Below the pieces are notes generated by a model. The model was not told the DNA's origin. It did not search any database and saw only the letters and a list, made by a program, of their open reading frames with translations. Position numbers and translations under genes: made by a program. From NCBI RefSeq assembly GCF_005280275.1, contig NZ_CP040021.1:1203001-1267000 (forward strand): a stretch of 64,000 nucleotides of DNA, written 5' to 3'. Position 1 is the stretch's first letter. The number at the start of each line of letters is the position of its first letter. The DNA is from Salinivibrio kushneri (lineage in GTDB: Bacteria > Pseudomonadota > Gammaproteobacteria > Enterobacterales > Vibrionaceae). Below are positions 1 to 64,000 of the stretch, piece after piece.

Positions 1-671
1 TGGGACAACGCTATATCCCCTTCAGCATGGCCATAGGTATCATTAATCGCTTTAAAGTTATTTAAATCCAAAAACGCCAATGAATAGGGGGCATTAATCG
101 ACTGGCAATGCTGCACTGCTCGGCTCGCCAGTTGCATAAAACCGCGTCGATTAGAGATACCGGTAAGACTATCGGTATAGGCTGTCTGAGCCGATGACAA
201 CTCGCTTTCCGCCAGTAGCGCCAGATCGTTTAAAAAGCGCAAGTCTTCTTGGCTAAAGCGCCTAGGTTGAGTATCAATGACACACAGTGTGCCGACATTG
301 GTGCCATCACTGAGAGAAAGCGGATGTCCCGCATAAAAGCGAATATGTGGATCGCCCGCAACGAGGGGATTATCGGCGAAACGTGGATCGAGGCTGGCGT
401 CTTTCACCACAAAGGGTTGATCCCCCAAAATGGCATGGCCGCAAAAAGAAATATCGCGGGAGGTTTCGCGCACAGTCAGGCCAAAACAGGATTTAAACCA
501 CTGACGATCGTTGTCGATTAAACTCACGAGGGCGATCGGGACGTTGAATAAACGTTTCGCTAAACGTGTGATGCGGTCAAAACGCTCTTCGTCTTCGCTA
601 TCGAGCAGGCCTGTTTCTTCCAGCCTTTTTAAACGTTGCTTTTCATCTTGTGGTTTAATGGGACTGAGCAT
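1..671 (-). CDS. GAF-GGDEF diguanylate cyclase (3' end outside window)
   Basis: Reading the minus strand from an ATG at 671, preceded by an AGGAG ribosome site, gives an open frame that runs off the left edge after about 223 codons. Residues about 20-155 look like a GAF domain (FNVPIALVSLID, then a DISFCGHAI stretch typical of GAF modules fused to GGDEF). The frame then enters a GGDEF domain (YTDSLTGISNRRGF, then FLDLNNFKAINDTYGH). The signature GGDEF loop lies beyond the edge, so catalytic competence cannot be judged. The family makes cyclic di-GMP from two GTP, with the GAF domain acting as a sensor. The gene is independent of rlmI, which lies downstream of its start on the same strand. Confidence 0.9.
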   Translation of the reverse strand, partial: MLSPIKPQDEKQRLKRLEETGLLDSEDEERFDRITRLAKRLFNVPIALVSLIDNDRQWFKSCFGLTVRETSRDISFCGHAILGDQPFVVKDASLDPRFADNPLVAGDPHIRFYAGHPLSLSDGTNVGTLCVIDTQPRRFSQEDLRFLNDLALLAESELSSAQTAYTDSLTGISNRRGFMQLASRAVQHCQSINAPYSLAFLDLNNFKAINDTYGHAEGDIALS

Positions 672-802
672 TCACACACTCCTGTTGCTCGCTCTACAAA
701 TGCTGACTCTCTAAATACAGTAGAGGGGCTAGACAAAAGTGTCTAGGGCAGAAGACGACATAAGTCGCCTACTACCACAAAATGTGCGATACCGCTTGCG
801 GC

Positions 803-1990
803 TTATTGCACCAGACAAGCAAAGCCTTTCAGATAAAACCCTTCTGGGTAGGCACTGTGAGTGGGGTGGTCGGCAGCTTGTGTAAAGCGCTCGATAAATT
901 GTACGTTTTTACCCGCATCCAAGGCGGCATCTGCCAGTATCTTTTGGAACAGGCCCGTATCCATTAAGCCCGAGCAAGAGTAGCTGAGCAGCACACCGCC
1001 TGGATTCAGCAGCTGCATGGCGAGCATGTTAATATCTTTGTAACCACGGCATGCACCGTTCAGTTGGGATTTCGACTCGGCAAACTTCGGTGGGTCCATC
1101 ACAATCACATCAAAGCGTTCACCTTGTTCGCGATAAGTGCGCAGCAGCTTGAACACATCGGCATTAATAAACTCAGCACGCGTGAGATCAAAGCCGTTTC
1201 GCGCCGCATTGGCTTTGGCTCTATCGAGCGCCGGCTGCGACACATCGACATTAGTGACGTGTTTGGCATTGCCTTTTTGCGCATACAAGCCAAAGCCGCC
1301 CGTATAGCAAAAGCAGTTTAAGACGCGTTTGCCATCCATGTATTTCACCGCTTGTTCGCGGCTATCACGTTGGTCGAGGTAAAAACCGGTTTTATGGCCG
1401 TTAGCAATATCGACCTCAATCGCCACGCCGTTTTCTTCTATGGTGACAGTGGCCGGCGGCTCCTCACCGTGTAACACTCCCACGCGAGGCTTGAGGCCTT
1501 CTTTCTTACGAATCGCCACATCCGAGCGCTCGTAAATATGGCAGTCAGGAAATTCGCTGCGTAGCGCGGTGACTAGGTTATCGCGTTGGGCATCCGCGCC
1601 GGCGCTGAGCAATTGGCACACCAAGTAGTTATCGTATTTATCCACGGTAATACCGGGCACACCGTCTGACTCAGCGGCCAAGAGGCGGTATCCGGTTAAG
1701 CCATCACGTTTAGCGAGCATGGTACGTAGCGATTTTGCCGCACGAATACGGGCAAGGAAAAAGTCACTGTCGATGGCGGTTTTTTCAAAGCACCACATGC
1801 GTACCCGAATTTGTGATTGCGGCGAAAATGCCCCCATGCCTAAAAACTCGCCTTGATAGTCACAAACCGTGACAGTGTCACCTAGTCCGGGCTTGCCTTC
1901 CACGCGGGTGATCCCGCGTGAGAAAATCCAAGGATGGCGGCGTTTGATGGATTTATCGCGGCCTTTGGCGAGATACACAGTGGCAGTCAT
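803..1990 (-). CDS. rlmI: 23S rRNA m5C1962 methyltransferase RlmI
   Basis: This 395-residue protein matches E. coli RlmI along its length. It has an N-terminal PUA domain ([18 protein letters not shown]), a linker with [10 protein letters not shown], the SAM-binding motif in [12 protein letters not shown] near residue 225, the VMDPPKF motif near 300, and a C-terminal SYSCSG segment. RlmI methylates C1962 of 23S rRNA. A longer frame begins at 2017, but the ATG at 1990 is chosen because it aligns with the family start and has AGGAA just upstream. The order rlmI-acyP-tusE-yccA is conserved in enteric bacteria and vibrios. Here a chemoreceptor is inserted between rlmI and acyP. Confidence 0.96.
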
Positions 1991-2115
1991 GATGGTTCCT
2001 AACAATGGGTGGTGCAAAACACGTCAAAATGCTGAGTGGGGCACCTGCATCATGACGTGACTTGCGGCTCAAGAAAAAAAGGGCGGGTATTGTCGAGCAA
2101 GGTGAGTGACATTGC

Positions 2116-2144
2116 AATAAAAACGCGCCCAGAGAAGGGCGCGT
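2116..2144 (-). terminator. Rho-independent terminator after the chemoreceptor gene
   Basis: ACGCGCCC and GGGCGCGT form an 8-bp stem with a 6-nt loop at 2123-2144. On the minus strand it is followed by a T-rich run, 30 nt past the stop of the methyl-accepting chemotaxis gene. Confidence 0.85.
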
Positions 2145-2176
2145 GATAACAAGCGTGAGGGGGGTAGACCAAGGAA

Positions 2177-3550
2177 TTAGGTGCGAAGCCCTGCCACTAA
2201 AGTTTTTAATTGATGCGCCTGTGCGCCCAGCTCGCTCACTTCAGTGGCGGAGTCACGCAGCATTTGGGCAACCTGGGTAGACTGGCTGCGTACTTGCTCC
2301 ACATCTTGCGAAATCGTACCCGCGACATTGCCTTGCTGTTCAGCAGCGGCAGCAATCTCGGTGCTGCGATCGGCAATGGTGCCACTGCGCTCAGCGATTT
2401 GGCTAATTTCGGTATCAATTTCCTGCACCGCCGCTTCACTGGACGACGCATTTTCAACCGTGCCTTCCATCACCCGGCGCAGCTCCGCGGTATGCGTTTG
2501 CAGTGACTCAATCATCGACTGAATATCTACCGTGGACTCTTGGGTGCGACTGGCCAGTGTGCGTACTTCATCGGCCACCACGGCAAAGCCGCGGCCTTGC
2601 TCACCGGCACGTGCCGCTTCAATTGCGGCGTTAAGGGCCAACAAGTTGGTTTGTTCACTGATGCCATTGATGGTGGTTACCACGGTGCCAATTTGCTCGG
2701 CGTTTTTGCTCAGCTCGCTGACTTTATCTGCCGCTTGGGCAATTTCAGCGGCAAGGCCGTTAATCGCGCTCATGGTTTGTTGAACTTGCTGACGCCCCTG
2801 GTTTGCCGCCTCGGTGGCCTCTTGCGTTTGGGTCGAGGTGTCCGTGGCATGGCTGGCTACTTCGCGAATCGAGCCGGCCATTTCTTCGGTGGAACTGGCC
2901 AGTGAATCAAGATACTGGCGCTGACTCTCACCCAAGGCTTCACTTTCATCGCTACGCTGCTGCAGACTGGAGGACAGACCATCCATCATTTCCGCGCTTT
3001 CCTGGATCGCCTTCACCAAGTTTTGCTCGCGCTCGAGCACTTTATCGATAGTAACGGCAATTTGGCTAAACTCATCACGAACAGGGATAAAGTTCATTCG
3101 GTAACTCAGTTCACCCTCTGCTAGCTTTAATAAAGCTTGGTTCATGGTGTACATCGCACCGCCAATAAAGGTCATGATGTAGTAAATCAGCACCGCAATC
3201 ACCAGAATCATACCAAGGAGCAGGCTCCAATCGGTGGCACTCATATGGCTAAACAGCGAGCCGTCGACTTGGTAGGCAAGCTCATTGCCATTAAACGTAA
3301 AACCGGTTTGCTGGTTATTGAGTAAGGTTTGCACCTCGCCTTTCGGGAGGTCGTATTTTTCAACCATGGCTTGAATGGCTTGACCTTCCGCTTCCATTTT
3401 GTGTGCCACACGGGTATCCGAAGCAGCATCCAAGGTAAGCGCAATCACAACCATTGCGAGCAAGGGGAGGAAAAAGATAAGGTAAAATTTTTCTTGTAGC
3501 CGAAGGTGGATAAAGTATTTATCAATCCATCGAAACGCAACTTCTTTCAT
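2177..3550 (-). CDS. Methyl-accepting chemotaxis protein
   Basis: The 457-residue protein has a classic transmembrane chemoreceptor layout. A first membrane helix is near residues 22-40 ([17 protein letters not shown]), a short periplasmic segment of about 70 residues follows, and a second helix is near 110-128. A HAMP-like region to about 180 leads into a long coiled-coil signalling domain. The highly conserved hairpin tip is present ([18 protein letters not shown], then [10 protein letters not shown]). The tip binds CheA and CheW and controls flagellar rotation. The small periplasmic domain has no recognisable ligand family, so the stimulus is unknown. An AGGAT site precedes the ATG. A strong terminator follows the stop. 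Confidence 0.95.
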
Positions 3551-3631
3551 GACGCCATCCTGTCAAACGACTTGTCTCATGTAGCGTTATACAGGTGTCG
3601 TTTTGCAATGGGAATATAGCAGAGGTGACAG

Positions 3632-3904
3632 ATGTCTCAAAAATGTGTCAAAGCCTATGTCACAGGTCACGTTCAGGGGGTTGGCTTTCGTTATCACACC
3701 GCCCATGAAGCGTTAAAGCTTTCATTGACCGGATACGCGAAAAATCTGCCGGATGGTCGCGTTGAGGTATTGGCCTGTGGCCGCGAGGAGTCAGTGGACG
3801 CGTTAATGACGTGGTTAGATAAAGGGCCACCGACAGCAGGCGTCGATCAAGTTGACAAAGAAGGAGCGGAATGGCGCGCCGTTGATGGGTTCGCCATCTT
3901 ATAG
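3632..3904 (+). CDS. acyP: Acylphosphatase
   Basis: The 90-residue protein matches small acylphosphatases in length and motifs. It has the phosphate-binding loop HVQGVGFRYHT, with the catalytic arginine in GFRY, and the conserved asparagine of GYAKNLPDGRVEV. The enzyme hydrolyses carboxyl-phosphate bonds such as that in acetyl phosphate. It is transcribed away from the chemoreceptor gene and converges on tusE. Its presence beside rlmI, tusE and yccA reproduces the order of E. coli yccW-yccX-yccK-yccA. Confidence 0.95.
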   Translation: MSQKCVKAYVTGHVQGVGFRYHTAHEALKLSLTGYAKNLPDGRVEVLACGREESVDALMTWLDKGPPTAGVDQVDKEGAEWRAVDGFAIL

Positions 3905-4015
3905 CGTCTTAATAACAGGTCTCAATAACATAGAGCCTAGTGCCAATCGTTACATGCGCCGCGAGGGTGTGGCGGCGCTTGATTTATCGGCCTCGAGACT
4001 TGTCGGCCTCGATCA

Positions 4016-4345
4016 CTAGAGGCATTTAGCGGGCTTGGGTAAGCCTGCCAGCTTGGTGGCCTGTTTGGCTGGGCCTTTCGGGAACAGCTTAAACAAGTAC
4101 TTGCTGTTGCCTTTTTCTGGGCCATATTCTTTTTCCATCGACTTAACCAACAAACGCACCGCCGGTGAGGTGTTGTACTCTTGATAAAAATGGCGGACAA
4201 AGTGAATCACTTCCCAGTGTGCCTCGGTCAGCGCAATGTTTTCTTGTTCGGCAAGCAGCGGCACTAGGGCTTCGTGCCAATCGTCCACATTTTTTAAAAA
4301 CCCTTGCGCATCCGTCGCAATGGTTTCACCTTCATACACCAGCAT
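4016..4345 (-). CDS. tusE: Sulfur relay protein TusE (DsrC family)
   Basis: The 109-residue protein has the same length as E. coli TusE and shares its signature segments: [16 protein letters not shown] at the start, [20 protein letters not shown] in the middle, and the C-terminal [19 protein letters not shown] with the penultimate cysteine (KCL). That cysteine accepts persulfide sulfur from TusBCD and passes it to MnmA for 2-thiolation of wobble uridine in tRNA. A longer frame extends upstream to 4489, but its extra N-terminus does not resemble the family and the ATG at 4345 fits. Confidence 0.97.
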
Positions 4346-4517
4346 AGTCTTACCTTTGTTCGTCATCTGACCGGACGTTATCGCTTTGATTAAGGCTGCA
4401 AAGCATAGCGAGCAGGGAGGGCGAGTGCAACTGGCGTTCACCGTGCGGGATGTGGCGCGCCGCACTGAGTGGGTGCGCTTTGCAATCACACGCTTTTAGG
4501 GATAAAAAACGCAGCCA

Positions 4518-4542
4518 TAAAAAAAGCCGGCGCGTGCCGGCT
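4518..4542 (-). terminator. Rho-independent terminator downstream of yccA
   Basis: AGCCGGC and GCCGGCT form a 7-bp stem with a GCGT loop at 4525-4542. On the minus strand it is followed by seven T residues, about 30 nt past the yccA stop. Confidence 0.9.
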
Positions 4543-4574
4543 CTTTGTGTGTGCTACTGACTAAACCTTGGGGG

Positions 4575-5243
4575 TTAGTCGTCGTTCATAAAGCCAAGAA
4601 TGCTTAGCATGTGAACGAAGATGTTGAAGATGTTCAAATACAGCGACACGGTGGCGCGGATGTAGTTGGTCTCGCCGCCATTAATGATGTTGCTGGTGTC
4701 ATACAGAATAAAGGCTGAGAAAATCAGTACCGCGATAGTGCTGATTGCCAGACTCAGCGCTGGGATCTGCAAGAAGATGTTCGCGACCATTGCCACTAGA
4801 AGGGCAATCACACCGGCAACCAAGAAACCACCCATGAAAGAGAAATCTTTCTTAGAGGTAATGGCATATGCCGATAGGCCTAGGAACACCATACCTGTGG
4901 TGGCGAGCGCCTGCATCACAATCCCTGGGCCGCTAGATAGGCTCAAGTAGTAGGTCAGCGTTGGGCCTAAAGAGGCACCTAAAAGGCCGGTGAACACGAA
5001 GGTCCATACAATACCGGCAGAGGAGTTCATGGTGCGTGGTAGCACAAAGAACACGATCGCCAACGCACCTAGGGTCATACCTAGCGACATCATTGGGCCG
5101 ATGCCGACAGCGATAGCGATAAAGGCCGCGATAGCACTGGTGATCAGTGTCATCGATAGCAGTGCATACGTATTACGTAGCACTTTGTTTGTAGATAACG
5201 CACTCTGCTGTGACTGGCTGTGCGAAACGATACGATCGTTCAT
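4575..5243 (-). CDS. yccA: YccA, Bax inhibitor-1 family membrane protein
   Basis: This 222-residue protein has seven predicted hydrophobic helices beginning near residue 25 (NTYALLSMTLITSAIAAFIAI) and ends in the conserved segment NIFNIFVHMLSILGFMNDD. Length and both ends match YccA of enteric bacteria. YccA is an inner-membrane protein that binds the FtsH protease and modulates degradation of SecY. The gene lies downstream of its own promoter region and upstream of tusE, as in E. coli, with a strong terminator between the two genes. Confidence 0.93.
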   Translation of the reverse strand: MNDRIVSHSQSQQSALSTNKVLRNTYALLSMTLITSAIAAFIAIAVGIGPMMSLGMTLGALAIVFFVLPRTMNSSAGIVWTFVFTGLLGASLGPTLTYYLSLSSGPGIVMQALATTGMVFLGLSAYAITSKKDFSFMGGFLVAGVIALLVAMVANIFLQIPALSLAISTIAVLIFSAFILYDTSNIINGGETNYIRATVSLYLNIFNIFVHMLSILGFMNDD

Positions 5244-5450
5244 AACGTTCTCCCGGTTGGGTTAACAATCCATTTCTATATACGACAGTTATGTGGGCAG
5301 TCGTTCACTTTTTCAAGCCGCCCACGTCCTTAACCTAAACCACGACTGGCTTTTATAAAGTCAATAATACCTTATCCACGCCTAACACCGTTGCTGAAGT
5401 TGTAAAAGGATGTTAACCCAGCCCTTTAAGCGTGAACAAGGTAAACTTTG

Positions 5451-6728
5451 TTACATCAACCACTTCCACCAGACGAATACGGCCAAAAAGCCGAACAAAT
5501 ACACTAATCCGGTGATTGCCAATGCGCGCATCGCTTTGCTCATGGTCACTTCAGGCGGCAAGCGGTGTTTGGTCACCAAAATATAGTTGAGCAATGCAAA
5601 GAAAGGCGTGGTGACAAACGCGGCGACCATGGCGAAATCAAGCATGGTCAGCAGTGCGCCGGTCCAAAACGCCACAATCGCCAGTGCCAACACCGAGATC
5701 AGCATCATCCAGCCTTGTGCGATACCCGAGTGCGCCTCGGCTTCTGTTTGTTCACGCAACAAGCGTTGTGATTCAGATACCACGCGCGCATAGCCATCAA
5801 TCACGGTAATGGTGCTGCCGAAAATACAGAAAAAGGCCACCACCGCAATCAAATAGCGCGACCATTCACCAATGGTGGCGGCATACAGACCCACTAACTG
5901 ATGCGAAAAGCCAATACCTGATTGCTTTAACTCCACCCCGCTGCCATGCAGAAGCAAGGCACCGAGTGATAAGAACACAATCGCCAACAGCGCGGTACCG
6001 ATGTAACCGACGTTAAAATCAAACAGCGCCGCTTTGGCGTTAATCGGCTCAGATTGCGCTTTACGCTTGAGCCACACCGAGGTGATGCTAGAAATTTCAA
6101 TCGGAGCCGGCATCCAACCCATGGTCACCACAATAAAGCCGATGGCGGCGACAGACCAAATCGAGGGTGCATTGAAGTTGGGCTCAACCGCGACAGGATT
6201 CCCCACGGCAATTGTCACCGCCACCAAGGTGGCGCAAGTCAGCGTCGCCATGATCACTTTCGATAAGGTATCCAGCGCTTTGTAATGTCCCGCAATCAAG
6301 ATGACTAAGCAGGTAGCCACAATAATGCTCGAGAGCACCGTCAGTGAGAGATCAAACGGCACAAAATAGCTGAGCAAGCTGGCACTAAATAAGGTCAAGG
6401 CCGCGGTGTTAATCACCCCAGATACGGCACTCAGTGCGACAAACAGCCACAGGTAAGGGCGACCTAAACGCGCATAGCCCTCGACCAAGGTTTCACCGGT
6501 TCCCGCAGTATATTGTACGCCTGCTCGAAAAAAGGGGTATTTAAACAAGTTAACGAGCAGGATCAATGCCGCGAGCTGCCAGCCATAAATGGCTCCGGCT
6601 TTGGTTGAAGCAACAAGGTGAGAGCCGCCTACAGCTGCCGCGGCCATCATGATACCTGGCCCCAATGCGCGTAGACGTTGCATCACCGACAAGCTAGATC
6701 CTGCCTGATGCGAAGAGACGGTTTGCAT
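5451..6728 (-). CDS. Nramp-like transporter lacking the canonical metal-binding motifs
   Basis: This 425-residue membrane protein has about eleven hydrophobic segments and the overall pattern of the Nramp/MntH family (LGPGIMMAAAAVGGSHL at residues 22-38; GWMPAPIEISS in the sixth helix). Typical Nramp proteins have DPGN in helix 1 and MPH in helix 6, and these residues bind Mn2+ or Fe2+. Here the equivalent positions read VGGS and MPAP, so the metal-coordinating Asp, Asn and His are absent. It is therefore a divergent member whose substrate is uncertain. The start at 6728 is chosen over a longer frame because AAGGAAA lies directly upstream. Confidence 0.8.
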   Translation of the reverse strand: MQTVSSHQAGSSLSVMQRLRALGPGIMMAAAAVGGSHLVASTKAGAIYGWQLAALILLVNLFKYPFFRAGVQYTAGTGETLVEGYARLGRPYLWLFVALSAVSGVINTAALTLFSASLLSYFVPFDLSLTVLSSIIVATCLVILIAGHYKALDTLSKVIMATLTCATLVAVTIAVGNPVAVEPNFNAPSIWSVAAIGFIVVTMGWMPAPIEISSITSVWLKRKAQSEPINAKAALFDFNVGYIGTALLAIVFLSLGALLLHGSGVELKQSGIGFSHQLVGLYAATIGEWSRYLIAVVAFFCIFGSTITVIDGYARVVSESQRLLREQTEAEAHSGIAQGWMMLISVLALAIVAFWTGALLTMLDFAMVAAFVTTPFFALLNYILVTKHRLPPEVTMSKAMRALAITGLVYLFGFLAVFVWWKWLM

Positions 6729-7308
6729 GTGTGTTTCCTTTATTATGGTTGCGTTGTTGTGTTTGCTTTGTTTTATGTTTTTTAGCGCTATTGCTTTTGT
6801 TTTTGCCATTGAGGCTTATTTTTATCACTTTGCCTTCAATAATTTTGTCAATATCCACCCATGAATATCATATGAGCCAAACGTGTCAACTAATCTTGCC
6901 AAATTTGTTAAGCGTAGGCGTGATGCCGAGTGTGAATGATAGACACTGACAACGTGACACAAAAAGAGAGGGATAAACATCCGACCATTGTCTGAGGGAC
7001 AAGACAAAGCCAAAAGGGCCGTTTGCAATGGTCAACAACCACTCAATAAGTGTGATCGAGCGTCAAATTATGCTGGAAATGAGAGCTTAATCACAATAGA
7101 ATGCTCGCCCAACATGTGCTCTTTGCACAGCGATAGCCAAAGAGTGACTGTGTCGCGATTCGCGGCTGAAGAAAAAGCGTCCAAGGTCGGGCCCACCTTC
7201 ACCGAACCCGCGGTACGATGTAACGCATGATGGAACCTCTTGCCACCCCGGCAGCGTGTCGTACTCATCCGTACCGCAAGTGCAACACAACGGCAAGGTA
7301 ATCTATTT
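6729..7308. other. Divergent intergenic region, no gene seen
   Basis: These 580 bases separate the Nramp-like gene (minus) from the nucleoside transporter (plus). The frames inside are short, lack ribosome sites and resemble no family I know. The region should hold both promoters. The only pattern noted is a CRP-like half-palindrome, annotated separately. Confidence 0.6.
7051..7067 (+). promoter_or_regulatory. Possible CRP-like site upstream of the nucleoside transporter
   Basis: TGTGATCGAGCGTCAAA keeps a perfect left CRP half (TGTGA) but a weak right half (GTCAA rather than TCACA). Nucleoside transporters of the NupC type are commonly under CRP/CytR control, which makes the position about 240 nt before the start suggestive only. 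Confidence 0.25.
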
Positions 7309-8517
7309 ATGCAACTTCTCTATAGTGCGGCAGGTCTGGTCGCTCTGTTTCTGTGCGCGTGCGCATTTTCCACCAATCGCAAAGCTATCAACTGGCGAAC
7401 AGTGCTAGGCGCGTTTGGCTTGCAAGCTGGGTTTGCTGCCCTGGTGCTCTATATTCCCTTTGGTCAAGCCATGCTTGGGGCAATGAGTAATGGCGCGGCT
7501 AAACTACTCTCATTTGCCAACGAAGGCATCGAGTTTGTGTTTGGGCCACTGGCGAACGATGGGTTTGTTTTCGCTGTTAAAGTACTGCCGTTAATCATTT
7601 TTATCAGTGCGCTGATTTCTCTCCTTTATCATCTCGGCATTATGCAGTGGGTTATTAAATTGCTCGGTGGCGGCATACAGCGATTACTCGGCACCAGCCG
7701 CGCAGAATCCTTGGTCGCGACCAGCAACATCTTTCTTTCTCAGGGCGAATCTCCTTTGGTAGTTCGCCCTTTTCTTAGCAAAATGACCCGCTCTGAACTC
7801 TTCGCCGTAATGGTCGGCGGTATGGCCTCAGTGGCCGGCAGTGTGCTTGGCGGATATGCCGCCATGGGCGTGGATTTGAAATACCTGATTGCCGCGAGCT
7901 TTATGGCCGCGCCCGGTGGATTATTGATGGCCAAAATCATTGTCCCTGAGACGGAAACACCGGCTGAGCAAAACCAGGTGGAGATCAGCGATAGCGACCA
8001 AGCGAACGCGATTGATGCCTTGGCCAGTGGCGCGATGAACGGCATGAAAGTCGCGGTGGCCGTGGGCACTATGCTGGTGGCCTTTATCAGTGTGATTGCG
8101 ATGCTAAACGCCGGACTCGGGAGCATTGGCGAGCTGCTTGATTTAGAAGGCTTAAGCCTAGAAAGCCTGTTCGGCTATTTATTCTCACCCTTGGCATTGC
8201 TTACTGGGGTGCCGGTGCATGAAGTGTTTGCCGTTGGTAACCTATTAGGGCAGAAAATCGCACTCAATGAGTTTGTCGCCTTCTTATCCTTTGCCGATAT
8301 CAAAGCCAACTTGTCGGTGCAAAGCCAGGTGATAGTGACCTTTGCCTTGTGTGGCTTCGCCAACATTGGCTCAATTGCCATTCAACTTGGCTCGATTGGT
8401 GCCATGGTGCCCGAACGCCGCAAAGATGTGGCAAGCTTAGGCGTGCGCGCAGTGATTGCCGCCACCTTTGCCAACCTAATGAGTGCGGCACTGGCGGGTA
8501 TTTTTATCGCGCTATAA
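7309..8517 (+). CDS. Concentrative nucleoside transporter (NupC/CNT family)
   Basis: The 402-residue inner-membrane protein has the CNT family layout: an N-terminal helical part, the gate domain (LGTSRAESLVATSNIFLSQGESPLVVRPFL), then EVFAVGNLLGQKIALNEFVAF and the C-terminal ALCGFANIGSIAIQLGS. These carry the nucleoside- and sodium-contacting segments QGESP and NEF. It imports nucleosides with Na+ or H+. The start at 7309 has AAGGTAA upstream and fits the family, while the longer frame from 7240 adds a poorly hydrophobic leader. It is close in length to E. coli NupC (400 residues). Confidence 0.92.
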   Translation: MQLLYSAAGLVALFLCACAFSTNRKAINWRTVLGAFGLQAGFAALVLYIPFGQAMLGAMSNGAAKLLSFANEGIEFVFGPLANDGFVFAVKVLPLIIFISALISLLYHLGIMQWVIKLLGGGIQRLLGTSRAESLVATSNIFLSQGESPLVVRPFLSKMTRSELFAVMVGGMASVAGSVLGGYAAMGVDLKYLIAASFMAAPGGLLMAKIIVPETETPAEQNQVEISDSDQANAIDALASGAMNGMKVAVAVGTMLVAFISVIAMLNAGLGSIGELLDLEGLSLESLFGYLFSPLALLTGVPVHEVFAVGNLLGQKIALNEFVAFLSFADIKANLSVQSQVIVTFALCGFANIGSIAIQLGSIGAMVPERRKDVASLGVRAVIAATFANLMSAALAGIFIAL

Positions 8518-8698
8518 TTACTGCGCGGTAAAGAGACTCAGCTAACGTCTCTCAGTTAAAAGCAGGGCGGTTGGCGGCAAGCTAATCGCTTTTTGCTACC
8601 AATATCGCCAACCTGATCACGGCTTGAGCGAGCAGACAAAAAGCGGCAAATAAAGGGTTTACAAGCCACAGCGAACCCAATATTATACGCCGCGTTCC

Positions 8699-8789
8699 GG
8701 AGAGATGGCTGAGTGGTTGAAAGCACCGGTCTTGAAAACCGGCAAGGGTTAATAGCCCTTCTAGGGTTCAAATCCCTATCTCTCCGCCA
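8699..8789 (+). tRNA. tRNA-Ser (anticodon TGA)
   Basis: The 91-nt sequence folds as a class II tRNA. The acceptor GGAGAGA pairs with TCTCTCC, the anticodon stem CCGGT/ACCGG holds loop CTTGAAA with anticodon TGA at 8733-8735, a long variable arm follows, then GGTTCAAATCC and an encoded CCA end. It is the last core feature before the cassette array. Confidence 0.97.
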
Positions 8790-8798
8790 CATACCGAA

Positions 8799-8826
8799 AA
8801 GCCGCTGCCCAGTCAGCGGCTTTTTT
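8799..8826 (+). terminator. Terminator of tRNA-Ser
   Basis: AAGCCGCTG and CAGCGGCTT form a 9-bp stem with a 6-nt loop at 8799-8822, followed by TTTTTT, 10 nt after the tRNA 3' end. Confidence 0.92.
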
Positions 8827-8829
8827 GCA

Positions 8830-9233
8830 TTTATGCCTCCAAAACCTCCCAAACCCTGACCGCGCCAACATTTTAGACCCCTTTGCCTAAACACACTGCC
8901 CAGCATCTGATAACCTAGCGCGCAAAAATCGCTCTGTAAGGCCTTTTGGACGCCGCGAACCAGAGGGCGGTAGCGTGGGTGTTGAAGCGCACTCCATTAA
9001 ACTGCCAAGCTGTATATTTACACAGCTTATCGGCGAGGGAAGCCAGATCGTGTGCACGATTATTCGAAACGCATTCACATTATCACCAAACGAAAAAATA
9101 GAAATGCTATTTAATCAATGGGTTACATTTTACTGCTTGGGGATAATGTGAACGCGTGAGCCGGGATAGGCGGCATGCTCACTTTCGCAGGCGAGATGAT
9201 TGCTTAAAGCATTGAAAATGATTTTAATAACAG
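8830..9233. other. Non-coding boundary between tRNA-Ser and the cassette array
   Basis: No convincing gene is visible. A + strand frame of about 80 codons (8890-9151, ending TGA) contains no good start or ribosome site and resembles no family I recognise. It may be the 3' remnant of a gene. A small hairpin AAGCTGT...ACAGCTT is at about 9008-9029. No integron integrase and no clear attI is present. Confidence 0.5.
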
Positions 9234-9304
9234 TAGCTTAGACGACAAAAAGTGCGTACAACGGTTTTGACAAATCGAGCACGCGCACTAATACAATGTT
9301 AGCC
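9234..9304 (+). other. Probable degenerate attC site, left edge of cassette array
   Basis: GCTTAGAC at the left and GTTAGCC at 9298-9304 resemble the two ends of an attC site. Between them AAGTGCG and CGCGCACT can pair. It is weaker than the sites further right, and the left R box is not perfect. Confidence 0.5.
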
Positions 9305-9331
9305 AGTCGTCAGTAGTAACTAGAGGAAATA

Positions 9332-10435
9332 ATGGAAAAATTACTTTTGGAATGGGATGAGAAATCCATAAATATTAAAGAGCTTGTAAGCAAGATTAAA
9401 GAAACTCTCGCGGACAGACCTGTTCCAAAATCTATTCGAGACGGGCTTGAAAAATTTGACCGAAGTATCGCGAGCTACGCTCAGGCTGTTGACTCTGATG
9501 ATATAGAGAAAATTGCGCAGTCAGCCAAGATGGTAGCGGTTTATGGTCAGGCCGTAGCCCAAGGTATTCCAAAGTTTAAAGAAGCAGATGAGAAGTTAAA
9601 ACGTTTAGGTTACGATTTGCTAGAACATTCAAATGAATTCCGAAGCAAGGTGGAAGATAGCCCACTAGAATATAAGCCACTTGATAATGAGAAAATGAAT
9701 GAAATATCTGTAGATCTACATAGCTTTCAGTCTATCAAGAAAAATTTGAAGCTTTTAGCTGATGATCATGAGAGACATGATCAGAGAGTCAAGAAATTGT
9801 TGAATGAAAATGAAGTCAGAATCGAGAGTATAAGTTCCCAGTCTGAAAAACTTCATGCTGACGTAATTAATGAAGTTAAGAAAGCAGAAAGACTATATGA
9901 AAGCAGTTTAGCTGATCTCGAAAGTAAGAAGGCACAAATTGATGAGATATTAGGTCATGTATCAGGTAGGGCAATAGCTGGAGATTTTGAAAAGAGCGCT
10001 GAAGATGAGAAGAATATGGCCAACTGGCTACGGTACGCATCTCTAGCTTGTATGTCATTAATAGTATTAGTAGTTGCATATTCGTTCTGGGAAACAACGA
10101 GTGAAGATTTTAGCTGGCAAAGTTCGATCTTTAGAATAGTTCTAGCTTTTATATTGTCTGTGCCTGCGGCATATCTTGCAAGAGAGTCTGCAAAACATCG
10201 AGAACAACAATATGCGCATCTACAAACATCATTAGACCTGAAGGCTATAGCCCCATACATTGCATCGTTGCCTGAAGCTGAGCAGCATAAGATTAAAATT
10301 GAAATAGCAGGTAGGCTTTTTGCGGCTAAAGACTTTTCCAAGGTGAGTTTAGACTCTTACCCGATAAATGTCCATGAAATACTGATGGAAATAATAAAAA
10401 AACTAGATTTCAATAAAAGCGAGCCTAAGCCTTGA
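9332..10435 (+). CDS. Cassette: coiled-coil protein with two membrane helices
   Basis: I do not recognise this 367-residue protein. Residues about 1-215 are charged and predicted helical, with long coiled-coil stretches at about 125-210 (LLADDHERHDQRVKKLL, EKLHADVINEVKKAERL). Two membrane helices follow at about 235-252 (ASLACMSLIVLVVAYSF) and 265-282 (IFRIVLAFILSVPAAYLA), then a soluble helical tail of about 85 residues. GAGGAA lies just before the ATG. The gene is A+T-rich compared with the core and is followed directly by an attC site, as expected for a cassette. Membrane-anchored coiled-coil proteins of this type occur among phage-defence effectors, but that role here is a guess. Confidence 0.85.
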   Translation: MEKLLLEWDEKSINIKELVSKIKETLADRPVPKSIRDGLEKFDRSIASYAQAVDSDDIEKIAQSAKMVAVYGQAVAQGIPKFKEADEKLKRLGYDLLEHSNEFRSKVEDSPLEYKPLDNEKMNEISVDLHSFQSIKKNLKLLADDHERHDQRVKKLLNENEVRIESISSQSEKLHADVINEVKKAERLYESSLADLESKKAQIDEILGHVSGRAIAGDFEKSAEDEKNMANWLRYASLACMSLIVLVVAYSFWETTSEDFSWQSSIFRIVLAFILSVPAAYLARESAKHREQQYAHLQTSLDLKAIAPYIASLPEAEQHKIKIEIAGRLFAAKDFSKVSLDSYPINVHEILMEIIKKLDFNKSEPKP

Positions 10436-10447
10436 AGGGTATTTCTT

Positions 10448-10517
10448 GGCTAACAAGGCCATCAAATTCGCTTCCTTCGGTCGCCGGACGCTCGCAAGCT
10501 CGCGCCGTTTATGGCAG
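10448..10517 (+). other. attC site interrupted by IS copy 1 (left part)
   Basis: The left end GGCTAAC (10448-10454) begins 13 nt after the preceding stop, and an inner hairpin surrounds 10480-10500. The site is cut just before its right-hand core box, which reappears as GTTATGT at 11865-11871 beyond the IS. This is the insertion position expected of IS1111 elements that target attC. Confidence 0.8.
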
Positions 10518-10520
10518 CTA

Positions 10521-10772
10521 CATGGATTCCCCCGTTCGTCAAGCATCCGCGAAGCGTATTGAGTTTGGTTTGGACTGCCGCTCTACATTCGGCCTTTTAC
10601 TGACTCACGTCATGGCCCTGATGACATTGCGCGGTTGCAGTGCCTAATTCGTTAGAAGGCATCAAGGTGCCCGCCGCATTAACAGGCTCTCTGCAAATGG
10701 TCTTCACCGATACTCATCAACTTGCGTGTGCAATGACCCGGTTGGTGTATTTCTCCTTACGACAGCGACGAG
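10521..10772 (-). ncRNA. Candidate target-guide RNA (seekRNA) region, IS copy 1
   Basis: IS1111-group elements are known to carry a guide RNA in the non-coding stretch downstream of the transposase. This interval is in that position, holds no convincing frame and appears identical to the same interval of copy 2. It contains ATTCGTTAG at 10647-10655, which equals the sequence at the right IS-attC junction of copy 2 (18140-18148) and matches copy 1 at eight of nine bases. That fits a guide segment. The RNA boundaries and strand are inferred. Confidence 0.55.
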
Positions 10773-11795
10773 TTAGGCCGCGTAGTCTTGATAATCCGTT
10801 TGATGGTGCAATAACGCCCACACAATGCGTGCATTTTTGGCCGCGAGAGCGACAATGGCGCGATTCATGCCACGTCGCTCAAGGACATTTCGCCCCCAGA
10901 CACTGAGCCTATCTTGCTTATCGCCTAGGTTCGTGATGACGGCTCTCGCACCATGCACTAAGAGCGTTCTGAGGTATTTATCTCCTCGTTTACTAATACG
11001 ACCCAATCGCGGTTTTCCTCCGGTTGAGTACTGTTTGGGCACTAATCCAAGCCAAGCAGCAAAGTCTCTACCGGAATCAAACTGCTCGCCTTTTCCGATA
11101 GTGGCGATAATCGCCGTTGCTGTTTGTGGGCCAATGCCGCGAACATTAAGAATACGCTGGGCATTAGGACTGGCCTTGGTAACCATATCGAAACACTGCT
11201 CGGTATCGGCGATACGCTGATTAAGTGTTTGTAGGTGGTCAAAGCAATCTGCCACGACGGCACGAGCGATATCAGGCAGGCCATTTTCTGCTGCCTCGAG
11301 AATGAGTGGTACTTCTCTGTGAATGGCGGCTCGTCCCGTTGGAATAATAATGCCGAACTCTGCCAGTAATGCACGAATACGATTAATGAGGGCGGTACGT
11401 TCATTGACCCAATGCTCACGTACACGATGAGTCGCGAGAATCGCTTGGCGTTCGGGTGACTTAACAGGAATAAACCGGCTATTTGGACGCTGAACAGCGT
11501 CACAAATGGCAACGGCATCGTTCAGGTCATTTTTTCCTTTTGTGCGATAAGGACCGACATACTTTGCGGCCATGATACGGGTATCGTGACCGAGCTTGTT
11601 GAATTCTCTGGCCCAATAATGTGCCCCACTGCAGGCCTCAATACCTATACACATCGTAGGCATATTTGCTAATGTAGCCAGTAATTTAGCGCGTGAAACA
11701 GATTTATGGAGAATGACTTTTCCGTGGTCATCCACCGCGTGAAGAGAAAAGTGGTGCTTGGCGAGATCAACGCCACAAAAGAATTGAGTAGACAT
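10773..11795 (-). CDS. IS110/IS1111 family transposase, copy 1
   Basis: This 340-residue transposase has the N-terminal RuvC-like DEDD domain: CGVDLAKHHF with Asp10, the Glu in IGIEACSG, and the Asp pair in GKNDLNDAVA. The C-terminal Tnp_20 domain has VRGIGPQTATAIIATIG and QYSTGGKPRLG with its conserved serine. Start 11795 has GGAG six bases upstream, whereas the longer frame to 11822 does not. It differs from copy 2 at about one residue in the mature frame besides one near residue 30. The enzyme would catalyse RNA-guided strand exchange at attC sites and appears intact. Confidence 0.95.
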   Translation of the reverse strand: MSTQFFCGVDLAKHHFSLHAVDDHGKVILHKSVSRAKLLATLANMPTMCIGIEACSGAHYWAREFNKLGHDTRIMAAKYVGPYRTKGKNDLNDAVAICDAVQRPNSRFIPVKSPERQAILATHRVREHWVNERTALINRIRALLAEFGIIIPTGRAAIHREVPLILEAAENGLPDIARAVVADCFDHLQTLNQRIADTEQCFDMVTKASPNAQRILNVRGIGPQTATAIIATIGKGEQFDSGRDFAAWLGLVPKQYSTGGKPRLGRISKRGDKYLRTLLVHGARAVITNLGDKQDRLSVWGRNVLERRGMNRAIVALAAKNARIVWALLHHQTDYQDYAA

Positions 11796-11855
11796 GGTTA
11801 TCTCCGGTATTAAAGGCCGCACCTAAGTGTGGCAGATCTTCAAGAGGGGGAATCC

Positions 11856-12377
11856 ATGTCATTCGTTATGTTCTTGGAGGATATATTGGAATATCAAAGG
11901 GACAGGGTAACTTCTGGAGTTTTTCAGAAACTTGTTGTAAAGCTGTATAAAGCCCTCGTATTCAAGCTTTCAAACAAAAAAGAGAAGCTGGAATGGCAGC
12001 TAATCTTGATAGCCGATTGTTTACGAATCATTGGGCTTTGTAGGTTAGCTTATCGGATGGCTTTCAAAGTGCATACTTCAACGTCTAGTGTTAAGAACAA
12101 GTTCTGGTCAACCCATGTTTCAGGTCTGGCTCTGCAATATTCAGGTGACATGATTGGCGGTGAAAAAGCATTCTTAAAAAGCCAGGACTTTGCTTGTGAG
12201 CTTTCTTTGAGTTTTAGCTTGCAGCATTTGGGTAAATTGAACGTTGAGGTTGGCAACTATTAACTGGCAGAGCAACAGTTCATAGAAGCATTAGCAATTC
12301 GAGAAAAATTGAAACGGGCTGACTTGGTAGAGTCGACTAACAGGGCGATTCGAGGACTACAAAAGCTACGAACATAA
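11856..12377 (+). pseudogene. Cassette gene with TPR-like repeats broken by an in-frame stop
   Basis: The frame from ATG 11856 (or 11868) reads 136 codons to a TAA at 12261-12263, then continues in the same frame for 37 more codons to TAA at 12375-12377, inside the attC left box. Residues on both sides of the stop form one TPR-like helix pair (LGKLNVEVGNY, stop, LAEQQFIEALAIREKL). A single base change of the first T of TAA would restore a full-length protein of about 174 residues. The function is unknown. ATG 11856 and its GAGGGGG ribosome-like site lie in the IS end, so the IS may now supply translation initiation. Confidence 0.7.
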
Positions 12378-12498
12378 CAATAAAATTTAAGGGTGATTCA
12401 CAACGCGCGGCGCTCTTAATTCAAGCAAGTTTAGTGTTTATGGCACAATGCATTAGGTAGGTGGTTAGCGTTGTTCACACCTTAATTTGGCGTTAAGT
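12372..12498 (+). other. attC site, VCR-like (127 bp)
   Basis: The left R box ACATAAC is at 12372-12378 and the right core box GTTAAGT at 12492-12498. The arms pair imperfectly (AAATTTAAGGGTG against CACACCTTAATTT). The inner part CAACGCGCGGCGCTC and GTTTAGTGTTTATG strongly resemble the Vibrio cholerae repeat in both order and length. Confidence 0.88.
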
Positions 12499-12517
12499 TT
12501 CTTTATCGAGATCGAAC

Positions 12518-13111
12518 ATGGACGAAAAAGTAAAAGCGTCATGGGAACGGGCACTTCACCCTGAGACGCTTAAAACAAATATTATTACCGCCTCTATATT
12601 CTCGATGGCCTTCGAAATGCTCAAGAGCAGCATTATTGAAAAGATAGAAGGCTTTTTCACAAATGGATTTGACGAAAATGGGATGATTGTTAGTCCTGAA
12701 TATAAAGAAAAGGTGCTTAGCCTAAACAGAAGTCCTCTCTACGCATCATTGAAATGGTTGCAAGATATGCATGCTATTGATGATAAAGATTTAGAGAGAT
12801 TCGAACATATTAAAAAGTGTCGTAACACATTAGCTCACGAAATGCTCACTTTTGCCTCGTCAGGTGTAGACTTTGATGTCGCTGAAGCGTTTGAAGAAAT
12901 GGTCGGTCTACTGAGAAAAATAGAAATTTGGTGGTTTGAAAACTTAGAAATGGCTATAGACCCAGATGCTTATCCCGAAGACCTAGACTTAGAGCAGGTG
13001 ATTCCCGGCCCTGTATGGAGTCTTCAAATGCTTATTGACGTTGCGCTAGGGCCAGAGGAAGAAGCGCGAAAATATTATGATCACTTTGTCGCAAATGCAG
13101 AAAAAACTTAA
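12518..13111 (+). CDS. Cassette: HEPN-like protein (RX4H motif)
   Basis: The 197-residue, all-helical, acidic protein carries KKCRNTLAHE, with Arg102, Asn103 and His107. The R(N)X4H pattern is the catalytic signature of HEPN ribonucleases, which occur in toxin-antitoxin and phage-defence systems. No partner such as an MNT-type antitoxin overlaps it, but a nucleotidyltransferase-like cassette lies two cassettes downstream. The overall sequence is not one I recognise, so HEPN membership rests on the motif and the helical context alone. The frame begins 20 nt after one attC site and its stop lies in the next. Confidence 0.72.
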   Translation: MDEKVKASWERALHPETLKTNIITASIFSMAFEMLKSSIIEKIEGFFTNGFDENGMIVSPEYKEKVLSLNRSPLYASLKWLQDMHAIDDKDLERFEHIKKCRNTLAHEMLTFASSGVDFDVAEAFEEMVGLLRKIEIWWFENLEMAIDPDAYPEDLDLEQVIPGPVWSLQMLIDVALGPEEEARKYYDHFVANAEKT

Positions 13112-13177
13112 CAAGCACATGTTGTCGGACTGGTTTTCCGCTGCGCTCGAAACCAGCCGCAAATGCGGGCGTTAAGC
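13106..13177 (+). other. attC site (72 bp)
   Basis: The left box ACTTAAC is at 13106-13112 and the right box GTTAAGC at 13171-13177. CTGGTTTTC and its near complement GAAACCAG form the central stem. Confidence 0.88.
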
Positions 13178-13193
13178 ATTTCAGGGGGAAATA

Positions 13194-13772
13194 GTGACAA
13201 TTGAGACAATATTGCAGCCAGCGGTTGTCGCTGCCATCGTTTCCGCCATTGTTGGGCCGCTGATCTTCTTCCTTTTGAAGCGCTGGGATGACAAGAAACG
13301 AAGAAACTTCGAGATACGTTATGAAGAGTATAAGCACTACCTAAAGGCATTAGAGCAGATTGCCTCGTCTAGCCATGCTGATTTTGAGCGCTTTATGAGC
13401 GAAACTTATGCAAGTTGCATGAATGAAATTCTTACTTCGGAGGGGCAGTCTTCTGATCCGTTGATTCGCCTTAATCAGGAGGTGAACAATCTTACAGCAG
13501 ATGTCCGGAAACCCTTCACTCAAGCAACACAAGAGCTTCACGGTCTGCGCTTGGTCTGTTCCAAGAAGCTTCTCCAAAAAGTTAACGAGTACGTAAATGT
13601 ACAGCGCGAGCTTATAGATTCATCGTGTTCCGTATTGGGAAATCTGGATCAAATGGACATCAATAATCCAAGCGTGAGCCTATCTGGCGAGATGGAGGAA
13701 AAAGGCGAAAGAACCCAAGTGCTGTTTGAGGAAATCGTGCAGCAAATGAGAAAGGAGCTAGGAATCAAATGA
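13194..13772 (+). CDS. Cassette: N-terminally membrane-anchored helical protein
   Basis: The 192-residue protein starts with GTG, preceded by an AGGGGGA ribosome site nine bases upstream. Residues 8-31 form one membrane helix (LQPAVVAAIVSAIVGPLIFFLL) followed by a basic stop-transfer stretch (KRWDDKKRR). The remaining 160 residues are soluble, charged and helical. I do not recognise the family. Small proteins with one N-terminal helix and a cytoplasmic helical domain are frequent in integron cassettes of vibrios. Flanking attC sites at 13106-13177 and 13774-13857 define the cassette. Confidence 0.8.
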   Translation: MTIETILQPAVVAAIVSAIVGPLIFFLLKRWDDKKRRNFEIRYEEYKHYLKALEQIASSSHADFERFMSETYASCMNEILTSEGQSSDPLIRLNQEVNNLTADVRKPFTQATQELHGLRLVCSKKLLQKVNEYVNVQRELIDSSCSVLGNLDQMDINNPSVSLSGEMEEKGERTQVLFEEIVQQMRKELGIK

Positions 13773-13773
13773 T

Positions 13774-13857
13774 GCTTAACAAGGCCAGGCATAGCGACGG
13801 CTTTTCCGTTATGGCTTCGCCTCCACTACAAAGCCGCGCGTGCTGGCGGCGTTATGC
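13774..13857 (+). other. attC site (84 bp)
   Basis: The left box GCTTAAC is at 13774-13780 and the right box GTTATGC at 13851-13857. Inner arms GGCCAGGCATAGCG and CGCGTGCTGGCGGC pair imperfectly. Confidence 0.87.
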
Positions 13858-13872
13858 GCAAAAGGAGAAGGC

Positions 13873-14340
13873 GTGCATCATATAGCAGCGCGATGGATTG
13901 TGGGATTACTAAGAGACAGGAATATCCCCTTTTTGATCTGTGGCGGGCTCGCAGCAAAAGGGTATGGCTCAGAGCGGGATCTGAATGACATAGACCTTTT
14001 CGTCCCCGGTGAACATTTTCCGTCTGTGGTACAGGCCGGCCAGGAATTTGTATCCAAAGCTGCCGCTCACCGCCAAGAAGAAGGCTGGGATCTAACCTAC
14101 GTCCAGTTCAAGTACAAAGGCATCAAGGTCGAGGTAGGTAGCGCTGATCGTCCCAAAATCTTCGATGCAGGCAGCGAAACTTGGGTTCCCCTCAACATAG
14201 ATTTTTCTCGCTATACGCCTGCACATTTGCTGGGCCTTGAGCTTCCCCTTATGTTGAAGGATGACTTAATTCAGTATAAATCTGCGCTCTCACGTCCGGT
14301 GGATATCCAAGATATCCGTGCTATCTGTGAGAGCGCATAA
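13873..14340 (+). CDS. Cassette: nucleotidyltransferase-like protein
   Basis: The 155-residue protein starts at GTG 13873, preceded by AAGGAG. The longer frame from 13840 would begin inside the attC site. Residues 21-43 (LICGGLAAKG, then SERDLNDIDLFV) fit a nucleotidyltransferase fold: a Gly-Gly turn, then a D-x-D pair (Asp39, Asp41) that would bind metal. A third acidic residue may be the Glu in IKVEVG. The family includes AbiEii-type and MNT-type proteins that AMPylate or otherwise modify partners. A specific activity cannot be named. The stop lies in the following attC box. Confidence 0.78.
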   Translation: MHHIAARWIVGLLRDRNIPFLICGGLAAKGYGSERDLNDIDLFVPGEHFPSVVQAGQEFVSKAAAHRQEEGWDLTYVQFKYKGIKVEVGSADRPKIFDAGSETWVPLNIDFSRYTPAHLLGLELPLMLKDDLIQYKSALSRPVDIQDIRAICESA

Positions 14341-14412
14341 CCAGGCCATGCACCGGATGCCAAAACCTCTGCGTCGCGCCGGTTTTGCCACCAGTGATGG
14401 CGGGCGTTACAT
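14335..14412 (+). other. attC site (78 bp)
   Basis: The left box GCATAAC is at 14335-14341 and the right box GTTACAT at 14406-14412, with a slightly off-consensus right end. GGCAAAACC-type arms (CCAAAACC against GGTTTTGCC) form the stem. Confidence 0.8.
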
Positions 14413-14442
14413 GCATAGCATAGGTGGAGCATCATATTTACA

Positions 14443-14835
14443 ATGAAAGAAACGATCTCTTGGGCATTTTCAGGCGTTGGAACGTCAGTGCTGGTTGGTT
14501 TGGGTAGTATTTCCATAGCTATTGGAGTCTATCTATACAAAATGCGGAGCCATCGAATACAAGAAGCCTTTGAAAAGTACGACAACTTATATGAGCGTGG
14601 TGGGCATAGGCTAAAATGTTTAATCCCTTCTGGAATTCATTGCTTGAAAAGTGACAGAGAAATTAAACACTATTTTCAGTTGGTCATGACTATTGAGCCG
14701 CACCATCCACTCAGACAATGGAAGGGACGGATAGAGAAAATAGGATATAAGAAATTTTTCGACCATGTTTTCAAAAGTGGTCTAGCCCTAGATAAAGAAA
14801 GCATTGAAGGGTTTATTTCGGATCTAGAACGGTAA
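14443..14835 (+). CDS. Cassette: small membrane-anchored protein of unknown function
   Basis: The 130-residue protein has one N-terminal membrane helix (residues 9-32, SGVGTSVLVGLGSISIAIGVYLY), then a basic, soluble region of about 95 residues rich in Arg, Lys and His. I do not recognise the family. It is framed by attC sites at 14335-14412 and 14838-14921, so it is a complete cassette. The upstream sequence has no strong ribosome site close to the ATG, which lowers confidence in the exact start. Confidence 0.7.
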   Translation: MKETISWAFSGVGTSVLVGLGSISIAIGVYLYKMRSHRIQEAFEKYDNLYERGGHRLKCLIPSGIHCLKSDREIKHYFQLVMTIEPHHPLRQWKGRIEKIGYKKFFDHVFKSGLALDKESIEGFISDLER

Positions 14836-14837
14836 GC

Positions 14838-14921
14838 ATGTAACAAACCAAGGCAGTGGGACATCTTTTGCTTCGCTGCGCTCAAAAAACGCAAAATATG
14901 CCCCTGCTTGGGGCGTTAGCA
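14838..14921 (+). other. attC site (84 bp)
   Basis: The left box ATGTAAC is at 14838-14844 and the right box GTTAGCA at 14915-14921. CAAGGCAGTGGG pairs with CCCCTGCTTGGG, and TTTTGC with GCAAAA. Confidence 0.87.
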
Positions 14922-14940
14922 CTCTAAATATGAGGTCTAT

Positions 14941-15771
14941 ATGAATAAAAAAGGAATCGTAGTATCTCCGCCTTTCAAGCCTATTTATACGGGGGGAATT
15001 AGTTGTGGCGGATCACCTGACCCAATAGAGTTGCGAAAGTACCTTATGTATTGGGACGAAATTGATTATCCGTCAAATATGCTAATTCATATTTCCTCGC
15101 CTGAAATCGATTACCTTGAACAATCAGGAAAACTAAAACGTACTCATGTTCGCTTTCAAGGATCAATAAACTCAGGTCAAGGTGAGTTCTTCATTCAGGC
15201 TCAAGAAGCTGCATTTAGGAAAAACCAAGAAGAGGAGCCTGGTTGCTGGACAATCGCGCAACTAGCTGATATTCCTTTTTACACTCAACAAAGTGCTAGT
15301 GTTGGTGTTGAAGTTGAGCTTTATGACATGCTACCTGTACCAAGTGCGGATACACCGTTAGCAGACATTTTAGAGTTTAAAGAAAAACGACAAGATGAAC
15401 TCACTGCATTCCGTTGTCACATGGATGAAGTAAATGAAAATATCTTGAGTTCAAGAGATGTACCACGGGCTAGAAATGCTCAAATGGCTCGTGTTGAATT
15501 GGCGTTGAAAGATATTGATAAAACTTTAAGTGAATCCGGTATAAAACGAATTACAACTCATTTAAAAAATGTAATTAATGCTGATTTTTCAGGTATTGCT
15601 GGTGCGGGTTTAGGGAGCGCAGGTGTTTCCGCATTTATTGGTATGTCTCCTTTAATTGCAGGCGTCGCTGGAGCTGGTTTAGTATTTGGCGTTAAAAGCT
15701 TAATAATGCCATCAAATCAGTGTCCTACTGATTTAAGCTATATTAACAGTATCAGAAAAAATTTTCGGTAA
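14941..15771 (+). CDS. Cassette: DUF6236-like protein with glycine-rich C-terminus
   Basis: The 276-residue protein starts 20 nt after an attC site. Its N-terminus (KGIVVSPPFKPI) and the following YLMYWDEIDYP resemble the DUF6236 family as I remember it, but this assignment is tentative. Residues about 155-205 are charged and helical. Residues 215-255 are hydrophobic and rich in Gly, Ala and Ser (SGIAGAGLGSAGVSAFIG), possibly membrane-inserting. No catalytic motif is clear. The stop at 15771 is just before the next attC site. Confidence 0.75.
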   Translation: MNKKGIVVSPPFKPIYTGGISCGGSPDPIELRKYLMYWDEIDYPSNMLIHISSPEIDYLEQSGKLKRTHVRFQGSINSGQGEFFIQAQEAAFRKNQEEEPGCWTIAQLADIPFYTQQSASVGVEVELYDMLPVPSADTPLADILEFKEKRQDELTAFRCHMDEVNENILSSRDVPRARNAQMARVELALKDIDKTLSESGIKRITTHLKNVINADFSGIAGAGLGSAGVSAFIGMSPLIAGVAGAGLVFGVKSLIMPSNQCPTDLSYINSIRKNFR

Positions 15772-15776
15772 ACGAG

Positions 15777-15876
15777 TGCTAACAAGCACTTTAAACGGAA
15801 CAAAAACAGTTGGCTATTGTTCGTTCCTCACAAAATTATAGCCAACAATTTTTATCCGCTTAAGTGGGCGTTAGGG
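15777..15876 (+). other. attC site (100 bp)
   Basis: The left box TGCTAAC is at 15777-15783 and the right box GTTAGGG at 15870-15876. The arms AAGCACTTTAAACGG and CCGCTTAAGTGGGC pair, and TTGGCTATTG with CTATTATAGCCAA-type sequence forms an inner stem. This is a clear member of the attC family. Confidence 0.9.
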
Positions 15877-15901
15877 CACACAAGGATTAGAGCATCAAAT
15901 T

Positions 15902-16741
15902 ATGCAATTGGCATTGGTCAATGAAAAAAAGTTAGAGGCATTTCCAAAAGGTAGAGGGTTTTGCCCTATTTGTGGCGCAGAAGCTATAGCCAAGTGCGGC
16001 CCGAGAGTTATGCATCACTGGGCACACCTCAGAAAAAGGAATTGCGATCCCTGGTGGGAGAATGAGACTCCTTGGCATCGAGAGTGGAAGAATAGATTTC
16101 CATTGGAATGCAGGGAAGTATCTCATGTTGCTGAAGATGGAGAAATTCACAGGGCAGATATAAAGACTCCAACAGGGATCGTTATTGAAGTTCAGCATTC
16201 CTCAATGACTGATGCTGAAAGAATATCCAGAGAAGAGTTTTATAAAAATCTTGTTTGGGTAATTGATGGCTCCGTTTTTAAAGACAACTTTGATATTTAT
16301 CACATGCTACCCGATCCACGATCTGAGTTGGCTCAAGATTTAGTGTGGAGTAAGGCCAAAAGGCATATGCATGGAGCCAACACTGGAATCTTTTTCCGGC
16401 TCTCTGAGGCAGTTGAAGAATACCCAGAGGTTACGAAATCAACTCTCAGGGGAGGTCGGATACATGGGATATATGATATTGAGGAAGAAGTAACAGAATC
16501 ATATAACGGCTACCATCAATATGATTGGGTACGACCAAGAAAAACATGGCTAGATGCAAATTGTCCAGTTTATATTGATTTTGGTGATGAGTACCTTGTC
16601 AAACTAGAAATATATGATGAGTCTAGCCTCAAATGTATACGTTTAGTTTCAAAGCTAAAGTTTGTGCATGATGCGATGACAGAATCAGATGCGAAAAATA
16701 TTGCTACTAGATTTTATCCGATTAACAAAGGTCAGCCCTAA
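15902..16741 (+). CDS. Cassette: CoiA-like nuclease
   Basis: This 279-residue protein begins with a zinc-finger-like region (CPIC at 21-24, Cys32, HHWAH at 38-42, Cys48) followed by a PD-(D/E)XK-type nuclease core: Asp86 in IHRADI, then Glu96 and Gln98 in IEVQHSSM. This pairing of HxAH and EVQ motifs is the mark of the CoiA-like family, named for competence protein CoiA of Streptococcus. In an integron cassette it may act as a DNA-modifying or defence nuclease. Its stop codon lies in the attC box CCCTAAC at 16736-16742, which is disrupted further right by IS copy 2. Confidence 0.85.
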   Translation: MQLALVNEKKLEAFPKGRGFCPICGAEAIAKCGPRVMHHWAHLRKRNCDPWWENETPWHREWKNRFPLECREVSHVAEDGEIHRADIKTPTGIVIEVQHSSMTDAERISREEFYKNLVWVIDGSVFKDNFDIYHMLPDPRSELAQDLVWSKAKRHMHGANTGIFFRLSEAVEEYPEVTKSTLRGGRIHGIYDIEEEVTESYNGYHQYDWVRPRKTWLDANCPVYIDFGDEYLVKLEIYDESSLKCIRLVSKLKFVHDAMTESDAKNIATRFYPINKGQP

Positions 16742-16796
16742 CAAAGTGCTGCTAGGGACAAACCTACGCTGTGCTCCGGTTTGCCCCAGAGCACGG
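16736..16796 (+). other. attC site interrupted by IS copy 2 (left part)
   Basis: The left box CCCTAAC is at 16736-16742, then TGTGCTCCGG and CAGAGCACGG pair in part. The right core box GTTAGGT lies beyond the IS at 18144-18150. Removing the IS would restore an ordinary attC site. Confidence 0.85.
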
Positions 16797-16799
16797 CTA

Positions 16800-17051
16800 C
16801 ATGGATTCCCCCGTTCGTCAAGCATCCGCGAAGCGTATTGAGTTTGGTTTGGACTGCCGCTCTACATTCGGCCTTTTACTGACTCACGTCATGGCCCTGA
16901 TGACATTGCGCGGTTGCAGTGCCTAATTCGTTAGAAGGCATCAAGGTGCCCGCCGCATTAACAGGCTCTCTGCAAATGGTCTTCACCGATACTCATCAAC
17001 TTGCGTGTGCAATGACCCGGTTGGTGTATTTCTCCTTACGACAGCGACGAG
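16800..17051 (-). ncRNA. Candidate target-guide RNA (seekRNA) region, IS copy 2
   Basis: This is the non-coding stretch downstream of the transposase and appears identical to that of copy 1. The motif ATTCGTTAG at 16926-16934 matches the right junction of this copy exactly at 18140-18148. Confidence 0.55.
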
Positions 17052-18074
17052 TTAGGCCGCGTAGTCTTGATAATCCGTTTGATGGTGCAATAACGCCCAC
17101 ACAATGCGTGCATTTTTGGCCGCGAGAGCGACAATGGCGCGATTCATGCCACGTCGCTCAAGGACATTTCGCCCCCAAACACTGAGCCTATCTTGCTTAT
17201 CGCCTAGGTTCGTGATGACGGCTCTCGCGCCATGTACTAAGAGCGTTCTGAGGTATTTATCTCCTCGTTTACTAATACGACCCAATCGCGGTTTTCCTCC
17301 GGTTGAGTACTGTTTGGGCACTAATCCAAGCCAAGCAGCAAAGTCTCTACCGGAATCAAACTGCTCGCCTTTTCCGATAGTGGCGATAATCGCCGTTGCT
17401 GTTTGTGGGCCAATGCCGCGAACATTAAGAATACGCTGGGCATTAGGACTGGCCTTGGTAACCATATCGAAACACTGCTCGGTATCGGCGATACGCTGAT
17501 TAAGTGTTTGTAGGTGGTCAAAGCAATCTGCCACGACGGCACGAGCAATATCAGGTAGGCCATTTTCTACTGCCTCGAGAATGAGAGGTACTTCTCTGTG
17601 AATGGCGGCTCGTCCTGTTGGAATAATAATGCCGAACTCTGCCAGTAATGCACGAATACGATTAATGAGGGCGGTACGTTCATTGACCCAATGCTCACGT
17701 ACACGATGAGTCGCGAGAATCGCTTGGCGTTCGGGTGACTTAACAGGAATAAACCGGCTGTTTGGACGCTGAACCGCGTCACAAATGGCAACGGCATCGT
17801 TCAGGTCATTTTTTCCTTTTGTGCGATAAGGACCGACGTACTTTGCGGCCATGATACGGGTATCGTGGCCGAGCTTGTTGAATTCTCTGGCCCAATAATG
17901 TGCCCCACTACAGGCCTCAATACCTATGCACATCGTAGGCATATTTGCTAATGTAGCCAGTAATTTAGCGCGTGAAACGGATTTATGGAAAATGACTTTT
18001 CCGTGGTCATCCACCGCGTGAAGAGAAAAGTGGTGCTTGGCGAGATCAACGCCACAAAAGAATTGAGTAGACAT
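17052..18074 (-). CDS. IS110/IS1111 family transposase, copy 2
   Basis: A 340-residue protein with the same DEDD and Tnp_20 signatures as copy 1. The start is ATG 18074, preceded by GGAGG. Differences seen by eye include Phe for Leu in the VIxHKS stretch and Val for Ala in ILEAxENG. Both copies are intact and presumably arose by recent transposition or duplication within the array. Confidence 0.95.
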   Translation of the reverse strand: MSTQFFCGVDLAKHHFSLHAVDDHGKVIFHKSVSRAKLLATLANMPTMCIGIEACSGAHYWAREFNKLGHDTRIMAAKYVGPYRTKGKNDLNDAVAICDAVQRPNSRFIPVKSPERQAILATHRVREHWVNERTALINRIRALLAEFGIIIPTGRAAIHREVPLILEAVENGLPDIARAVVADCFDHLQTLNQRIADTEQCFDMVTKASPNAQRILNVRGIGPQTATAIIATIGKGEQFDSGRDFAAWLGLVPKQYSTGGKPRLGRISKRGDKYLRTLLVHGARAVITNLGDKQDRLSVWGRNVLERRGMNRAIVALAAKNARIVWALLHHQTDYQDYAA

Positions 18075-18227
18075 GATTACCTCCGGTATTAAAGGCCGCA
18101 CCTAAGTGTGGCAGATCTTCAAGAGGGGGAATCCATGTCATTCGTTAGGTTTTTTATCAGGACTTGGTGCAAACTTCAAAAAGACGTATATTAGTCTTGT
18201 TGCTTATCCGTAATAAGGAGGTTGTGT

Positions 18228-18719
18228 GTGAGCAATTTAATAGGTCTAGTCTTGGGTTTTGTGTTAGTAATGCCATTGGCCGTGCTACTTCATGAGTTAG
18301 GGCATGCAACTCCTCAATTAATGACAGGTCAGTCGGTAGAAATTCGATTGGGAAGTGGAAGTAATGCTAAGGAATTTCGGGTTGGTAAATTAAAGTTATT
18401 AATCACACCATTGTCGATGAATGTTGGCTTTGCTTCAATAGAAAGAGATGTGAGCAAAAATTTGCAAGTTGTTTCGTTGTTAATGGGACCTGTTGTATCT
18501 CTAATTTTATGTATCGGGTTATATTTACTTAGTCGCTATGAATTACCGTATCTAGCTCAATATTTGGTAAATTTTGGACTGTACTTTTCACTGTTTCAAT
18601 TTTTATTTACAGCAATGCCCATATACTATCCAAGTTACTTTGGTGCGTATGAGGGTATGCCTAGCGATGGGAGGCAAGTGCTAGAGTTACTTGGCTTAAT
18701 GAAAGGTCAAGGGGCATAA
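18228..18719 (+). CDS. Cassette: M50-like membrane metallopeptidase
   Basis: The 163-residue protein starts at GTG 18228, six bases after AAGGAGG. The first helix carries HELGH (His22, Glu23, His26), the zinc-binding motif of M50 site-2-type peptidases. Near the C-terminus MPSDGRQVLELL resembles the second M50 motif (PxxDG), whose Asp is the third ligand. In between are two or three more hydrophobic helices (VVSLLMGPVVSLILCIGLYL). It would cleave substrates within or near the membrane. It is much shorter than RseP and has no PDZ domain. The gene is A+T-rich and is followed at once by a short attC site. Confidence 0.82.
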   Translation: MSNLIGLVLGFVLVMPLAVLLHELGHATPQLMTGQSVEIRLGSGSNAKEFRVGKLKLLITPLSMNVGFASIERDVSKNLQVVSLLMGPVVSLILCIGLYLLSRYELPYLAQYLVNFGLYFSLFQFLFTAMPIYYPSYFGAYEGMPSDGRQVLELLGLMKGQGA

Positions 18720-18774
18720 ACCTAACAAATATGAATAAGTGTCGCGCAGCCGACACTTTATTTTGGTGTTGAGC
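18720..18774 (+). other. Short attC site (55 bp)
   Basis: The left box ACCTAAC is at 18720-18726 and the right box GTTGAGC at 18768-18774. A strong inner stem AAGTGTCG/CGACACTT could also act as a terminator. Confidence 0.75.
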
Positions 18775-18885
18775 AAGCCCGTTGCTTTATTAATTAAATA
18801 GTTCGAATGCGCATAGGCAGGCGCTGCGTCTGGCACTTTTTTCAGCGCGAGCGCAGCCTAGAAGTAAGCGGATACATTGTTACTT
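18775..18885. other. Sequence between attC and the IS remnant
   Basis: No gene is seen. GCGCTGCGTCTGGC... and ...GCGCGAGCGCAGCC can pair, and this may be a fragment of another attC or cassette. Confidence 0.4.
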
Positions 18886-18997
18886 AAAAAGTGATGCTTG
18901 GCGAAATAAACACCACAAAATAATTGAGTAGACATGGTTGCCTCCGCTATTAAAGAACGCACCTAAGTGTGGCAGACCCTAAACAGGGGGATCTATG
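18886..18997 (-). mobile_element. Remnant of a third IS1111-group element
   Basis: About 112 bp match the right end of the two complete copies at roughly four bases in five. The match covers the first codons of the transposase (complement of AATTGAGTAGACAT), the leader CACCTAAGTGTGGCAGA and a decayed inverted repeat GGGGGATCTATG. The rest of the element is missing. It is older and more diverged than the intact copies. Confidence 0.85.
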
Positions 18998-19083
18998 TTA
19001 TTAGTTATATCTATACAACTACTTGAAACGATAAAATATGCCTACATATTGATATCGTCAATTAATTAAATATAGGGGAGAAT

Positions 19084-19563
19084 ATGTCAATTCAAAACCT
19101 AAATGCTGGCGATATTGTTGTCAGCAACTTCGGTGTTTATCAGCACTGGTCTTTAGTTTCAGACGCTTTGTGTGAAAAGGGGCTGCCTATGCTCATTTCT
19201 GCAACTCAGCGAAATTGTACCGTTCAAGAAGAAAACTGGGATGTAGTAACCCAAGGTAAACATACCTATCCAGCTAAAGTTACTTACGACCGCCCAGTAC
19301 CAGAGGTACTCGAACTCGCTCGTTCTCAAATTGGACAGTGGAAATACTCACTAACAGACCGAAACTGTGAGCATTTTGCTAAATGGGCGACAGGATTAAA
19401 AATGTCTTCGACTCAAGTTGTTGCTGGTGCAACTGGTGCTGTTTTGGGTGCAAGTTTAATTGGTTTATGCTCAGAAAATCCGAAGTTTGCTAAGTTTCTC
19501 GGTGGTTCATTAGCTCTGGGTGGTTTAGCAGTCTTAGCTACTAAAGCCGTTGAGGAAAAATAG
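19084..19563 (+). CDS. LRAT-like NlpC/P60-superfamily protein
   Basis: The 159-residue protein has YQHWSLV with His21 and DRNCEHFAKWATG with Cys95. The His plus NCEHF arrangement is diagnostic of LRAT-domain proteins, which are circularly permuted NlpC/P60 cysteine enzymes acting as acyltransferases or phospholipases. After the domain, residues 110-152 form a glycine- and alanine-rich hydrophobic tail (VVAGATGAVLGASLIGL, then FLGGSLALGGLAVLAT) that probably anchors it to the membrane. AGGGGAG precedes the ATG. It lies just right of the IS remnant and is probably a cassette, although its right attC is uncertain. Confidence 0.85.
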   Translation: MSIQNLNAGDIVVSNFGVYQHWSLVSDALCEKGLPMLISATQRNCTVQEENWDVVTQGKHTYPAKVTYDRPVPEVLELARSQIGQWKYSLTDRNCEHFAKWATGLKMSSTQVVAGATGAVLGASLIGLCSENPKFAKFLGGSLALGGLAVLATKAVEEK

Positions 19564-19707
19564 GTAAGACAAACGACTATTTCGTCAATCACTAGAGGTT
19601 TGCGAGGCTTTTATCCCACATCATTCCTCCTCTAAGCATTGAACCTAAGTTCACCATCATCTTACGCACACAGGCAATAATGGCGAATTTTCTCATCTCC
19701 GTTAGGC
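19564..19707 (+). other. Possible decayed attC region after the LRAT-like gene
   Basis: GTTAGGC at 19701-19707 fits the right core box consensus, and a GTAAGAC at the left could be a decayed partner. No convincing pairing of the arms was found. This may be the right-hand limit of the array. Confidence 0.3.
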
Positions 19708-19763
19708 GTTAGTGACTCTAACACTTATATCAATTTTCAATTAAAACACTATGGAAAGTAATA

Positions 19764-20489
19764 ATGAAATATAACAACCCCATCAACCCAAATTGTATAG
19801 ATAACTTGCTGGGTGAACTATGGCTCAATGAGGACTCTTTAGTCTTAGATGTTGGTTGTGGTAACGGCGAATTAATTAAAAGCGTTTTAGAAAAGTTTAA
19901 CTGTCGGGCGGTAGTCATTGAAATTGATGAAAGGGAGATTGCTAAAGCCAAGGAAAACTTGGAGCCTTATTTAGATAAAGTCACCTTTCATAATGCAGCA
20001 TTCAAAGATGTGGAACTGCCTAGGGGCGTATTTGATGCGTGCTTTAGCTTAGGCTCTACTCATGCTTTTGGCGATGTTGGTGAAGCTTTAGACCATGCAT
20101 TGTCTGACATGAAGGCTCTCATAGCGTCTAATGGCGCAATTGTACTTGGGGATGCGTATTGGCGAAAAGAACCAGATAAAGAGTACTTACTCGCAACAGG
20201 TATTGACCCGCTAGAGTTACGCTCAAACCTTCAAAACATAGAAGTAGGAAATCAACTAGGCCTTGAATGCGCTTATGTCGTCCATTCTTCTTATCAAGAT
20301 TGGGATACGTTTGAAAGCTCGTTTTGGCTAGCTGCTGAACGCGAGTTGTTGCTAGACCCTGAAAATATCGAGCTATTGGATAAAGTAAAAACGAGACGAC
20401 ATTGGAAAGATGCGTATTTGAGGTGGGGGCGAGAAACAATGGGGTTTGCTCTATACCTGTTCATTCACGCTACACCCCAAAGCATCTAA
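19764..20489 (+). CDS. Class I SAM-dependent methyltransferase
   Basis: The 241-residue protein has SAM motif I in LVLDVGCGNGELI (residues about 28-40), the acidic motif II residue in VVIEIDE, and motif IV-like FDACFSLGSTHAFG. It resembles small-molecule methyltransferases more than rRNA or DNA enzymes. The substrate is unknown. It follows the probable end of the cassette array, so it could be a cassette gene without a clear attC or a separately acquired gene. The A+T-rich base use is similar to the cassette genes and unlike the core. Confidence 0.85.
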   Translation: MKYNNPINPNCIDNLLGELWLNEDSLVLDVGCGNGELIKSVLEKFNCRAVVIEIDEREIAKAKENLEPYLDKVTFHNAAFKDVELPRGVFDACFSLGSTHAFGDVGEALDHALSDMKALIASNGAIVLGDAYWRKEPDKEYLLATGIDPLELRSNLQNIEVGNQLGLECAYVVHSSYQDWDTFESSFWLAAERELLLDPENIELLDKVKTRRHWKDAYLRWGRETMGFALYLFIHATPQSI

Positions 20490-20566
20490 AAAATGAGTCT
20501 GAGGCTCTCCCAGTCTGAATAAGGCTATGAGCCTGGCACACTCAGCGCCATGGAGGGCATAACAAT

Positions 20567-21763
20567 ATGAGACCGAGCAGATTCAATCTCTCTGCGTTGC
20601 TCGTTGGGGCGATGGCAACATTTGTGGGAATAGGCGTAGCGCGCTTCGCCTACACACCAATTATTCCTGTACTCGTAGAAGCCAACTGGTTTACGGCAAC
20701 GGAGGCAGCATACCTGGGTGCCGCGAATCTGCTCGGCTATCTCGGTGGAGCGATTGGCGCGCACACCCTCTCTGAACGATACAAACTCCGTTATGTGCTT
20801 GGCGGCGCTTATATCGCAGTCGCGTTGAGCTTCTTTCTTTGTCTGAGCCCGATCGGCTTCGCGTGGTTCTTTATCTGGCGATTTGTGTCTGGTTTTGCCG
20901 GTGCAACCTTGATGGTTGTCGGTCCGTCTCTGGCTCTCTCAAGTACGCCAGCGTCACAACGACCAGCTACTGGAGCGATGGTTTTTACCGGTATCGGAAT
21001 TGGGGCTTTTTTGTCGGCCACCGCGATTCCGTTATTTTTAAATGTGGGGCTTGTTTTAGCCTGGATTGGGCTCGGGGTGCTTGCTGTTGCGGCTGGTCTT
21101 GTCGCCGATAGGGCGTTCGCAGGCTTGAAATCATTACCAGCTATTCCCCATGCAGGAAATGGGTCAGAGGGCTTAACCGCTGCACAGAAGTGGAGCATAG
21201 GAATAGTCATGGCAGCGTATGCGATGGACGGAGTCGGCTTTGTTCCCCATACGGTTTTCTGGGTAGATTATCTTGCACGTGAAGTCGGTATGGGGCAGGC
21301 CATCGCGAGTTTCCAATGGGCTGTTCTGGGTGTCGGTGCTGTTTTCGGACCTTTCATTGCCGGGAGGGCGGCCAAAAAGTTCGGTTGGCACGGGGCTCTG
21401 CTGTCAGGGTTTCTGGCAAAGTCCATCGCGACGGCATTACCGGTTATATCGGTATCGATGGCCAGTATTACCGTTTCATCCTTTATCGTCGGAGCCATGA
21501 TCCCCGGCATTGTTGCGCTCACAGCAGGACGACTTTCAGAAATTATGGGGCCTGCTGGTCACAAAAAGATATGGGGTATGGCCACAGCCATGTTCGCTGC
21601 ATTTCAAGCAGCAGGTGGGTACTCTCTGGCATTTGTCTACTCCTTTCTTGGTACCTATGAAGCTTTATTCAGCATTGGTGCCGTTATTCTAGCGAGCGGC
21701 GTCCTCTTGCTATCAACCCGATATCTTATCGTTCGAAAAGCCACACAGATGGAGAAAAATTGA
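20567..21763 (+). CDS. MFS transporter, YbfB/YjiJ family
   Basis: The 398-residue protein has twelve hydrophobic helices. It opens with a family-typical segment (VGAMATFVGIGVARFAYTPIIPVL, quoted in part) in which GVARFAYTP is the hallmark of the YbfB/YjiJ branch of the major facilitator superfamily. Substrates in this branch are poorly known. A GGAGGGC site lies eight bases before the ATG. The next gene, a glutathione S-transferase, starts one base after this stop, so the two are co-transcribed and translationally linked. Export of a conjugate or protection from an electrophile is a reasonable inference. Confidence 0.87.
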   Translation: MRPSRFNLSALLVGAMATFVGIGVARFAYTPIIPVLVEANWFTATEAAYLGAANLLGYLGGAIGAHTLSERYKLRYVLGGAYIAVALSFFLCLSPIGFAWFFIWRFVSGFAGATLMVVGPSLALSSTPASQRPATGAMVFTGIGIGAFLSATAIPLFLNVGLVLAWIGLGVLAVAAGLVADRAFAGLKSLPAIPHAGNGSEGLTAAQKWSIGIVMAAYAMDGVGFVPHTVFWVDYLAREVGMGQAIASFQWAVLGVGAVFGPFIAGRAAKKFGWHGALLSGFLAKSIATALPVISVSMASITVSSFIVGAMIPGIVALTAGRLSEIMGPAGHKKIWGMATAMFAAFQAAGGYSLAFVYSFLGTYEALFSIGAVILASGVLLLSTRYLIVRKATQMEKN

Positions 21764-21764
21764 T

Positions 21765-22364
21765 ATGGAACTGTATCTGAACACGACGTCGCCTTATGCA
21801 AGAGTTGTCCGAATCTGCGCGATTGAAAAGCAGTTGGATGATGTGAAGCTCATCTGGGTAGATCCTTGGGCGGATGACAATGCGTTGCTCACCGCCAATC
21901 CGAATGGAAAAATTCCCGTGCTTGTAACGGATAGGGGAGAGACTTTATCAGAATCCCTTCTCATCGCGTCATACTTGGACGGGCTTTCCCCGACTCTCAG
22001 CTTGCTTGGTGCACCCAACTACACTGATGTCTTTGCTCTCTCGGGGTTGAGTCAGGGCCTTACCGATGCAGCTTTTATGACGGTTATTAATCGGAAGCAC
22101 TTTGGGAAAGAGAGCGATAGTACGGTCCTTGGGGTTCGTCGACAGAATGCCATTGTCAGGTGCCTTCAGCGGCTGGAAGATAGGGTGAGTACTGACGTTA
22201 TGCAGTCCGACATTAACCTTGGCCAGATTGTTACTGGCGTTGCCTTGAGTTATATCGATTTTCGATTACCGGAGCTGCAATGGGGTGAAAGCCAGCCACT
22301 CCTCGCTGACTGGTTAACGAGGTTTTCAGAGCGTGCAAGTGTCAAAGAAACGGCCTTTACCTAG
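21765..22364 (+). CDS. Glutathione S-transferase family protein
   Basis: The 199-residue protein has an N-terminal thioredoxin-like domain (MELYLNTTSPYARVVRI, with Ser9 the likely glutathione-activating residue). It continues with NPNGKIPVL, the cis-proline loop, and ETLSESLLIASYLD, the glutathione gamma-glutamyl contact. The C-terminal helical domain begins near residue 90. Length fits short bacterial GSTs. It forms a two-gene unit with the MFS transporter and is most likely involved in detoxification or metabolism of an electrophile. Confidence 0.9.
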   Translation: MELYLNTTSPYARVVRICAIEKQLDDVKLIWVDPWADDNALLTANPNGKIPVLVTDRGETLSESLLIASYLDGLSPTLSLLGAPNYTDVFALSGLSQGLTDAAFMTVINRKHFGKESDSTVLGVRRQNAIVRCLQRLEDRVSTDVMQSDINLGQIVTGVALSYIDFRLPELQWGESQPLLADWLTRFSERASVKETAFT

Positions 22365-22571
22365 CCCCTAGAAAGAACGTTTTTCGTGAATATCAATAGT
22401 GGTCTAAGCCGTGAATTTTTAATATAGTAATGAGCGTGACTCTTTTAAGAATATGTTAATTGATCCTAAATCTCACTGACGATAGTAGCATCGGCTACTT
22501 ACTGATATAGCTTGATGCATTACTAGGTTTAGATAATTTACTTTTTCGAGAAATTTTGCGAGTTACTTTCA

Positions 22572-22958
22572 ATGAATAATAAGCAAGGTTCTTCCAATGG
22601 TATATCCGTTTATCCATCTGCGTTGCTTGTACATGTACCTAACGTAAATGAAGGGCTAGAGTGGTATCGCAAGGCTTTTCCTAATGCAATGCCTATTTAT
22701 TATCCAGACTTTGATTTTACCGCCCTCGATTTAAATGGTTTTCAGTTAGAAATTGTGCAAGCCGATGAAAAAGTCCGCAATGGTAAGTGCGGAACTGTGC
22801 TGTATTGGCTGGTAGATGACTTGTTAAGCGCTCTAGATCACTTTAAGGCAATTGGCGCTGAGTTATACCGTGGTCCAATGGCGATCGAGCATGGACTATC
22901 AATGTGCCAAGTCACTGATCCATTTGGAAACCTAATTGGTCTCCGAGGACCTGTTTGA
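22572..22958 (+). CDS. VOC-family protein (glyoxalase/bleomycin-resistance fold)
   Basis: The 128-residue protein has the VOC pattern: VHVPNVNEGLEWYRKAF near the start, then FTALDLNGFQLEIVQ and VTDPFGNLIGLRGPV at the end. The metal-binding positions of canonical members (His, Glu) are partly kept (HVPN; LEIV; NLIG). The family includes glyoxalases, dioxygenases and antibiotic-binding proteins. No substrate is implied by the neighbours. After the stop, a short frame of about 35 codons (22939-23043) without a start may be the remnant of another gene. Confidence 0.85.
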   Translation: MNNKQGSSNGISVYPSALLVHVPNVNEGLEWYRKAFPNAMPIYYPDFDFTALDLNGFQLEIVQADEKVRNGKCGTVLYWLVDDLLSALDHFKAIGAELYRGPMAIEHGLSMCQVTDPFGNLIGLRGPV

Positions 22959-23055
22959 TGAACAAGAAGACTTAGCAAAGAAAAATCAACGAGTTGTCAC
23001 CTTAATGAAGCACAATGGAGTTGCTTCTTGGATACACTATTAGGGAGTGTTGATA

Positions 23056-23667
23056 ATGTTATATCTCGGTATTTTGATCGTTTTTATCTATCTGGTGTGG
23101 AAGTTCACAAAGGATAGCCAACCAACGAATACTCCGTTGAATAGAAAGGAGCCGTCTCTGAGTAGAGAGATGGAGCGTTCAAAACACGCTGATACTCAAC
23201 TAGATAATGCTCATCCGCATAAACGTCGGGTTGAGCATAAACGCCAATCACACCTTGCGACTAGAAACGAGCAGAAACTCTATTTTGCTCTCCAAAATGC
23301 ACTTCCCTCTGACTATGTCATTCATAGTCAAGTGTCTCTTATGGCGCTAGTTAAGCCCGTTAACTTTCGGCATAACTCTCGTACATGGGCGAAGCGTATG
23401 GATTTTGTGATAACTGACAAAACGACAAGAATACTCGCTGTGATTGAGTTAGATGATGCGACGCATCAATGGAAGAAAAGACAGGAACGCGATCAGTACG
23501 TAAATGAAGCGCTTTTTGGTCATCATAAACTGATACGTATTCCGTCAGCGAGTTTTTATGAACCATCAAAGATCGCAGATATATTATCCCGTGAAGTAGG
23601 CATTAAGTGTAATAACCTTGAAGAAAAGCATTCCCTAAATGATGCTAGTAAACATAATGTCACTTAG
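23056..23667 (+). CDS. Membrane-anchored DUF2726 protein
   Basis: The 203-residue protein starts at ATG 23056 with AGGGAG upstream. One membrane helix occupies residues 2-18 (LYLGILIVFIYLVWKF), followed by a charged linker and a DUF2726 domain (RNEQKLYFALQNAL, MDFVITD, VIELDDATHQWKKRQERD). This domain resembles the PD-(D/E)XK nuclease fold with the acidic residues of DFVI and IELDD in the right order. DUF2726 proteins are common in vibrios and often accompany mobile DNA. The membrane anchor suggests a DNA-handling or stress role at the inner membrane, but this is inference. Confidence 0.82.
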   Translation: MLYLGILIVFIYLVWKFTKDSQPTNTPLNRKEPSLSREMERSKHADTQLDNAHPHKRRVEHKRQSHLATRNEQKLYFALQNALPSDYVIHSQVSLMALVKPVNFRHNSRTWAKRMDFVITDKTTRILAVIELDDATHQWKKRQERDQYVNEALFGHHKLIRIPSASFYEPSKIADILSREVGIKCNNLEEKHSLNDASKHNVT

Positions 23668-23738
23668 TGTTTGAAAAAAGTAAGCTCGTAAAGTGATTAA
23701 GAGTAAAAAGTTCGTTGTTTATTATATAAAGGGATTTT

Positions 23739-24179
23739 ATGGAAGAATATTGGAACCCAATGGTGCCAGAGTTAACTGTTAGTGATTTTGAAAGGTCGCT
23801 CCATTTTTATCAGGATTTGCTTGGGTTCAAAATTAGAAATCAACGCACCACACCAAAATTTGCTTACTTAGAGTATGAGAAGGTTCATATTATGATTGAG
23901 CAAATGCATGATGCCGGATGGGAGCCAGGGGCACTCGTCTACCCACTCGGACGAGGTGTTAATTTCCAAATAGAGTTAAGTGATATTTCGCCGATTTTGG
24001 AACGCTTGGCTGCGACTGAAACGTCTCTTTATCAAGAGCCACAAGAAAATTGGTATGACGAAGGGGCTGTGCTTTGCGGTCAACGAGAGTTCTTAGTTCA
24101 AGATCCCGATGGCTATTTATTGCGCTTCAGTCAATTCCTCGGAGAGAAAGAAAAACGCATAAATAATAATGCCCTATAA
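23739..24179 (+). CDS. VOC-family protein, bleomycin-resistance-like
   Basis: The 146-residue protein has VPELTVSDFERSLHFYQDLLGF at the N-terminus (quoted only in part: ELTVSDFERSLHFYQDLLG), then FAYLEYEKVHIMIEQ and DPDGYLLRFSQFLG at the C-terminus. The spacing and motifs match bleomycin-resistance-type VOC proteins, which bind a drug as dimers rather than catalyse a reaction. The next gene (SDR) starts nine bases after this stop, suggesting co-transcription. Drug binding has not been shown, and the protein could equally be a lyase-type member. Confidence 0.87.
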   Translation: MEEYWNPMVPELTVSDFERSLHFYQDLLGFKIRNQRTTPKFAYLEYEKVHIMIEQMHDAGWEPGALVYPLGRGVNFQIELSDISPILERLAATETSLYQEPQENWYDEGAVLCGQREFLVQDPDGYLLRFSQFLGEKEKRINNNAL

Positions 24180-24188
24180 TTGGATGGA

Positions 24189-24944
24189 ATGCAGATGCGT
24201 AAAAAAACGGTATTGATAACAGGTGGCGGGCGAGGCATCGGTGCTGCCACTGCCAAGTTATTTGCACGAAACGGATACGTAGTTTTTATTAACTATAAGT
24301 CTAATCATCAGGCCGCATCTCGTGTCGCAGACGACATAGCGGCCGAAGGAGGGGAGTGTTACCCAATCCAAGCCGACGTTTCCAAAGAGGAAGATGCCAT
24401 TAAATTGTTTTCGTCTTTGGATCAGCGAGTAGATCAACTGGATGTGCTAGTCAATAACGCTGGTATTTTGCGCCAGCAATCGCGCTTAGAAAATATGACT
24501 GCAAGTCGAATCAACGCTATTTTGCTCAACAATATCACAGGGTATTTTCTTTGCTGTCGCGAAGCCGTTAAACGTATGTCGACGAGATTGGGTGGAGAAG
24601 GTGGTGCGATCATAAATGTCTCTTCTGGTGCGGCCCGCACTGGTTCCCCCAATGAATACATCGATTATGCCGCCTCTAAGGGAGCAATCGATACACTGAC
24701 TAAAGGCTTATCTAAAGAGGTGGCAGCAGAAGGTATTCGCGTGAATTGTGTACGTCCTGGCTTAATTTATACCGACATGCATGCAGATGGCGGTGAACCG
24801 GAGAGAGTCAAACGATTAGAAAGTAAAATTCCGATGCAAAGAGGTGGGCAGCCAGAAGAAGTTGCTGAGGCCATTTTTTGGCTAGCGACTGATAAAGCTT
24901 CCTTTTCGACCGGTAATTTTTTAGATTTATCGGGTGGTTTGTAG
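24189..24944 (+). CDS. Short-chain dehydrogenase/reductase, FabG-like
   Basis: The protein has 251 residues from ATG 24189 (an alternative ATG is at 24195). It has the SDR nucleotide-binding motif TGGGRGIG, NNAG (in VLVNNAGIL), the catalytic Ser in NVSSGA, and YxxxK (YAASKGAI), so all catalytic residues are present. It ends with FLDLSGGL, typical of FabG-like enzymes. It probably reduces a ketone or aldehyde with NAD(P)H. It lies between a VOC protein and an antibiotic-biosynthesis-monooxygenase-like gene, and all three run in the same direction. Confidence 0.92.
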   Translation: MQMRKKTVLITGGGRGIGAATAKLFARNGYVVFINYKSNHQAASRVADDIAAEGGECYPIQADVSKEEDAIKLFSSLDQRVDQLDVLVNNAGILRQQSRLENMTASRINAILLNNITGYFLCCREAVKRMSTRLGGEGGAIINVSSGAARTGSPNEYIDYAASKGAIDTLTKGLSKEVAAEGIRVNCVRPGLIYTDMHADGGEPERVKRLESKIPMQRGGQPEEVAEAIFWLATDKASFSTGNFLDLSGGL

Positions 24945-24993
24945 TCAATCAGTGCCCTTACCAAACTAAAAAAATAATTTAAAGATAAACTAT

Positions 24994-25269
24994 ATGTCAA
25001 AAGTCATTCTAGAAGGTTTTATTCTCGTGCCAGACGCTGATCTTCAGGCCGTGACGCGAGAGCTTGTTAATCATGAAAAGTTGACGTTGGAAGAGCCGGG
25101 TTGCTTGGTCTTTAAGGTTCAGCAACATTCGGAGAATCCGCTGCGATTTGATGTTTATGAAGAGTTTACCGATCGCTCAGCTTTTGATAAGCACCAAGAG
25201 AGGGTTAAATCATCCTATTGGGGAGCGGTTACGAAAAATGTCACGCGTCACTATCAGATCAGCGAATAG
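24994..25269 (+). CDS. ABM-domain monooxygenase-like protein
   Basis: The 91-residue protein matches the antibiotic biosynthesis monooxygenase (ABM) superfamily: LEEPGCLVFKVQQH in the middle and FDVYEEFTDRSAFDKHQE, a dimeric ferredoxin-like alpha-beta fold. Members act on quinones or small aromatics, or serve as heme-binding or signal-related proteins (YgiN, LsrG types). In this cluster with an SDR it may modify the same unknown compound. AAAGATAAA precedes the ATG, a weak site. Confidence 0.88.
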   Translation: MSKVILEGFILVPDADLQAVTRELVNHEKLTLEEPGCLVFKVQQHSENPLRFDVYEEFTDRSAFDKHQERVKSSYWGAVTKNVTRHYQISE

Positions 25270-25331
25270 AGCCTGGGTTGAATACCAGCGTTATTTATCG
25301 CGCATAGCCGCTAAAGCGTAAGGATACACCC

Positions 25332-25811
25332 ATGCACCTGACTTTCCGCCCCATTAATCTTGAAACCGATTTTGCTTATTGTGTGGCTGCACGTCGGGAC
25401 GCTTTTGTGTGTAGCTTTGGCTCCGATGAGGGATTTGAAGACTTGCTGGCTGGCTATTTTGAACGAGTGAGTGAACGCATGGGTCAGCCTGAATGGTTTT
25501 ATCGGCATATTTTTGTCGATGGAGGATGGGCTGGGCAGCTTGAATTTCGCAGCACGTCGCCAGAGCCTGAGACGGGTTATGTGCATCTCATCTACCTTGC
25601 ACCTGCCTTTCGTGGCCGAGGGTTAGCTCCTTTGCTGCAGCGCTATATCGAAACCACCTTAACAAACGCGGGGTGTCGCCGAGCAATGCTTTCTGTAAGC
25701 CGTGACAACCATCGCGCGTTAACCTTTTATCGCCAGCACGGCTGGGAATTTGTTCGCGCCAACCCCAAACATGCGAAGACTGATTTTTATCAGTGTTGGT
25801 TGCTGGCGTAG
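25332..25811 (+). CDS. GNAT N-acetyltransferase
   Basis: The 159-residue protein has GNAT motif A (LIYLAPAFRGRGLAPLLQRY, with the pyrophosphate-binding RGRGLA) and motif B (SRDNHRALTFYRQHGWEF). It starts with ATG 25332 after AAGGAT. The substrate is unknown. It is the first of seven GNAT genes between here and 36.1 kb. Confidence 0.93.
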   Translation: MHLTFRPINLETDFAYCVAARRDAFVCSFGSDEGFEDLLAGYFERVSERMGQPEWFYRHIFVDGGWAGQLEFRSTSPEPETGYVHLIYLAPAFRGRGLAPLLQRYIETTLTNAGCRRAMLSVSRDNHRALTFYRQHGWEFVRANPKHAKTDFYQCWLLA

Positions 25812-25873
25812 ATACTTATTCGCGCCAATATGCGATTATGGCGCGATAGAATGTTTCAGTAGGCGAGTGGTTT

Positions 25874-26383
25874 ATGACACTGATATGCCAGTCAAAAAGG
25901 CTCAATGTGCGACAGTTTACACTCGACGATGCGCCGTTTATTGTGGGGCTGCTTAATGATGCGTCGTTTATACGCTATATCGCAGATAAAAAGGTGCGCA
26001 CTGAACAAGATGCGACCGAGTATCTCCGTCACGGGCCGCTTGCGAGTTATCAAGCACATGGTTTTGGCTTAAATCTAGTAGAACGGCGGGAAGATGGTAC
26101 GCCCATCGGTATGTGCGGCGTGCTCAAGCGCGATGAATTGGCATATCCAGATTTAGGTTACGCGTTTTTATCGCGTCACACCGGGCAAGGGTACGCCACA
26201 GAAGCCGCCGAGGCGGTGCTTGAAGCCACTCTGTTAGCGAGCGGACTGAATACCGTTCAAGCGGTGACCTTACCGGACAACCAACCCTCCAACCGCTTGC
26301 TTGAAAAGCTAGGGTTTCGGCTACAACGCCAAATCATGCTTTATGGGCATAGCAACAATCTGTATCAATATACCCGCGTCTGA
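25874..26383 (+). CDS. GNAT N-acetyltransferase, RimJ/RimL-like
   Basis: The 169-residue protein begins ICQSKRLNVRQFTLDDAPFI, a RimJ/RimL-type opening. The acetyl-CoA loop is in FLSRHTGQGYATEAAEAVL, and LPDNQPSNRLLEKLGF covers motif B. RimJ/RimL-type enzymes acetylate ribosomal protein N-termini, but most family members act on other targets. The substrate here is unknown. Confidence 0.92.
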   Translation: MTLICQSKRLNVRQFTLDDAPFIVGLLNDASFIRYIADKKVRTEQDATEYLRHGPLASYQAHGFGLNLVERREDGTPIGMCGVLKRDELAYPDLGYAFLSRHTGQGYATEAAEAVLEATLLASGLNTVQAVTLPDNQPSNRLLEKLGFRLQRQIMLYGHSNNLYQYTRV

Positions 26384-26396
26384 GCGCCATGAGTTG

Positions 26397-27224
26397 TTAC
26401 TGAGCACTGTCACCCTGAACGGTGACGCGGTGTAATCGTCTGGGCGCGTCGCCATAATCGGTTACTGCGTAGTGTTGGGTGGCGCGATTATCCCAGATCG
26501 CCACCGAGTGTTTTTGCCAGCGAAAGCGAACGTGATATTTCGATTGGCGTGCTTGACTAAACAGCGTCGCAAGCCGTTGTTGGCTAGCAGCTTCTGGCCA
26601 GTCAGCAATCGTGCGAGTAAATTGCTCGTTAATAAATAGCACTTCTTGGCCGGTTTCAGGGTGGGCTTGCACCATGGCACGGCGAATCGGTGGATAGTCT
26701 TGAGCGCGTTTCGAGACGACACTCTGGCCGTCGGTGTCTTGATGATCGTAACGGCTGCCTTCAAAGGCGTGCAGTGCGTGAATGGTGTCGAGCTGGCGTA
26801 GCTCGGTTTTTTCTTCGTCGGTTAGATCGGCCCATACTGCTGCCATGTCACACCAAATGGTATCCCCGCCATGTTCTGGTACATATTGCGCGTGCAAAAT
26901 CGAGCATTTGGGCGGCACCGCTTGCCATGTCATGTCGGTGTGCCAATAGCTTTGGCTGGGTGGATTACCGCGGCTGGTTTCAATCACGACCACTTGGTCG
27001 TTGTCGGGTAGGTGTGGAAAAAACGGGTGAGGAGGCTCAAGCTCGCCGAAGCGTTTTGCCAGTACGACATGATCGTCGGTAGACAGGGGCTGCTCGCGAA
27101 AGAAAAGCACTTTGTAGCGTAAAAATGCTTGGTACAGCGCCGCAAACTCGGCCTCTGAAAGCTGGGATAAATCGATATTATCGATTTGCGCCCCTAACGT
27201 ATCGCCTAAAAGGGTTATCTTCAT
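26397..27224 (-). CDS. TauD/TfdA-family Fe(II)/2-oxoglutarate dioxygenase
   Basis: The 275-residue protein has the facial triad HxD...H: SYWHTDMTW with His95 and Asp97, and a distal His in TQHYAVTDY. A C-terminal Arg in LHRVTVQGD would bind 2-oxoglutarate. It resembles taurine and alpha-ketoglutarate-dependent sulfonate dioxygenases. The start at 27224 is fixed by a 4-base ATGA overlap with the preceding zinc-ribbon gene, which indicates translational coupling. A longer frame from 27233 is possible. The substrate cannot be inferred. Confidence 0.92.
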   Translation of the reverse strand: MKITLLGDTLGAQIDNIDLSQLSEAEFAALYQAFLRYKVLFFREQPLSTDDHVVLAKRFGELEPPHPFFPHLPDNDQVVVIETSRGNPPSQSYWHTDMTWQAVPPKCSILHAQYVPEHGGDTIWCDMAAVWADLTDEEKTELRQLDTIHALHAFEGSRYDHQDTDGQSVVSKRAQDYPPIRRAMVQAHPETGQEVLFINEQFTRTIADWPEAASQQRLATLFSQARQSKYHVRFRWQKHSVAIWDNRATQHYAVTDYGDAPRRLHRVTVQGDSAQ

Positions 27225-27472
27225 TTGAACCATACCTTACCGCCAATAAATTTGTAGGCCGGTGTGCCACGCACCAGGGTGTCACGCGCAAAGGGCTGTT
27301 CGCACTGAGGGCAGTAACACGGCGTGGTGGTGGCATCCTCAACAATCCTTTCTTTAAAGCACTTCACCAATGCACCTTTGCCGCCTTTGCGATATTTAAA
27401 CAGTGGCGCATTACAACGTTTGCAGAAAATATCGATGGTTTTGGTGGGGCTTTTTTTATTCGGTTTTGCCAT
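27221..27472 (-). CDS. Small zinc-ribbon protein
   Basis: The 83-residue basic protein has two CxxC pairs (FCKRC near residue 15 and CPQC near residue 55) that should bind one zinc ion. It is preceded by a lysine-rich start (MAKPNKKSPTKTIDIF). The function is unknown. Its stop overlaps the TauD-like start. Start 27472 is chosen over a longer frame from 27538 because the protein then begins with the lysine-rich stretch usual for this type. Confidence 0.8.
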   Translation of the reverse strand: MAKPNKKSPTKTIDIFCKRCNAPLFKYRKGGKGALVKCFKERIVEDATTTPCYCPQCEQPFARDTLVRGTPAYKFIGGKVWFK

Positions 27473-27595
27473 TTTGATTGCCCGAGCGTCACTACATGCC
27501 GAAAGCTTGATAGTGACGAGTCGGGCGTAGGCTGTCAATCAGCTATCGTTTAATGACGCTTTACGTTATTAACGTGCTGCGTTGCTATTGGGTTT

Positions 27596-27646
27596 ATGAT
27601 TCGAACGTTTAAGTGCAAAGATGTCGAAATCGTTGACTATCACTAG
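27596..27646 (+). pseudogene. higB: higB toxin remnant, internally deleted in frame
   Basis: The 16-codon frame reads MIRTFKCKDVEIVDYH and stops. Its first eight residues are the typical HigB/GraT start and its last eight the typical HigB end (VEIVDYH). The middle, about 75 codons, is missing. The frame closes 10 nt before the antitoxin ATG, the spacing of an intact higBA operon. The toxin is therefore deleted while the antitoxin is kept. The reading of both ends is from remembered family sequences. Confidence 0.75.
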
Positions 27647-27656
27647 GAGGTCGCTC

Positions 27657-27977
27657 ATGCGTACTGTAGAAGCTGTCACACCTGGCGAGTTGCTAAAAGA
27701 AGAGTTCCTGACTCCGATGGGGATTTCGCAATATCGTTTGGCTAAAGAAATCGGAGTGCCCGCACAGCGTATTGGTCAAATTATTGCTGGTAAACGGGCT
27801 ATAACGGCTGATACAGACCTGCGTTTATGCCGTTTTTTTGGATTATCGAAGGGCTATTGGCTGCGAGCTCAAGTCGTCTATGATACTGAAATTACTGAAC
27901 ATGAGCTCGAAGATCAGCTGAATAGTATTCGCCCATGGACAGAAGTCTCGACCATAAACAAAAGCCAACACGGGTGA
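27657..27977 (+). CDS. higA: HigA-family antitoxin (orphan)
   Basis: The 106-residue helix-turn-helix protein has TPGELLKEEFLTPMGISQYRL and IGQIIAGKRAITADTDLRL, typical of HigA antitoxins (both quoted in part). AGGAGG precedes ATG 27657. HigA binds and neutralises HigB and represses the operon. Here its toxin partner is reduced to a 16-codon remnant, so it is an orphan. It might still neutralise related HigB toxins or bind DNA. A hairpin AGCCAACACG/CGTGTTGGCT spans the end at 27963-27988. Confidence 0.9.
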   Translation: MRTVEAVTPGELLKEEFLTPMGISQYRLAKEIGVPAQRIGQIIAGKRAITADTDLRLCRFFGLSKGYWLRAQVVYDTEITEHELEDQLNSIRPWTEVSTINKSQHG

Positions 27978-28035
27978 TCGTGTTGGCTATCGTTCCCGCC
28001 TCACAGCCAATGTAAGTGCAAAGGGCTTTTTTTGC

Positions 28036-28272
28036 TTAGTTCGCGATTTTCACGCGGATTTTGCTCTTTGCAACGCTGGCGAGGTTTAAAGCGGCCATTG
28101 CAGCGTTGGCCTGGGCATCGTCAGGCATGGTCACAAAAGCAAAACCTTTGGATTCGCCAGTCTCTTGGTCCAGCACCAGAGTGCATTCGGTGACATCACC
28201 ATATTCAGAAAACAGCTGACGAAGTTGGTGTTCGGTAGTGGTGCGAGCAAGATTGCGAGCTAAAAGTTTCAT
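28036..28272 (-). CDS. RNA-binding protein with one RRM domain
   Basis: The 78-residue protein is a single RNA recognition motif: RNP2 in KLLARNL at the start and RNP1 in SKGFAFVTM near residues 41-49, with the aromatic residues that stack on RNA. Such small RRM proteins in bacteria often respond to cold. No partner or target is apparent. Confidence 0.92.
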   Translation of the reverse strand: MKLLARNLARTTTEHQLRQLFSEYGDVTECTLVLDQETGESKGFAFVTMPDDAQANAAMAALNLASVAKSKIRVKIAN

Positions 28273-28380
28273 TGTTGTCCGTTAATATCGAGGTAACAGC
28301 ACCGATTGTGTCAGTAAAGGATGCCACGACCAAGTAATAGTTTGGCTTTCTTATCGATAAGCAACCATTCAAGCCGACGT

Positions 28381-28824
28381 TTATGCGTCACTCTCTCCCA
28401 AGTCATGATTGATCTTATCCAGTAGCTCGATGAGTTGCTGGGCTTGCTGATCATCAATGCTGGGAAACTTGCAGCGGATTTTCTCCGGAATAGCAGCGGC
28501 TTGGTGCTGCAGCTCAATGCCTTTGCCCGTCAATGTTACCCACCGCTTTCGTTTATCGTCTTCGTCTTTCACGATGGTGAGCAAGCCTTTATCGCTCATC
28601 TTTTTCAAAATCTGCGTCATCGCACCACCGTCGATCCCCGTCTTCTCAACTAACGTGGCGATCGATAGTTGATTTTCTTCCCACAGCGCCATCATCACCA
28701 CATATTGCGGATAGGTGAGATCAAGCTCGGTCAGCCAGGTTCGGTAGGCGCGCGAAATACCGTTGGAGGCCTTGTATAAGCGGTGACAGATTTGGCTACT
28801 GAGCTTTAATTGGGGATAGGTCAT
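28381..28824 (-). CDS. ohrR: OhrR, MarR-family peroxide-sensing repressor
   Basis: The 147-residue MarR protein has an N-terminal segment LKLSSQICHRLYKAS with Cys13, the reactive cysteine of OhrR, then LDLTYPQYVVMMALWEE and the winged-helix core. OhrR represses ohr until organic hydroperoxide oxidises the cysteine. It is divergent from ohr, and two palindromes of the same type lie between them. The short length and the TYPQYVVMMALW stretch match known OhrR proteins. Confidence 0.9.
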   Translation of the reverse strand: MTYPQLKLSSQICHRLYKASNGISRAYRTWLTELDLTYPQYVVMMALWEENQLSIATLVEKTGIDGGAMTQILKKMSDKGLLTIVKDEDDKRKRWVTLTGKGIELQHQAAAIPEKIRCKFPSIDDQQAQQLIELLDKINHDLGESDA

Positions 28825-28861
28825 GGCTTGTCATTATCAGTGTGTCTGGTTTGTATTTTAT

Positions 28862-28873
28862 TTTGCGCGCAAA
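28862..28873. promoter_or_regulatory. Putative OhrR operator 1
   Basis: TTTGCGCGCAAA is a perfect 12-bp palindrome 37 nt upstream of ohrR. It has the same TTGCnnGCAA form as the second site. Confidence 0.7.
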
Positions 28874-28905
28874 GTATTTGCAATGTTGCGTGATGTGATT
28901 TAATG

Positions 28906-28919
28906 TTTTGCATGCAAAA
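28906..28919. promoter_or_regulatory. Putative OhrR operator 2
   Basis: TTTTGCATGCAAAA is a perfect 14-bp palindrome lying between ohrR and ohr. Its centre is about 45 bp from operator 1, roughly four helical turns, which would allow two OhrR dimers on one face. Confidence 0.72.
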
Positions 28920-29000
28920 TAAATAACACAAGCCGTCTTCACCGTGTTTGCTCAGTGCGATAGAGCAAGCCGCAAGTGGACTGGAACACAGGAGAGTGAA

Positions 29001-29429
29001 ATGAAAGAGCTACAAAGTGTTGCCTATACAGCAAAAGCCACCGCTACTGGAGGCCGCGAAGGGTCTGCAAAATCTGATGACGGACGTTTAGATGTGGCGC
29101 TTTCCACGCCTAAAGGTTTGGGCGGAAACGATGGCGAAGGCACTAACCCTGAGCAGCTTTTTGCTGCCGGCTATGCGGCGTGTTTTATTGGTGCGTTGCG
29201 TTTGGTGGCCGGTAAAGCAGGCGTGACCTTGCCTGAAGACACTCACATTAACTCAGAAGTTTCGATTGGTCCTATTGATGGTGGTTTTGGTATTGCCGTG
29301 AAGCTGGCAGTGTCTGTTAGCGATCTGGATAAAGAGACCGCGCAGTCATTGGTCGAGCAAGCGCACCAGGTCTGCCCGTATTCCAATGCGACACGTGGCA
29401 ATATTAAGGTCGAGCTGTCAGTGATTTAA
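29001..29429 (+). CDS. ohr: Organic hydroperoxide resistance protein Ohr
   Basis: The 142-residue protein matches Ohr/OsmC peroxidases. GGRGxx-type GGREGSAKSDDG is near the start, the peroxidatic Cys in AACFIGAL is near residue 58, and VCPYSNATRGN carries the resolving Cys near residue 125. It reduces organic peroxides, using lipoylated proteins as the electron source in known members. The start at 29001 has AGGAGAG upstream. It is regulated by the adjacent ohrR. A terminator follows. Confidence 0.95.
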   Translation: MKELQSVAYTAKATATGGREGSAKSDDGRLDVALSTPKGLGGNDGEGTNPEQLFAAGYAACFIGALRLVAGKAGVTLPEDTHINSEVSIGPIDGGFGIAVKLAVSVSDLDKETAQSLVEQAHQVCPYSNATRGNIKVELSVI

Positions 29430-29451
29430 CATCGCTAGCACGCTATGATAG

Positions 29452-29480
29452 GGAGCGCTGTCAATCAGGGCTCCTTTTTT
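29452..29480 (+). terminator. Terminator of ohr
   Basis: GGAGC and GCTCC (29452-29456 and 29470-29474) form a stem with a 13-nt loop, followed by six Ts. It begins 22 nt past the ohr stop. A second hairpin GGAGCA/TGCTCC lies just downstream. Confidence 0.7.
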
Positions 29481-29592
29481 ATGTCCGCTCTTTAAGGGAG
29501 CAGCGCGTTGTTGGGTGCTCCCTGACTAGAAGTGCTCAGCATTGACCACTAAAACTAGCGCACAGCCCTATACCAAACCAATAACAAGGATG

Positions 29593-30129
29593 ATGAGAAC
29601 TGGTATGTCAGAAACCACCACTAGTCAGCTCACCAAGATAAGCGTCGTTCCACTGACTGATGAGGACATCGACGGTGTTCGTCAGGTATCCCTACACGAC
29701 CAACAAGTGAAATTTGCCGGCACCGCAGACGAATTTCTTGCTGAGGACAGTGAGACCATTCACCGCCATGTGATCAAGCGAGCGGGCAAGACGGTAGGCT
29801 TTTTTAAACTCGATACTGACTATGCGTCTCAGTATGACTTTTGCCCGCCAAAGGCGTTGGGTTTGCGCATGTTTGTAGTGGATGCGCGGTATCAAGGGCA
29901 AGGTCTAGGCACCGGTGCGGTTAAAGCCTTGCTTGAGTATTTGCCCGTTGCTTATCGTGATTTCAATTGGATGTATCTAACGGTGAACTGTCAAAACCCG
30001 GCCGCTAAAGCCTGTTACCAAAAAGGCGGCTTTACTGATACAGGCGAGCTGTACTGGGGCGGCGCGGCAGGGCCTCAGCATATTATGTATGCTGCGATTG
30101 ACGCCGATAATAAGGGCAAAGCGCAATGA
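29593..30129 (+). CDS. GNAT N-acetyltransferase
   Basis: The 178-residue protein (start ambiguous among 29590, 29593 and 29605) has motif A in MFVVDARYQGQGLGTGAVKA, with the QGQGLG pyrophosphate loop, and NCQNPAAKACYQKGGF as motif B. The substrate is unknown. The next gene overlaps by ATGA, indicating one operon. Confidence 0.9.
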   Translation: MRTGMSETTTSQLTKISVVPLTDEDIDGVRQVSLHDQQVKFAGTADEFLAEDSETIHRHVIKRAGKTVGFFKLDTDYASQYDFCPPKALGLRMFVVDARYQGQGLGTGAVKALLEYLPVAYRDFNWMYLTVNCQNPAAKACYQKGGFTDTGELYWGGAAGPQHIMYAAIDADNKGKAQ

Positions 30130-30944
30130 GAAAGGGCAGAACCACAACGTTTGGTCATACGCGACAATGGCTTAGGGCAGGCTTAGACTTGCACACGATG
30201 TGCCAACAGACAGCTCGAATCATGAGTGTGTTGTTTGTCGGGGGGCTATCAACGGGGGCTTATGCGCAAGGGTTGGATTTTCGCGTTGAAACCGGCGGGG
30301 TGACGTTTAGCAAAAATGATGTCAGCATCCCCGGAGATACTGGCACTCGCTTTGATATGACCGATTTAACCGGCCGATCCGCAACGCCTTACTTGCGTTT
30401 GTATGGCACGTATCAGTTCAATCCCCAGCACGCGGTGCGCCTAACCTTTGCGCCTCTCTCTGTCGATGGTCATGGCACGCTGTCAAAAAGCATCCAGTTT
30501 CAGGATCAGCGCTTTGCCGATGGGCAAGCGATTGACGCGGATTATCAATTCAATACCTATCGTGCGACATACCGCTGGACGTTTTACGATCATGGCCCTT
30601 GGCAGTGGGGCGTTGGTGCCGCCGCCTTGGTGAGAGATGCTGAAATCACCCTCGCGCAAGATGAAACAAAAGCAACGAAATCCAACGTTGGTGTAGTGCC
30701 CTTGCTGCATGGCTATGGGCAATATCGCCTGTCCGATCGCGCGGCGTTGATCTTGGATGTGGAAGGCGCGTGGTCACCCATGGGACGTGCGGTTGATGCG
30801 GCGCTAATGTTGGAGTATCACCTTGGTGATGGCTGGTATGGCGCTCTGGGTTATCGCACTCTAGAAGGCGGGGCGGACAACGATGAAGTCTATAACTTTT
30901 CTTGGCTCCACTATGGCCTAGCCAGCCTCCGATACCGGTTTTAG
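30126..30944 (+). CDS. Outer-membrane beta-barrel-like protein
   Basis: The 272-residue protein has an N-terminal signal (residues about 25-48, ending GAYAQ) and then alternating beta-strands rich in Tyr, Phe, Arg and Asp (LRLYGTYQFNPQHAVRL, YRATYRWTFYDHG). It closes with LASLRYRF, whose terminal Phe is the outer-membrane insertion signal. It is probably an eight- or ten-stranded barrel of unknown role. The ATG overlaps the GNAT stop by four bases. Confidence 0.8.
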   Translation: MRKGRTTTFGHTRQWLRAGLDLHTMCQQTARIMSVLFVGGLSTGAYAQGLDFRVETGGVTFSKNDVSIPGDTGTRFDMTDLTGRSATPYLRLYGTYQFNPQHAVRLTFAPLSVDGHGTLSKSIQFQDQRFADGQAIDADYQFNTYRATYRWTFYDHGPWQWGVGAAALVRDAEITLAQDETKATKSNVGVVPLLHGYGQYRLSDRAALILDVEGAWSPMGRAVDAALMLEYHLGDGWYGALGYRTLEGGADNDEVYNFSWLHYGLASLRYRF

Positions 30945-30997
30945 TGGGCGCAAGTATCAGTTGCAACAATCTCAGCTGCCAGTGTCATGAGGCGTGT

Positions 30998-32233
30998 ATG
31001 AAATCTGTTTATGATTATGTAATTGTCGGTGGAGGTATTGTTGGCGCGTCTACGGCTTGGCAGTTAAAGCAGCGTCGTCCCGATTGTTCTGTGCTGCTGG
31101 TGGAAAAAGAGGCGAGCGTTGCCCAGCACCAAACCGGGCATAACAGTGGCGTGATCCACGCGGGTGTCTATTATCCACCAGGCAGTTTAAAAGCCGATTT
31201 CTGTAAACGAGGAGCGGCGCTGACCGTTGAATTTTGTGCCAAGCACGATATTGCAGTCGAAAACTGTGGCAAGCTATTGGTCGCCACCAACGAGCAAGAG
31301 ATGGCTCGGATGCAGGCGCTCTATGAGCGTTGCTTAACCAATGATATCGACGTGCGCTGGTTGGATGCGGCGGAGCTTCACGCTGAAGAGCCCAATGTTA
31401 AAGGCTTAGGAGCCATTGCGGTGCGCGCGACCAGCATTGTTGATTATCGGCGGGTGACTGAGCAAATGGTGTGTGAGTTTGAAGCGCTCGGTGGTATTAC
31501 CCAGCTTAATACAGAAGTCGTTGGAGCCAGCGAAGCGGCTGAACAAGTCACTCTCCATTGCCAAGCAAGCGGGGAGCCGCTAACGATTCATTGTCAGTTT
31601 GTGGTGACATGCAGTGGGTTGATGGCAGATAGAATGACCAACATGATGGGGATCCCAACCGCGTTTCAAATTATCCCTTACCGCGGGGAATACTATCAAC
31701 TTGCGAGCCAGTACCAAGGCTTTGTTAATCACCTTATCTATCCGATTCCCGATCCCGATTTACCTTTTTTAGGCGTTCATCTCACGCGGATGATAGACGG
31801 CTCTATTACGGTGGGACCTAACGCTGTGCAAGGCTGGAAGCGTGAAGGCTATGGCAAGGTGAATGTCAGTCTAAAAGACACTTGGCAAATGTTAACGTTT
31901 GCCGGCTTTTGGAAAGTCACCCTCAATAATCTAAAAGCCGGGTTGGTCGAGCTGAAAAATTCCTGGTGGAAGCCGGGCTACGTCAAACAAGTAAATAAAT
32001 ACTGCCCGACAATCAAAGCTAAGGATTTGAATCCTTATCCAGCGGGGATCCGTGCTCAAGCCGTGCTAAATGACGGCAAATTGGTCCATGACTTTCTGTT
32101 TGCCGAAAGTGCAAGGAGTTTACACGTGTGCAATGCGCCATCGCCAGCCGCGACCTCTGCGATGCCGATTGGTGAATACATTTGTGACAAGGTGAGGGAA
32201 AAACAACACTGGCTCAGCGATGATGCTGATTAG
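30998..32233 (+). CDS. lhgO: L-2-hydroxyglutarate dehydrogenase LhgO
   Basis: The 411-residue FAD enzyme has the nucleotide-binding motif YDYVIVGGGIVGASTAWQL (residues 5-23) and the family motif HNSGVIHAGVYYPPGSLKA. It also has GLMADRM and PYRGEYY near the middle. LhgO oxidises L-2-hydroxyglutarate to 2-oxoglutarate and passes electrons to the quinone pool. The start at 30998 is used because the longer frame adds an unrelated leader. A terminator follows the stop. Confidence 0.93.
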   Translation: MKSVYDYVIVGGGIVGASTAWQLKQRRPDCSVLLVEKEASVAQHQTGHNSGVIHAGVYYPPGSLKADFCKRGAALTVEFCAKHDIAVENCGKLLVATNEQEMARMQALYERCLTNDIDVRWLDAAELHAEEPNVKGLGAIAVRATSIVDYRRVTEQMVCEFEALGGITQLNTEVVGASEAAEQVTLHCQASGEPLTIHCQFVVTCSGLMADRMTNMMGIPTAFQIIPYRGEYYQLASQYQGFVNHLIYPIPDPDLPFLGVHLTRMIDGSITVGPNAVQGWKREGYGKVNVSLKDTWQMLTFAGFWKVTLNNLKAGLVELKNSWWKPGYVKQVNKYCPTIKAKDLNPYPAGIRAQAVLNDGKLVHDFLFAESARSLHVCNAPSPAATSAMPIGEYICDKVREKQHWLSDDAD

Positions 32234-32254
32234 CGTTACATATCGGAAAATGAT

Positions 32255-32286
32255 AGCCAGCGCCTACACTCGGCCGCTGGCTTTTG
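32255..32286 (+). terminator. Terminator of lhgO
   Basis: AGCCAGCG (32255-32262) and CGCTGGCT (32275-32282) form an 8-bp stem followed by TTTTG. It lies between converging lhgO and the NmrA-like gene. Confidence 0.82.
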
Positions 32287-32292
32287 CTTTGA

Positions 32293-32937
32293 TTATTGAT
32301 AACCCACGGTAAACGCTTGTTGCAGATGCTTAGGGGTTTCGGCTTCATCAAGCATGGCGACCGCGAAGTCTTCCATTGAAATGCGAGACTGTCCGTCACT
32401 ATCTGTCACTAAGGTGTCTGTCCCCAATGTGTACTGACCGGTGCGAGTACCAGGTGCGATCATGGCGGCAGGCGAGAGGTAGCTCCAAATCACGTCTTGG
32501 CTGGCTAGGCACTGCTCATATTGCACTTGGCACGCGCGTGCAATCTCAACCGCTGAAGCAGGGAGAAATCCCTCTGCGTTTAACACGGTTTCACCGACAG
32601 TGCCTGGAATCATCAGTCGAGCCGCACCGCCGACAATCAGAACGCGCATTTGATGATGGGCTGCGCCTTGGACGACCGCTTGGGTTAACACGGGTAATTG
32701 TGCTTCTTCGCCTGTCGGTGGGCGTAACGCCGTAATGGCAAGATCATGACCAGCTATTACCGATGCCACCTTGCCTGCATCGTTCAAATTGGCGGCGACA
32801 GGCGTTACGGCGTCGGGTAGCTTGCTGAATGCTGCCTCGTTACGTGTCACTGCCGTGACCTTATGGCCGCGTTGCAACGCTTCCGACACAATTCGACTGC
32901 CAATATCGCCCGTGGCACCAAATACGATTATATTCAT
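32293..32937 (-). CDS. NAD(P)-binding NmrA-like epimerase/reductase
   Basis: The 214-residue protein has a Rossmann start MNIIVFGATGDIGSRIV and HKVTAVTRNE. It belongs to the atypical SDR group related to flavin reductase BLVRB and NmrA-like proteins. The active-site YxxxK of classical SDRs is not evident. Start 32937 has GGAG upstream. The shared intergenic region to the right carries a large inverted repeat that may be its operator. Confidence 0.87.
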   Translation of the reverse strand: MNIIVFGATGDIGSRIVSEALQRGHKVTAVTRNEAAFSKLPDAVTPVAANLNDAGKVASVIAGHDLAITALRPPTGEEAQLPVLTQAVVQGAAHHQMRVLIVGGAARLMIPGTVGETVLNAEGFLPASAVEIARACQVQYEQCLASQDVIWSYLSPAAMIAPGTRTGQYTLGTDTLVTDSDGQSRISMEDFAVAMLDEAETPKHLQQAFTVGYQ

Positions 32938-33057
32938 TGTGTTAGTCTCCATGTTATGACTCCTGTGTGTCCTTATGCCGCGCAATAGCCAGTAAAAAGG
33001 GTGGCTGTCATACGCTTGTGGTTAAACCATGCTGAACTGATTAAGTTATGATTAATT

Positions 33058-33108
33058 ATTTATCTTGATGTAAAGATAGTTATTAAAAATCTTTACGTCA
33101 AGATAAAT
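33058..33108. promoter_or_regulatory. 20-bp inverted repeat, MarR-type operator candidate
   Basis: ATTTATCTTGATGTAAAGAT (33058-33077) and ATCTTTACGTCAAGATAAAT (33089-33108) are complementary at 19 of 20 positions, with an 11-bp spacer. Each arm is itself nearly palindromic (ATCTTgaYgtAAAGAT). It sits between the divergent NmrA-like and GNAT genes. The pattern resembles MarR-family operators. No MarR gene is adjacent. Confidence 0.65.
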
Positions 33109-33148
33109 GTGTGGGTGTTTTTTTATTGAAGAAGACTGAGGGGAGCCA

Positions 33149-33736
33149 ATGGAGATAGCGATCCGGCAGGGATGGCCGCTTGAGCAAGCACAAAACGTCG
33201 CTGAGTTATATGAGCAGGCGTTTGGGATGAAGTTCGCACGGGCAATCCCTAATCAGGCAGCGCGCGTAGCGGTGTTGTCTCAGTGTTTTGTCCCAGACTT
33301 TTCGTTTGCTGCTATGCAAAACGGCAAGGTGGTAGGGTTGGCTGGGTTTCAAACTCAAGCCGGCGCACTGACACAGGGCATGGGCGCGAAACAGTTAATC
33401 GATAATTTGGGGCCCATTAAAGGCATTTGGGCCTGTGCAGTATTGGCGCTGTTTGAGCGTAAAGCGGCACCCAATGAATTGGTGATGGATGGCATTGCTG
33501 TTGATAGCGCTGTGCGCGGGCAGGGGATTGGCTCCCAATTGTTGGATGCCATTATGGATTGTGCCCAAGCGCATGGCTTTGAAAGCGTTCGATTAGATGT
33601 CATTAATAGCAACCCCAGAGCCCGCAAGCTTTATCAAGCCAAGGGCTTTGTCGCTACCAAAGAAGAGCGTTTTCCTCACCTAAAATGGTTAGTCGGCTTT
33701 TCAGGCGCCACCACCATGGTCAAGGCGCTGAACTAA
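33149..33736 (+). CDS. GNAT N-acetyltransferase
   Basis: The 195-residue protein has motif A in DGIAVDSAVRGQGIGSQLLD and motif B in NSNPRARKLYQAKGF. GGGGAG precedes the ATG. It is transcribed away from the inverted repeat. The substrate is unknown. Confidence 0.92.
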   Translation: MEIAIRQGWPLEQAQNVAELYEQAFGMKFARAIPNQAARVAVLSQCFVPDFSFAAMQNGKVVGLAGFQTQAGALTQGMGAKQLIDNLGPIKGIWACAVLALFERKAAPNELVMDGIAVDSAVRGQGIGSQLLDAIMDCAQAHGFESVRLDVINSNPRARKLYQAKGFVATKEERFPHLKWLVGFSGATTMVKALN

Positions 33737-33761
33737 AACAACAAGAGAGACAAGGATGTTT

Positions 33762-34292
33762 ATGATTGAAACACGTCGACTAGTGCTGCGTAACATGCAG
33801 CCAAGCGATGAAGAGGCGTTTGTTCACTTAACGCAACACCAGAAGTACCAGCGTTTTTATAGCGAAACGGACTGCCAGCCAGAGACATACCGAGACTTAC
33901 ACGCGCGCTTTATCGAACAAGCCAACGCAAATCCACGCGTGGCTTATCAGTTGGCGGTTATCTGCAAGCAATCAGAAAAATGTATTGGCACTGTCGGTTT
34001 AAGGCTTGAGGACAACCATCAAGCATCCATCGGGTGCGGCTTAGCTGTGGAGGCGCAAGGCGCGGGGCTAATGAGGGAGGCGGCTGTCGCGCTGGCCGAC
34101 TTTGGTTTTGAGTCTCTGGGCGTGCATCGGTTATACGCTGAGACCATTTACGATAATCTTGCTGCAACCAAGCTTTGTCGTTCACTTGGCATGCGACAAG
34201 AGGCCCATTTTCATCAGCATCGTTTCTTTAAAGAACGGTGGTGGGATACGGTGGTTTACGCCATATTACGACACGAATGGGAGCAAGGATGA
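33762..34292 (+). CDS. GNAT N-acetyltransferase, RimJ/RimL-like
   Basis: The 176-residue protein begins MIETRRLVLRNMQPSDEEAF, a RimJ/RimL start, and has IGCGLAVEAQGAGLMREAAV for cofactor binding. The Gln-rich loop differs from the usual RGxG but fits the family. The start 33762 is preferred over 33756 because AAGG is correctly spaced. Its stop overlaps the next gene. Confidence 0.88.
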   Translation: MIETRRLVLRNMQPSDEEAFVHLTQHQKYQRFYSETDCQPETYRDLHARFIEQANANPRVAYQLAVICKQSEKCIGTVGLRLEDNHQASIGCGLAVEAQGAGLMREAAVALADFGFESLGVHRLYAETIYDNLAATKLCRSLGMRQEAHFHQHRFFKERWWDTVVYAILRHEWEQG

Positions 34293-34840
34293 TGAGAAAA
34301 GCACTGCTTGGGGCACTGATGGTGACACTACAAGCGTGTACCAGTGCGCCCGTTGATAATGAAACGACCGACGCTGCAGAATGTGTCGGTAGTTCGGCGT
34401 TGCCAAGCGCATGGGCAGACAAGTTTGTCGCTGTGGACGATCCTGCGTTACTGGCGTCGTCGTTGGGTCAGCCATTGGAAGGGAAGCTTTGCCAAGGCAA
34501 GGTATATCAGGCGACTGAAGGGGTGACAGTATATCGCGCGTGGAATAGCACCAACCCGCATAGTCAGTTTGGTCACTGGTGGGCGTTATCACAGCCGTCT
34601 GGCTTGGTGGCGGATTATCGCCAAGATTATGAGATTTGTTATCAATGGTCGCCGCTCGATAAATTGGTACAGTGCACCTTGCAACCGGGCACCAAGATTG
34701 TGGTGGGTAACGGTCAAAGTGCGAAATGTTCCGAGTATTTAACCTATCCAACCTCAAGTGCCCAACAAGTTTATCTGCAAGAGGCGGAGCAAGCGGTTCA
34801 ACATTGTCAAACGTTTGATGCGGTGATGCGTTGGCAGTGA
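34292..34840 (+). CDS. Putative lipoprotein
   Basis: The 182-residue protein has a signal peptide with lipobox LQAC near residues 14-17 (MRKALLGALMVTLQAC), so it should be lipid-anchored. The mature part has several cysteines and no known domain that I can see. An alternative ATG three bases upstream (34289) overlaps the GNAT stop. Co-transcription with the upstream GNAT is likely. Confidence 0.8.
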   Translation: MRKALLGALMVTLQACTSAPVDNETTDAAECVGSSALPSAWADKFVAVDDPALLASSLGQPLEGKLCQGKVYQATEGVTVYRAWNSTNPHSQFGHWWALSQPSGLVADYRQDYEICYQWSPLDKLVQCTLQPGTKIVVGNGQSAKCSEYLTYPTSSAQQVYLQEAEQAVQHCQTFDAVMRWQ

Positions 34841-34974
34841 TGCGCGGCAATCAATAACTCAATCACATCTAGGTGGCGAGCGCTAAGGCGGTGGGATGAC
34901 AGGCGGTCAATAAGTGTTTATTTTTCAATATCAATGAGATAGCCTTATTCTATGACAGGAATTGGAACAAGTAC

Positions 34975-35496
34975 ATGGAATTAGTCGTCCCCGCACTCGA
35001 TCACCAAGCAGCCTTTACGCGCTTTTATGATGATTTTGCTCAGTTTGACCCCGAGAATGCCGATTATTATTGGCCGGGGAAAGACGATTTCCCCACTTAC
35101 GTGACTCGGTTAACGGATGAGTCATTGGGTAAAAACCTTCGTAAAGGTTATGTGCCGTGTAGTCATTTTTGGCTGCTTGATGCTGAGCAACAAATCATTG
35201 GCGCGATTCGGATCCGTCATCACATCAATACGCCATTTCTAACCCAAGAAGCTGGACACATTGGCTACGACATTGCGCCATCATATCGTGGGCGCGGATG
35301 TGGCAAGCAAATGTTAGCCTTAGCACTCCCCAAGGCGAGAGAACTGGGGATCACTCGCGCTCTAATTACCGCGAATGAAGACAATATGGCATCGCGCAAA
35401 GTAATTGAAGCTAATGGCGGCACGTTGGAAAACATCATCAATGGTGAAGTGTTCAATGAATCATTGGCGCGGTACTGGGTGGATATTAATGGATGA
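34975..35496 (+). CDS. GNAT N-acetyltransferase
   Basis: The 173-residue protein has IGYDIAPSYRGRGCGKQMLA as the acetyl-CoA loop and NEDNMASRKVIEANGGTLEN as motif B. It belongs to a GNAT group common in Gram-negatives, with unknown substrates. The next gene overlaps by eight bases. Confidence 0.92.
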   Translation: MELVVPALDHQAAFTRFYDDFAQFDPENADYYWPGKDDFPTYVTRLTDESLGKNLRKGYVPCSHFWLLDAEQQIIGAIRIRHHINTPFLTQEAGHIGYDIAPSYRGRGCGKQMLALALPKARELGITRALITANEDNMASRKVIEANGGTLENIINGEVFNESLARYWVDING

Positions 35497-36064
35497 TTCC
35501 CCGCGCGTAGACCAACTGGACAGCGATCGTCTGTTTCTGGTGGCACCCAATATGACCCATCAGCCTTTCATTTTAGAAGCCGTGTTGGAAAGCCAGCACA
35601 CCCTTGCGCCTTTTATGGATTGGCTTCCGCACGCGTTGACCGAATCGAGCTCGATTGAAAACACCCAACAAGCGATTGATGACTTTGACATGTTTATTAA
35701 TGAGCTACGCTACTCGATTTTTGAAAAATCGACGGGGCAATTGGTGGGTGTGATCAGCTTAATTATCCGCAACATCGCGATTCCTTATTTTGAAATAGGC
35801 TATTGGCTGCGGAGCTCCAAAGAAGGCCTTGGCTATGTGAGTGAAGCAGTGAGAACGCTAGAGCAGTACGCGTTTAATGACCTTAATGCCAAGCGTGTCG
35901 AAATCAAAACCGCCTACGAAAACACCCGCAGCCGCGCGGTAGCCGAGCGTTGTGGGTATCACCAAGAAGCGATACTTATCAATGACCGTATCCTGCCGAG
36001 CGGTGCGATTTCTAGCACTGTGGTTTATGCAAAAGTGGCGGCATTTGAAACGGAGGAGAAATAA
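35489..36064 (+). CDS. GNAT N-acetyltransferase, RimJ/RimL-like
   Basis: The 191-residue protein has IGYWLRSSKEGLGYVSEAVR and YENTRSRAVAERCGYHQEA, matching RimJ/RimL-type acetyltransferases. Start ATG 35489 overlaps the preceding GNAT stop, and the stop TAA overlaps the next ATG (TAATG), so three genes form a tightly coupled operon. Confidence 0.9.
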   Translation: MDDSPRVDQLDSDRLFLVAPNMTHQPFILEAVLESQHTLAPFMDWLPHALTESSSIENTQQAIDDFDMFINELRYSIFEKSTGQLVGVISLIIRNIAIPYFEIGYWLRSSKEGLGYVSEAVRTLEQYAFNDLNAKRVEIKTAYENTRSRAVAERCGYHQEAILINDRILPSGAISSTVVYAKVAAFETEEK

Positions 36065-36528
36065 TGATCCCTGTGAATACTTCCGTGGTATCGGGCGTAG
36101 CGCTCTCTCGTATTGAGGGAGAGATAAAAATGCTACTGATGAAGCGAGTGAAAGGTGGCTTCTGGTGCCATGTTGCGGGCTCGATTGAAGCGGGCGAGAC
36201 TGGAGTTGACGCCATCGTCCGGGAGTTTAGCGAAGAAACCCAAATTGCGGTGGCTGAGTTGTATAACGCGCAATTTTTGGAGCAATTTTATGAGGCGTCG
36301 GTGAATGTGATCGAGCTTATCCCTGTGTTTGTGGTGATATGTGGTGATAACCAAGCCATCACGCTTAATGATGAACACACCGATTATCGCTGGTGCTCAC
36401 TTGATGAGGCAAAAGCCTTGGCGCCGTATCAAAATCAGCATGCCGTATATGACCATGTATGGGCTTACTTTGTTGATCAGCCCGTTAACCCGTTATATCA
36501 CGTCAACTTACCTAACCATAAGGAATGA
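36064..36528 (+). CDS. NUDIX hydrolase
   Basis: The 154-residue protein has a Nudix box GSIEAGETGVDAIVREFSEE (residues 40-59), which keeps the catalytic REFSEE core. The box differs slightly from GX5EX7REUXEEXGU at the last position (Thr-Gln rather than Xaa-Gly). It would hydrolyse a nucleoside diphosphate linked to another moiety. It is coupled to the upstream GNAT gene through TAATG. Confidence 0.9.
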   Translation: MIPVNTSVVSGVALSRIEGEIKMLLMKRVKGGFWCHVAGSIEAGETGVDAIVREFSEETQIAVAELYNAQFLEQFYEASVNVIELIPVFVVICGDNQAITLNDEHTDYRWCSLDEAKALAPYQNQHAVYDHVWAYFVDQPVNPLYHVNLPNHKE

Positions 36529-36537
36529 ACCATTAGC

Positions 36538-36594
36538 ATGGAACGCTTTTTTACTCAAGATGACATCATATTGCACGGTGACTCGGTTTCCTAG
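36538..36594 (+). other. Short open frame, possible gene remnant
   Basis: An 18-codon frame starts at ATG 36538, ten bases after the NUDIX stop, with AAGGAAT upstream, and ends in TAG. Its start looks like that of a real gene (MERFFTQDDIILHGDSV), but no continuation is seen in any frame. It may be the 5' end of a degraded gene. Confidence 0.35.
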
Positions 36595-36716
36595 GTACCA
36601 GCTAAACCTTGATTATAAGCTGGCGCGCTACCGTGGTTAAATTCGCGTTTTGCAATATCGTCACGTAGAGTAGCGCTTTTATTGACGAGCGCGTGCTCGA
36701 GCTGCTGAGAACCCTT

Positions 36717-36938
36717 ATGGATACACAACTCAATAACCCGCTGCACGGATTAACCCTACAAACCATATTGACCCGTTTGGTTGAACACTATGGTTGGCCA
36801 GGCCTCTACCAACATATCAATGTGAACTGTTTTTCTAACGATCCTTCGATCAAATCATCATTGAAATTTTTGCGTAGAACGCAGTGGGCGCGAGATAAGG
36901 TCGAAGCCTTGTATATTGATACCTTTTGTTCAGGGTGA
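36717..36938 (+). CDS. VF530-family DNA-binding protein
   Basis: The 73-residue protein has [20 protein letters not shown] and [20 protein letters not shown], which are the two hallmarks of the VF530 family (DUF2132), named after a Vibrio fischeri protein reported to have a DNA-binding fold. The ATG at 36717 fits the family length better than the longer frame from 36693. Confidence 0.9.
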
Positions 36939-37080
36939 AATACGTGGATTGTTTGCCGGGCGGGATATCTTTGTAAATGTTTGATTTTAAATAACTGTCG
37001 TGAAGGTGTCGGGGCGCTGTCGTGGTAATGTCGCCCCCATTTTGCATAGTGTCGATAGGGAAGAGCACAAAGGAGCAAGG

Positions 37081-37554
37081 ATGAACGTGAAAGCACTCAG
37101 AGTTCAAAAAGGGTGGTCGCAAGACCAGTTGGCACAATTTAGTGGGCTCAGTGTTCGGACAATTCAACGTATCGAACGGGGCCACAAACCCGGATTGGAG
37201 TCGCTGAAATCGTTGGCTGCTGTGTTTGATATCGACATTAGTGATTTGCAAAAGGAGACAGACATGCAGGCAGATACTTCAATGAGTTCAGAGGAAAGAG
37301 CGATTGCCAAGCGCGTCCGCGCCCTCGGCGGTTTTTATTCTCATTTGACGCACTATGTGGTCGTGCTGGCGATTTTGTTTATTATCAACTGGCTAACCAC
37401 ACCAGGCTATTATTGGGCTTGGTGGGTCGCATTGGGATGGGGGATTGCCGTGGTCAGCCACGGTGTCAGTGCTATGGGCATTGTCGATCTCTTTGGTGAT
37501 AAGTGGGAAAAACGTCAGATAGAGAAGCGACTGAACGCGCGGTCAAAGCGTTAA
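37081..37554 (+). CDS. XRE-type HTH regulator with 2TM domain
   Basis: The 157-residue protein has an N-terminal XRE helix-turn-helix (residues about 3-55, KGWSQDQLAQFSGLSVRTIQ) and a C-terminal 2TM domain (FYSHLTHYVVVLAILFIIN, then YYWAWWVALGWGIAVVSHG). Such fusions are membrane-tethered regulators of unknown signal. AAGGAG and AAGG motifs precede the ATG. A strong terminator follows. Confidence 0.9.
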   Translation: MNVKALRVQKGWSQDQLAQFSGLSVRTIQRIERGHKPGLESLKSLAAVFDIDISDLQKETDMQADTSMSSEERAIAKRVRALGGFYSHLTHYVVVLAILFIINWLTTPGYYWAWWVALGWGIAVVSHGVSAMGIVDLFGDKWEKRQIEKRLNARSKR

Positions 37555-37567
37555 CCTCTGCCCGATA

Positions 37568-37596
37568 ACGCCGAGCGAATGTGCCTCGGCGTTTTT
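37568..37596 (+). terminator. Terminator after the XRE-2TM gene
   Basis: ACGCCGAG (37568-37575) and CTCGGCGT (37585-37592) form an 8-bp stem followed by TTTTT. The C26-type hydrolase gene ends 26 bases further on, so the hairpin could serve both strands. Confidence 0.88.
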
Positions 37597-37621
37597 GTTT
37601 CTCACCAACTAACAGACATGT

Positions 37622-38320
37622 TTACTGAGAGGCCGCTTGTCGCTGCTGGAAGCGCGTTGCATGCTCGACTAAGCCCTTAAACAACGCACGCTGACAGCCA
37701 AGATAAAGCAAGAACTCTGGATGCCACTGAACCCCCAGTGTATAGGGGCCGTTGGGTGATTCAATGGCTTGTACAATACCATCTAAATCACGTGCGCTTA
37801 CCGTTAAATCCTCGCCTAACGCGTTAATTGCTTGGTTGTGCAGGCTGTTTATTTTGCGTCTGCCTTGCCCCAACCGTTGCTGGATATGGCCGTTGACTTC
37901 ACGCGATATACACAAGGTTTTCATCGGGAACACTGTCCAGCGATGAGAGGTTTTTTTGCGTTGTTCGCGCAAGCTTTGGTGCAAGGTGCCACCTAAACAA
38001 ATGTTGAGAAGTTGCGCGCCACGGCAAATCCCCAGCAAGGGCTTTTGGCTTGCCAGCGCGCTTTTGATAACTGCGCTCTCTAGGGCATCGCGTTCAGAAT
38101 CGTAGTTGGGTTTCACTTCGGGCTCAGCGGCGTACAGCACAGGCTCGACATCGTGCCCGCCAGCAATCACCACGCCATGATAGGCGTCTGGATCCAGCGC
38201 GGTACCGGGGTGTAGTTGTAACGGCTTGCCACCATAGAGTTTGACTGCCGCGGCAACAAAAAAACGTGGCAGCCGTGCGCCTTTGCTCGGGCCGGTTATT
38301 GCGATGACGGGTTTATCCAT
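37622..38320 (-). CDS. Class I glutamine-amidotransferase-like hydrolase (peptidase C26)
   Basis: The 232-residue protein has the nucleophile elbow LLGICRGAQLL (Cys99) and the C-terminal VQWHPEF (His200, Glu202), the catalytic triad of gamma-glutamyl-gamma-aminobutyrate hydrolases such as PuuD. It would hydrolyse a gamma-glutamyl bond or release ammonia from glutamine. Its start overlaps the end of the amidoligase gene by 25 bases, so the two are translated together. The pairing of an amidoligase with a class I GATase is a known theme in peptide or amide synthesis. Confidence 0.92.
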   Translation of the reverse strand: MDKPVIAITGPSKGARLPRFFVAAAVKLYGGKPLQLHPGTALDPDAYHGVVIAGGHDVEPVLYAAEPEVKPNYDSERDALESAVIKSALASQKPLLGICRGAQLLNICLGGTLHQSLREQRKKTSHRWTVFPMKTLCISREVNGHIQQRLGQGRRKINSLHNQAINALGEDLTVSARDLDGIVQAIESPNGPYTLGVQWHPEFLLYLGCQRALFKGLVEHATRFQQRQAASQ

Positions 38321-39303
38321 ACATTGTGCACCTTTTCCGCCCAGTTATTAACGATACGTGCCAATGGGTCATTGATATACCCCAAATAGGCCTTGCAACA
38401 CGCCTTGAGTCGCGCAGGGTCGGCGGCGAGTTTTTCCACTTCCACCCAGTCGTTCCATGCTTCGTGAATGCCCCAATCAGTCCGGCTGACTTTGCTGTCC
38501 GGCAACCGATAATGAAATGTGGGCCGCGCCTGTGTGAGCCCATCATTGATGACTTTATTCACTTTCTCGGCATCAAGGTGAGTGAATAAGGGCAACATGT
38601 CTAATGCACGGTTTCGTGTGGGATTGTCGGCAAGGTAGTCATCGATCAAGGTATTCAGATCTGGCCAGTAATCATCAGCCAGTACGCGCTCGACATACGC
38701 TTTCGGGAAAGGGTCGACATAGTTGGTCAAGCGCCGCGAGAGATCAATATCGGCGCGTTTTAAAAGCCAGTCATACAAACATAAAAATGCTTTTAAGTGC
38801 GCACAAATCGTCTTAGCGGTTAAATCAGGCAGCTCTGGATTGAGCTGCATGCCAAACGCATAAACCGGGCTGTCTTCGGTCCCTTCGGCGCCTTGCTGGC
38901 GTAGATGCGCAATGAGTTGGTCCACCTCTTGTAGGCGGTCAAGAGGGAGAGGCGGGCCGACGATTTCTACGGGAACAAAGGCTTTTGCCGCCCAGGCTAA
39001 TAAGTCTTCAGCCGATTGATCCAGTCGATTGGTGACTGTGTTTTCGCTACGATCGCTTTGCCCTAACCGTTTGAGCTTGGCATAGTCGAGCTCGATGACC
39101 CAATCCCCGGCTTTGTCCCCGTTTAAGCGGCGGTCATATCGACCACCACGTTTAACGCTCAGAGAGAAAAAATCAGCCACTAGCTGGGTGATGGTATCCA
39201 GCTCTAGGCCACTGAGCTCTATCTCAACGCCTACGCGGCGCGTATTTCCCTCAGCGTTGGTGATCTGAGGCGGTGTTTTAAGTGGTGAATGTGGCGCATC
39301 CAT
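38296..39303 (-). CDS. Amidoligase family enzyme (glutamine-synthetase-like fold)
   Basis: The 335-residue protein starts with GVEIELSGLELDTITQLV (residues 25-42), whose GxExE pattern marks amidoligases related to glutamine synthetase and gamma-glutamylcysteine ligase. WVIELDYAKLK and YAFGMQLNPELPDL carry further acidic residues that could bind Mg-ATP. It would form an amide or peptide bond with ATP. The gene lies just upstream of, and overlaps, the C26-type hydrolase. Both run in the same direction as the ATP-grasp gene and the 656-residue gene, with a 136-bp gap. Confidence 0.88.
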   Translation of the reverse strand: MDAPHSPLKTPPQITNAEGNTRRVGVEIELSGLELDTITQLVADFFSLSVKRGGRYDRRLNGDKAGDWVIELDYAKLKRLGQSDRSENTVTNRLDQSAEDLLAWAAKAFVPVEIVGPPLPLDRLQEVDQLIAHLRQQGAEGTEDSPVYAFGMQLNPELPDLTAKTICAHLKAFLCLYDWLLKRADIDLSRRLTNYVDPFPKAYVERVLADDYWPDLNTLIDDYLADNPTRNRALDMLPLFTHLDAEKVNKVINDGLTQARPTFHYRLPDSKVSRTDWGIHEAWNDWVEVEKLAADPARLKACCKAYLGYINDPLARIVNNWAEKVHNVWINPSSQ

Positions 39304-39439
39304 GGTTTTTTAGCCTCATTTTTATCGATGATAGGGAATAGGTGGGGATAAACCTGTAACACTTAAAGGCCTAAGAGGATAAATAATCAACACCTGTTCA
39401 GGGACGCTGAGGACACGGAACAGGTTGATGCTTAGTCAT

Positions 39440-41410
39440 TCATAACGGCATTTGGGCTTTATCTATTCGATCTTTAGCCCAACTCTCAACTGCCATACGC
39501 TTGATTTCATTGAGAGCGTCGCTGGGCAGAGGACGCTTTATACCGACCTGAATTGTGTCATCATGGTACAAATATAGTCGAGATAAAAACTGCTCAAAGG
39601 GTAGAGAAGCTTCCCCGTATTGCTCTCCTCTTCCTTGCGTTGATACCACCACGTTGTGTCCCCAGTCCTGGCCGCTATCATTATTGGGATTGTAGAAATA
39701 TACCCGCATCACGCTGTCTTGATCGAGAGCGATACGTATCAAGGTAATGGCATGCCAACCGACAAATTGCCCCTGGCTGCTGGTGACCGCAATACCGACC
39801 GGCTGGGGATGTATAACAGGAATATTTCCATTATATAGTGGATGATAACTGCGGTAGAAGCGTTCAATAAAGCTGTCGAAATCTTTGAGCTGTCCGGTTT
39901 TAACGTCAACGGCAATCATGAACTCTCGTCCCACGTACCAACCATGAAACTCGGGATTGATCCATTCATGCGGGTCTTGCTCACGGTTAACACAAAGGCG
40001 ACCCATTTCAATATAAAGTTTGTCTAAATGAGGGACGAGGACAACGGAAACGGGATCGGTGTCGAAAGGGAGTGCGGTACTAAGGCCTTGAAGCAGCGTG
40101 TGAGAGTCTAGCGACTGTCCTTCAAAATGCATGCGTAGGCTCTGATTACACGCCACTTGCACAATACAGTTAAGGAGGTAGTCAGGGTCGTTATACGCCC
40201 ACATGGATATCGCACGTGCCGATTGGCAAGTCGGGTTGTTACCTTGGGCTACACCCAGCGGTTGGCCAAGCACTGACATAACACCGGCTAACAGATGAAC
40301 GCGCGCAGGGAGCAGCTCACCAAACGCGAGGGTGAGTGTATTGGCGACGTCTGGGTGGAGGTTGAGATGAATCTGACGCCACAAACTAGGAGCGACGGGC
40401 GCATCGAACAGTACCCCCCGTTCAAGCATCATGGCCAAACCATATACGGCTTGGGCGGTTTGCGGATAAATGGCTTCTTTGATCAGTGTATGCACCAGTT
40501 GACGATAGGTTACTAGGCAGTCTAAGCCAGTATTACTTAAACCCAGCGCGGTAGGGAGTATGTCGTTGCCGTCATTGTCCAACAACCACCGTAAAAACAT
40601 AGCGTGGTAATCAGACGCTAACCCGACATCATGCATCGCACGCGCAAACCCCAGCGCCTCTTGTTGTAAAGCATTACTGTCCATTGCATTGAGACGTTCA
40701 CAGTACGCATCTAACCCCGGATCGTCATAGCAACCTTGGGTTGGCCCGTATAACGCACTTACTAGGCGATCGATGCCGAGTTTGGCTTCACCAAGGTTAA
40801 TCTGCTCCTGCGACACCAAGATAGAGATTTGATTGATCATCGCCTTAATCGGGTTGACCTGAATGGGGCGCTGCGCGAGTACACGCCAAACTTCATCAAC
40901 CAGCTCACTAAGAATGGTTTCATAGCCCAAGTGGCTGAGAATAAAACGATATAAAGTACTAATAGCGGGGGCCGTTGCACCGAGTCGAATACGGCTCGAT
41001 TCATCGGTAAGACCCATCACCAGCGATAAATTGAGGCTTAATACCTTGGCAAGAAATTGGTGCGCTTCTTGGTGGGAAAAAAGCGGGGAAGAGAACTTCC
41101 CCTCGACGATAGCCAGCATCCTTAGCTGGCTGAGACAATCTAGCACCACGGTGGCTTTGTCGGCATGCGCGAGCGTGTCCGGCACCAGGTTCGGTACGAG
41201 GTACTCAGGCTGGCCCCAATCTGTGCCCTCAAAAAGTCCTGCTTCGGTGAGGGTCACAATGCGAGAGTACAGCTGGTTAATGTCATCATCCTGCGCCAAT
41301 ACACGGCCGCAAATATCAATCACGTGAAATTGGTGGCGCGCTTTGGCGATGGAACTCACTTGACCAAGTTGTTCAACCGCATGATCAAGCTTATTGAGTA
41401 AGCTAGACAT
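39440..41410 (-). CDS. Large helical protein with papain-like C-terminal domain (novel family)
   Basis: I do not recognise this 656-residue protein by name. Residues 1 to about 385 are helical and repeat-like. Near residue 389 the sequence reads VAQGNNPTCQSARAISMWA, with Gln389 and Cys395 spaced exactly as Gln19 and Cys25 of papain. Further on, GWHAITL carries His553 and VYFYNPNN carries Asn574. The order Q-C-H-N is that of papain-like cysteine peptidases or transglutaminases, but it is inferred from four motifs only. ATG 41410 overlaps the stop of the ATP-grasp gene by eight bases. A longer TTG start at 41419 is possible. It is adjacent to an amide-ligase gene set. Confidence 0.7.
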   Translation of the reverse strand: MSSLLNKLDHAVEQLGQVSSIAKARHQFHVIDICGRVLAQDDDINQLYSRIVTLTEAGLFEGTDWGQPEYLVPNLVPDTLAHADKATVVLDCLSQLRMLAIVEGKFSSPLFSHQEAHQFLAKVLSLNLSLVMGLTDESSRIRLGATAPAISTLYRFILSHLGYETILSELVDEVWRVLAQRPIQVNPIKAMINQISILVSQEQINLGEAKLGIDRLVSALYGPTQGCYDDPGLDAYCERLNAMDSNALQQEALGFARAMHDVGLASDYHAMFLRWLLDNDGNDILPTALGLSNTGLDCLVTYRQLVHTLIKEAIYPQTAQAVYGLAMMLERGVLFDAPVAPSLWRQIHLNLHPDVANTLTLAFGELLPARVHLLAGVMSVLGQPLGVAQGNNPTCQSARAISMWAYNDPDYLLNCIVQVACNQSLRMHFEGQSLDSHTLLQGLSTALPFDTDPVSVVLVPHLDKLYIEMGRLCVNREQDPHEWINPEFHGWYVGREFMIAVDVKTGQLKDFDSFIERFYRSYHPLYNGNIPVIHPQPVGIAVTSSQGQFVGWHAITLIRIALDQDSVMRVYFYNPNNDSGQDWGHNVVVSTQGRGEQYGEASLPFEQFLSRLYLYHDDTIQVGIKRPLPSDALNEIKRMAVESWAKDRIDKAQMPL

Positions 41411-42629
41411 AGAAATCAAGATCTTCCTGTGCTTTTAATAAGTCACGCATAACGTGTGGGTCTTCACCATAAAAGTGTAGCAAGCCCCAGTGTGTACCAA
41501 ATGCACTGCGTTTAGGCACTTTCCCTTCCATAGGCGACTGTAGCTCATGAAACTCAAAGTATTTGTGACTCTCGGTCTCTTCAGGTATGGCCAGCTGGCT
41601 TACCACTCGGCGTCTTGGATATACCCCAAAGGTCCCCGCGACGCCTTTAGCATCTTTGATAGGCGTTGGGAAGAAGGCTTCTAACTCTTCGTCAGTCGTG
41701 TGTGGATCGAAGGCGACGACCATGCCTTGATAGCAGTTAAAGTCATAAACACGTTCAATAATTTCAAAGCCTTGGAAACCGGGTGGGCGGTAAGCCACTT
41801 CACCAAAGTACATTTGCCCATCGTTGGTCACAAAGTATTCAGGGTGGATAAAGCCAAAATCAATATCAAACGCTTCGATCAGCTTCTCGATTTCCTGAGT
41901 CACTTTTTCGCGATATTTTTCTAACTCGGGAGAGGCAGGAACAAATACCGAGTAGCCGAGGGTGACGTATTCGGAGATGTTCAAAAACTGGATTTTGCGG
42001 TTTTTAATAAATGCTTCGACGGCGAATTCCCAACCATCAAGGTGACTTTCCATCAATAGTGGAAACTCTTCATCGGAGACACGATCGAGATCATCAGGCT
42101 CACGCACCATCCAATGGCCTTCGCAGCCCGCTTTGTCAAAGGCTTTGAGATGGATTGGATCGTTGGGGTCGCCATCAAGTTTTAGCAATGCTTGGTTAAC
42201 TCGGCGCAGAAAACGCACCACGTCGGATTTATCTTGCGCTTCTTCGAAGATCCCAACCCGAATACCGCCGATTTGTGCACGACGCTTCATCAAGGATTTA
42301 TCACGGAAGAGGAGTGACTGTCCCATCAGTTTAGGGTTTTTAAGCAGCACGGCGTTAATGGCGCCGGCCCACTCTACGGTTTCCTCGAACAGTGGAATGG
42401 CCACATCGACACCCATTTCTTGCAAGGTGGTGGCAATTTCAAATGAGCGATCATTGAGGCGCTCAAAATCCCAAGGAAGGTAGGGGATATCATGCTCTTT
42501 GGCGTACTCTTCTGCCCATGTCGGGGCAACAACGACATATTTACGATCGAAACGGCTAATCGCATCAATTGCATTGAGGCTCCATCCCAAGATGGCGACG
42601 AAGCCTTTGTTTGGATCATAGTCAGCCAT
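41403..42629 (-). CDS. ATP-grasp family ligase
   Basis: The 408-residue protein has an N-terminal pre-ATP-grasp domain (FVAILGWSLNAIDAISRFD) and an ATP-grasp core: LMESHLDGWEFAVEAFI, then IHPEYFVTNDGQMYFGEVAYRPPG. The C-terminal EVAYRPPG corresponds to the E-x-N-x-R-P-G box of ATP-grasp enzymes, with the usual Asn replaced. The family joins a carboxylate to an amine or thiol through an acyl-phosphate. It begins a probable operon with the 656-residue gene and is divergent from the D-amino-acid-dehydrogenase-like gene. Confidence 0.88.
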   Translation of the reverse strand: MADYDPNKGFVAILGWSLNAIDAISRFDRKYVVVAPTWAEEYAKEHDIPYLPWDFERLNDRSFEIATTLQEMGVDVAIPLFEETVEWAGAINAVLLKNPKLMGQSLLFRDKSLMKRRAQIGGIRVGIFEEAQDKSDVVRFLRRVNQALLKLDGDPNDPIHLKAFDKAGCEGHWMVREPDDLDRVSDEEFPLLMESHLDGWEFAVEAFIKNRKIQFLNISEYVTLGYSVFVPASPELEKYREKVTQEIEKLIEAFDIDFGFIHPEYFVTNDGQMYFGEVAYRPPGFQGFEIIERVYDFNCYQGMVVAFDPHTTDEELEAFFPTPIKDAKGVAGTFGVYPRRRVVSQLAIPEETESHKYFEFHELQSPMEGKVPKRSAFGTHWGLLHFYGEDPHVMRDLLKAQEDLDFYV

Positions 42630-42954
42630 ATTGCTTCCTTTAACGTCGAATGTGCCTCATCACTCTCACACAGCTAGGTGTAAATAGTAACCACTTGGTC
42701 CTGTTTCTCTGCTGGAAGTGTGCGCTAGCTAGCTGGAATCGGTAACAACGATGAATTGTTTCATTGACAAAGACTTACTTGCATAAGCCGGCCTGATAAG
42801 AGTGGGGAATGGGCGAAAAAGTGTGAGATTGATTGTTAAATACCTCTACCCGCATTGGTTAAAAGCTTGTAACTTATGAGCAAAAAGTAAACTACGGCAT
42901 AATGACAAGCACAGGGCAATAAAACATTATTTCAAGCTATTCAGGGAGTGAAGC
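42630..42954. other. Divergent intergenic region, no gene seen
   Basis: These 325 bases separate the ATP-grasp gene and the D-amino-acid-dehydrogenase-like gene. They probably hold both promoters. I noticed no strong palindrome or operator. Confidence 0.5.
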
Positions 42955-44202
42955 ATGACAAAACGGGTGGTGGTATTAGGTGCAGGCATGGTGGGCGTGT
43001 CGGTGGCGTGGCACCTTTTAAAGCGCGGATACGAGGTCACCGTCATTGATAGGGTTGCGCCAGGGCAAGAGACCTCGTTTGGTAATGCCGGAATTATTCA
43101 GCGCGAGGCGGTGAGACCTTATGCCTTTCCGCGCGATCTTGCCACCTTGTTGCGCGTGTTACCCAATCGTTCGGTCGATATTCGCTACCGTCCCACCAGT
43201 GTGATCCGCGCTGCGCATCCACTGTTGCAATACTGGCACTACTCCAGTGAGAGTAAATATAAAAAACTGGTGCCAGAGTACGCGGCGTTAATTATGCAAT
43301 CTTTAGAGACTCACGAGGAGATGATTACGTCTGCTCAAGCAGGGTCATTGATCCGCAAAGAGGGTTACCTAAAATTATTCCGCACCCAAAAAGCTTTAGA
43401 CGAAGAGTGTACGCGAGCTGCGTCAGATAAGGCGCTTTACGGCGTGGAATACCAGGTGCTGGACGGTGAGCAAGTGGCGCGAATGGAGCCCGGTTTAACC
43501 GCTTCGGTTGCAGGTGCGATCCACTGGAAACAACCTTGGACAGTGACCGACCCAGGCGCCTTGGTCAAGGCCTATGCCGACGATGTCATGGCCAAGGGCG
43601 GTGAGGTAAAGCTCGCGAGCTTGCAATCATTGCAACAAACTGTCGAACAATGGGTGATTGAAACCGATCAAGAGCGTCTGCAAGCTGATCACGTGGTGAT
43701 GGCAATGGGTCCTTGGTCTGCGTATTGGCTGAGGCAACAAGGTTTGGAGGTGCCTCTGTTCACCAAGCGTGGCTATCATATGCATTACCAATGCGATGAT
43801 AAAAAGCCACTTAATCATTGGATCATGGATGCCGAAGTCGGATACTTGCTCGCACCGATGCGCGCAGGCATCCGTTTAACTACGGGCGCAGAGCTAACCG
43901 CCTTAGATGCGCCCATGGATGAGAGTCAGCTTCTAGCAGCAGAACAAGAGGCGCGTGCTTTATATCCGATCGGTGAACGTATTGATGGAACGCCATGGAA
44001 AGGGGGACGTCCATGCATGCCCGACATGAAGCCGGTGATTGGTGAGGCCCCCGGGCGTAAAGGGCTGTGGCTATCCTTTGGCCACGGACATCAAGGGTTC
44101 ACGCTAGGCCCAGCCACAGGCAAATTGTTAGGGCAAATGATGGGTGGGGAGGCCACGGATGTGGATATGCAACCCTATTGTGTTACCCGATTCGGCGGAT
44201 AG
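42955..44202 (+). CDS. FAD-dependent D-amino-acid-dehydrogenase-like oxidoreductase
   Basis: The 415-residue protein has an N-terminal FAD-binding motif VVVLGAGMVGVSVAWHLL (residues 5-22) and ETSFGNAGIIQ, then the C-terminal LSFGHGHQGFTLGPATGKLL typical of DadA-like and glycine/D-amino-acid oxidases. It would oxidise a D-amino acid or another amine, passing electrons to a quinone. GGGAG precedes the ATG. It follows a divergent promoter region shared with the ATP-grasp gene, so a link to that ligase set is possible but unproven. Confidence 0.88.
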   Translation: MTKRVVVLGAGMVGVSVAWHLLKRGYEVTVIDRVAPGQETSFGNAGIIQREAVRPYAFPRDLATLLRVLPNRSVDIRYRPTSVIRAAHPLLQYWHYSSESKYKKLVPEYAALIMQSLETHEEMITSAQAGSLIRKEGYLKLFRTQKALDEECTRAASDKALYGVEYQVLDGEQVARMEPGLTASVAGAIHWKQPWTVTDPGALVKAYADDVMAKGGEVKLASLQSLQQTVEQWVIETDQERLQADHVVMAMGPWSAYWLRQQGLEVPLFTKRGYHMHYQCDDKKPLNHWIMDAEVGYLLAPMRAGIRLTTGAELTALDAPMDESQLLAAEQEARALYPIGERIDGTPWKGGRPCMPDMKPVIGEAPGRKGLWLSFGHGHQGFTLGPATGKLLGQMMGGEATDVDMQPYCVTRFGG

Positions 44203-44289
44203 CCCTATGATGAGGCATGAATCGCACGCGATGAAAACGAGTCACCGCGTGCGACGCTTGATGCGCTCAGAGGCATAATAGCGACACCG

Positions 44290-45219
44290 CTAAGCAGAGC
44301 GTGCAACCCGCCATTGGCGTGGATGAGGGAGGCGTGGCAGCAACAGTCCTGCGATCACAATGACAATGCCTACCACCTGAAGCTGGCTCACGGCTTGTCC
44401 CATCAAAAACGCGGTGAGTACCGCGAACACAGGCACAAAGTTAAAAAAGAGTGCCGCATTGGCTGAACCTAGATGGCGCACGCCGTTGAGCCAGAGTAAG
44501 TAACCGGCGACAGTACCCAGCACCCCGATATACAGGAGTTCGGAGACGGTCAGCGGACTTGCAGCCCAGACTTCGCCAAATGGATGCACGTTTGGTGTCA
44601 GTGCACACATGATACCAATCACAGTCGCGCCACTAAGCATGCCCAAAAACGTGTAGGGGATCACCGGCATCCAGCGGCCAATGCCTTGGCTGAAGAAGGT
44701 GTACGCACTCCATGCAAACATGCCAGTGAAAATCATCTGATCGCCTTGGTTAAAGTTTAATTGGCTGAGCATCTGCCATTGACCATTGGTAATCACCATG
44801 AGCACGCCCGATAAGCTCACCACCAAGCTGAAAACTTGGCCTTTACGCGGCAACGCACGAATCGCTATACAGGCGATAAGTGAGGTCACCAACGGGCTGA
44901 GCGCCATGATTAATGACCCATTGGTCGCTTGGGTGTACTCGAGCCCGGTGAACAAACAGAGGTTAAGGCCGCCTATCCCGACGGCGCTGACGGTGGTTGC
45001 CCACAGCCATTGTTTAGCGCTGAGTGTGGGAACGCGGGTTCGGGTGAGCTTGAGATAAAAGCCTAGACACATTGCGGCGACGGCAAAGCGCCAAAAGACC
45101 AAGGTGAGCGCATTCACTTCATTCAGCGCATCTTTACCAATTGGGAAAGTGCTGCCCCAAAAAAAGGCACATAAAATGAGAAGGGCAACGGCTTTCCACA
45201 GTGAAGTAGTAGTTGTCAT
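44290..45219 (-). CDS. EamA/DMT-family transporter
   Basis: The 309-residue protein has ten hydrophobic helices in two EamA repeats (FFWGSTFPIGKDAL at the start and LLYIGVLGTVAGYLLWLNGVR in the second repeat, quoted in part). The family exports amino acids and related metabolites. Next to it is a divergent LysR gene, which probably regulates it. A palindromic hairpin TCGCACGCG/CGCGTGCGA (44222-44254) lies between it and the converging oxidoreductase gene. Confidence 0.9.
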   Translation of the reverse strand: MTTTTSLWKAVALLILCAFFWGSTFPIGKDALNEVNALTLVFWRFAVAAMCLGFYLKLTRTRVPTLSAKQWLWATTVSAVGIGGLNLCLFTGLEYTQATNGSLIMALSPLVTSLIACIAIRALPRKGQVFSLVVSLSGVLMVITNGQWQMLSQLNFNQGDQMIFTGMFAWSAYTFFSQGIGRWMPVIPYTFLGMLSGATVIGIMCALTPNVHPFGEVWAASPLTVSELLYIGVLGTVAGYLLWLNGVRHLGSANAALFFNFVPVFAVLTAFLMGQAVSQLQVVGIVIVIAGLLLPRLPHPRQWRVARSA

Positions 45220-45309
45220 AGCAAGACCTGACTTGTTGAGTGATGGGCGCTAGTGTATAAGTTTCAAAATATGAATAAACCGACAATATCAGAACGGTAG
45301 ATTCCAAAT

Positions 45310-46203
45310 ATGAAACCTAGCTATTCGTTAGACGATTTGCGCTGTTTTTGTACCGTGGCGCGATTGGGGAGTTTTAAAGCCGCGGCGCAGCAGCTTGCCA
45401 TGCCGCAATCGACCCTCAGCCGTCGTATTCGCCAGCTTGAGCAGGATCTTGCTCTGCGTTTACTCAATCGCGATGCACATCGTATTTCTCTGACCCAAAT
45501 TGGCCATCGCTACTTTGCTCGTGCCGCAGGACTGTTCGATGAGTTGCAGGCACTCAATGATGATTTAGTGGGCGAGAAATATCACCCCCAAGGCAAAATT
45601 CGTATTAGCGCACCGATCAATGCCGGTAAGCAGTTTTTACGCCGCGTCTTTTTCGACTTTATGCGTGAGTATCCGGAGATTCAACTGGATCTTAACTTTT
45701 CCAATAGCTTGATAGATATTGAAGCGGAAGGCATGGATGTGGTGTTTCGAGTCGGGAATCCAGTGGTAGAAAATTGGATTGCGCGGCCGCTCACCGATAT
45801 TCATTTCATTTTGTGTGCTAGCCCTGACAGTGACTATCACAATGTGCGCTCACCCAATGATCTGAGTGGTCAGCCGGTGGTGATTTGCCATCCGATGACG
45901 GTTTGGGAACTTACACACCATCAAACGGGAGAGGCGTTTGATTATCAAGCCACCACCGGCATACGTGCAGAAGTGGATGAAATTCAAATGTTAACCCATG
46001 CCGTGCAAGCTGGATTTGGTATCGGCTATATTCCTGATTATTCCGCGTTACCTTTGATAGAGCAGGGCGAATTACAGCGCGTGTTGCCGCAATGGTGCAG
46101 TCGAGCGCGCACGCTATTTTTGCTCTATCGAGACCGAGAACAGGTGCCTTTGCGCGTCCGATTGCTGGTGGAATTTGTCCTCGCACGTTTTATGTCCTCT
46201 TAG
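45310..46203 (+). CDS. LysR-family transcriptional regulator
   Basis: The 297-residue protein has the N-terminal LysR helix-turn-helix (LGSFKAAAQQLAMPQSTLSRR) and an effector-binding domain. It is divergent from the EamA transporter with about 90 bases between, the usual arrangement for LysR control of an exporter. The ligand is unknown. Confidence 0.93.
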   Translation: MKPSYSLDDLRCFCTVARLGSFKAAAQQLAMPQSTLSRRIRQLEQDLALRLLNRDAHRISLTQIGHRYFARAAGLFDELQALNDDLVGEKYHPQGKIRISAPINAGKQFLRRVFFDFMREYPEIQLDLNFSNSLIDIEAEGMDVVFRVGNPVVENWIARPLTDIHFILCASPDSDYHNVRSPNDLSGQPVVICHPMTVWELTHHQTGEAFDYQATTGIRAEVDEIQMLTHAVQAGFGIGYIPDYSALPLIEQGELQRVLPQWCSRARTLFLLYRDREQVPLRVRLLVEFVLARFMSS

Positions 46204-46239
46204 AGCGTAATCGGACATAAAAAGGCTGTTGCCCGATGC

Positions 46240-46265
46240 AAAAGGGGCCACGTTTCAGTGGCCCC
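46240..46265 (-). terminator. Terminator of the RND pump genes
   Basis: GGGGCCAC (46244-46251) and GTGGCCCC (46258-46265) form an 8-bp stem. On the minus strand it is followed by TTTT, 20 bases past the pump stop. Confidence 0.85.
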
Positions 46266-46284
46266 AATGGGTACTATTTTTCGA

Positions 46285-49200
46285 TTAATCGCTATGATGC
46301 GTGTGCGCTGGCGATAACTCGGTGGATGCCGGCGTGATGGTTTTGGCTAAGAACAGATACATGGCAGGCACCACGAACAGGGTAAACAAGGTGCCCAATG
46401 TCATCCCACTGGCAATCACCAGCCCCATAGCAAAACGAGCGCCTGCACCGGCTCCAGAGGCAATCAAGAGCGGGATCATGGCGAGCACCGTCGCCGCCGT
46501 TGTCATCAAGATAGGGCGTAAACGGATGGCGGTCGCTTCTTCAATCGCCTCACGTTTGCTCCGTCCTTCTTGTTGGAGCTGATTGGCGAACTCGACGATC
46601 AGTATCCCGTGTTTGGCAATCAGGCCAACGAGGGTAAGCAAGCCGACTTGGGTGTAAATGTTCAAGGTGGTAAAGCCGAGGCTGATAAATATCAGCGCGC
46701 CACAGACACTCATTGGCACGGTGACCAAAATAATGATCGCGTTTTTAAACGACTCAAACTGCGCCGCCAAGATCAAGAAAATCACGATTAAAGCAAAGAA
46801 GAAGGTCACGACCAGTTGCTGGCCCTCGCTCATAAACTGGCGTGACTGTCCGGCATAATCGACACTGAAGCCTGCTGGCAATTCTGTCGCCGCAATCTCT
46901 TCGAGCACACCCAGGGCTTCCCCCAAAGGCACGCCAGGGCGGGGCACACCGGAAATTTTCACCGCATTCAGCTGCTGAAAACCGCGTAACGCTTGAGGTT
47001 GCACACTTTCTTCTAAGGTCACTAACGTTGATAGCTGAACCAATTCACCGTCTTGGTTGCGGGTATAAAACTGGCGCAGTTGTTCTGGCGTGAGACGTTC
47101 ACTCCGCGCCACTTGCGGGATCACGCGATATGAGCGATTTTCCAGTGAAAAGCGTCCCGCATCTGCCCCAGATAACAGTGAGCCCATATCCGCGGCAAGC
47201 TGTTGCATGCTCACGCCCATCAAAGCCGCTTTTTCACGGTCGATGTTGACCGTTTGTTTGGGGCGGTCAATGCTCAGATCGGTATCGACGAAGATAAACC
47301 GCCCCGTTTGCATTGCTTTGCCCACGATATTGTTCGCCACCTCATTAATGGCTTCAAAGGGTTGTGTTGAACCGATAATAAATTCAACCGGCGTGCCGCC
47401 GCCCGGAGACGGCAGTGAAGGGGGCACCAAGGCAAAGCTGCTTAAGCTCGGTTGGCTGTCCATAAAGGGTTGAATCTCGTTTTCCAAGATCGCTTGGGTA
47501 CTGCGCTCTCGCTCATCCCATGGCGCGAGTACAATACCCGCTATTGCGTTGTTGGTGCCGCCAGAGCCATTGATAATAAAGACGTTGTCGATTTCTGGTA
47601 CATCGTCAATCAGTCGGTTTAATTCGTCGGTACTGGCAGACAACGCATCCAGCGTGGTTTGACTGTCAGCTTCGAGTATGGAGAACACAAACCCTTGGTC
47701 TTCAGCGGGCTCAAGCTCAGAAGGACTGGTGATAAACAAGAAATAGCAAGACACTAAAACAATCGCGCCGAACGTGAGGATCACCGCATTGGTATTCAAC
47801 AAGCTATGGAGTGTGCGTTGGTAGCGATGATGCAATCGGTCAAACTGCTTATCCAGCCAGTGCTCAAGGGAGCGCTCTTGGGTCGCTTTGTCCGCCTGAT
47901 AGGGCTTGAGGACATAGGCACACATCATGGGCGAGAGCGTAAGCGCCACCACACCGGATAAGATCACCGACGCGGCGAGGGTAAAGGCAAATTCAACAAA
48001 CAGTACCCCGGTTAAGCCACCAACAAAGCCGATGGGCAGGAATACCGCGACCAAGGTGGTCGACATGGTGATAATCGGCCACGCCAGTTCGCGCGCGCCC
48101 TCAAGCGCGGCTTGTGTTCGGCTTTTACCTTCTTCGATATGGCGGTGCACGTTTTCAAGCATGATAATCGCATCATCAACTACCACACCAATGGCAAGCA
48201 CCATAGCCAGCAGTGTCAGTAGGTTGATGGAAAACCCTAACAGCCACATTAAAAAGAAGGTGCCGATGAGCGATACGGGGATCGCGATCGCAGGAATAAT
48301 CACCGAGCGCAACGACCCCAAAAAGCCATAAATCACAAACACCACGATGGCTAGGGCGAGAATAATCGATATCACCACTTCATCAATGGCGTTATCAATA
48401 TACTCGGTAGAATCATAGGCGATATACGCCGACAATCCTTGAGGTAACTGGGTGATGATATCGGCATCCCATACCTGATTTACCGCCTCAATCACATCCA
48501 GTGCGTTGGCATCGGGCGAGACTTCGATACCGATAAAGGTGGCATCGAGCCCGTTAAAGTTCACCGACGTTTGGTAACTTTCGGCGCCGAGCTCAACGGT
48601 CGCCACATCACTCAAACGCACAACAGATTGGCCATCACTGCTGATCACCAAATCTTCAAACTGTTGAACGTCATGAATGTCGGTGGCGGCGTTTAAATCA
48701 ATCGCTACGTCTTGCCCTTTGGTGCGCCCCAACGTAGCCAGCACATTATTGCTGCGCAGGGCGGCAATCACATCCGTGCCTGTGAGATCGTAGGCGGCCA
48801 TTTTGACCGAGTCGAGCCAGATCCGCATCGCAAAGCTACTGGCACCCAACACATCAGCACGCTGTACGCCGGGAATCGTCGACAGCTGTGGCTCGACCAC
48901 CCGGACCAAGTAATCGGTAATTTGATTGTCAGTGAGGACGTCAGAGTAGAAGGCGAGGTACATAGCCGCGACCGTTTCCCCCACCTGCAGGGTGACGACG
49001 GGCTCACGGGCATCATCAGGTAGCTCAGAGCGCACCTTATTCACCTGTGCGGCAATTTGCGTGAGTGCTTCGTTCGGATCGTAATCAAGACGCAAGTAGG
49101 CTTCGATGGTGCTCACACCGGCGGTCGAGGTGGAGACCAAGTAATCAATCCCTTCAGAGGCAGCAATTTCACGCTCCAGCGGCGTGGTGATAAAGCCTTG

Positions 49201-49377
49201 AATCAGGTCGGCATCGGCACCGATATAAGTGGTAGAGACACTCACCACCGCATTTTTAATCTCGGGGAATTGGCGCACATTCATGTCGGTGATGGCGCGT
49301 AAGCCGAGCAGGATAATGAACAGGCTCACCACGGAGGCCAACACGGGTTTCTTGATAAAGACGTCGGTAAATCGCAT
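46285..49377 (-). CDS. RND-family efflux pump, inner-membrane subunit
   Basis: The 1030-residue protein is a full-length HAE1-type RND pump. It has the N-terminal FTDVFIKKPVLASVVSLF, twelve membrane helices, the proton-relay motif GVVVDDAIIMLENVHRHIE with the two Asp residues, and GFSVDYAGQSRQF in the second docking domain. It forms a tripartite pump with the adaptor and an outer-membrane channel and exports drugs or metabolites. It lies 10 bases downstream of the adaptor gene. No TolC-type gene is nearby, so the channel must be elsewhere. Confidence 0.95.
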   Translation of the reverse strand: MRFTDVFIKKPVLASVVSLFIILLGLRAITDMNVRQFPEIKNAVVSVSTTYIGADADLIQGFITTPLEREIAASEGIDYLVSTSTAGVSTIEAYLRLDYDPNEALTQIAAQVNKVRSELPDDAREPVVTLQVGETVAAMYLAFYSDVLTDNQITDYLVRVVEPQLSTIPGVQRADVLGASSFAMRIWLDSVKMAAYDLTGTDVIAALRSNNVLATLGRTKGQDVAIDLNAATDIHDVQQFEDLVISSDGQSVVRLSDVATVELGAESYQTSVNFNGLDATFIGIEVSPDANALDVIEAVNQVWDADIITQLPQGLSAYIAYDSTEYIDNAIDEVVISIILALAIVVFVIYGFLGSLRSVIIPAIAIPVSLIGTFFLMWLLGFSINLLTLLAMVLAIGVVVDDAIIMLENVHRHIEEGKSRTQAALEGARELAWPIITMSTTLVAVFLPIGFVGGLTGVLFVEFAFTLAASVILSGVVALTLSPMMCAYVLKPYQADKATQERSLEHWLDKQFDRLHHRYQRTLHSLLNTNAVILTFGAIVLVSCYFLFITSPSELEPAEDQGFVFSILEADSQTTLDALSASTDELNRLIDDVPEIDNVFIINGSGGTNNAIAGIVLAPWDERERSTQAILENEIQPFMDSQPSLSSFALVPPSLPSPGGGTPVEFIIGSTQPFEAINEVANNIVGKAMQTGRFIFVDTDLSIDRPKQTVNIDREKAALMGVSMQQLAADMGSLLSGADAGRFSLENRSYRVIPQVARSERLTPEQLRQFYTRNQDGELVQLSTLVTLEESVQPQALRGFQQLNAVKISGVPRPGVPLGEALGVLEEIAATELPAGFSVDYAGQSRQFMSEGQQLVVTFFFALIVIFLILAAQFESFKNAIIILVTVPMSVCGALIFISLGFTTLNIYTQVGLLTLVGLIAKHGILIVEFANQLQQEGRSKREAIEEATAIRLRPILMTTAATVLAMIPLLIASGAGAGARFAMGLVIASGMTLGTLFTLFVVPAMYLFLAKTITPASTELSPAHTHHSD

Positions 49378-49387
49378 CGAATTGCTC

Positions 49388-50509
49388 CTATTGATTCACA
49401 ACGTTGGGATCAAGATCTTCGCTCGGCTGAACACGCTCATTGTCACTGATCTTGATGTTGCTGCCGTTACGGAGCTTGAGCAGGCCGGAGGTGACAATAC
49501 GATCACCGGGTTGAAGGCCGTCTTTAATCACAATCATATCACCGCGTCGCGCGCCCGTTTGCACAAAGCGCTGTTGTACCGTCAATGCATCGTCTTGCTC
49601 CTGGATCACGAAGACTGCGTTGCCATACGGATTAAATTGAATCGCGCTTTGTGGTGCCAGCAAGACATTTTGCGTTTCTTCACCCTGATCAAGGCTCACG
49701 CGTGCGAACATACCTGACCGTAAAACAGCATCTGGATTATCAAAGGTGGCTTGAATGTCGACACTGCGACTCGAGGGCGTGACAACCGGCGAAATCGCAG
49801 TCACTGTGCCGGTAAAGACCTCGTCGGGCCGTGCGCTAATCGTGGCAGAAACGGTTTGGCCATTTTTCAGCGTGCTGAGCTGCTGCTCGGGCAGGGTAAA
49901 GTTGAGGTGGATGGGAGTCACTGACGTGAGTGTCGCAACGGCTGTCCCAGGCGCGATGAGCTGGCCAAGACTGACGTCACGGATCCCAATGATGCCGTCG
50001 AAAGGCGCGGTTAACGACTTTTGCTCAATGCGCGCTTGTTGGCTGTCGACAGCGGCAATCGCTTGTTTGGCTTCGCTTTCTTTGCGCTTTAGCTCGGATT
50101 CAGAAATGTTTTTGTCTTTAAACAGCCGTTGATAGCGTCTTAACTCAAGTTGGGCTAGCTCTGCCACGGACTCGAGCCGACGTAATTCTGCTTCATCAAC
50201 GCTGGCATCTAGCGTGAGGAGCAGTTGTCCCTTTTTCACCGACGTCGCGTTATCGAACAAGATATTGTTGACGATGCCGCTTGCCTCGGTAGTGAGCTGG
50301 GTTTCATTAATGGCCGCAAAACTACCAATGGTGGTTTGTTGTTCTCGCCAAGGATGGGTTGAGACTGTAGTGGCCGTCACGGTGACCGTAGGGGCAGGCA
50401 TGTTGTCAAAGAATTGGTTCATAAAATGATTGCCTACTGCTTTGTAGGCAAAAATTCCCCCAAAAACGAGCCCACATGCGACTAACATAATAATCAAACG
50501 TTTTATCAT
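49388..50509 (-). CDS. RND efflux adaptor (membrane fusion protein)
   Basis: The 373-residue protein has an N-terminal hydrophobic stretch with a possible lipobox (LVAC), a barrel-sandwich/lipoyl domain, a coiled-coil hairpin (LRRLESVAELAQLELRRYQR), a second lipoyl half (LTAPFDGIIGIRDVSLGQL, quoted in part), and beta-barrel domains. This is the standard MFP layout. Whether the N-terminus is lipidated or a signal anchor is uncertain. It is co-transcribed with the pump and divergent from the deaminase gene. Confidence 0.93.
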   Translation of the reverse strand: MIKRLIIMLVACGLVFGGIFAYKAVGNHFMNQFFDNMPAPTVTVTATTVSTHPWREQQTTIGSFAAINETQLTTEASGIVNNILFDNATSVKKGQLLLTLDASVDEAELRRLESVAELAQLELRRYQRLFKDKNISESELKRKESEAKQAIAAVDSQQARIEQKSLTAPFDGIIGIRDVSLGQLIAPGTAVATLTSVTPIHLNFTLPEQQLSTLKNGQTVSATISARPDEVFTGTVTAISPVVTPSSRSVDIQATFDNPDAVLRSGMFARVSLDQGEETQNVLLAPQSAIQFNPYGNAVFVIQEQDDALTVQQRFVQTGARRGDMIVIKDGLQPGDRIVTSGLLKLRNGSNIKISDNERVQPSEDLDPNVVNQ

Positions 50510-50714
50510 AAAAATCCCTGAACAGAGTTGCTATCACCACCCTTGGCTAACAAGTACAGACGAAGGCGCAAAAGGTCGATTAAACCAATAACAAATATCG
50601 AACTGACCAATACAAACCTTATCACTGTTTGGTTCATTAATTGCGAGTAAATTGATGATCTTGTGGTATGACGCAGCTTAACGTTATCTGTCAGATAAAA
50701 TAAGGAGAAAGCGA

Positions 50715-51299
50715 ATGCTATTAAATGCAAACAGTACGGTGAGTGAAGCCGCGCTGCGTGCCATGGCGCATATGCCAACGCGCAGTTTGCCGGTGCTGGT
50801 GGATAACAGCTTCAGCCAAAAACTGACCGATGCCGACTTGATGCGCATTGCGGTGTTATTAGCCCAAAAAAGCGCGGATGAAGGAGGGTGCCCCATCGGC
50901 GCGGTGATTATTGACAATGAGACACGTCAAATTGTGGGCAAAGGACATAACACCTTGGTGCAAGACAATCACCCCTACAACCATGGTGAAACGGCCGCGA
51001 TACGTGATGCTGGGCGAATTGATTTTAGCCAAACAACCTTGTTTACCAGTTTAAGCCCATGCGATGTGTGCGCGACATTGATTACCATGCGCGGTTTCTC
51101 TCGAGTGGTGGTAGGGGATGTCACCAGTGCGAGCGGTAACGAGACGATGCTGCAAGAAAAAGGGGTGACGGTTGATGTGCTGGAAGATCCCCAGGGCATT
51201 GCGTTGTATCAGCAATTTCGATCCGAGTACCCCGAACAAGAGCTAGAAGATTGGCAAGGTGTAAGTGCCGTCAAAGCACGTTTAGCCAAGCGTGAATGA
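50715..51299 (+). CDS. Cytidine/deoxycytidylate-deaminase-family protein
   Basis: The 194-residue protein has the zinc motif YNHGETAAI (His-x-Glu) and SPCDVCATLI (PCxxC), which define the CDA superfamily of deaminases acting on nucleobases. The N-terminal 45-residue extension is unusual for a free deaminase. It probably deaminates cytosine, guanine or a derived metabolite. It is followed 12 bases later by a GNAT gene and is divergent from the pump genes. Confidence 0.9.
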   Translation: MLLNANSTVSEAALRAMAHMPTRSLPVLVDNSFSQKLTDADLMRIAVLLAQKSADEGGCPIGAVIIDNETRQIVGKGHNTLVQDNHPYNHGETAAIRDAGRIDFSQTTLFTSLSPCDVCATLITMRGFSRVVVGDVTSASGNETMLQEKGVTVDVLEDPQGIALYQQFRSEYPEQELEDWQGVSAVKARLAKRE

Positions 51300-51311
51300 G
51301 AGGAGAACGAC

Positions 51312-51752
51312 ATGGATGTTGCAATAGGTCCGACAACGGATGCGAAGTACAGCCAACGGCTGACCCAAGAGAATATGGCCCTTTACTACAAGGCGAGGAA
51401 TATCACTTGGGATCCCCAGCGATTCATGGAAAGTTGGCGAATATTTGATAACTATGAAATTCGCCATGAGCGAAAGCGTTGTGGCGTGATTCGCTTGAAG
51501 TCAGACGGTGAAACGCTTTTTATCCGCGATTTACAGATTGAGCCGAGTAAACAGCGGCAAGGGATCGGCCGCGAGGCCATCACTTGGGCGATGGCTTATG
51601 CTCAAACGTCTGGCTATGCGCAGTTAGCGTTGCGTGTCTTTGCAGAAAACCCAGCCGTTTCATTGTACCAAGCGCTGGGTTTTGTGGAGACAGGGCGCAG
51701 CCGAGATGCGGTTCTCACGCTTTCGTTGTCTTTAAGCGCAACGTCCGAATGA
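51312..51752 (+). CDS. GNAT N-acetyltransferase
   Basis: The 146-residue protein has motif A in IRDLQIEPSKQRQGIGREAI and motif B in FAENPAVSLYQALGF. AGGAGA precedes the ATG. The substrate is unknown. It follows the deaminase and may share its transcript. Confidence 0.9.
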   Translation: MDVAIGPTTDAKYSQRLTQENMALYYKARNITWDPQRFMESWRIFDNYEIRHERKRCGVIRLKSDGETLFIRDLQIEPSKQRQGIGREAITWAMAYAQTSGYAQLALRVFAENPAVSLYQALGFVETGRSRDAVLTLSLSLSATSE

Positions 51753-51835
51753 ACAACAAGGCGCTTGAGTATGTCGATAGAGAGGGCATGCTAGTCTTAT
51801 AGACAGCTTAGCGAGTCAACAAAGTGAGTGGCTGG

Positions 51836-52654
51836 ATGACCCATTGGATACAAGCTTGTATTGCGATTTGGCTAACCCTATTTTCATTTCGAGTATGGGC
51901 AGGGCCATCCATCTCAGATCCGCTCAATGTTTGTGTAGGGGATGGGAGCCCTTGGCCTCCTTACACTTATTGGCAGGGAGAAACGCGGCAGAAAAAAGCG
52001 GATACCTTGACTGGGTACGCCACAGATTTGGTGCTCACCGCATTAGATCGTAATGACATTGCCTATCAGCTGGTCTTTATGCCTTGGGCGCGCGTGCAAC
52101 ATGAACTGGCGCGAGAGTCCGGCCGTTGTGATCTTACTTGGGATGCGAGTTACAAACCCAAGCGAGCACAATATAGTCGCTTCACGCAGCCACTCTATTC
52201 GATATCCTTGGGTTACTTATACGTGGGAGCCCCTGACACTCAAGCACAACCGAATTTATCGGCGACACAATCGGTTTGTGGTGTGAATGGCTACAATTAT
52301 GCCGCGTTTGGCGATAACCCCCGACCGAGGTTTGAAGCTAATACCTTGCAGCAAGCGTTGCGGATGTTAGAAGCGGGTCGGTGTCGCTTTCTTGCCAGTG
52401 AAATCGAGCCCGTTTTAGGTGGAATACGGCTCGGGCTCTATCAGTTTTCAAGCGATATCGCTTACATCACACTGCCCAACCCGAAAGCATTTCATGCTCA
52501 AGTGAGCCGCTATGCGCCACAAGCGAATGACTTAGTGGCGCAGATTGACGCGTATTTGGACAGTGCGGCTCAACGTGGTGAGTTACAAGCGCTTCGTGCA
52601 CAGTACTTTCAGTCAGTTACCTCGCAGCCCCAGCCGCAACCAACGTCAGAGTAA
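51836..52654 (+). CDS. Periplasmic solute-binding protein (SBP_bac_3-like)
   Basis: The 272-residue protein has a signal peptide (QACIAIWLTLFSFRVWAG) and then LNVCVGDGSPWPPYTYWQGE, a typical opening of extracellular solute-binding family 3 proteins that bind amino acids or similar ligands. LTGYATDLVLTALDR and MPWARVQHEL continue the pattern. No transporter permease lies nearby, so it may be a sensor or part of a dispersed system. The start is uncertain between 51824 (GTG) and 51836 (ATG). Confidence 0.82.
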   Translation: MTHWIQACIAIWLTLFSFRVWAGPSISDPLNVCVGDGSPWPPYTYWQGETRQKKADTLTGYATDLVLTALDRNDIAYQLVFMPWARVQHELARESGRCDLTWDASYKPKRAQYSRFTQPLYSISLGYLYVGAPDTQAQPNLSATQSVCGVNGYNYAAFGDNPRPRFEANTLQQALRMLEAGRCRFLASEIEPVLGGIRLGLYQFSSDIAYITLPNPKAFHAQVSRYAPQANDLVAQIDAYLDSAAQRGELQALRAQYFQSVTSQPQPQPTSE

Positions 52655-52658
52655 TGCG

Positions 52659-52802
52659 TTATCGCGTGCTACGCACAGAGGGTAGAGGGCGCTTGGCCCA
52701 GCGTGTGGGCAGCTTGGTCGTTGCTAAGTGAGTGTGTAGCTTTTTAGCATGTCGATGATAGGTCACTTGACGACCCGAGTGAAAACTCACCTTGAGTACC
52801 AT
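52659..52802 (-). CDS. Candidate small basic protein
   Basis: A 47-codon frame on the minus strand starts at ATG 52802 with an AGAGAGAAAC ribosome-like site and ends in TAA at 52659. It carries many Lys, Arg and His residues (MVLKVSFHSGRQVTYHRHAK at the start). It fills most of an intergenic space that otherwise has no gene. No family is known to me, so it may also be a chance frame. Confidence 0.35.
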   Translation of the reverse strand: MVLKVSFHSGRQVTYHRHAKKLHTHLATTKLPTRWAKRPLPSVRSTR

Positions 52803-52989
52803 GTTTCTCTCTTTGTGATTAATGTTGCGATAAAGTTACATTTTTATTCTGAATAAGTGTATTTAATTATTCTTAAGTCACATAAGAAAGCCTAATAGTG
52901 AATATGGGCTTGCTGGGCGTACTATTACCTAACGGATCTGTGCCCTTAGGCTCGGATGGAGACGAATAAGCTAACTAATAAGGAACAGC
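52803..52989. other. Intergenic, A+T-rich, promoter likely
   Basis: An A+T-rich stretch between the small basic frame and the YbaK-like gene. No gene is seen. It probably holds promoters for one or both. A small CTTAAG palindrome is at about 52873. Confidence 0.4.
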
Positions 52990-53502
52990 ATGACAGGGAC
53001 GCCACCACTTTCAGGTCAACAGACTGCGCTGCTTCATAGCCTCAAAGCGCACGGTATTTCAGTAAAAATATACCGCCATCAGCCTGTCTATACGTGTGAA
53101 CAAGCAGACGCACTCGGTTTGCATACTGATGCAAACCCGACCAAGAACTTACTGTTGAAAGACAGAAAGAGTAAACAGTTTTTCTTGGTCGTGTTACCGG
53201 GTAAAGCCACCGTTAATTTAGCCGGATTGAGTGAAGCCTTGGGGACGTCTCGCTTATCGTTTGCGTCATCGCAGCAACTCGACACCTATTTGCAGGCGCA
53301 ATCTGGTGCCGTATCGGTATTTGATGTAATGAACGATCCTGAGCATCGCGTCAGTTTGGTGATCGCGAATGCGATATGGCGAGTCCAAGCGGTGGAATGC
53401 CAGCCTTTTTGTCATGATCAAACGTGGGTCATTGCCACTCAAGATCTCGCCCGTTGGTTGCAAGGCATAGGCCGAAGGTATCAAACGGTGGATCATCAAT
53501 GA
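52990..53502 (+). CDS. YbaK/ProX-type aminoacyl-tRNA deacylase
   Basis: The 170-residue protein has the YbaK/PrdX signature: VYTCEQADALGLHTDANPTK near residues 32-51, KNLLLKDRKSKQFFLVVLPG, then VSVFDVMNDPEHRVSLVI. The family deacylates mischarged tRNAs such as Ala- or Cys-tRNAPro. The motif pattern is closer to ProX/PrdX than to YbaK. The exact substrate cannot be decided. A terminator follows. Confidence 0.9.
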   Translation: MTGTPPLSGQQTALLHSLKAHGISVKIYRHQPVYTCEQADALGLHTDANPTKNLLLKDRKSKQFFLVVLPGKATVNLAGLSEALGTSRLSFASSQQLDTYLQAQSGAVSVFDVMNDPEHRVSLVIANAIWRVQAVECQPFCHDQTWVIATQDLARWLQGIGRRYQTVDHQ

Positions 53503-53552
53503 GCCGATATTTCTAACTCAACGTAATACCAATACTATTACCAGTCGCACTA

Positions 53553-53575
53553 GCTCAGCACCGCTGAGCCTTTTT
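53553..53575 (+). terminator. Terminator after the YbaK-like gene
   Basis: GCTCAG (53553-53558) and CTGAGC (53564-53569) form a 6-bp stem followed by CTTTTTG. Confidence 0.75.
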
Positions 53576-53673
53576 GCGTTATCGCCGCCATATCGACTTA
53601 AGTTGAATAGCGCAAGCTTGATGACATGCTAGGTTGATCTAGTTATCTAGACAAAGTCAGCAAGGAGCGCGTT

Positions 53674-55308
53674 ATGTCAGCCAGCAACATCTATGAGCTT
53701 GGTTTGGACAAAAGTCCAGCCAATTATCAAACACTGAGTCCACTTTCTTTCCTCGAGCGAGCCGCTAGCGTCTATCCAGATTATCCGGCTAGCGTTCATG
53801 GTCATTTATGTTGGAGTTGGCAGCAAGTGGATATGCGTTGTCGTCAATTTGCGTCGGCATTGACTCAAGCCAGCATTGGGCTGGGTGATACGGTGTCGGT
53901 AATGGCCCCCAATCTACCTGAAGTCTTTGAGTTGCATTTTAGCGTGCCGATGACAGGTGCCGTTCTCAATACCATTAATACCCGGCTAGAAGCGGAAACC
54001 GTCGCATTTATCCTCGAACATGCAGAAAGTAAAGTCTTTATCGTCGACAAAGAGATGACAGCCGTCGCAAAGCGGGCGTTAAAAATGATCAAACACCGTC
54101 CGTTAGTGATTGCGATTGATGATCCCTTGTATCCGCATGGCGAATGTATCAGTGAGATTACGTACGAAACCTTTTTAGCCCAAGGCGATAGTGATTATCA
54201 GTACACATTGCCAGACGATGAATGGCAGGCCATTTCACTCAACTACACCTCAGGCACCACGGGCAACCCCAAAGGGGTAGTGTATCACCATCGCGGTGCC
54301 CATCTGAATGCGGTGAGTAATGTGTTGTCTTGGAATATGGATGCGCATCCTGTTTATCTTTGGACGCTACCCATGTTCCACTGTAATGGTTGGTGCTTCC
54401 CATGGACGGTGGCCGCAACGGCAGGGGTGAGTGTCAGCCTACGGCATGTGCGGGCAGAGCCTATCTTTGATGCAATAAAAACCCACAAAGTGACCCATTT
54501 TTGTGGTGCGCCGATTGTGCTGAACATGATGAATAATGCAGATCCGGCGCTAAAAGCTGAGATTCACCATACGGTTAAAGCGATGACCGCAGGGGCGGCA
54601 CCACCGGCTTCTGTGATTGAAGGGATGGAAGCGATGGGGATTGAAGTGACCCACGTTTATGGCCTCACTGAAACTTACGGCCCTTGTGTGGTGTGTGACT
54701 GGCAACACCACTGGGATCAACTCTCGCAACGAGAAAAAGCACGCATGAAAGCACGCCAAGGTGTACGGGCGCCGATGCAAGGGGAGCTAATGGTTGCTGA
54801 TCCAGTGACGTTTAAACCAGTGGCAAAAGATGGTGGCACGCTGGGTGAGATTTTTGTTCGCGGTAATATCGTGATGAAAGGCTACCTAAAGAACCCGAGT
54901 GCGACGGAAGATGCCATGAGTAACGGCTGGTTTCGTACTGGTGACCTAGCGGTATGGCATGCCGATAACTACATCGAAATCAAGGACAGACTCAAAGACA
55001 TTATCATCAGTGGCGGGGAGAATATTTCCAGTATCGAAGTGGAAGACGTCCTGTACCGTCACCCTGATATTGAAGAAGTGGCGGTGATTGCGATGCCCGA
55101 TGAAAAATGGGGTGAGGTCCCCTGTGCGTTTGTCAAAACGACCGAAACATCCGCCGTGACCGAAGCAGACATTATTGCTTTTTGCCGAGAGCAAATGGCG
55201 CACTTCAAGGCGCCGAAAAAAGTGATCTTTACCGCGCTCCCGAAAACCTCGACAGGCAAAGTGCAAAAGTATGTACTTCGTCGTAAAGTCACTGAAAAGT
55301 CAGTGTAA
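53674..55308 (+). CDS. Acyl-CoA synthetase (AMP-binding)
   Basis: The 544-residue protein has the ATP loop NYTSGTTGNPKGVVYHHRG, the core VYGLTETYGPCVVCDW, the GWFRTGDLA motif and the C-terminal KDIIISGGENISSIEVEDVL, as in medium-chain fatty acyl-CoA ligases (AlkK-like). It forms an acyl-adenylate and then the CoA thioester. AAGGAG precedes the ATG. It is not linked to other fatty-acid genes here, though AidB lies further on. Confidence 0.94.
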   Translation: MSASNIYELGLDKSPANYQTLSPLSFLERAASVYPDYPASVHGHLCWSWQQVDMRCRQFASALTQASIGLGDTVSVMAPNLPEVFELHFSVPMTGAVLNTINTRLEAETVAFILEHAESKVFIVDKEMTAVAKRALKMIKHRPLVIAIDDPLYPHGECISEITYETFLAQGDSDYQYTLPDDEWQAISLNYTSGTTGNPKGVVYHHRGAHLNAVSNVLSWNMDAHPVYLWTLPMFHCNGWCFPWTVAATAGVSVSLRHVRAEPIFDAIKTHKVTHFCGAPIVLNMMNNADPALKAEIHHTVKAMTAGAAPPASVIEGMEAMGIEVTHVYGLTETYGPCVVCDWQHHWDQLSQREKARMKARQGVRAPMQGELMVADPVTFKPVAKDGGTLGEIFVRGNIVMKGYLKNPSATEDAMSNGWFRTGDLAVWHADNYIEIKDRLKDIIISGGENISSIEVEDVLYRHPDIEEVAVIAMPDEKWGEVPCAFVKTTETSAVTEADIIAFCREQMAHFKAPKKVIFTALPKTSTGKVQKYVLRRKVTEKSV

Positions 55309-55315
55309 ATCACGA

Positions 55316-55341
55316 AGCGGTGGCCAAAAAGTGCCACCGCT
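55316..55341. terminator. Bidirectional hairpin between converging genes
   Basis: AGCGGTGGC (55316-55324) and GCCACCGCT (55333-55341) form a 9-bp stem between the converging acyl-CoA ligase and peroxiredoxin genes. No T-run is present, so termination may be weak. Confidence 0.55.
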
Positions 55342-55350
55342 AGCTTACCG

Positions 55351-55824
55351 CTACAGCAGGGCGAGAATCGCCTCGGCACTGGAGACTTCAAAGCTTTTTG
55401 GCGCTTCAAGGTTCAAATGCGTGACGATGCCATTGTCAATTACCATCGCATAACGCTGCGAGCGAATACCACCAAACTTCCCTGAATCCATCTCTAGTCC
55501 GAGCGCTTGGGTAAAGCTGCCATCGCCGTCGGCCAGCATATGGATCTGATTGGCGTTTTGTGCTTCGCCCCACGCCTGCATCACAAAGGCATCGTTGACG
55601 GAGACGCAAGCAATCATATCGATGCCTTTTGCTTTAATCTCATCCGCTTTCACCACAAAGCCCGGTAAGTGCGACTCTGAACAGGTTGGGGTAAAGGCAC
55701 CTGGCACTGCGAACAGCACTACCTTCTTGTTGGCGAAAAGGGCAGGGATATCGTGGGTTTGCATGCCCTCAGCGGTGAGTTCACTGAGGGTGGCGCTCGG
55801 TAGAGATTGTCCTTGCTGAATCAT
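55351..55824 (-). CDS. Peroxiredoxin (Prx5/AhpE-like)
   Basis: The 157-residue thioredoxin-fold protein has the peroxidatic motif PGAFTPTCSESHLPGF with Cys near residue 48. ACVSVNDAFVMQAWGEAQ and a C-terminal region follow as in Prx5-type enzymes. Such proteins reduce hydrogen peroxide and alkyl hydroperoxides, using glutathione or thioredoxin. A GGAG site precedes the ATG. Confidence 0.93.
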   Translation of the reverse strand: MIQQGQSLPSATLSELTAEGMQTHDIPALFANKKVVLFAVPGAFTPTCSESHLPGFVVKADEIKAKGIDMIACVSVNDAFVMQAWGEAQNANQIHMLADGDGSFTQALGLEMDSGKFGGIRSQRYAMVIDNGIVTHLNLEAPKSFEVSSAEAILALL

Positions 55825-56001
55825 GATGACTCCTTGGTTATTGTCTTTGCGTTTTGCTCCAGCTTAGCATGGACGCGGTGTGCTTATATACTCAGACTGA
55901 CGAAGGGTTACCCAGTCGAGCTCCTTGTAGAAAGGCGCTTTTTATATGTGTTGGTTTATCGTAAACTCTTATCATTCATATCGATTTGTAGAAGAATCTA
56001 A

Positions 56002-56364
56002 ATGTCTCGAATCATTGACTTTCCAAACCGCCACCAGGCTTACCACGCCCATGTCTACTACGAGGCTGACACCGAAGCGCAGGCGGATGCTATCTATCAG
56101 GCTGCCGCTGCATCATCACTGCCCATCGACCTTGGCCGCTTTCATCGCAAATGTGTTGGCCCACACCCAAGATGGAGCTTCCAAATCGCCTTTGATAAGG
56201 CTGCGTTTGACGAGGTGATGGCATGGCTTGAGGCGCATCGCGGTGATTTAACCGTGTTTTTGCATGGCGTGACGGGCGATGACTACATTGACCATACGGC
56301 TCACGTGGGTTGGATGGGCCCGTCTGTTGAACTCAATCTGGCCATATTTAAGCCCAAGCAATGA
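56002..56364 (+). CDS. DOPA 4,5-dioxygenase family protein
   Basis: The 120-residue protein has YHAHVYYEAD near residue 13, HRKCVGPHPRWSFQIAF with His and Pro-His, and VFLHGVTGDDYIDHTAHVGW. These are the conserved histidine motifs of the DOPA 4,5-dioxygenase family. Bacterial members are mostly of unknown role. The next gene overlaps by four bases. Confidence 0.87.
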   Translation: MSRIIDFPNRHQAYHAHVYYEADTEAQADAIYQAAAASSLPIDLGRFHRKCVGPHPRWSFQIAFDKAAFDEVMAWLEAHRGDLTVFLHGVTGDDYIDHTAHVGWMGPSVELNLAIFKPKQ

Positions 56365-56687
56365 GTGCTTTTCTTGCATACCCAGCACTGCTGATTTGGC
56401 AAGGCGATGATGAACTCTCATTTGCGTCAGACTCGGCGTCGCTTGAGGCGCTGAGTGACAGCGTGATCACTGAAGACGATCGGTTGGTAGATAGCGAAGG
56501 TGTTTGTTGGTTGAGCGAAAATGGGGGGCAGCACTGGCAGCCAAGTGGGCAAGTCATGCCACTTGAGCAGCTTGTGGCGCGTATTCAAGCGCATTATGCG
56601 CAGCAAGGGCAGTGTTGTGTGGGAAAAATCCAGTTTAAAGATAGGGCCGCCGCCATCAACAGTGTGGCGACGGTCCCTGGGAATTAA
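56361..56687 (+). CDS. DUF4144-like protein
   Basis: The 108-residue protein starts by ATGA overlap with the previous gene. FLAYPALLIWQGDDELSFAS and VCWLSENGG fit the DUF4144 family as I remember it. No function is known. It is acidic, soluble and has no signal peptide. Confidence 0.7.
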   Translation: MSAFLAYPALLIWQGDDELSFASDSASLEALSDSVITEDDRLVDSEGVCWLSENGGQHWQPSGQVMPLEQLVARIQAHYAQQGQCCVGKIQFKDRAAAINSVATVPGN

Positions 56688-57463
56688 CGGCTGTCAGCAA
56701 TCCGACGTGACACTTTCAACGAAGAGTGCGGACGAATACACTTGATGTTCAAGCGCTGCTTGTTACGCATTCGAATGTGGCAGAGTTCAAGTATCAAACC
56801 AAATGCCATCGCAACATACACGTAGCCTTTGTTGATATGAATGCCGGCACCTTCGGCCATCAGTAGCAAGCCTAGTAGCACCAAGAACAGTAAAGCTAAG
56901 GTTTTAAATCCAGGGTAACGGCTGACCAGATTGTTCACGGGTTCGGCCGCGATCATCATAATGATGGCGGCGGTAACAATGGCGGCGACCATCACGGGCA
57001 CATCTTGGGTGAGACCCACCGCGGTGATTACCGAGTCCATCGAAAACACCGCATCTACCGCAACGATTTGCAGCAAAATAATTGCCATCCCGGTTAGGAC
57101 TTGTGTCGAGTGGCTTACGGGCTCGCTATAACCTAACCACGCCCACAGCTCTTTGGCACTTTTTAGCAGCAAAAAGCCACCACCAAACAGCATGATAAGA
57201 TCTTTACCGGTAACCGGTTCCGTCCCAATCGTAAACAGGGGCACAGTCAACGACATGACCCAAGCGATGGAAAGCAATAAGCCAATCCGGCTAATCACGG
57301 CCAGACCAATACCCAAGGTGCGCGCAAAGCGGCGTTTCTCTTTAGGGAGACGTTCACACAGTACGGAGATAAAGACTAAGTTATCAACACCCAATACCAC
57401 TTCAAGGGTTAGAAGGGTAAAGAAGACCACCCAGGTTTCGGGTTCCAAAAAGAGTGTTAACAT
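56684..57463 (-). CDS. TerC-family integral membrane protein
   Basis: The 259-residue protein has about seven hydrophobic helices with the TerC signatures LEVVLGVDNLVFISVL (Asp pair in DN) and VDAVFSMDSVITAVG (D-S). These carry the acidic residues of the TerC/YgdQ family. Members are linked to tellurite resistance or to metal ion export such as manganese. It converges on the DUF4144-like gene. Confidence 0.9.
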   Translation of the reverse strand: MLTLFLEPETWVVFFTLLTLEVVLGVDNLVFISVLCERLPKEKRRFARTLGIGLAVISRIGLLLSIAWVMSLTVPLFTIGTEPVTGKDLIMLFGGGFLLLKSAKELWAWLGYSEPVSHSTQVLTGMAIILLQIVAVDAVFSMDSVITAVGLTQDVPVMVAAIVTAAIIMMIAAEPVNNLVSRYPGFKTLALLFLVLLGLLLMAEGAGIHINKGYVYVAMAFGLILELCHIRMRNKQRLNIKCIRPHSSLKVSRRIADSR

Positions 57464-57689
57464 ACGATGGCCTCCTGGTTAAAGGAAGCGGGGAAGGGCA
57501 TAACACGACATCGGTCGCTGTCCATGGATTGTGATTACCTCTGTAACTAAAGAGCGCTTATATAAGCACCAGTTTGGCGCCTTGGCAAGCAGAAAAACAG
57601 CGAGTTGACCAAAAATTGACAAAGCATGTAAACGATAAAACCTGTTGCTGAGTATGACTTATCATGTTGGGTTTAAAGAGGGAATAAGG

Positions 57690-58238
57690 ATGAAAAGAGG
57701 CTGGGTGATTGGGTTATTATCCTTAATGTTAACTGGGTGTTTAGGCATGCCAGAACAGGTTACACCCGTAACAAACTTTGAGATTAACCGCTATTTAGGT
57801 ACTTGGTATGAAGTAGCGCGACTGGATCACTCGTTTGAACGAGGATTGTCGGATGTGACCGCAACCTATACGTTGCGTGAAGACGGTGGCGTTAAAGTGA
57901 TAAACCGAGGCTATAGCCGTGAAGAAGAAAAATGGCAAGAAGCAGAGGGTAAGGCGTACTTCGTTGAAAATGATAAAACGGGGTACCTGAAGGTTTCATT
58001 CTTTGGGCCTTTCTATGGGTCGTATGTGGTGTTTGAGTTGGATGATAACTACCAATATGCCTTTATCTCGGGGCCTGACCACGATTACCTGTGGTTGTTA
58101 TCGCGCACACCGAGCGTGTCGGAGTCAGTAAAAAATAAATTTATTACAGAAGCGAAGCAGCGAGGTTTTGCTACTGAAGCGCTGATTTTTGTCGATCACA
58201 CCCGCACGGACCCCAAAAACAAAAAAATCGAGCAGTAG
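57690..58238 (+). CDS. blc: Outer-membrane lipoprotein lipocalin Blc
   Basis: The 182-residue protein has a signal peptide with lipobox LTGC (residues 13-16, VIGLLSLMLTGC) and the bacterial lipocalin motifs NRYLGTWYEVARLDHSFERG and WLLSRTPSVSE. It matches Blc in length and motifs. It binds lipids at the outer membrane and has been linked to envelope stress. The start at 57690 has AAGG just upstream. Confidence 0.94.
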   Translation: MKRGWVIGLLSLMLTGCLGMPEQVTPVTNFEINRYLGTWYEVARLDHSFERGLSDVTATYTLREDGGVKVINRGYSREEEKWQEAEGKAYFVENDKTGYLKVSFFGPFYGSYVVFELDDNYQYAFISGPDHDYLWLLSRTPSVSESVKNKFITEAKQRGFATEALIFVDHTRTDPKNKKIEQ

Positions 58239-58250
58239 AAGAGACGCATC

Positions 58251-58544
58251 ATGCGAAAGACAGATAAGAAATATGACAAGGCGGTTCGAGAAGCGCTGAC
58301 AGATGTTTGTGAATTGACAATGGAAAAAGTGGAGGGATTTGAATGGCTGACGCATGAGGTGAATTATCAGCGTTTTCCACAAAGCTTAATCGTGCGGCTG
58401 ATGTTTAAAGACCGACAGACGCTAGCCAGCTTTGAACGAAGTGATGACTACCAAGTCGCTCTAAATGATATACAAAGTCGCCTTGCTGCTGTTGGTATCA
58501 CACTGAAAAACATCAATCGACATGTTGAGTTAGCGACACTGTAA
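58251..58544 (+). CDS. Conserved small protein of unknown function
   Basis: The 97-residue protein is basic and helical, with YDKAVREALTDVCELTMEKV near the N-terminus and FPQSLIVRLMFKDRQTL in the middle. Similar small proteins occur in vibrios, but no function is known to me. It lies 12 bases after blc and is probably co-transcribed with it. Confidence 0.72.
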   Translation: MRKTDKKYDKAVREALTDVCELTMEKVEGFEWLTHEVNYQRFPQSLIVRLMFKDRQTLASFERSDDYQVALNDIQSRLAAVGITLKNINRHVELATL

Positions 58545-58571
58545 GGCTGTGATTACTCGCACACTTACCTT

Positions 58572-59327
58572 ATGGCTGACACGCTACAGTGTAAAGTCGG
58601 CCATGAGGGGGATGCTGTGTATCAACTCGATACGTCAATTTGGATCGCTGATGGTGAAGCGGTCCCTTTCTTTACCTTACCCTACACCACACGTATGGTG
58701 GTGGTGAGGCTTGCTGATCACTCCCTGTGGATTCACAGTCCGATAAAGCTTACCGACGCATTGCGCACTGAACTAGCGTCGTTAGGGGTGGTGCGTTATT
58801 TAATCGCTCCTAATCAGTTGCATCACCTCTTTTTATCCGAATGGGTTGAGGCGTTTCCTGACGCACAACTAATGGGTACCCAACAAGTGGCGAAAAAACG
58901 AGATGATCTTTGTTTTGACCACTGTTTTGAGGACTTACCAGAGCCAGCTTGGCACAATGAGATCGCGCAATGTTTGATTTCCGGCTCGCCAGTGATGACA
59001 GAATGCGTGTTTTTCCATCGGCAAAGTCAAACGCTGATTGTCACTGATCTGATTGAAAATTTTCGCCCTGAGGCATTTTCACCTTTTAAACGCAAAGTTG
59101 CCGAGTGGGCAGGCGTGACAGCACCCAATGGTAAAACACCACTCGATTGGCGATTAAGTTTTTGGTTTCACAAAGACGAATTAGCAAAACATATTCGTAC
59201 CTTGATTAATTGGGCACCGCAGCGTCTTGTCATGGCACATGGCGAGATTGTGGAAGCGGCTGTCCCTCATTTATTGCGCGCATTTTCATGGCTAGGTGAA
59301 AATCGTCTCAATGTCCCCACTCATTAA
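58572..59327 (+). CDS. DUF4336-like (metallo-beta-lactamase-like) protein
   Basis: The 251-residue protein has YTTRMVVVRLADHSLWIHSP and YLIAPNQLHHLFLSEWVEAF, with the N-x-x-H-H arrangement typical of DUF4336, a divergent metallo-beta-lactamase-fold family. The classic HxHxDH metal box is absent. It is of unknown substrate and runs in the same direction as the following VOC, methyltransferase and AidB genes. Confidence 0.82.
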   Translation: MADTLQCKVGHEGDAVYQLDTSIWIADGEAVPFFTLPYTTRMVVVRLADHSLWIHSPIKLTDALRTELASLGVVRYLIAPNQLHHLFLSEWVEAFPDAQLMGTQQVAKKRDDLCFDHCFEDLPEPAWHNEIAQCLISGSPVMTECVFFHRQSQTLIVTDLIENFRPEAFSPFKRKVAEWAGVTAPNGKTPLDWRLSFWFHKDELAKHIRTLINWAPQRLVMAHGEIVEAAVPHLLRAFSWLGENRLNVPTH

Positions 59328-59343
59328 GCGAAGGAGCAGCGGT

Positions 59344-59772
59344 ATGGAAGCAAGAATTAGTATCATCACATTGGGGGTTGCGGATCTTTCTCACTCTTAT
59401 GAATTTTATCGCCAATTGGGCTTTCCAACGCACAGCCACCCTGAAGAAGGCATCGTGTTTTTTAGTACCGCAGGTACACGATTAGCGTTATATCCCGCAG
59501 ACTCGTTAGCCGATGATATCAAACCCGGACTCACCGTTAACGAGACAGGGTTTGGTGGTATCACATTGGCGCATAACACGCGATCCAAAGAAGAGGTCGA
59601 CGAGGTGCTTGCGCTGGCAGAGCGGTGTGGCGGTCGTATTGTTAAACCTGCACAAGACGTATTTTGGGGAGGCTACAGCGGCTACTTTGCCGATCCGGAT
59701 AACTATCTTTGGGAAGTGGCTTATGGCGATTGTTGGCAATTTGATGATAACGGCAGCCTTGTATTGGACTAA
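59344..59772 (+). CDS. VOC-family glyoxalase-like protein
   Basis: The 142-residue protein has ISIITLGVADLSHSYEFYRQ and YSGYFADPDNYLWEVAYGD, giving a VOC fold with metal-binding residues in the second repeat. It begins after AAGGAGCAG. The next gene overlaps its stop (TAATG). Confidence 0.88.
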   Translation: MEARISIITLGVADLSHSYEFYRQLGFPTHSHPEEGIVFFSTAGTRLALYPADSLADDIKPGLTVNETGFGGITLAHNTRSKEEVDEVLALAERCGGRIVKPAQDVFWGGYSGYFADPDNYLWEVAYGDCWQFDDNGSLVLD

Positions 59773-60356
59773 TGGCTATGGACGACTTACTGGAAAAGCT
59801 GCAAATGCAGGGGACAGAGAATGATGCCCTGCAACAGGATAAAAGTAAAAAATGGCTGAATATTACGCCTGGAACCGGAGAATTCTTAGCGCTGTTAGTG
59901 GATGAAATTCAGCCTACCCGCATTTTAGAAATTGGTACATCGATGGGCTATTCAACGTTATGGCTTGCGCACGCGGGCGGCAATAGCGTGCAAGTGGTAA
60001 CGATTGAGTGCGATGAAGCAAAACACCAACAAGCGCAGCAGCACTTTAGGCAAGCCGGCATGGATAACCGGATAGATGCGAAATTGGGCGACGCGAGTGA
60101 CTGGATTACTCGCCTTGAGGGACAGTTCGAACTCATTTTTCTTGATGCCGACCGAAGTCAGTACCTGTCCCTAGCGCCACGCTTATTCCAACTCCTCAAG
60201 CCTCAGGGCATGCTGGTGGTCGATAATGCGTTATCCCACGCTGATGATGTGGCTCCTTTTAAGCGATGGCTGGAGCAACAGCCTGAACTTGATGTGGGCG
60301 TACTTCCCATTGGTAAAGGTGAACTCGTCGTCTACTTACATGATGACTTTCGATAA
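59772..60356 (+). CDS. O-methyltransferase family protein
   Basis: The 194-residue protein has SAM motif I in ILEIGTSMGYSTLWLA, DxD-like metal motif FLDADRSQYLSL and LVVDNALSHADDV. These are signatures of catechol- and caffeoyl-CoA-type O-methyltransferases (EC 2.1.1). The bacterial substrates are mostly unknown. It overlaps the VOC gene by one base and precedes AidB by 23 bases, so it belongs to the same operon. Confidence 0.9.
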   Translation: MAMDDLLEKLQMQGTENDALQQDKSKKWLNITPGTGEFLALLVDEIQPTRILEIGTSMGYSTLWLAHAGGNSVQVVTIECDEAKHQQAQQHFRQAGMDNRIDAKLGDASDWITRLEGQFELIFLDADRSQYLSLAPRLFQLLKPQGMLVVDNALSHADDVAPFKRWLEQQPELDVGVLPIGKGELVVYLHDDFR

Positions 60357-60379
60357 AGACATGGAGAGCGCAACAAGCT

Positions 60380-62041
60380 ATGGAAAGCAAAAACCATCAA
60401 TCGGATACACATGTTGTTTTTAATCAACCCAAACCGCTGGAAAATTATAATGCCTTCACTGCCGATCGTATTTTGCAGTATTGGGTTGCGCAATTTGGCG
60501 GGCAATGGGGTGAAGACCGTTTAACCTCGTTTGGTGGCCGTATTGGCGGCGACTTATTAGAGGCGGGTATGAATGCTAATCAGTATCTCCCCACTTTCCG
60601 GCCTGTTGACCGCTTTGGCTATCGAATTGATCAGGTTGATTATCATCCTGCGTACCATCAACTCATGGCACATGCTATCGAGCACGGCCATTGCGCCATG
60701 CCTTGGAGTGAAAAAACCTCGGGGCGTCATGTGGTTCGCGCTGCCATGGCATTTCTTCACACCCATGCCGATCCGGGCTCTGGCTGTCCGCTCACCATGA
60801 CATTTGCCAGCGTACCCGCATTACAAGCTCAAGCAGATATCGCAGAAAAATGGCTGCCTAAAATCGTGAGTGGTCGCTACGATGGACGTAATATTCCTTG
60901 GTTTGAGAAAGAGGGTGTCACTCTCGGAATGGCGATGACTGAAAAGCAAGGAGGATCGGATGTGCGGGCTAATACAACCTATGCAACGCCTTGTGAAGCG
61001 CCCGGAGGAGGTAAACGTTATTCACTGGTGGGGCATAAATGGTTTTGTTCAGCACCCATGAGTGATGCCTTTCTTGTTCTCGCAAAAACTGACCACGGTT
61101 TGTCCTGCTTCCTGGTTCCACGTTGGCGAGAAGACGGGAGTAAAAACTCGATTCACATTCAGCGTCTGAAAGACAAGCTAGGAAACCAATCAAATGCCAG
61201 TTCGGAAATTGAGTTTCGCGATGCGCAAGGATGGTTGTTAGGTGAGCCGGGAAAGGGGATTAAGACCATTATTCAAATGGTGGCATTAACGCGGTATGAC
61301 TGCATGATAGGCTCTAGTGCTCTTATGGCACAAGCCACCAAAGAGGCCATTTGGCATACTGCAGGCCGTGAGGTATTTGGTAAACCTTTGCATCATCAGC
61401 CACTAATGCAAAATGTCTTGGCTGATTTGGCCTTAGAATCAGAAGCCGCGCTCGCGATTTCGATGCGATTGGCTCGGGCGCTTGAGCAACTAGATAACCC
61501 ACATGAAGCCGCCTTGGTTAGGATTGGCACGGCTGTTGGTAAATATTGGATTTGCAAGCGCGCGGTACAGCACACCTACGAAGCGATGGAGTGCCTAGGT
61601 GGAGTGGGTTATGTAAACGAAAATGTCGCCAGTCGGCTTTATCGTGAGGCCCCTGTTAACGCCATTTGGGAAGGATCGGGCAATGTGCAATGTTTGGATT
61701 TGCTCCGAGTGCTGACTCGAGAGCCGGATACCGTATCGGTCTTCATTGCAGAATTACGCTATGCGATAGGGGCGAATGACGCTTTTGATCGTGCGGTGGA
61801 TGGGCTTGAGGAGCAGCTAGGTAATGCTGAGATGTTAGCTTATCGTACTCGCCAAGTGATAGAGAAAATGGCGATATTGTGGCAAGCTGCGACATTGTTG
61901 CGTTATGGAGAACCAGACATTGCCGAGGCCTTCGTGCAAGCGCGTGTCGAAACGTCAGAATATCATCAATATGGTACGCTCCCTTCGCACATTGATATGA
62001 CCGCGATCATCTCGCGCGCGATGCCGCAGTCCAGCGGATGA
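60380..62041 (+). CDS. aidB: AidB, acyl-CoA-dehydrogenase-like DNA-damage-inducible protein
   Basis: The 553-residue protein matches E. coli AidB through VVFNQPKPLENYN, GMAMTEKQGGSDVRANTT, YSLVGHKWFCSAPMSDAF, IQRLKDKLGNQSNASSEIEF and LYREAPVNAIWEGSGNVQCL. AidB is an FAD protein induced by alkylation and linked to protection from it. The FAD and acyl-CoA dehydrogenase regions are intact. A terminator follows the stop. Confidence 0.95.
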   Translation: MESKNHQSDTHVVFNQPKPLENYNAFTADRILQYWVAQFGGQWGEDRLTSFGGRIGGDLLEAGMNANQYLPTFRPVDRFGYRIDQVDYHPAYHQLMAHAIEHGHCAMPWSEKTSGRHVVRAAMAFLHTHADPGSGCPLTMTFASVPALQAQADIAEKWLPKIVSGRYDGRNIPWFEKEGVTLGMAMTEKQGGSDVRANTTYATPCEAPGGGKRYSLVGHKWFCSAPMSDAFLVLAKTDHGLSCFLVPRWREDGSKNSIHIQRLKDKLGNQSNASSEIEFRDAQGWLLGEPGKGIKTIIQMVALTRYDCMIGSSALMAQATKEAIWHTAGREVFGKPLHHQPLMQNVLADLALESEAALAISMRLARALEQLDNPHEAALVRIGTAVGKYWICKRAVQHTYEAMECLGGVGYVNENVASRLYREAPVNAIWEGSGNVQCLDLLRVLTREPDTVSVFIAELRYAIGANDAFDRAVDGLEEQLGNAEMLAYRTRQVIEKMAILWQAATLLRYGEPDIAEAFVQARVETSEYHQYGTLPSHIDMTAIISRAMPQSSG

Positions 62042-62056
62042 GCAAGGGGTAACATG

Positions 62057-62082
62057 AAGGCGTCTGGAAAGACGCCTTTTTA
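62057..62082 (+). terminator. Terminator of the aidB transcript
   Basis: AAGGCGTC (62057-62064) and GACGCCTT (62071-62078) form an 8-bp stem followed by TTT. It lies 16 bases past aidB and could also serve the converging punC. Confidence 0.85.
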
Positions 62083-62101
62083 GTCTCTAAACCCCGTTTC
62101 C

Positions 62102-63307
62102 TTACGCGGCTGCTAGCGTTTGTGCTTGACGGTTTGCATGCCAGACCAAGCCAAAGCCAATAATCACCAGCGCACAGGTGGACAGCATGACGGTGGTGAC
62201 GGCGATCAAGCCCGAGGCCGCAAACGCAGACACCACGGCGCTCGCCAAGAAGCAGATCATCATTTGCAAGAAGTTCAGCAGCCCCGCAGCGGTCGCGCTA
62301 CAGGATTTAAAATATTCCAAGGCGCGATTGACGACCAGTGGGTAAATGGCGCCGTTCGCCGCCGCAAGGAAGCAGAATGGGCCAAGAATCACCCAGATAT
62401 TAGTCACATCGGTGCGCCAGCTGATCAAAAAGATAACCACTACGCTGGCAACAAACAGCTTAAGCAGCCAAGGCAGGATACTGTGATCTTTGAGTTTGTT
62501 GAGGGCATGACGACACGTGTATCCGCCGACAACAAACGCGATCGTTTGTGGGATGTAGCTTAGGCCAATGTCTGCTTCGGTATAGCCCATCGCTGACATA
62601 ATAAACGGCGATCCAGTGAGATAGGCAAAGAAAGCGGCCGAGCAACCGGCAAAGATAAGCATATTTCCGATGAACTTTTTTGATTTAAAAACTTGCTGGT
62701 AGTCACCCTTAAGTTTATCAATAATTTTAGTATCTTGTGCTGGGCTAGTTAAGCTTTCTTCCTCACGAAGGGTCAGTGCAACAAAAATAATACCTAGTGC
62801 GAATAAAACCACAAAAATACTGCGCCAATCAAAATGCTGGAGTAAATAGGAACCTAATAATGGTGCGAGAGCTGGAGACAAGGCAACTAAAGGCATGATA
62901 GTGGCGAACACTTTCTGCCCCAGTTTTCCCTCATAGCGATCAATGACCACGGCTTGCCAAATCACAATTGCGCTGCACGCGCCCAACGCCTGAACAAGGC
63001 GCGCACCGAGTAACAGATAAATATTATCTGCAAACAGACATACCACGGTCGCAACGCTATAGAGACTTAAGCCAATTAACAGCGCAGGTTTACGGCCAAT
63101 ACGGTCGGAGAGGGGGCCATAAACGAGCTGACCACAGGCCATGCCAAGCAAAAAGATGCTCAAGGTTAAACCGATATTGGCCGACGAGGTCGCAAAATCG
63201 ATTTGCATGGCTTCAAAGGCGGGAAGATACATGTCGGTGGCTAAGAAGCCAAGCATACTGAGCCCTGCTAGCCAAAACAGCGTGATAAATGGCAAATTTT
63301 TGTTCAT
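62102..63307 (-). CDS. punC: PunC, purine nucleoside MFS transporter
   Basis: The 401-residue, 12-helix protein matches E. coli PunC (YdhC) in GFLATDMYLPAFEAMQ, CSAIVIWQAVVIDRYEG and FATIMPLVALSPALAPLLGS (all quoted in part). PunC imports purine nucleosides, and its expression is activated by PunR. It is divergent from the punR-like gene at 63414, with 106 bases between, as in E. coli. Confidence 0.9.
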   Translation of the reverse strand: MNKNLPFITLFWLAGLSMLGFLATDMYLPAFEAMQIDFATSSANIGLTLSIFLLGMACGQLVYGPLSDRIGRKPALLIGLSLYSVATVVCLFADNIYLLLGARLVQALGACSAIVIWQAVVIDRYEGKLGQKVFATIMPLVALSPALAPLLGSYLLQHFDWRSIFVVLFALGIIFVALTLREEESLTSPAQDTKIIDKLKGDYQQVFKSKKFIGNMLIFAGCSAAFFAYLTGSPFIMSAMGYTEADIGLSYIPQTIAFVVGGYTCRHALNKLKDHSILPWLLKLFVASVVVIFLISWRTDVTNIWVILGPFCFLAAANGAIYPLVVNRALEYFKSCSATAAGLLNFLQMMICFLASAVVSAFAASGLIAVTTVMLSTCALVIIGFGLVWHANRQAQTLAAA

Positions 63308-63413
63308 TTTTTATCTCTTGATACAAAGATTAATGTAAAGAGCAGTTTATGCCTAACAATTGATACTGTGAAACGCTATGATTTGAATACTACTTTCAAA
63401 ATATTTGATGTGA

Positions 63414-64000
63414 ATGTTTTCTTACCAAGATTTTCAAGTGATTGACGTGGTTGCACGGCGAGGAAGTTTCTCCGCGGCGGCTGAAGAGCTGCACAAGGTA
63501 CCGAGTGCGGTGAGCTACACGGTACGACAGATTGAAGACAAGCTGGCCGTCACCCTGTTTGAGCGGCTTCATCGTCAGGTTCGGTTGACCGCCGCGGGTG
63601 AGTACTTTGTCTCCCAGTCACGTGAGATGATTAAGAATATGGAAGCCATTCGCCAGCAAACCCAACGTGTTGCTAATGGTTGGACGCAAAGTGTCGCATT
63701 GGCACTGGATAACGTCGTAAGAGAGGATAGCGTCAATACCTTGGTACGTGACTTTTATGATGCGTTTCCTGATGTCGAGCTGTTACTGACCATGGAAGTA
63801 TTCAATGGTGTGTGGGATGCGCTGGCGGATGATAGAGCCGATATTGCCATTGGTGCTACAGCTGCTGTGCCAGTGAGCGGCGCGTTTCGCTATCGAGAAA
63901 TGGGCACCCTGCGTTGGCGATTTGTGGTGAGCCCATCGCATCCACTCGTCCAGTGTGCCCAGCCACTGGCTAATGATCAGCTCGCGCCGTATCCGGCGAT
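63414..64000 (+). CDS. punR: PunR, LysR-family regulator (3' end outside window)
   Basis: The frame from ATG 63414 runs off the right edge after 195 codons. Its first residues FSYQDFQVIDVVARRGSFSA and LHKVPSAVSYTVRQIEDKLA match E. coli PunR (YdhB). The C-terminal part, VFNGVWDALADDRADIAIGA, also matches. PunR activates punC in response to purines. The gene was not in the supplied open-frame list because it lacks a stop within the window. Confidence 0.93.
   Translation, partial: MFSYQDFQVIDVVARRGSFSAAAEELHKVPSAVSYTVRQIEDKLAVTLFERLHRQVRLTAAGEYFVSQSREMIKNMEAIRQQTQRVANGWTQSVALALDNVVREDSVNTLVRDFYDAFPDVELLLTMEVFNGVWDALADDRADIAIGATAAVPVSGAFRYREMGTLRWRFVVSPSHPLVQCAQPLANDQLAPYPA

Follow-up and report, generated by a model that had tools for sequence, protein, structure and literature searches.

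An ATP-grasp gene and a gene for a probable papain-like protein appear to form an undescribed bacterial module

Introduction

Enzymes of the ATP-grasp fold are found alongside proteins that cut amide bonds in several known systems. RimK/RimB combines an ATP-grasp glutamate ligase with an aspartic protease. In glutathionylspermidine synthetase/amidase, an ATP-grasp-fold ligase and a papain-like cysteine amidase that cuts the ligase product are parts of one fused protein. Pairs of Amidoligase_2 and class I GATase genes are a further known kind, reportedly treated by Iyer et al. in 2009. RloABC is linked to osmotic stress (PMC12239564). As in RimK/RimB and RloABC, the locus considered here encodes an ATP-grasp enzyme with a candidate protease, a make-and-trim logic.

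The window (the whole 64,000-nucleotide stretch of Salinivibrio kushneri DNA that was analyzed) contains four minus-strand genes whose coordinates, overlaps and 136-bp gap, as given in a preliminary description, were borne out by a check of the open reading frames. The first (41403-42629) encodes a 408-aa ATP-grasp ligase-like protein, recognized from its open reading frame and a weak Pfam ATP-grasp_4 match (E 1.2e-5, under the curated cut-off). The second (39440-41410, with an ATG at 41410) overlaps the first by 8 bp and encodes a 656-aa protein. Beyond the 136-bp gap lie genes for a 335-aa amidoligase (38296-39303) and a 232-aa class I GATase, or C26 gamma-glutamyl-hydrolase-like protein (37622-38320), which overlap by 25 bp. 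The first two genes occur as neighbors beyond chance expectation; all four do so within one genus only.

Results

The ATP-grasp gene and the 656-aa gene are a real, apparently undescribed module. At the thresholds used, 11 of the 398 genomes that sampled the phylum had both genes and the remaining 387 had neither (Fisher test of co-occurrence, 1e-21 by genome and 3e-13 by genus, both uncorrected for ancestry). Among 296 Actinomycetota genomes, the three with a strong ATP-grasp match all carry the 656-aa gene, and the ATP-grasp gene was found in all 13 genomes chosen for having the 656-aa gene, in one case as two pieces with a stop. An ATP-grasp match lies immediately upstream in 74 of the 80 kept loci (71 long, 3 short), and the 81 pairs present in 101 loci have the ATP-grasp gene first (74), the reversed order (3) or divergent genes (4). 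The divergences of the two proteins are correlated (Mantel r 0.88 for 44 pairs after removal of redundancy, a value reached in 0 of 5000 permutations). The pair spans three phyla and is usually adjacent, in several arrangements, with the two genes unlinked in some genomes. It is patchily distributed, being present in 2 of 148 genomes from the order, and sequenced genomes hold the 656-aa family in at least 554 stretches. Judging by their names, the pair-bearing bacteria are largely marine or salt-adapted. Neighboring genes at pair loci provide no constant context that would name a substrate, beyond the deacylase discussed below, and no recurring membrane partner. No title or abstract start describing the pair appeared among the matches listed from the open-licence literature, where ATP-grasp, Halomonas and papain-like together returned no paper.

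The structural model of the 408-aa protein (pLDDT 75, with low-confidence stretches such as 144-179 and 365-379) has an ATP-grasp fold. It matches 275 solved chains at E <= 0.001, the best being the L-amino-acid ligase RizA (4wd3, E 7e-18), and PurK is among the nearest folds. Glu264 and Glu277, near the domain end, are invariant in 88 of 88 sequences and correspond to the two acidic metal ligands of the ATP-grasp family. The preliminary description was right that the usual Asn is missing from the last box, which reads E277-V-A279-Y-R281 rather than E-x-N and has Ala279 in all 88 sequences. PurK also has Ala at this position, so the missing Asn is no sign of a dead enzyme, and Asn in the last box is a usual, not universal, ATP-grasp feature. 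The 408-aa protein is probably an amide-bond-forming enzyme.

The 656-aa family is apparently undescribed. It matches no Pfam (at E 1) or NCBIfam entry, a profile search found no sequence relatives in the PDB at E 10, and no sequence-profile match links it to a known clan CA family. Across 94 sequences, including that of the window, 95 residues are strictly invariant. The model (pLDDT 86) points to a helical domain (residues ~1-380) followed by a probable papain-like C-terminal domain (~381-656). Gln389, Cys395, His553 and Asn574, on which the initial claim of papain likeness was based, do not vary among the 94 sequences, and the Gln-Cys spacing of 6 is that of papain. Cys395 (codon 40226-40228, minus strand), the candidate nucleophile, is at the start of helix 395-407. 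His553 (39752-39754, minus strand), the candidate base, is on strand 549-562, and Asn574 (39689-39691, minus strand) is a candidate third residue. Asn576 and Asp578 are just as invariant, which leaves other candidates for the third catalytic residue besides Asn574. The Cys, His, Asn/Asp order and the secondary structure, with Cys at a helix start and His and Asn on or by neighboring strands, uphold a papain-like reading, but the structure matches are weak. With the whole model as query, none reached E <= 0.001 and TM-scores were low; the top papain-like probability was 0.51 in the PDB and 0.87 among viral models. By our own count, 16 of the 50 PDB matches listed are papain-like, as are the top two viral ones. 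A sequence link to papain was rejected, as profile comparison of the family with papain returned nothing (probability 0.2%).

Papain-like folds include acyltransferases, and the 656-aa protein might be one, receiving an acyl group from the ATP-grasp enzyme as a Cys395 thioester and passing it to a second amine. BtrJ/BtrH carry out such an acyl transfer in butirosin synthesis. Consistent with this, BtrH-type papain-like transacylases are discussed alongside peptide-ligase operons in one paper (PMC2922099), and a conserved stretch at 450-491 seems to exceed the needs of a minimal protease site. However, the protein has no BtrH_N or transglutaminase Pfam match and no carrier or acceptor gene recurs among the 25 commonest neighbor families, and we regard this role as improbable. 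We also think it unlikely that the protein is no hydrolase at all, its C-terminal domain instead binding or regulating the ATP-grasp enzyme while the invariant residues bind substrate. The weak fold matches, the absence of a sequence link to any protease and the location of 36 strictly invariant residues within 1-380 are compatible with such a role, yet Gln, Cys and His occur in papain order, with Cys at a helix start, and are invariant in all 94 sequences.

Of 42 diverse loci, 6 have a deacylase of one HDAC-type subfamily close to the pair, and this is the most frequent family among 99 neighbor proteins (5 of them). Matches above 550 bits occur in 8 of 11 pair genomes (one of these 8 gave a profile sequence) and in 0 of 387 others. 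The deacylase is present in 26 of 45 pair genomes (4 of these gave profile sequences) and, at threshold, absent from 19, including 5 of 5 Salinivibrio and the window's own genome. A Hist_deacetyl domain was identified in one sequence (7e-85), and the HH, DWDxHH, D and Y motifs, the HDAC metal-site residues, are invariant in 5 of 5 sequences. The subfamily is a better third partner than the amidoligase and GATase genes. A polyamine context was also considered and remains a lead, with too few loci for a claim: agmatine genes adjoin locus L026, an arginase-family gene is next to locus L048, and locus L130 has genes for an aminotransferase and an aldehyde dehydrogenase as neighbors.

Do all four genes belong to a single pathway for building and trimming amide or peptide bonds? 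The preliminary description proposed as much, pointing to two amide-forming and two cysteine-hydrolase genes. The chemistry of the two gene pairs is indeed related. In all 5 kept Salinivibrio loci the 656-aa, amidoligase and GATase genes lie on one strand in the same order, 4 of these loci having the ATP-grasp gene as well, and the 656-aa gene and amidoligase occur together in 8 of 8 Salinivibrio genomes. However, of the 80 relative loci kept, the amidoligase and GATase genes adjoin the pair in just the 5 from Salinivibrio and in 0 of the 75 from outside that genus, where orthologues of the two pairs are never neighbors. They also occur in two genomes from a different genus of the family, which were searched for the 656-aa gene and lack it, and on two Rhodobacterales (alphaproteobacterial) plasmids that carry neither gene of the ATP-grasp/656-aa pair. 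Furthermore, a hairpin separates the gene pairs in most Salinivibrio examined. In the window it is an inverted repeat at 39386-39429 (minus strand), just 3' of the 656-aa gene, and resembles a terminator with a poor T tail. The region has about as many terminator-like sites as chance would give (8 against an expected 5.8), and RNA of the entire intergenic stretch is not predicted to fold better than shuffled sequences (z -0.16). Outside Salinivibrio, the four-gene system is rejected, as it also fails there under the condition for refutation that the preliminary description set (orthologous pairs that are never adjacent), and overall we consider a single pathway very improbable. What survives of the proposal, with reservations, is a papain-like order of residues in the 656-aa protein, its probable papain-like domain and the pairing of an amide-forming enzyme with a putatively amide-cleaving one. 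The amidoligase and GATase genes (Pfam Amidoligase_2, 1.2e-59; Peptidase_C26, 5.8e-46) are a separate module of known kind that sits beside the pair in Salinivibrio. A phage or defense origin was dismissed: the pair genes matched nothing in PHROGs, none of the four genes matched PADLOC, and the 656-aa gene was absent from phage records and present in one plasmid-collection record, a 1.8-Mb Halomonas replicon.

Discussion

So, what might the pair do? Our preferred reading, held tentatively and at a little less than even confidence, is that the two genes are one functional unit in which the ATP-grasp enzyme makes an amide bond and the papain-like protein cuts or re-routes it, with the deacylase as a frequent accessory. 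We infer the activity, the bond type, the substrate and the direction of this chemistry. The ATP-grasp enzyme would convert a carboxylate to its acyl phosphate and couple this to an amine, giving an amide bond that the papain-like Cys395/His553/Asn site of the 656-aa protein could then hydrolyze or transfer, a make-and-cut arrangement like that of RimK/RimB or glutathionylspermidine synthetase/amidase. The helical domain in front of this site might serve to hold either substrate or ligase. The HDAC-type zinc deacylase may also be involved in many lineages, perhaps to release an amine from its acetyl group. A bolder and rather doubtful extension is a new reversible conjugation system, with the ATP-grasp enzyme writing an amide on a polyamine or lysine amine, the papain-like protein erasing or moving it, and a dedicated HDAC preparing or recycling the acetylated amine.

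In Halomonas, Marinobacter, Salinivibrio and other bacteria, a family lacking a Pfam or NCBIfam entry and its ATP-grasp partner represent unstudied chemistry, and some hosts of the 656-aa family are laboratory or industrial organisms. Across distant bacteria the two genes together suggest an uncharacterized make-and-cut chemistry, and the pairing, with its deacylase link, leads to testable ideas on substrate and mechanism.

The amidoligase and GATase genes at 37622-39303 are of the same kind as other Amidoligase_2 and class I GATase pairs, their only notable oddity being their Salinivibrio neighbor. The ATP-grasp/656-aa pair differs from its nearest known counterparts. In RimK/RimB the protease is aspartic, whereas the 656-aa protein has papain-like residues, and no aspartic-protease (RimB) Pfam match was found at the locus at E <= 1. 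The ATP-grasp protein likewise lacks a RimK Pfam match at E <= 1, and L-amino-acid ligases and PurK are the closest folds to its model. Ligase and amidase are fused in glutathionylspermidine synthetase/amidase and encoded by two genes here, where neither GSP_synth nor CHAP gave a Pfam match at E <= 1. The L-amino-acid ligases RizA, BL00235 and BacD/YwfE are among the closest solved folds (E 7e-18 to 8e-13), but identity is 11-17%, the last box lacks Asn, and the ATP-grasp protein differs from them in co-occurring with the 656-aa protein. With clan CA papain-like peptidases, the 656-aa protein shares the Gln-Cys-His-Asn order, the Gln-Cys spacing and the Cys at a helix start; it differs from them in having no match with E below 0.001, a helical N-terminal domain and conserved stretches of its own, GQGNNPTCQS and NPNNDSGQ.

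Two gene modules

The window's four minus-strand genes encode an ATP-grasp enzyme (41403-42629), a 656-residue protein (39440-41410, with an 8-bp overlap), an amidoligase (38296-39303) and a class I GATase of the C26 type (37622-38320) in a 3.44-Mb, two-contig genome, and the ORFs, overlaps and gap were confirmed as the preliminary description placed them. Pfam matches are strong for the amidoligase and GATase and weak for the ATP-grasp enzyme. The 656-residue protein has no match in Pfam or NCBIfam, and 40 members of its family scanned singly gave only scattered weak matches, with three members at most matching any one Pfam family.

A three-sequence profile of the 656-residue protein was run against 84,980 genomes, one per species, returning at least 595 candidate stretches, of which at least 554 encode a relative. 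The best 80 alone were retained, and tallies over them therefore describe nearer relatives. An ATP-grasp homologue lies just upstream of the 656-residue gene in 74 of these best 80 loci (71 matches exceed 200 residues; those in L040, L061 and L077 are short or remnant), and among the six loci without such a match, L028 begins too close to a contig end to tell. Amidoligase and GATase genes occur in 5 of the best 80 loci, every one from Salinivibrio. In that genus the 656-residue gene was found in 8/8 genomes (as two overlapping frames in G148 and in pieces in G153), as was the amidoligase gene. Across 121 genomes of the family, the amidoligase occurs in 10, namely the eight Salinivibrio and two from another genus, Vibrio-like by inference (G905 and G919); in both of the latter the GATase gene overlaps the amidoligase gene and a search for the 656-residue gene found none. 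Amidoligase relatives are also present on 11 plasmid records, none carrying either gene of the ATP-grasp/656-residue pair; an annotated GATase adjoins in two of the four plasmid neighbourhoods read and not in the other two. The idea of one four-gene ligase/hydrolase set is thus not borne out beyond Salinivibrio: the four genes are two modules.

Between the modules, directly after the 656-residue gene, is a short hairpin. The same element occurs in four of six Salinivibrio, once with a paired change; S. socompensis has a different, strong hairpin at that place and S. proteolyticus a weak one (z -1.5 to -5.5 across the Salinivibrio hairpins). Given its poor T tail, it is likely, not proven, to be a terminator.

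A co-occurring pair

The ATP-grasp and 656-residue genes form a strictly co-occurring, apparently undescribed pair that is worth experiment. Profiles of the 656-residue protein (E 0.001) and the ATP-grasp enzyme (E 1e-60) matched the same 11 genomes in a 398-genome sample of the phylum, a sample shared by both scans judging by its size and listed handles (Fisher's test, uncorrected for ancestry: 1e-21 by genome, 3e-13 by genus). The spread is patchy, with 2 of 148 genomes of the order positive. In 296 Actinomycetota genomes, three have a strong ATP-grasp match, all with the 656-residue gene, and six further genomes have weak, generic ATP-grasp matches only. All 13 genomes chosen for having the 656-residue gene have an ATP-grasp match; nine had been selected for a neighbour of that gene that was absent, damaged or outside the locus in view. 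In eight of these nine, a second-type ATP-grasp gene, 69-70% identical to that of the window, is encoded at another locus; in S. socompensis the ATP-grasp is split in two, with a stop. The second type has an N-terminal extension that ends in GTETPK, and it can have its own 656-residue partner, in reversed order (L151, L152, L155) or divergent (L121, L123, L127).

Over 101 loci, several from one genome and with split copies below the length cut, there are 81 pairs among 93 long 656-residue genes and 87 long ATP-grasp genes, with the ATP-grasp gene first in 74, reversed order in three and divergent in four; 12 and 6, respectively, stand alone in their own locus. Distances within the two families correlate (r 0.88 over 44 non-redundant pairs), to which shared ancestry contributes, and conservation is stronger in the ATP-grasp enzyme (mean distance 0.21 vs 0.40). 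Going by name, the organisms behind the best 80 loci give the impression of being largely marine or saline.

In S. socompensis (L156 6096-7402; L016; genomes G513/G153) the linked ATP-grasp gene is gone, the 656-residue gene is in pieces and the other ATP-grasp copy is split by a stop, reflecting either joint decay or poor assembly. The two overlapping frames of G148 (L098 674-2625) part at residue ~375, the predicted domain border, through either gene fission or a frameshift.

Neighbouring genes were also recorded at individual loci. A D-amino-acid-dehydrogenase-like gene (42955-44202) is divergent from the window's ATP-grasp gene, and a similar one holds the same place in S. socompensis (L016 6547-7974), which lacks the ATP-grasp gene there. 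Deaminase genes whose TadA match is weak and falls short of the cut-off lie near the window's pair (50715-51299) and next to the second Chromatocurvus pair (L155 7163-7756). Just upstream of the second-type ATP-grasp gene of S. socompensis is a gene for a zinc metallopeptidase (L156 5007-6008; scanned, as Peptidase_Mx, in this locus only), and two Halomonas encode similar genes a few kb from theirs (L151 11863-12960; L152 2622-3671). Near 656-residue paralogues, an ATP-grasp gene of another kind (PF13535 by scans of L120 and L151) adjoins a gene for a CocE/NonD-type hydrolase (by a scan of L120) at L120 2286-5632, L151 1-2219 and L152 13855-16001, a possible second ligase/hydrolase pair. In a Marinobacter-like locus (L126 9347-11868), a 656-residue paralogue is followed by genes weakly matching glutamate-cysteine ligase (GCS2) and an AstE-type hydrolase.

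Predicted structures

The ATP-grasp model (pLDDT 75) best matches RizA (E 7e-18), followed by other L-amino-acid ligases and PurK. The AlphaFold model of the 656-residue protein, built from 40 sequences (pLDDT 86, pTM 0.80), has 22 helices up to residue 382; Cys395 opens helix 395-407, His553 is on strand 549-562 and Asn574 directly follows strand 568-573. These three residues and Gln389, picked out earlier for their papain-like order, are indeed identical in 94/94 sequences, as are Asn576 and Asp578. The proposed likeness to papain held in part: Cys395 sits at a helix start and papain-like cysteine proteases make up 16 of the 50 PDB matches listed (two from 5wdk, which we take to be of this class), but Foldseek found no solved structure at E 0.001 and the similarity of these 16 is low (probability ≤0.51, TM-score ≤0.29). 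Helical-repeat proteins, beta-catenin and karyopherin among them, account for many of the other listed matches. Against viral models, the top two matches are papain-like peptidases (probability 0.87 at E 0.03 and 0.77 at E 0.04, with low TM-scores), and a cathepsin ranks fifth (probability 0.72). Profile alignment of the family with papain was not significant; in this chance-level alignment, the NSWG stretch of papain falls on NDSGQDWG. The 656-residue protein is probably papain-like. One homologue, on a 1.8-Mb replicon of Halomonas sp. PA16-9 (L011 7959-10043), diverges from the family past residue ~605, probably through a frameshift.

An HDAC-type deacylase near the pair

When the ORFs around 42 diverse loci were clustered, six loci (L019, L020, L022, L023, L072, L128) showed an HDAC-type gene, on either side of the pair and in either direction, with one gene between in L019. 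HDAC is the commonest Pfam family (5) among 99 neighbour proteins from 25 loci, followed by two alpha/beta-hydrolase families with three each. A profile of five pair-neighbouring HDACs found some match in 162 of the 398 phylum genomes at E 1e-50. Scores above 550 bits occur in eight, all among the 11 pair-bearing genomes (Fisher's test, uncorrected for ancestry: 1e-14 by genome, 6e-9 by genus). The top score in a genome lacking the pair is 286; removal of G333, which gave a profile sequence, leaves 7/10 vs 0/387. The gene is beside the pair in G333; in G282, 3.2 kb separate it from a copy of the ATP-grasp gene; in the other six it is apart. The pair genomes without a high-scoring HDAC are the window's, G510 and G167.

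At E 1e-90, HDAC was found in 26 of 45 pair-bearing genomes represented among the best 80 of at least 554 loci, where four positives gave profile sequences and at least two genomes are also among the 398 (same coordinates). None of the five Salinivibrio in this set has it, and L072, counted as negative, carries part of the gene at a contig end. From these scores and this distribution, this HDAC subfamily seems to accompany the pair, but the pair can do without it. In the Halomonas- and Marinobacter-like genomes fetched, HDACs share 67-74% identity with a Desulfobulbaceae HDAC (one second copy, 51%), which suggests transfer between phyla.

Proposed function and known parallels

ATP-grasp enzymes of this type form acyl phosphates, which amines then attack, and papain-like enzymes cut or transfer acyl groups via a cysteine thioester. 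From their pairing, we infer that the ATP-grasp enzyme would make a bond that the 656-residue protein would cut or transfer, as a make-and-cut or make-and-transfer pair. A substrate amine also open to acetylation would be in keeping with the HDAC link. Glutathionylspermidine synthetase/amidase and BtrJ/BtrH are among the closest working parallels; neither these nor the two that follow are a family match to the pair. RimK/RimB and RloABC are likewise among its closest working parallels (PMC12239564).
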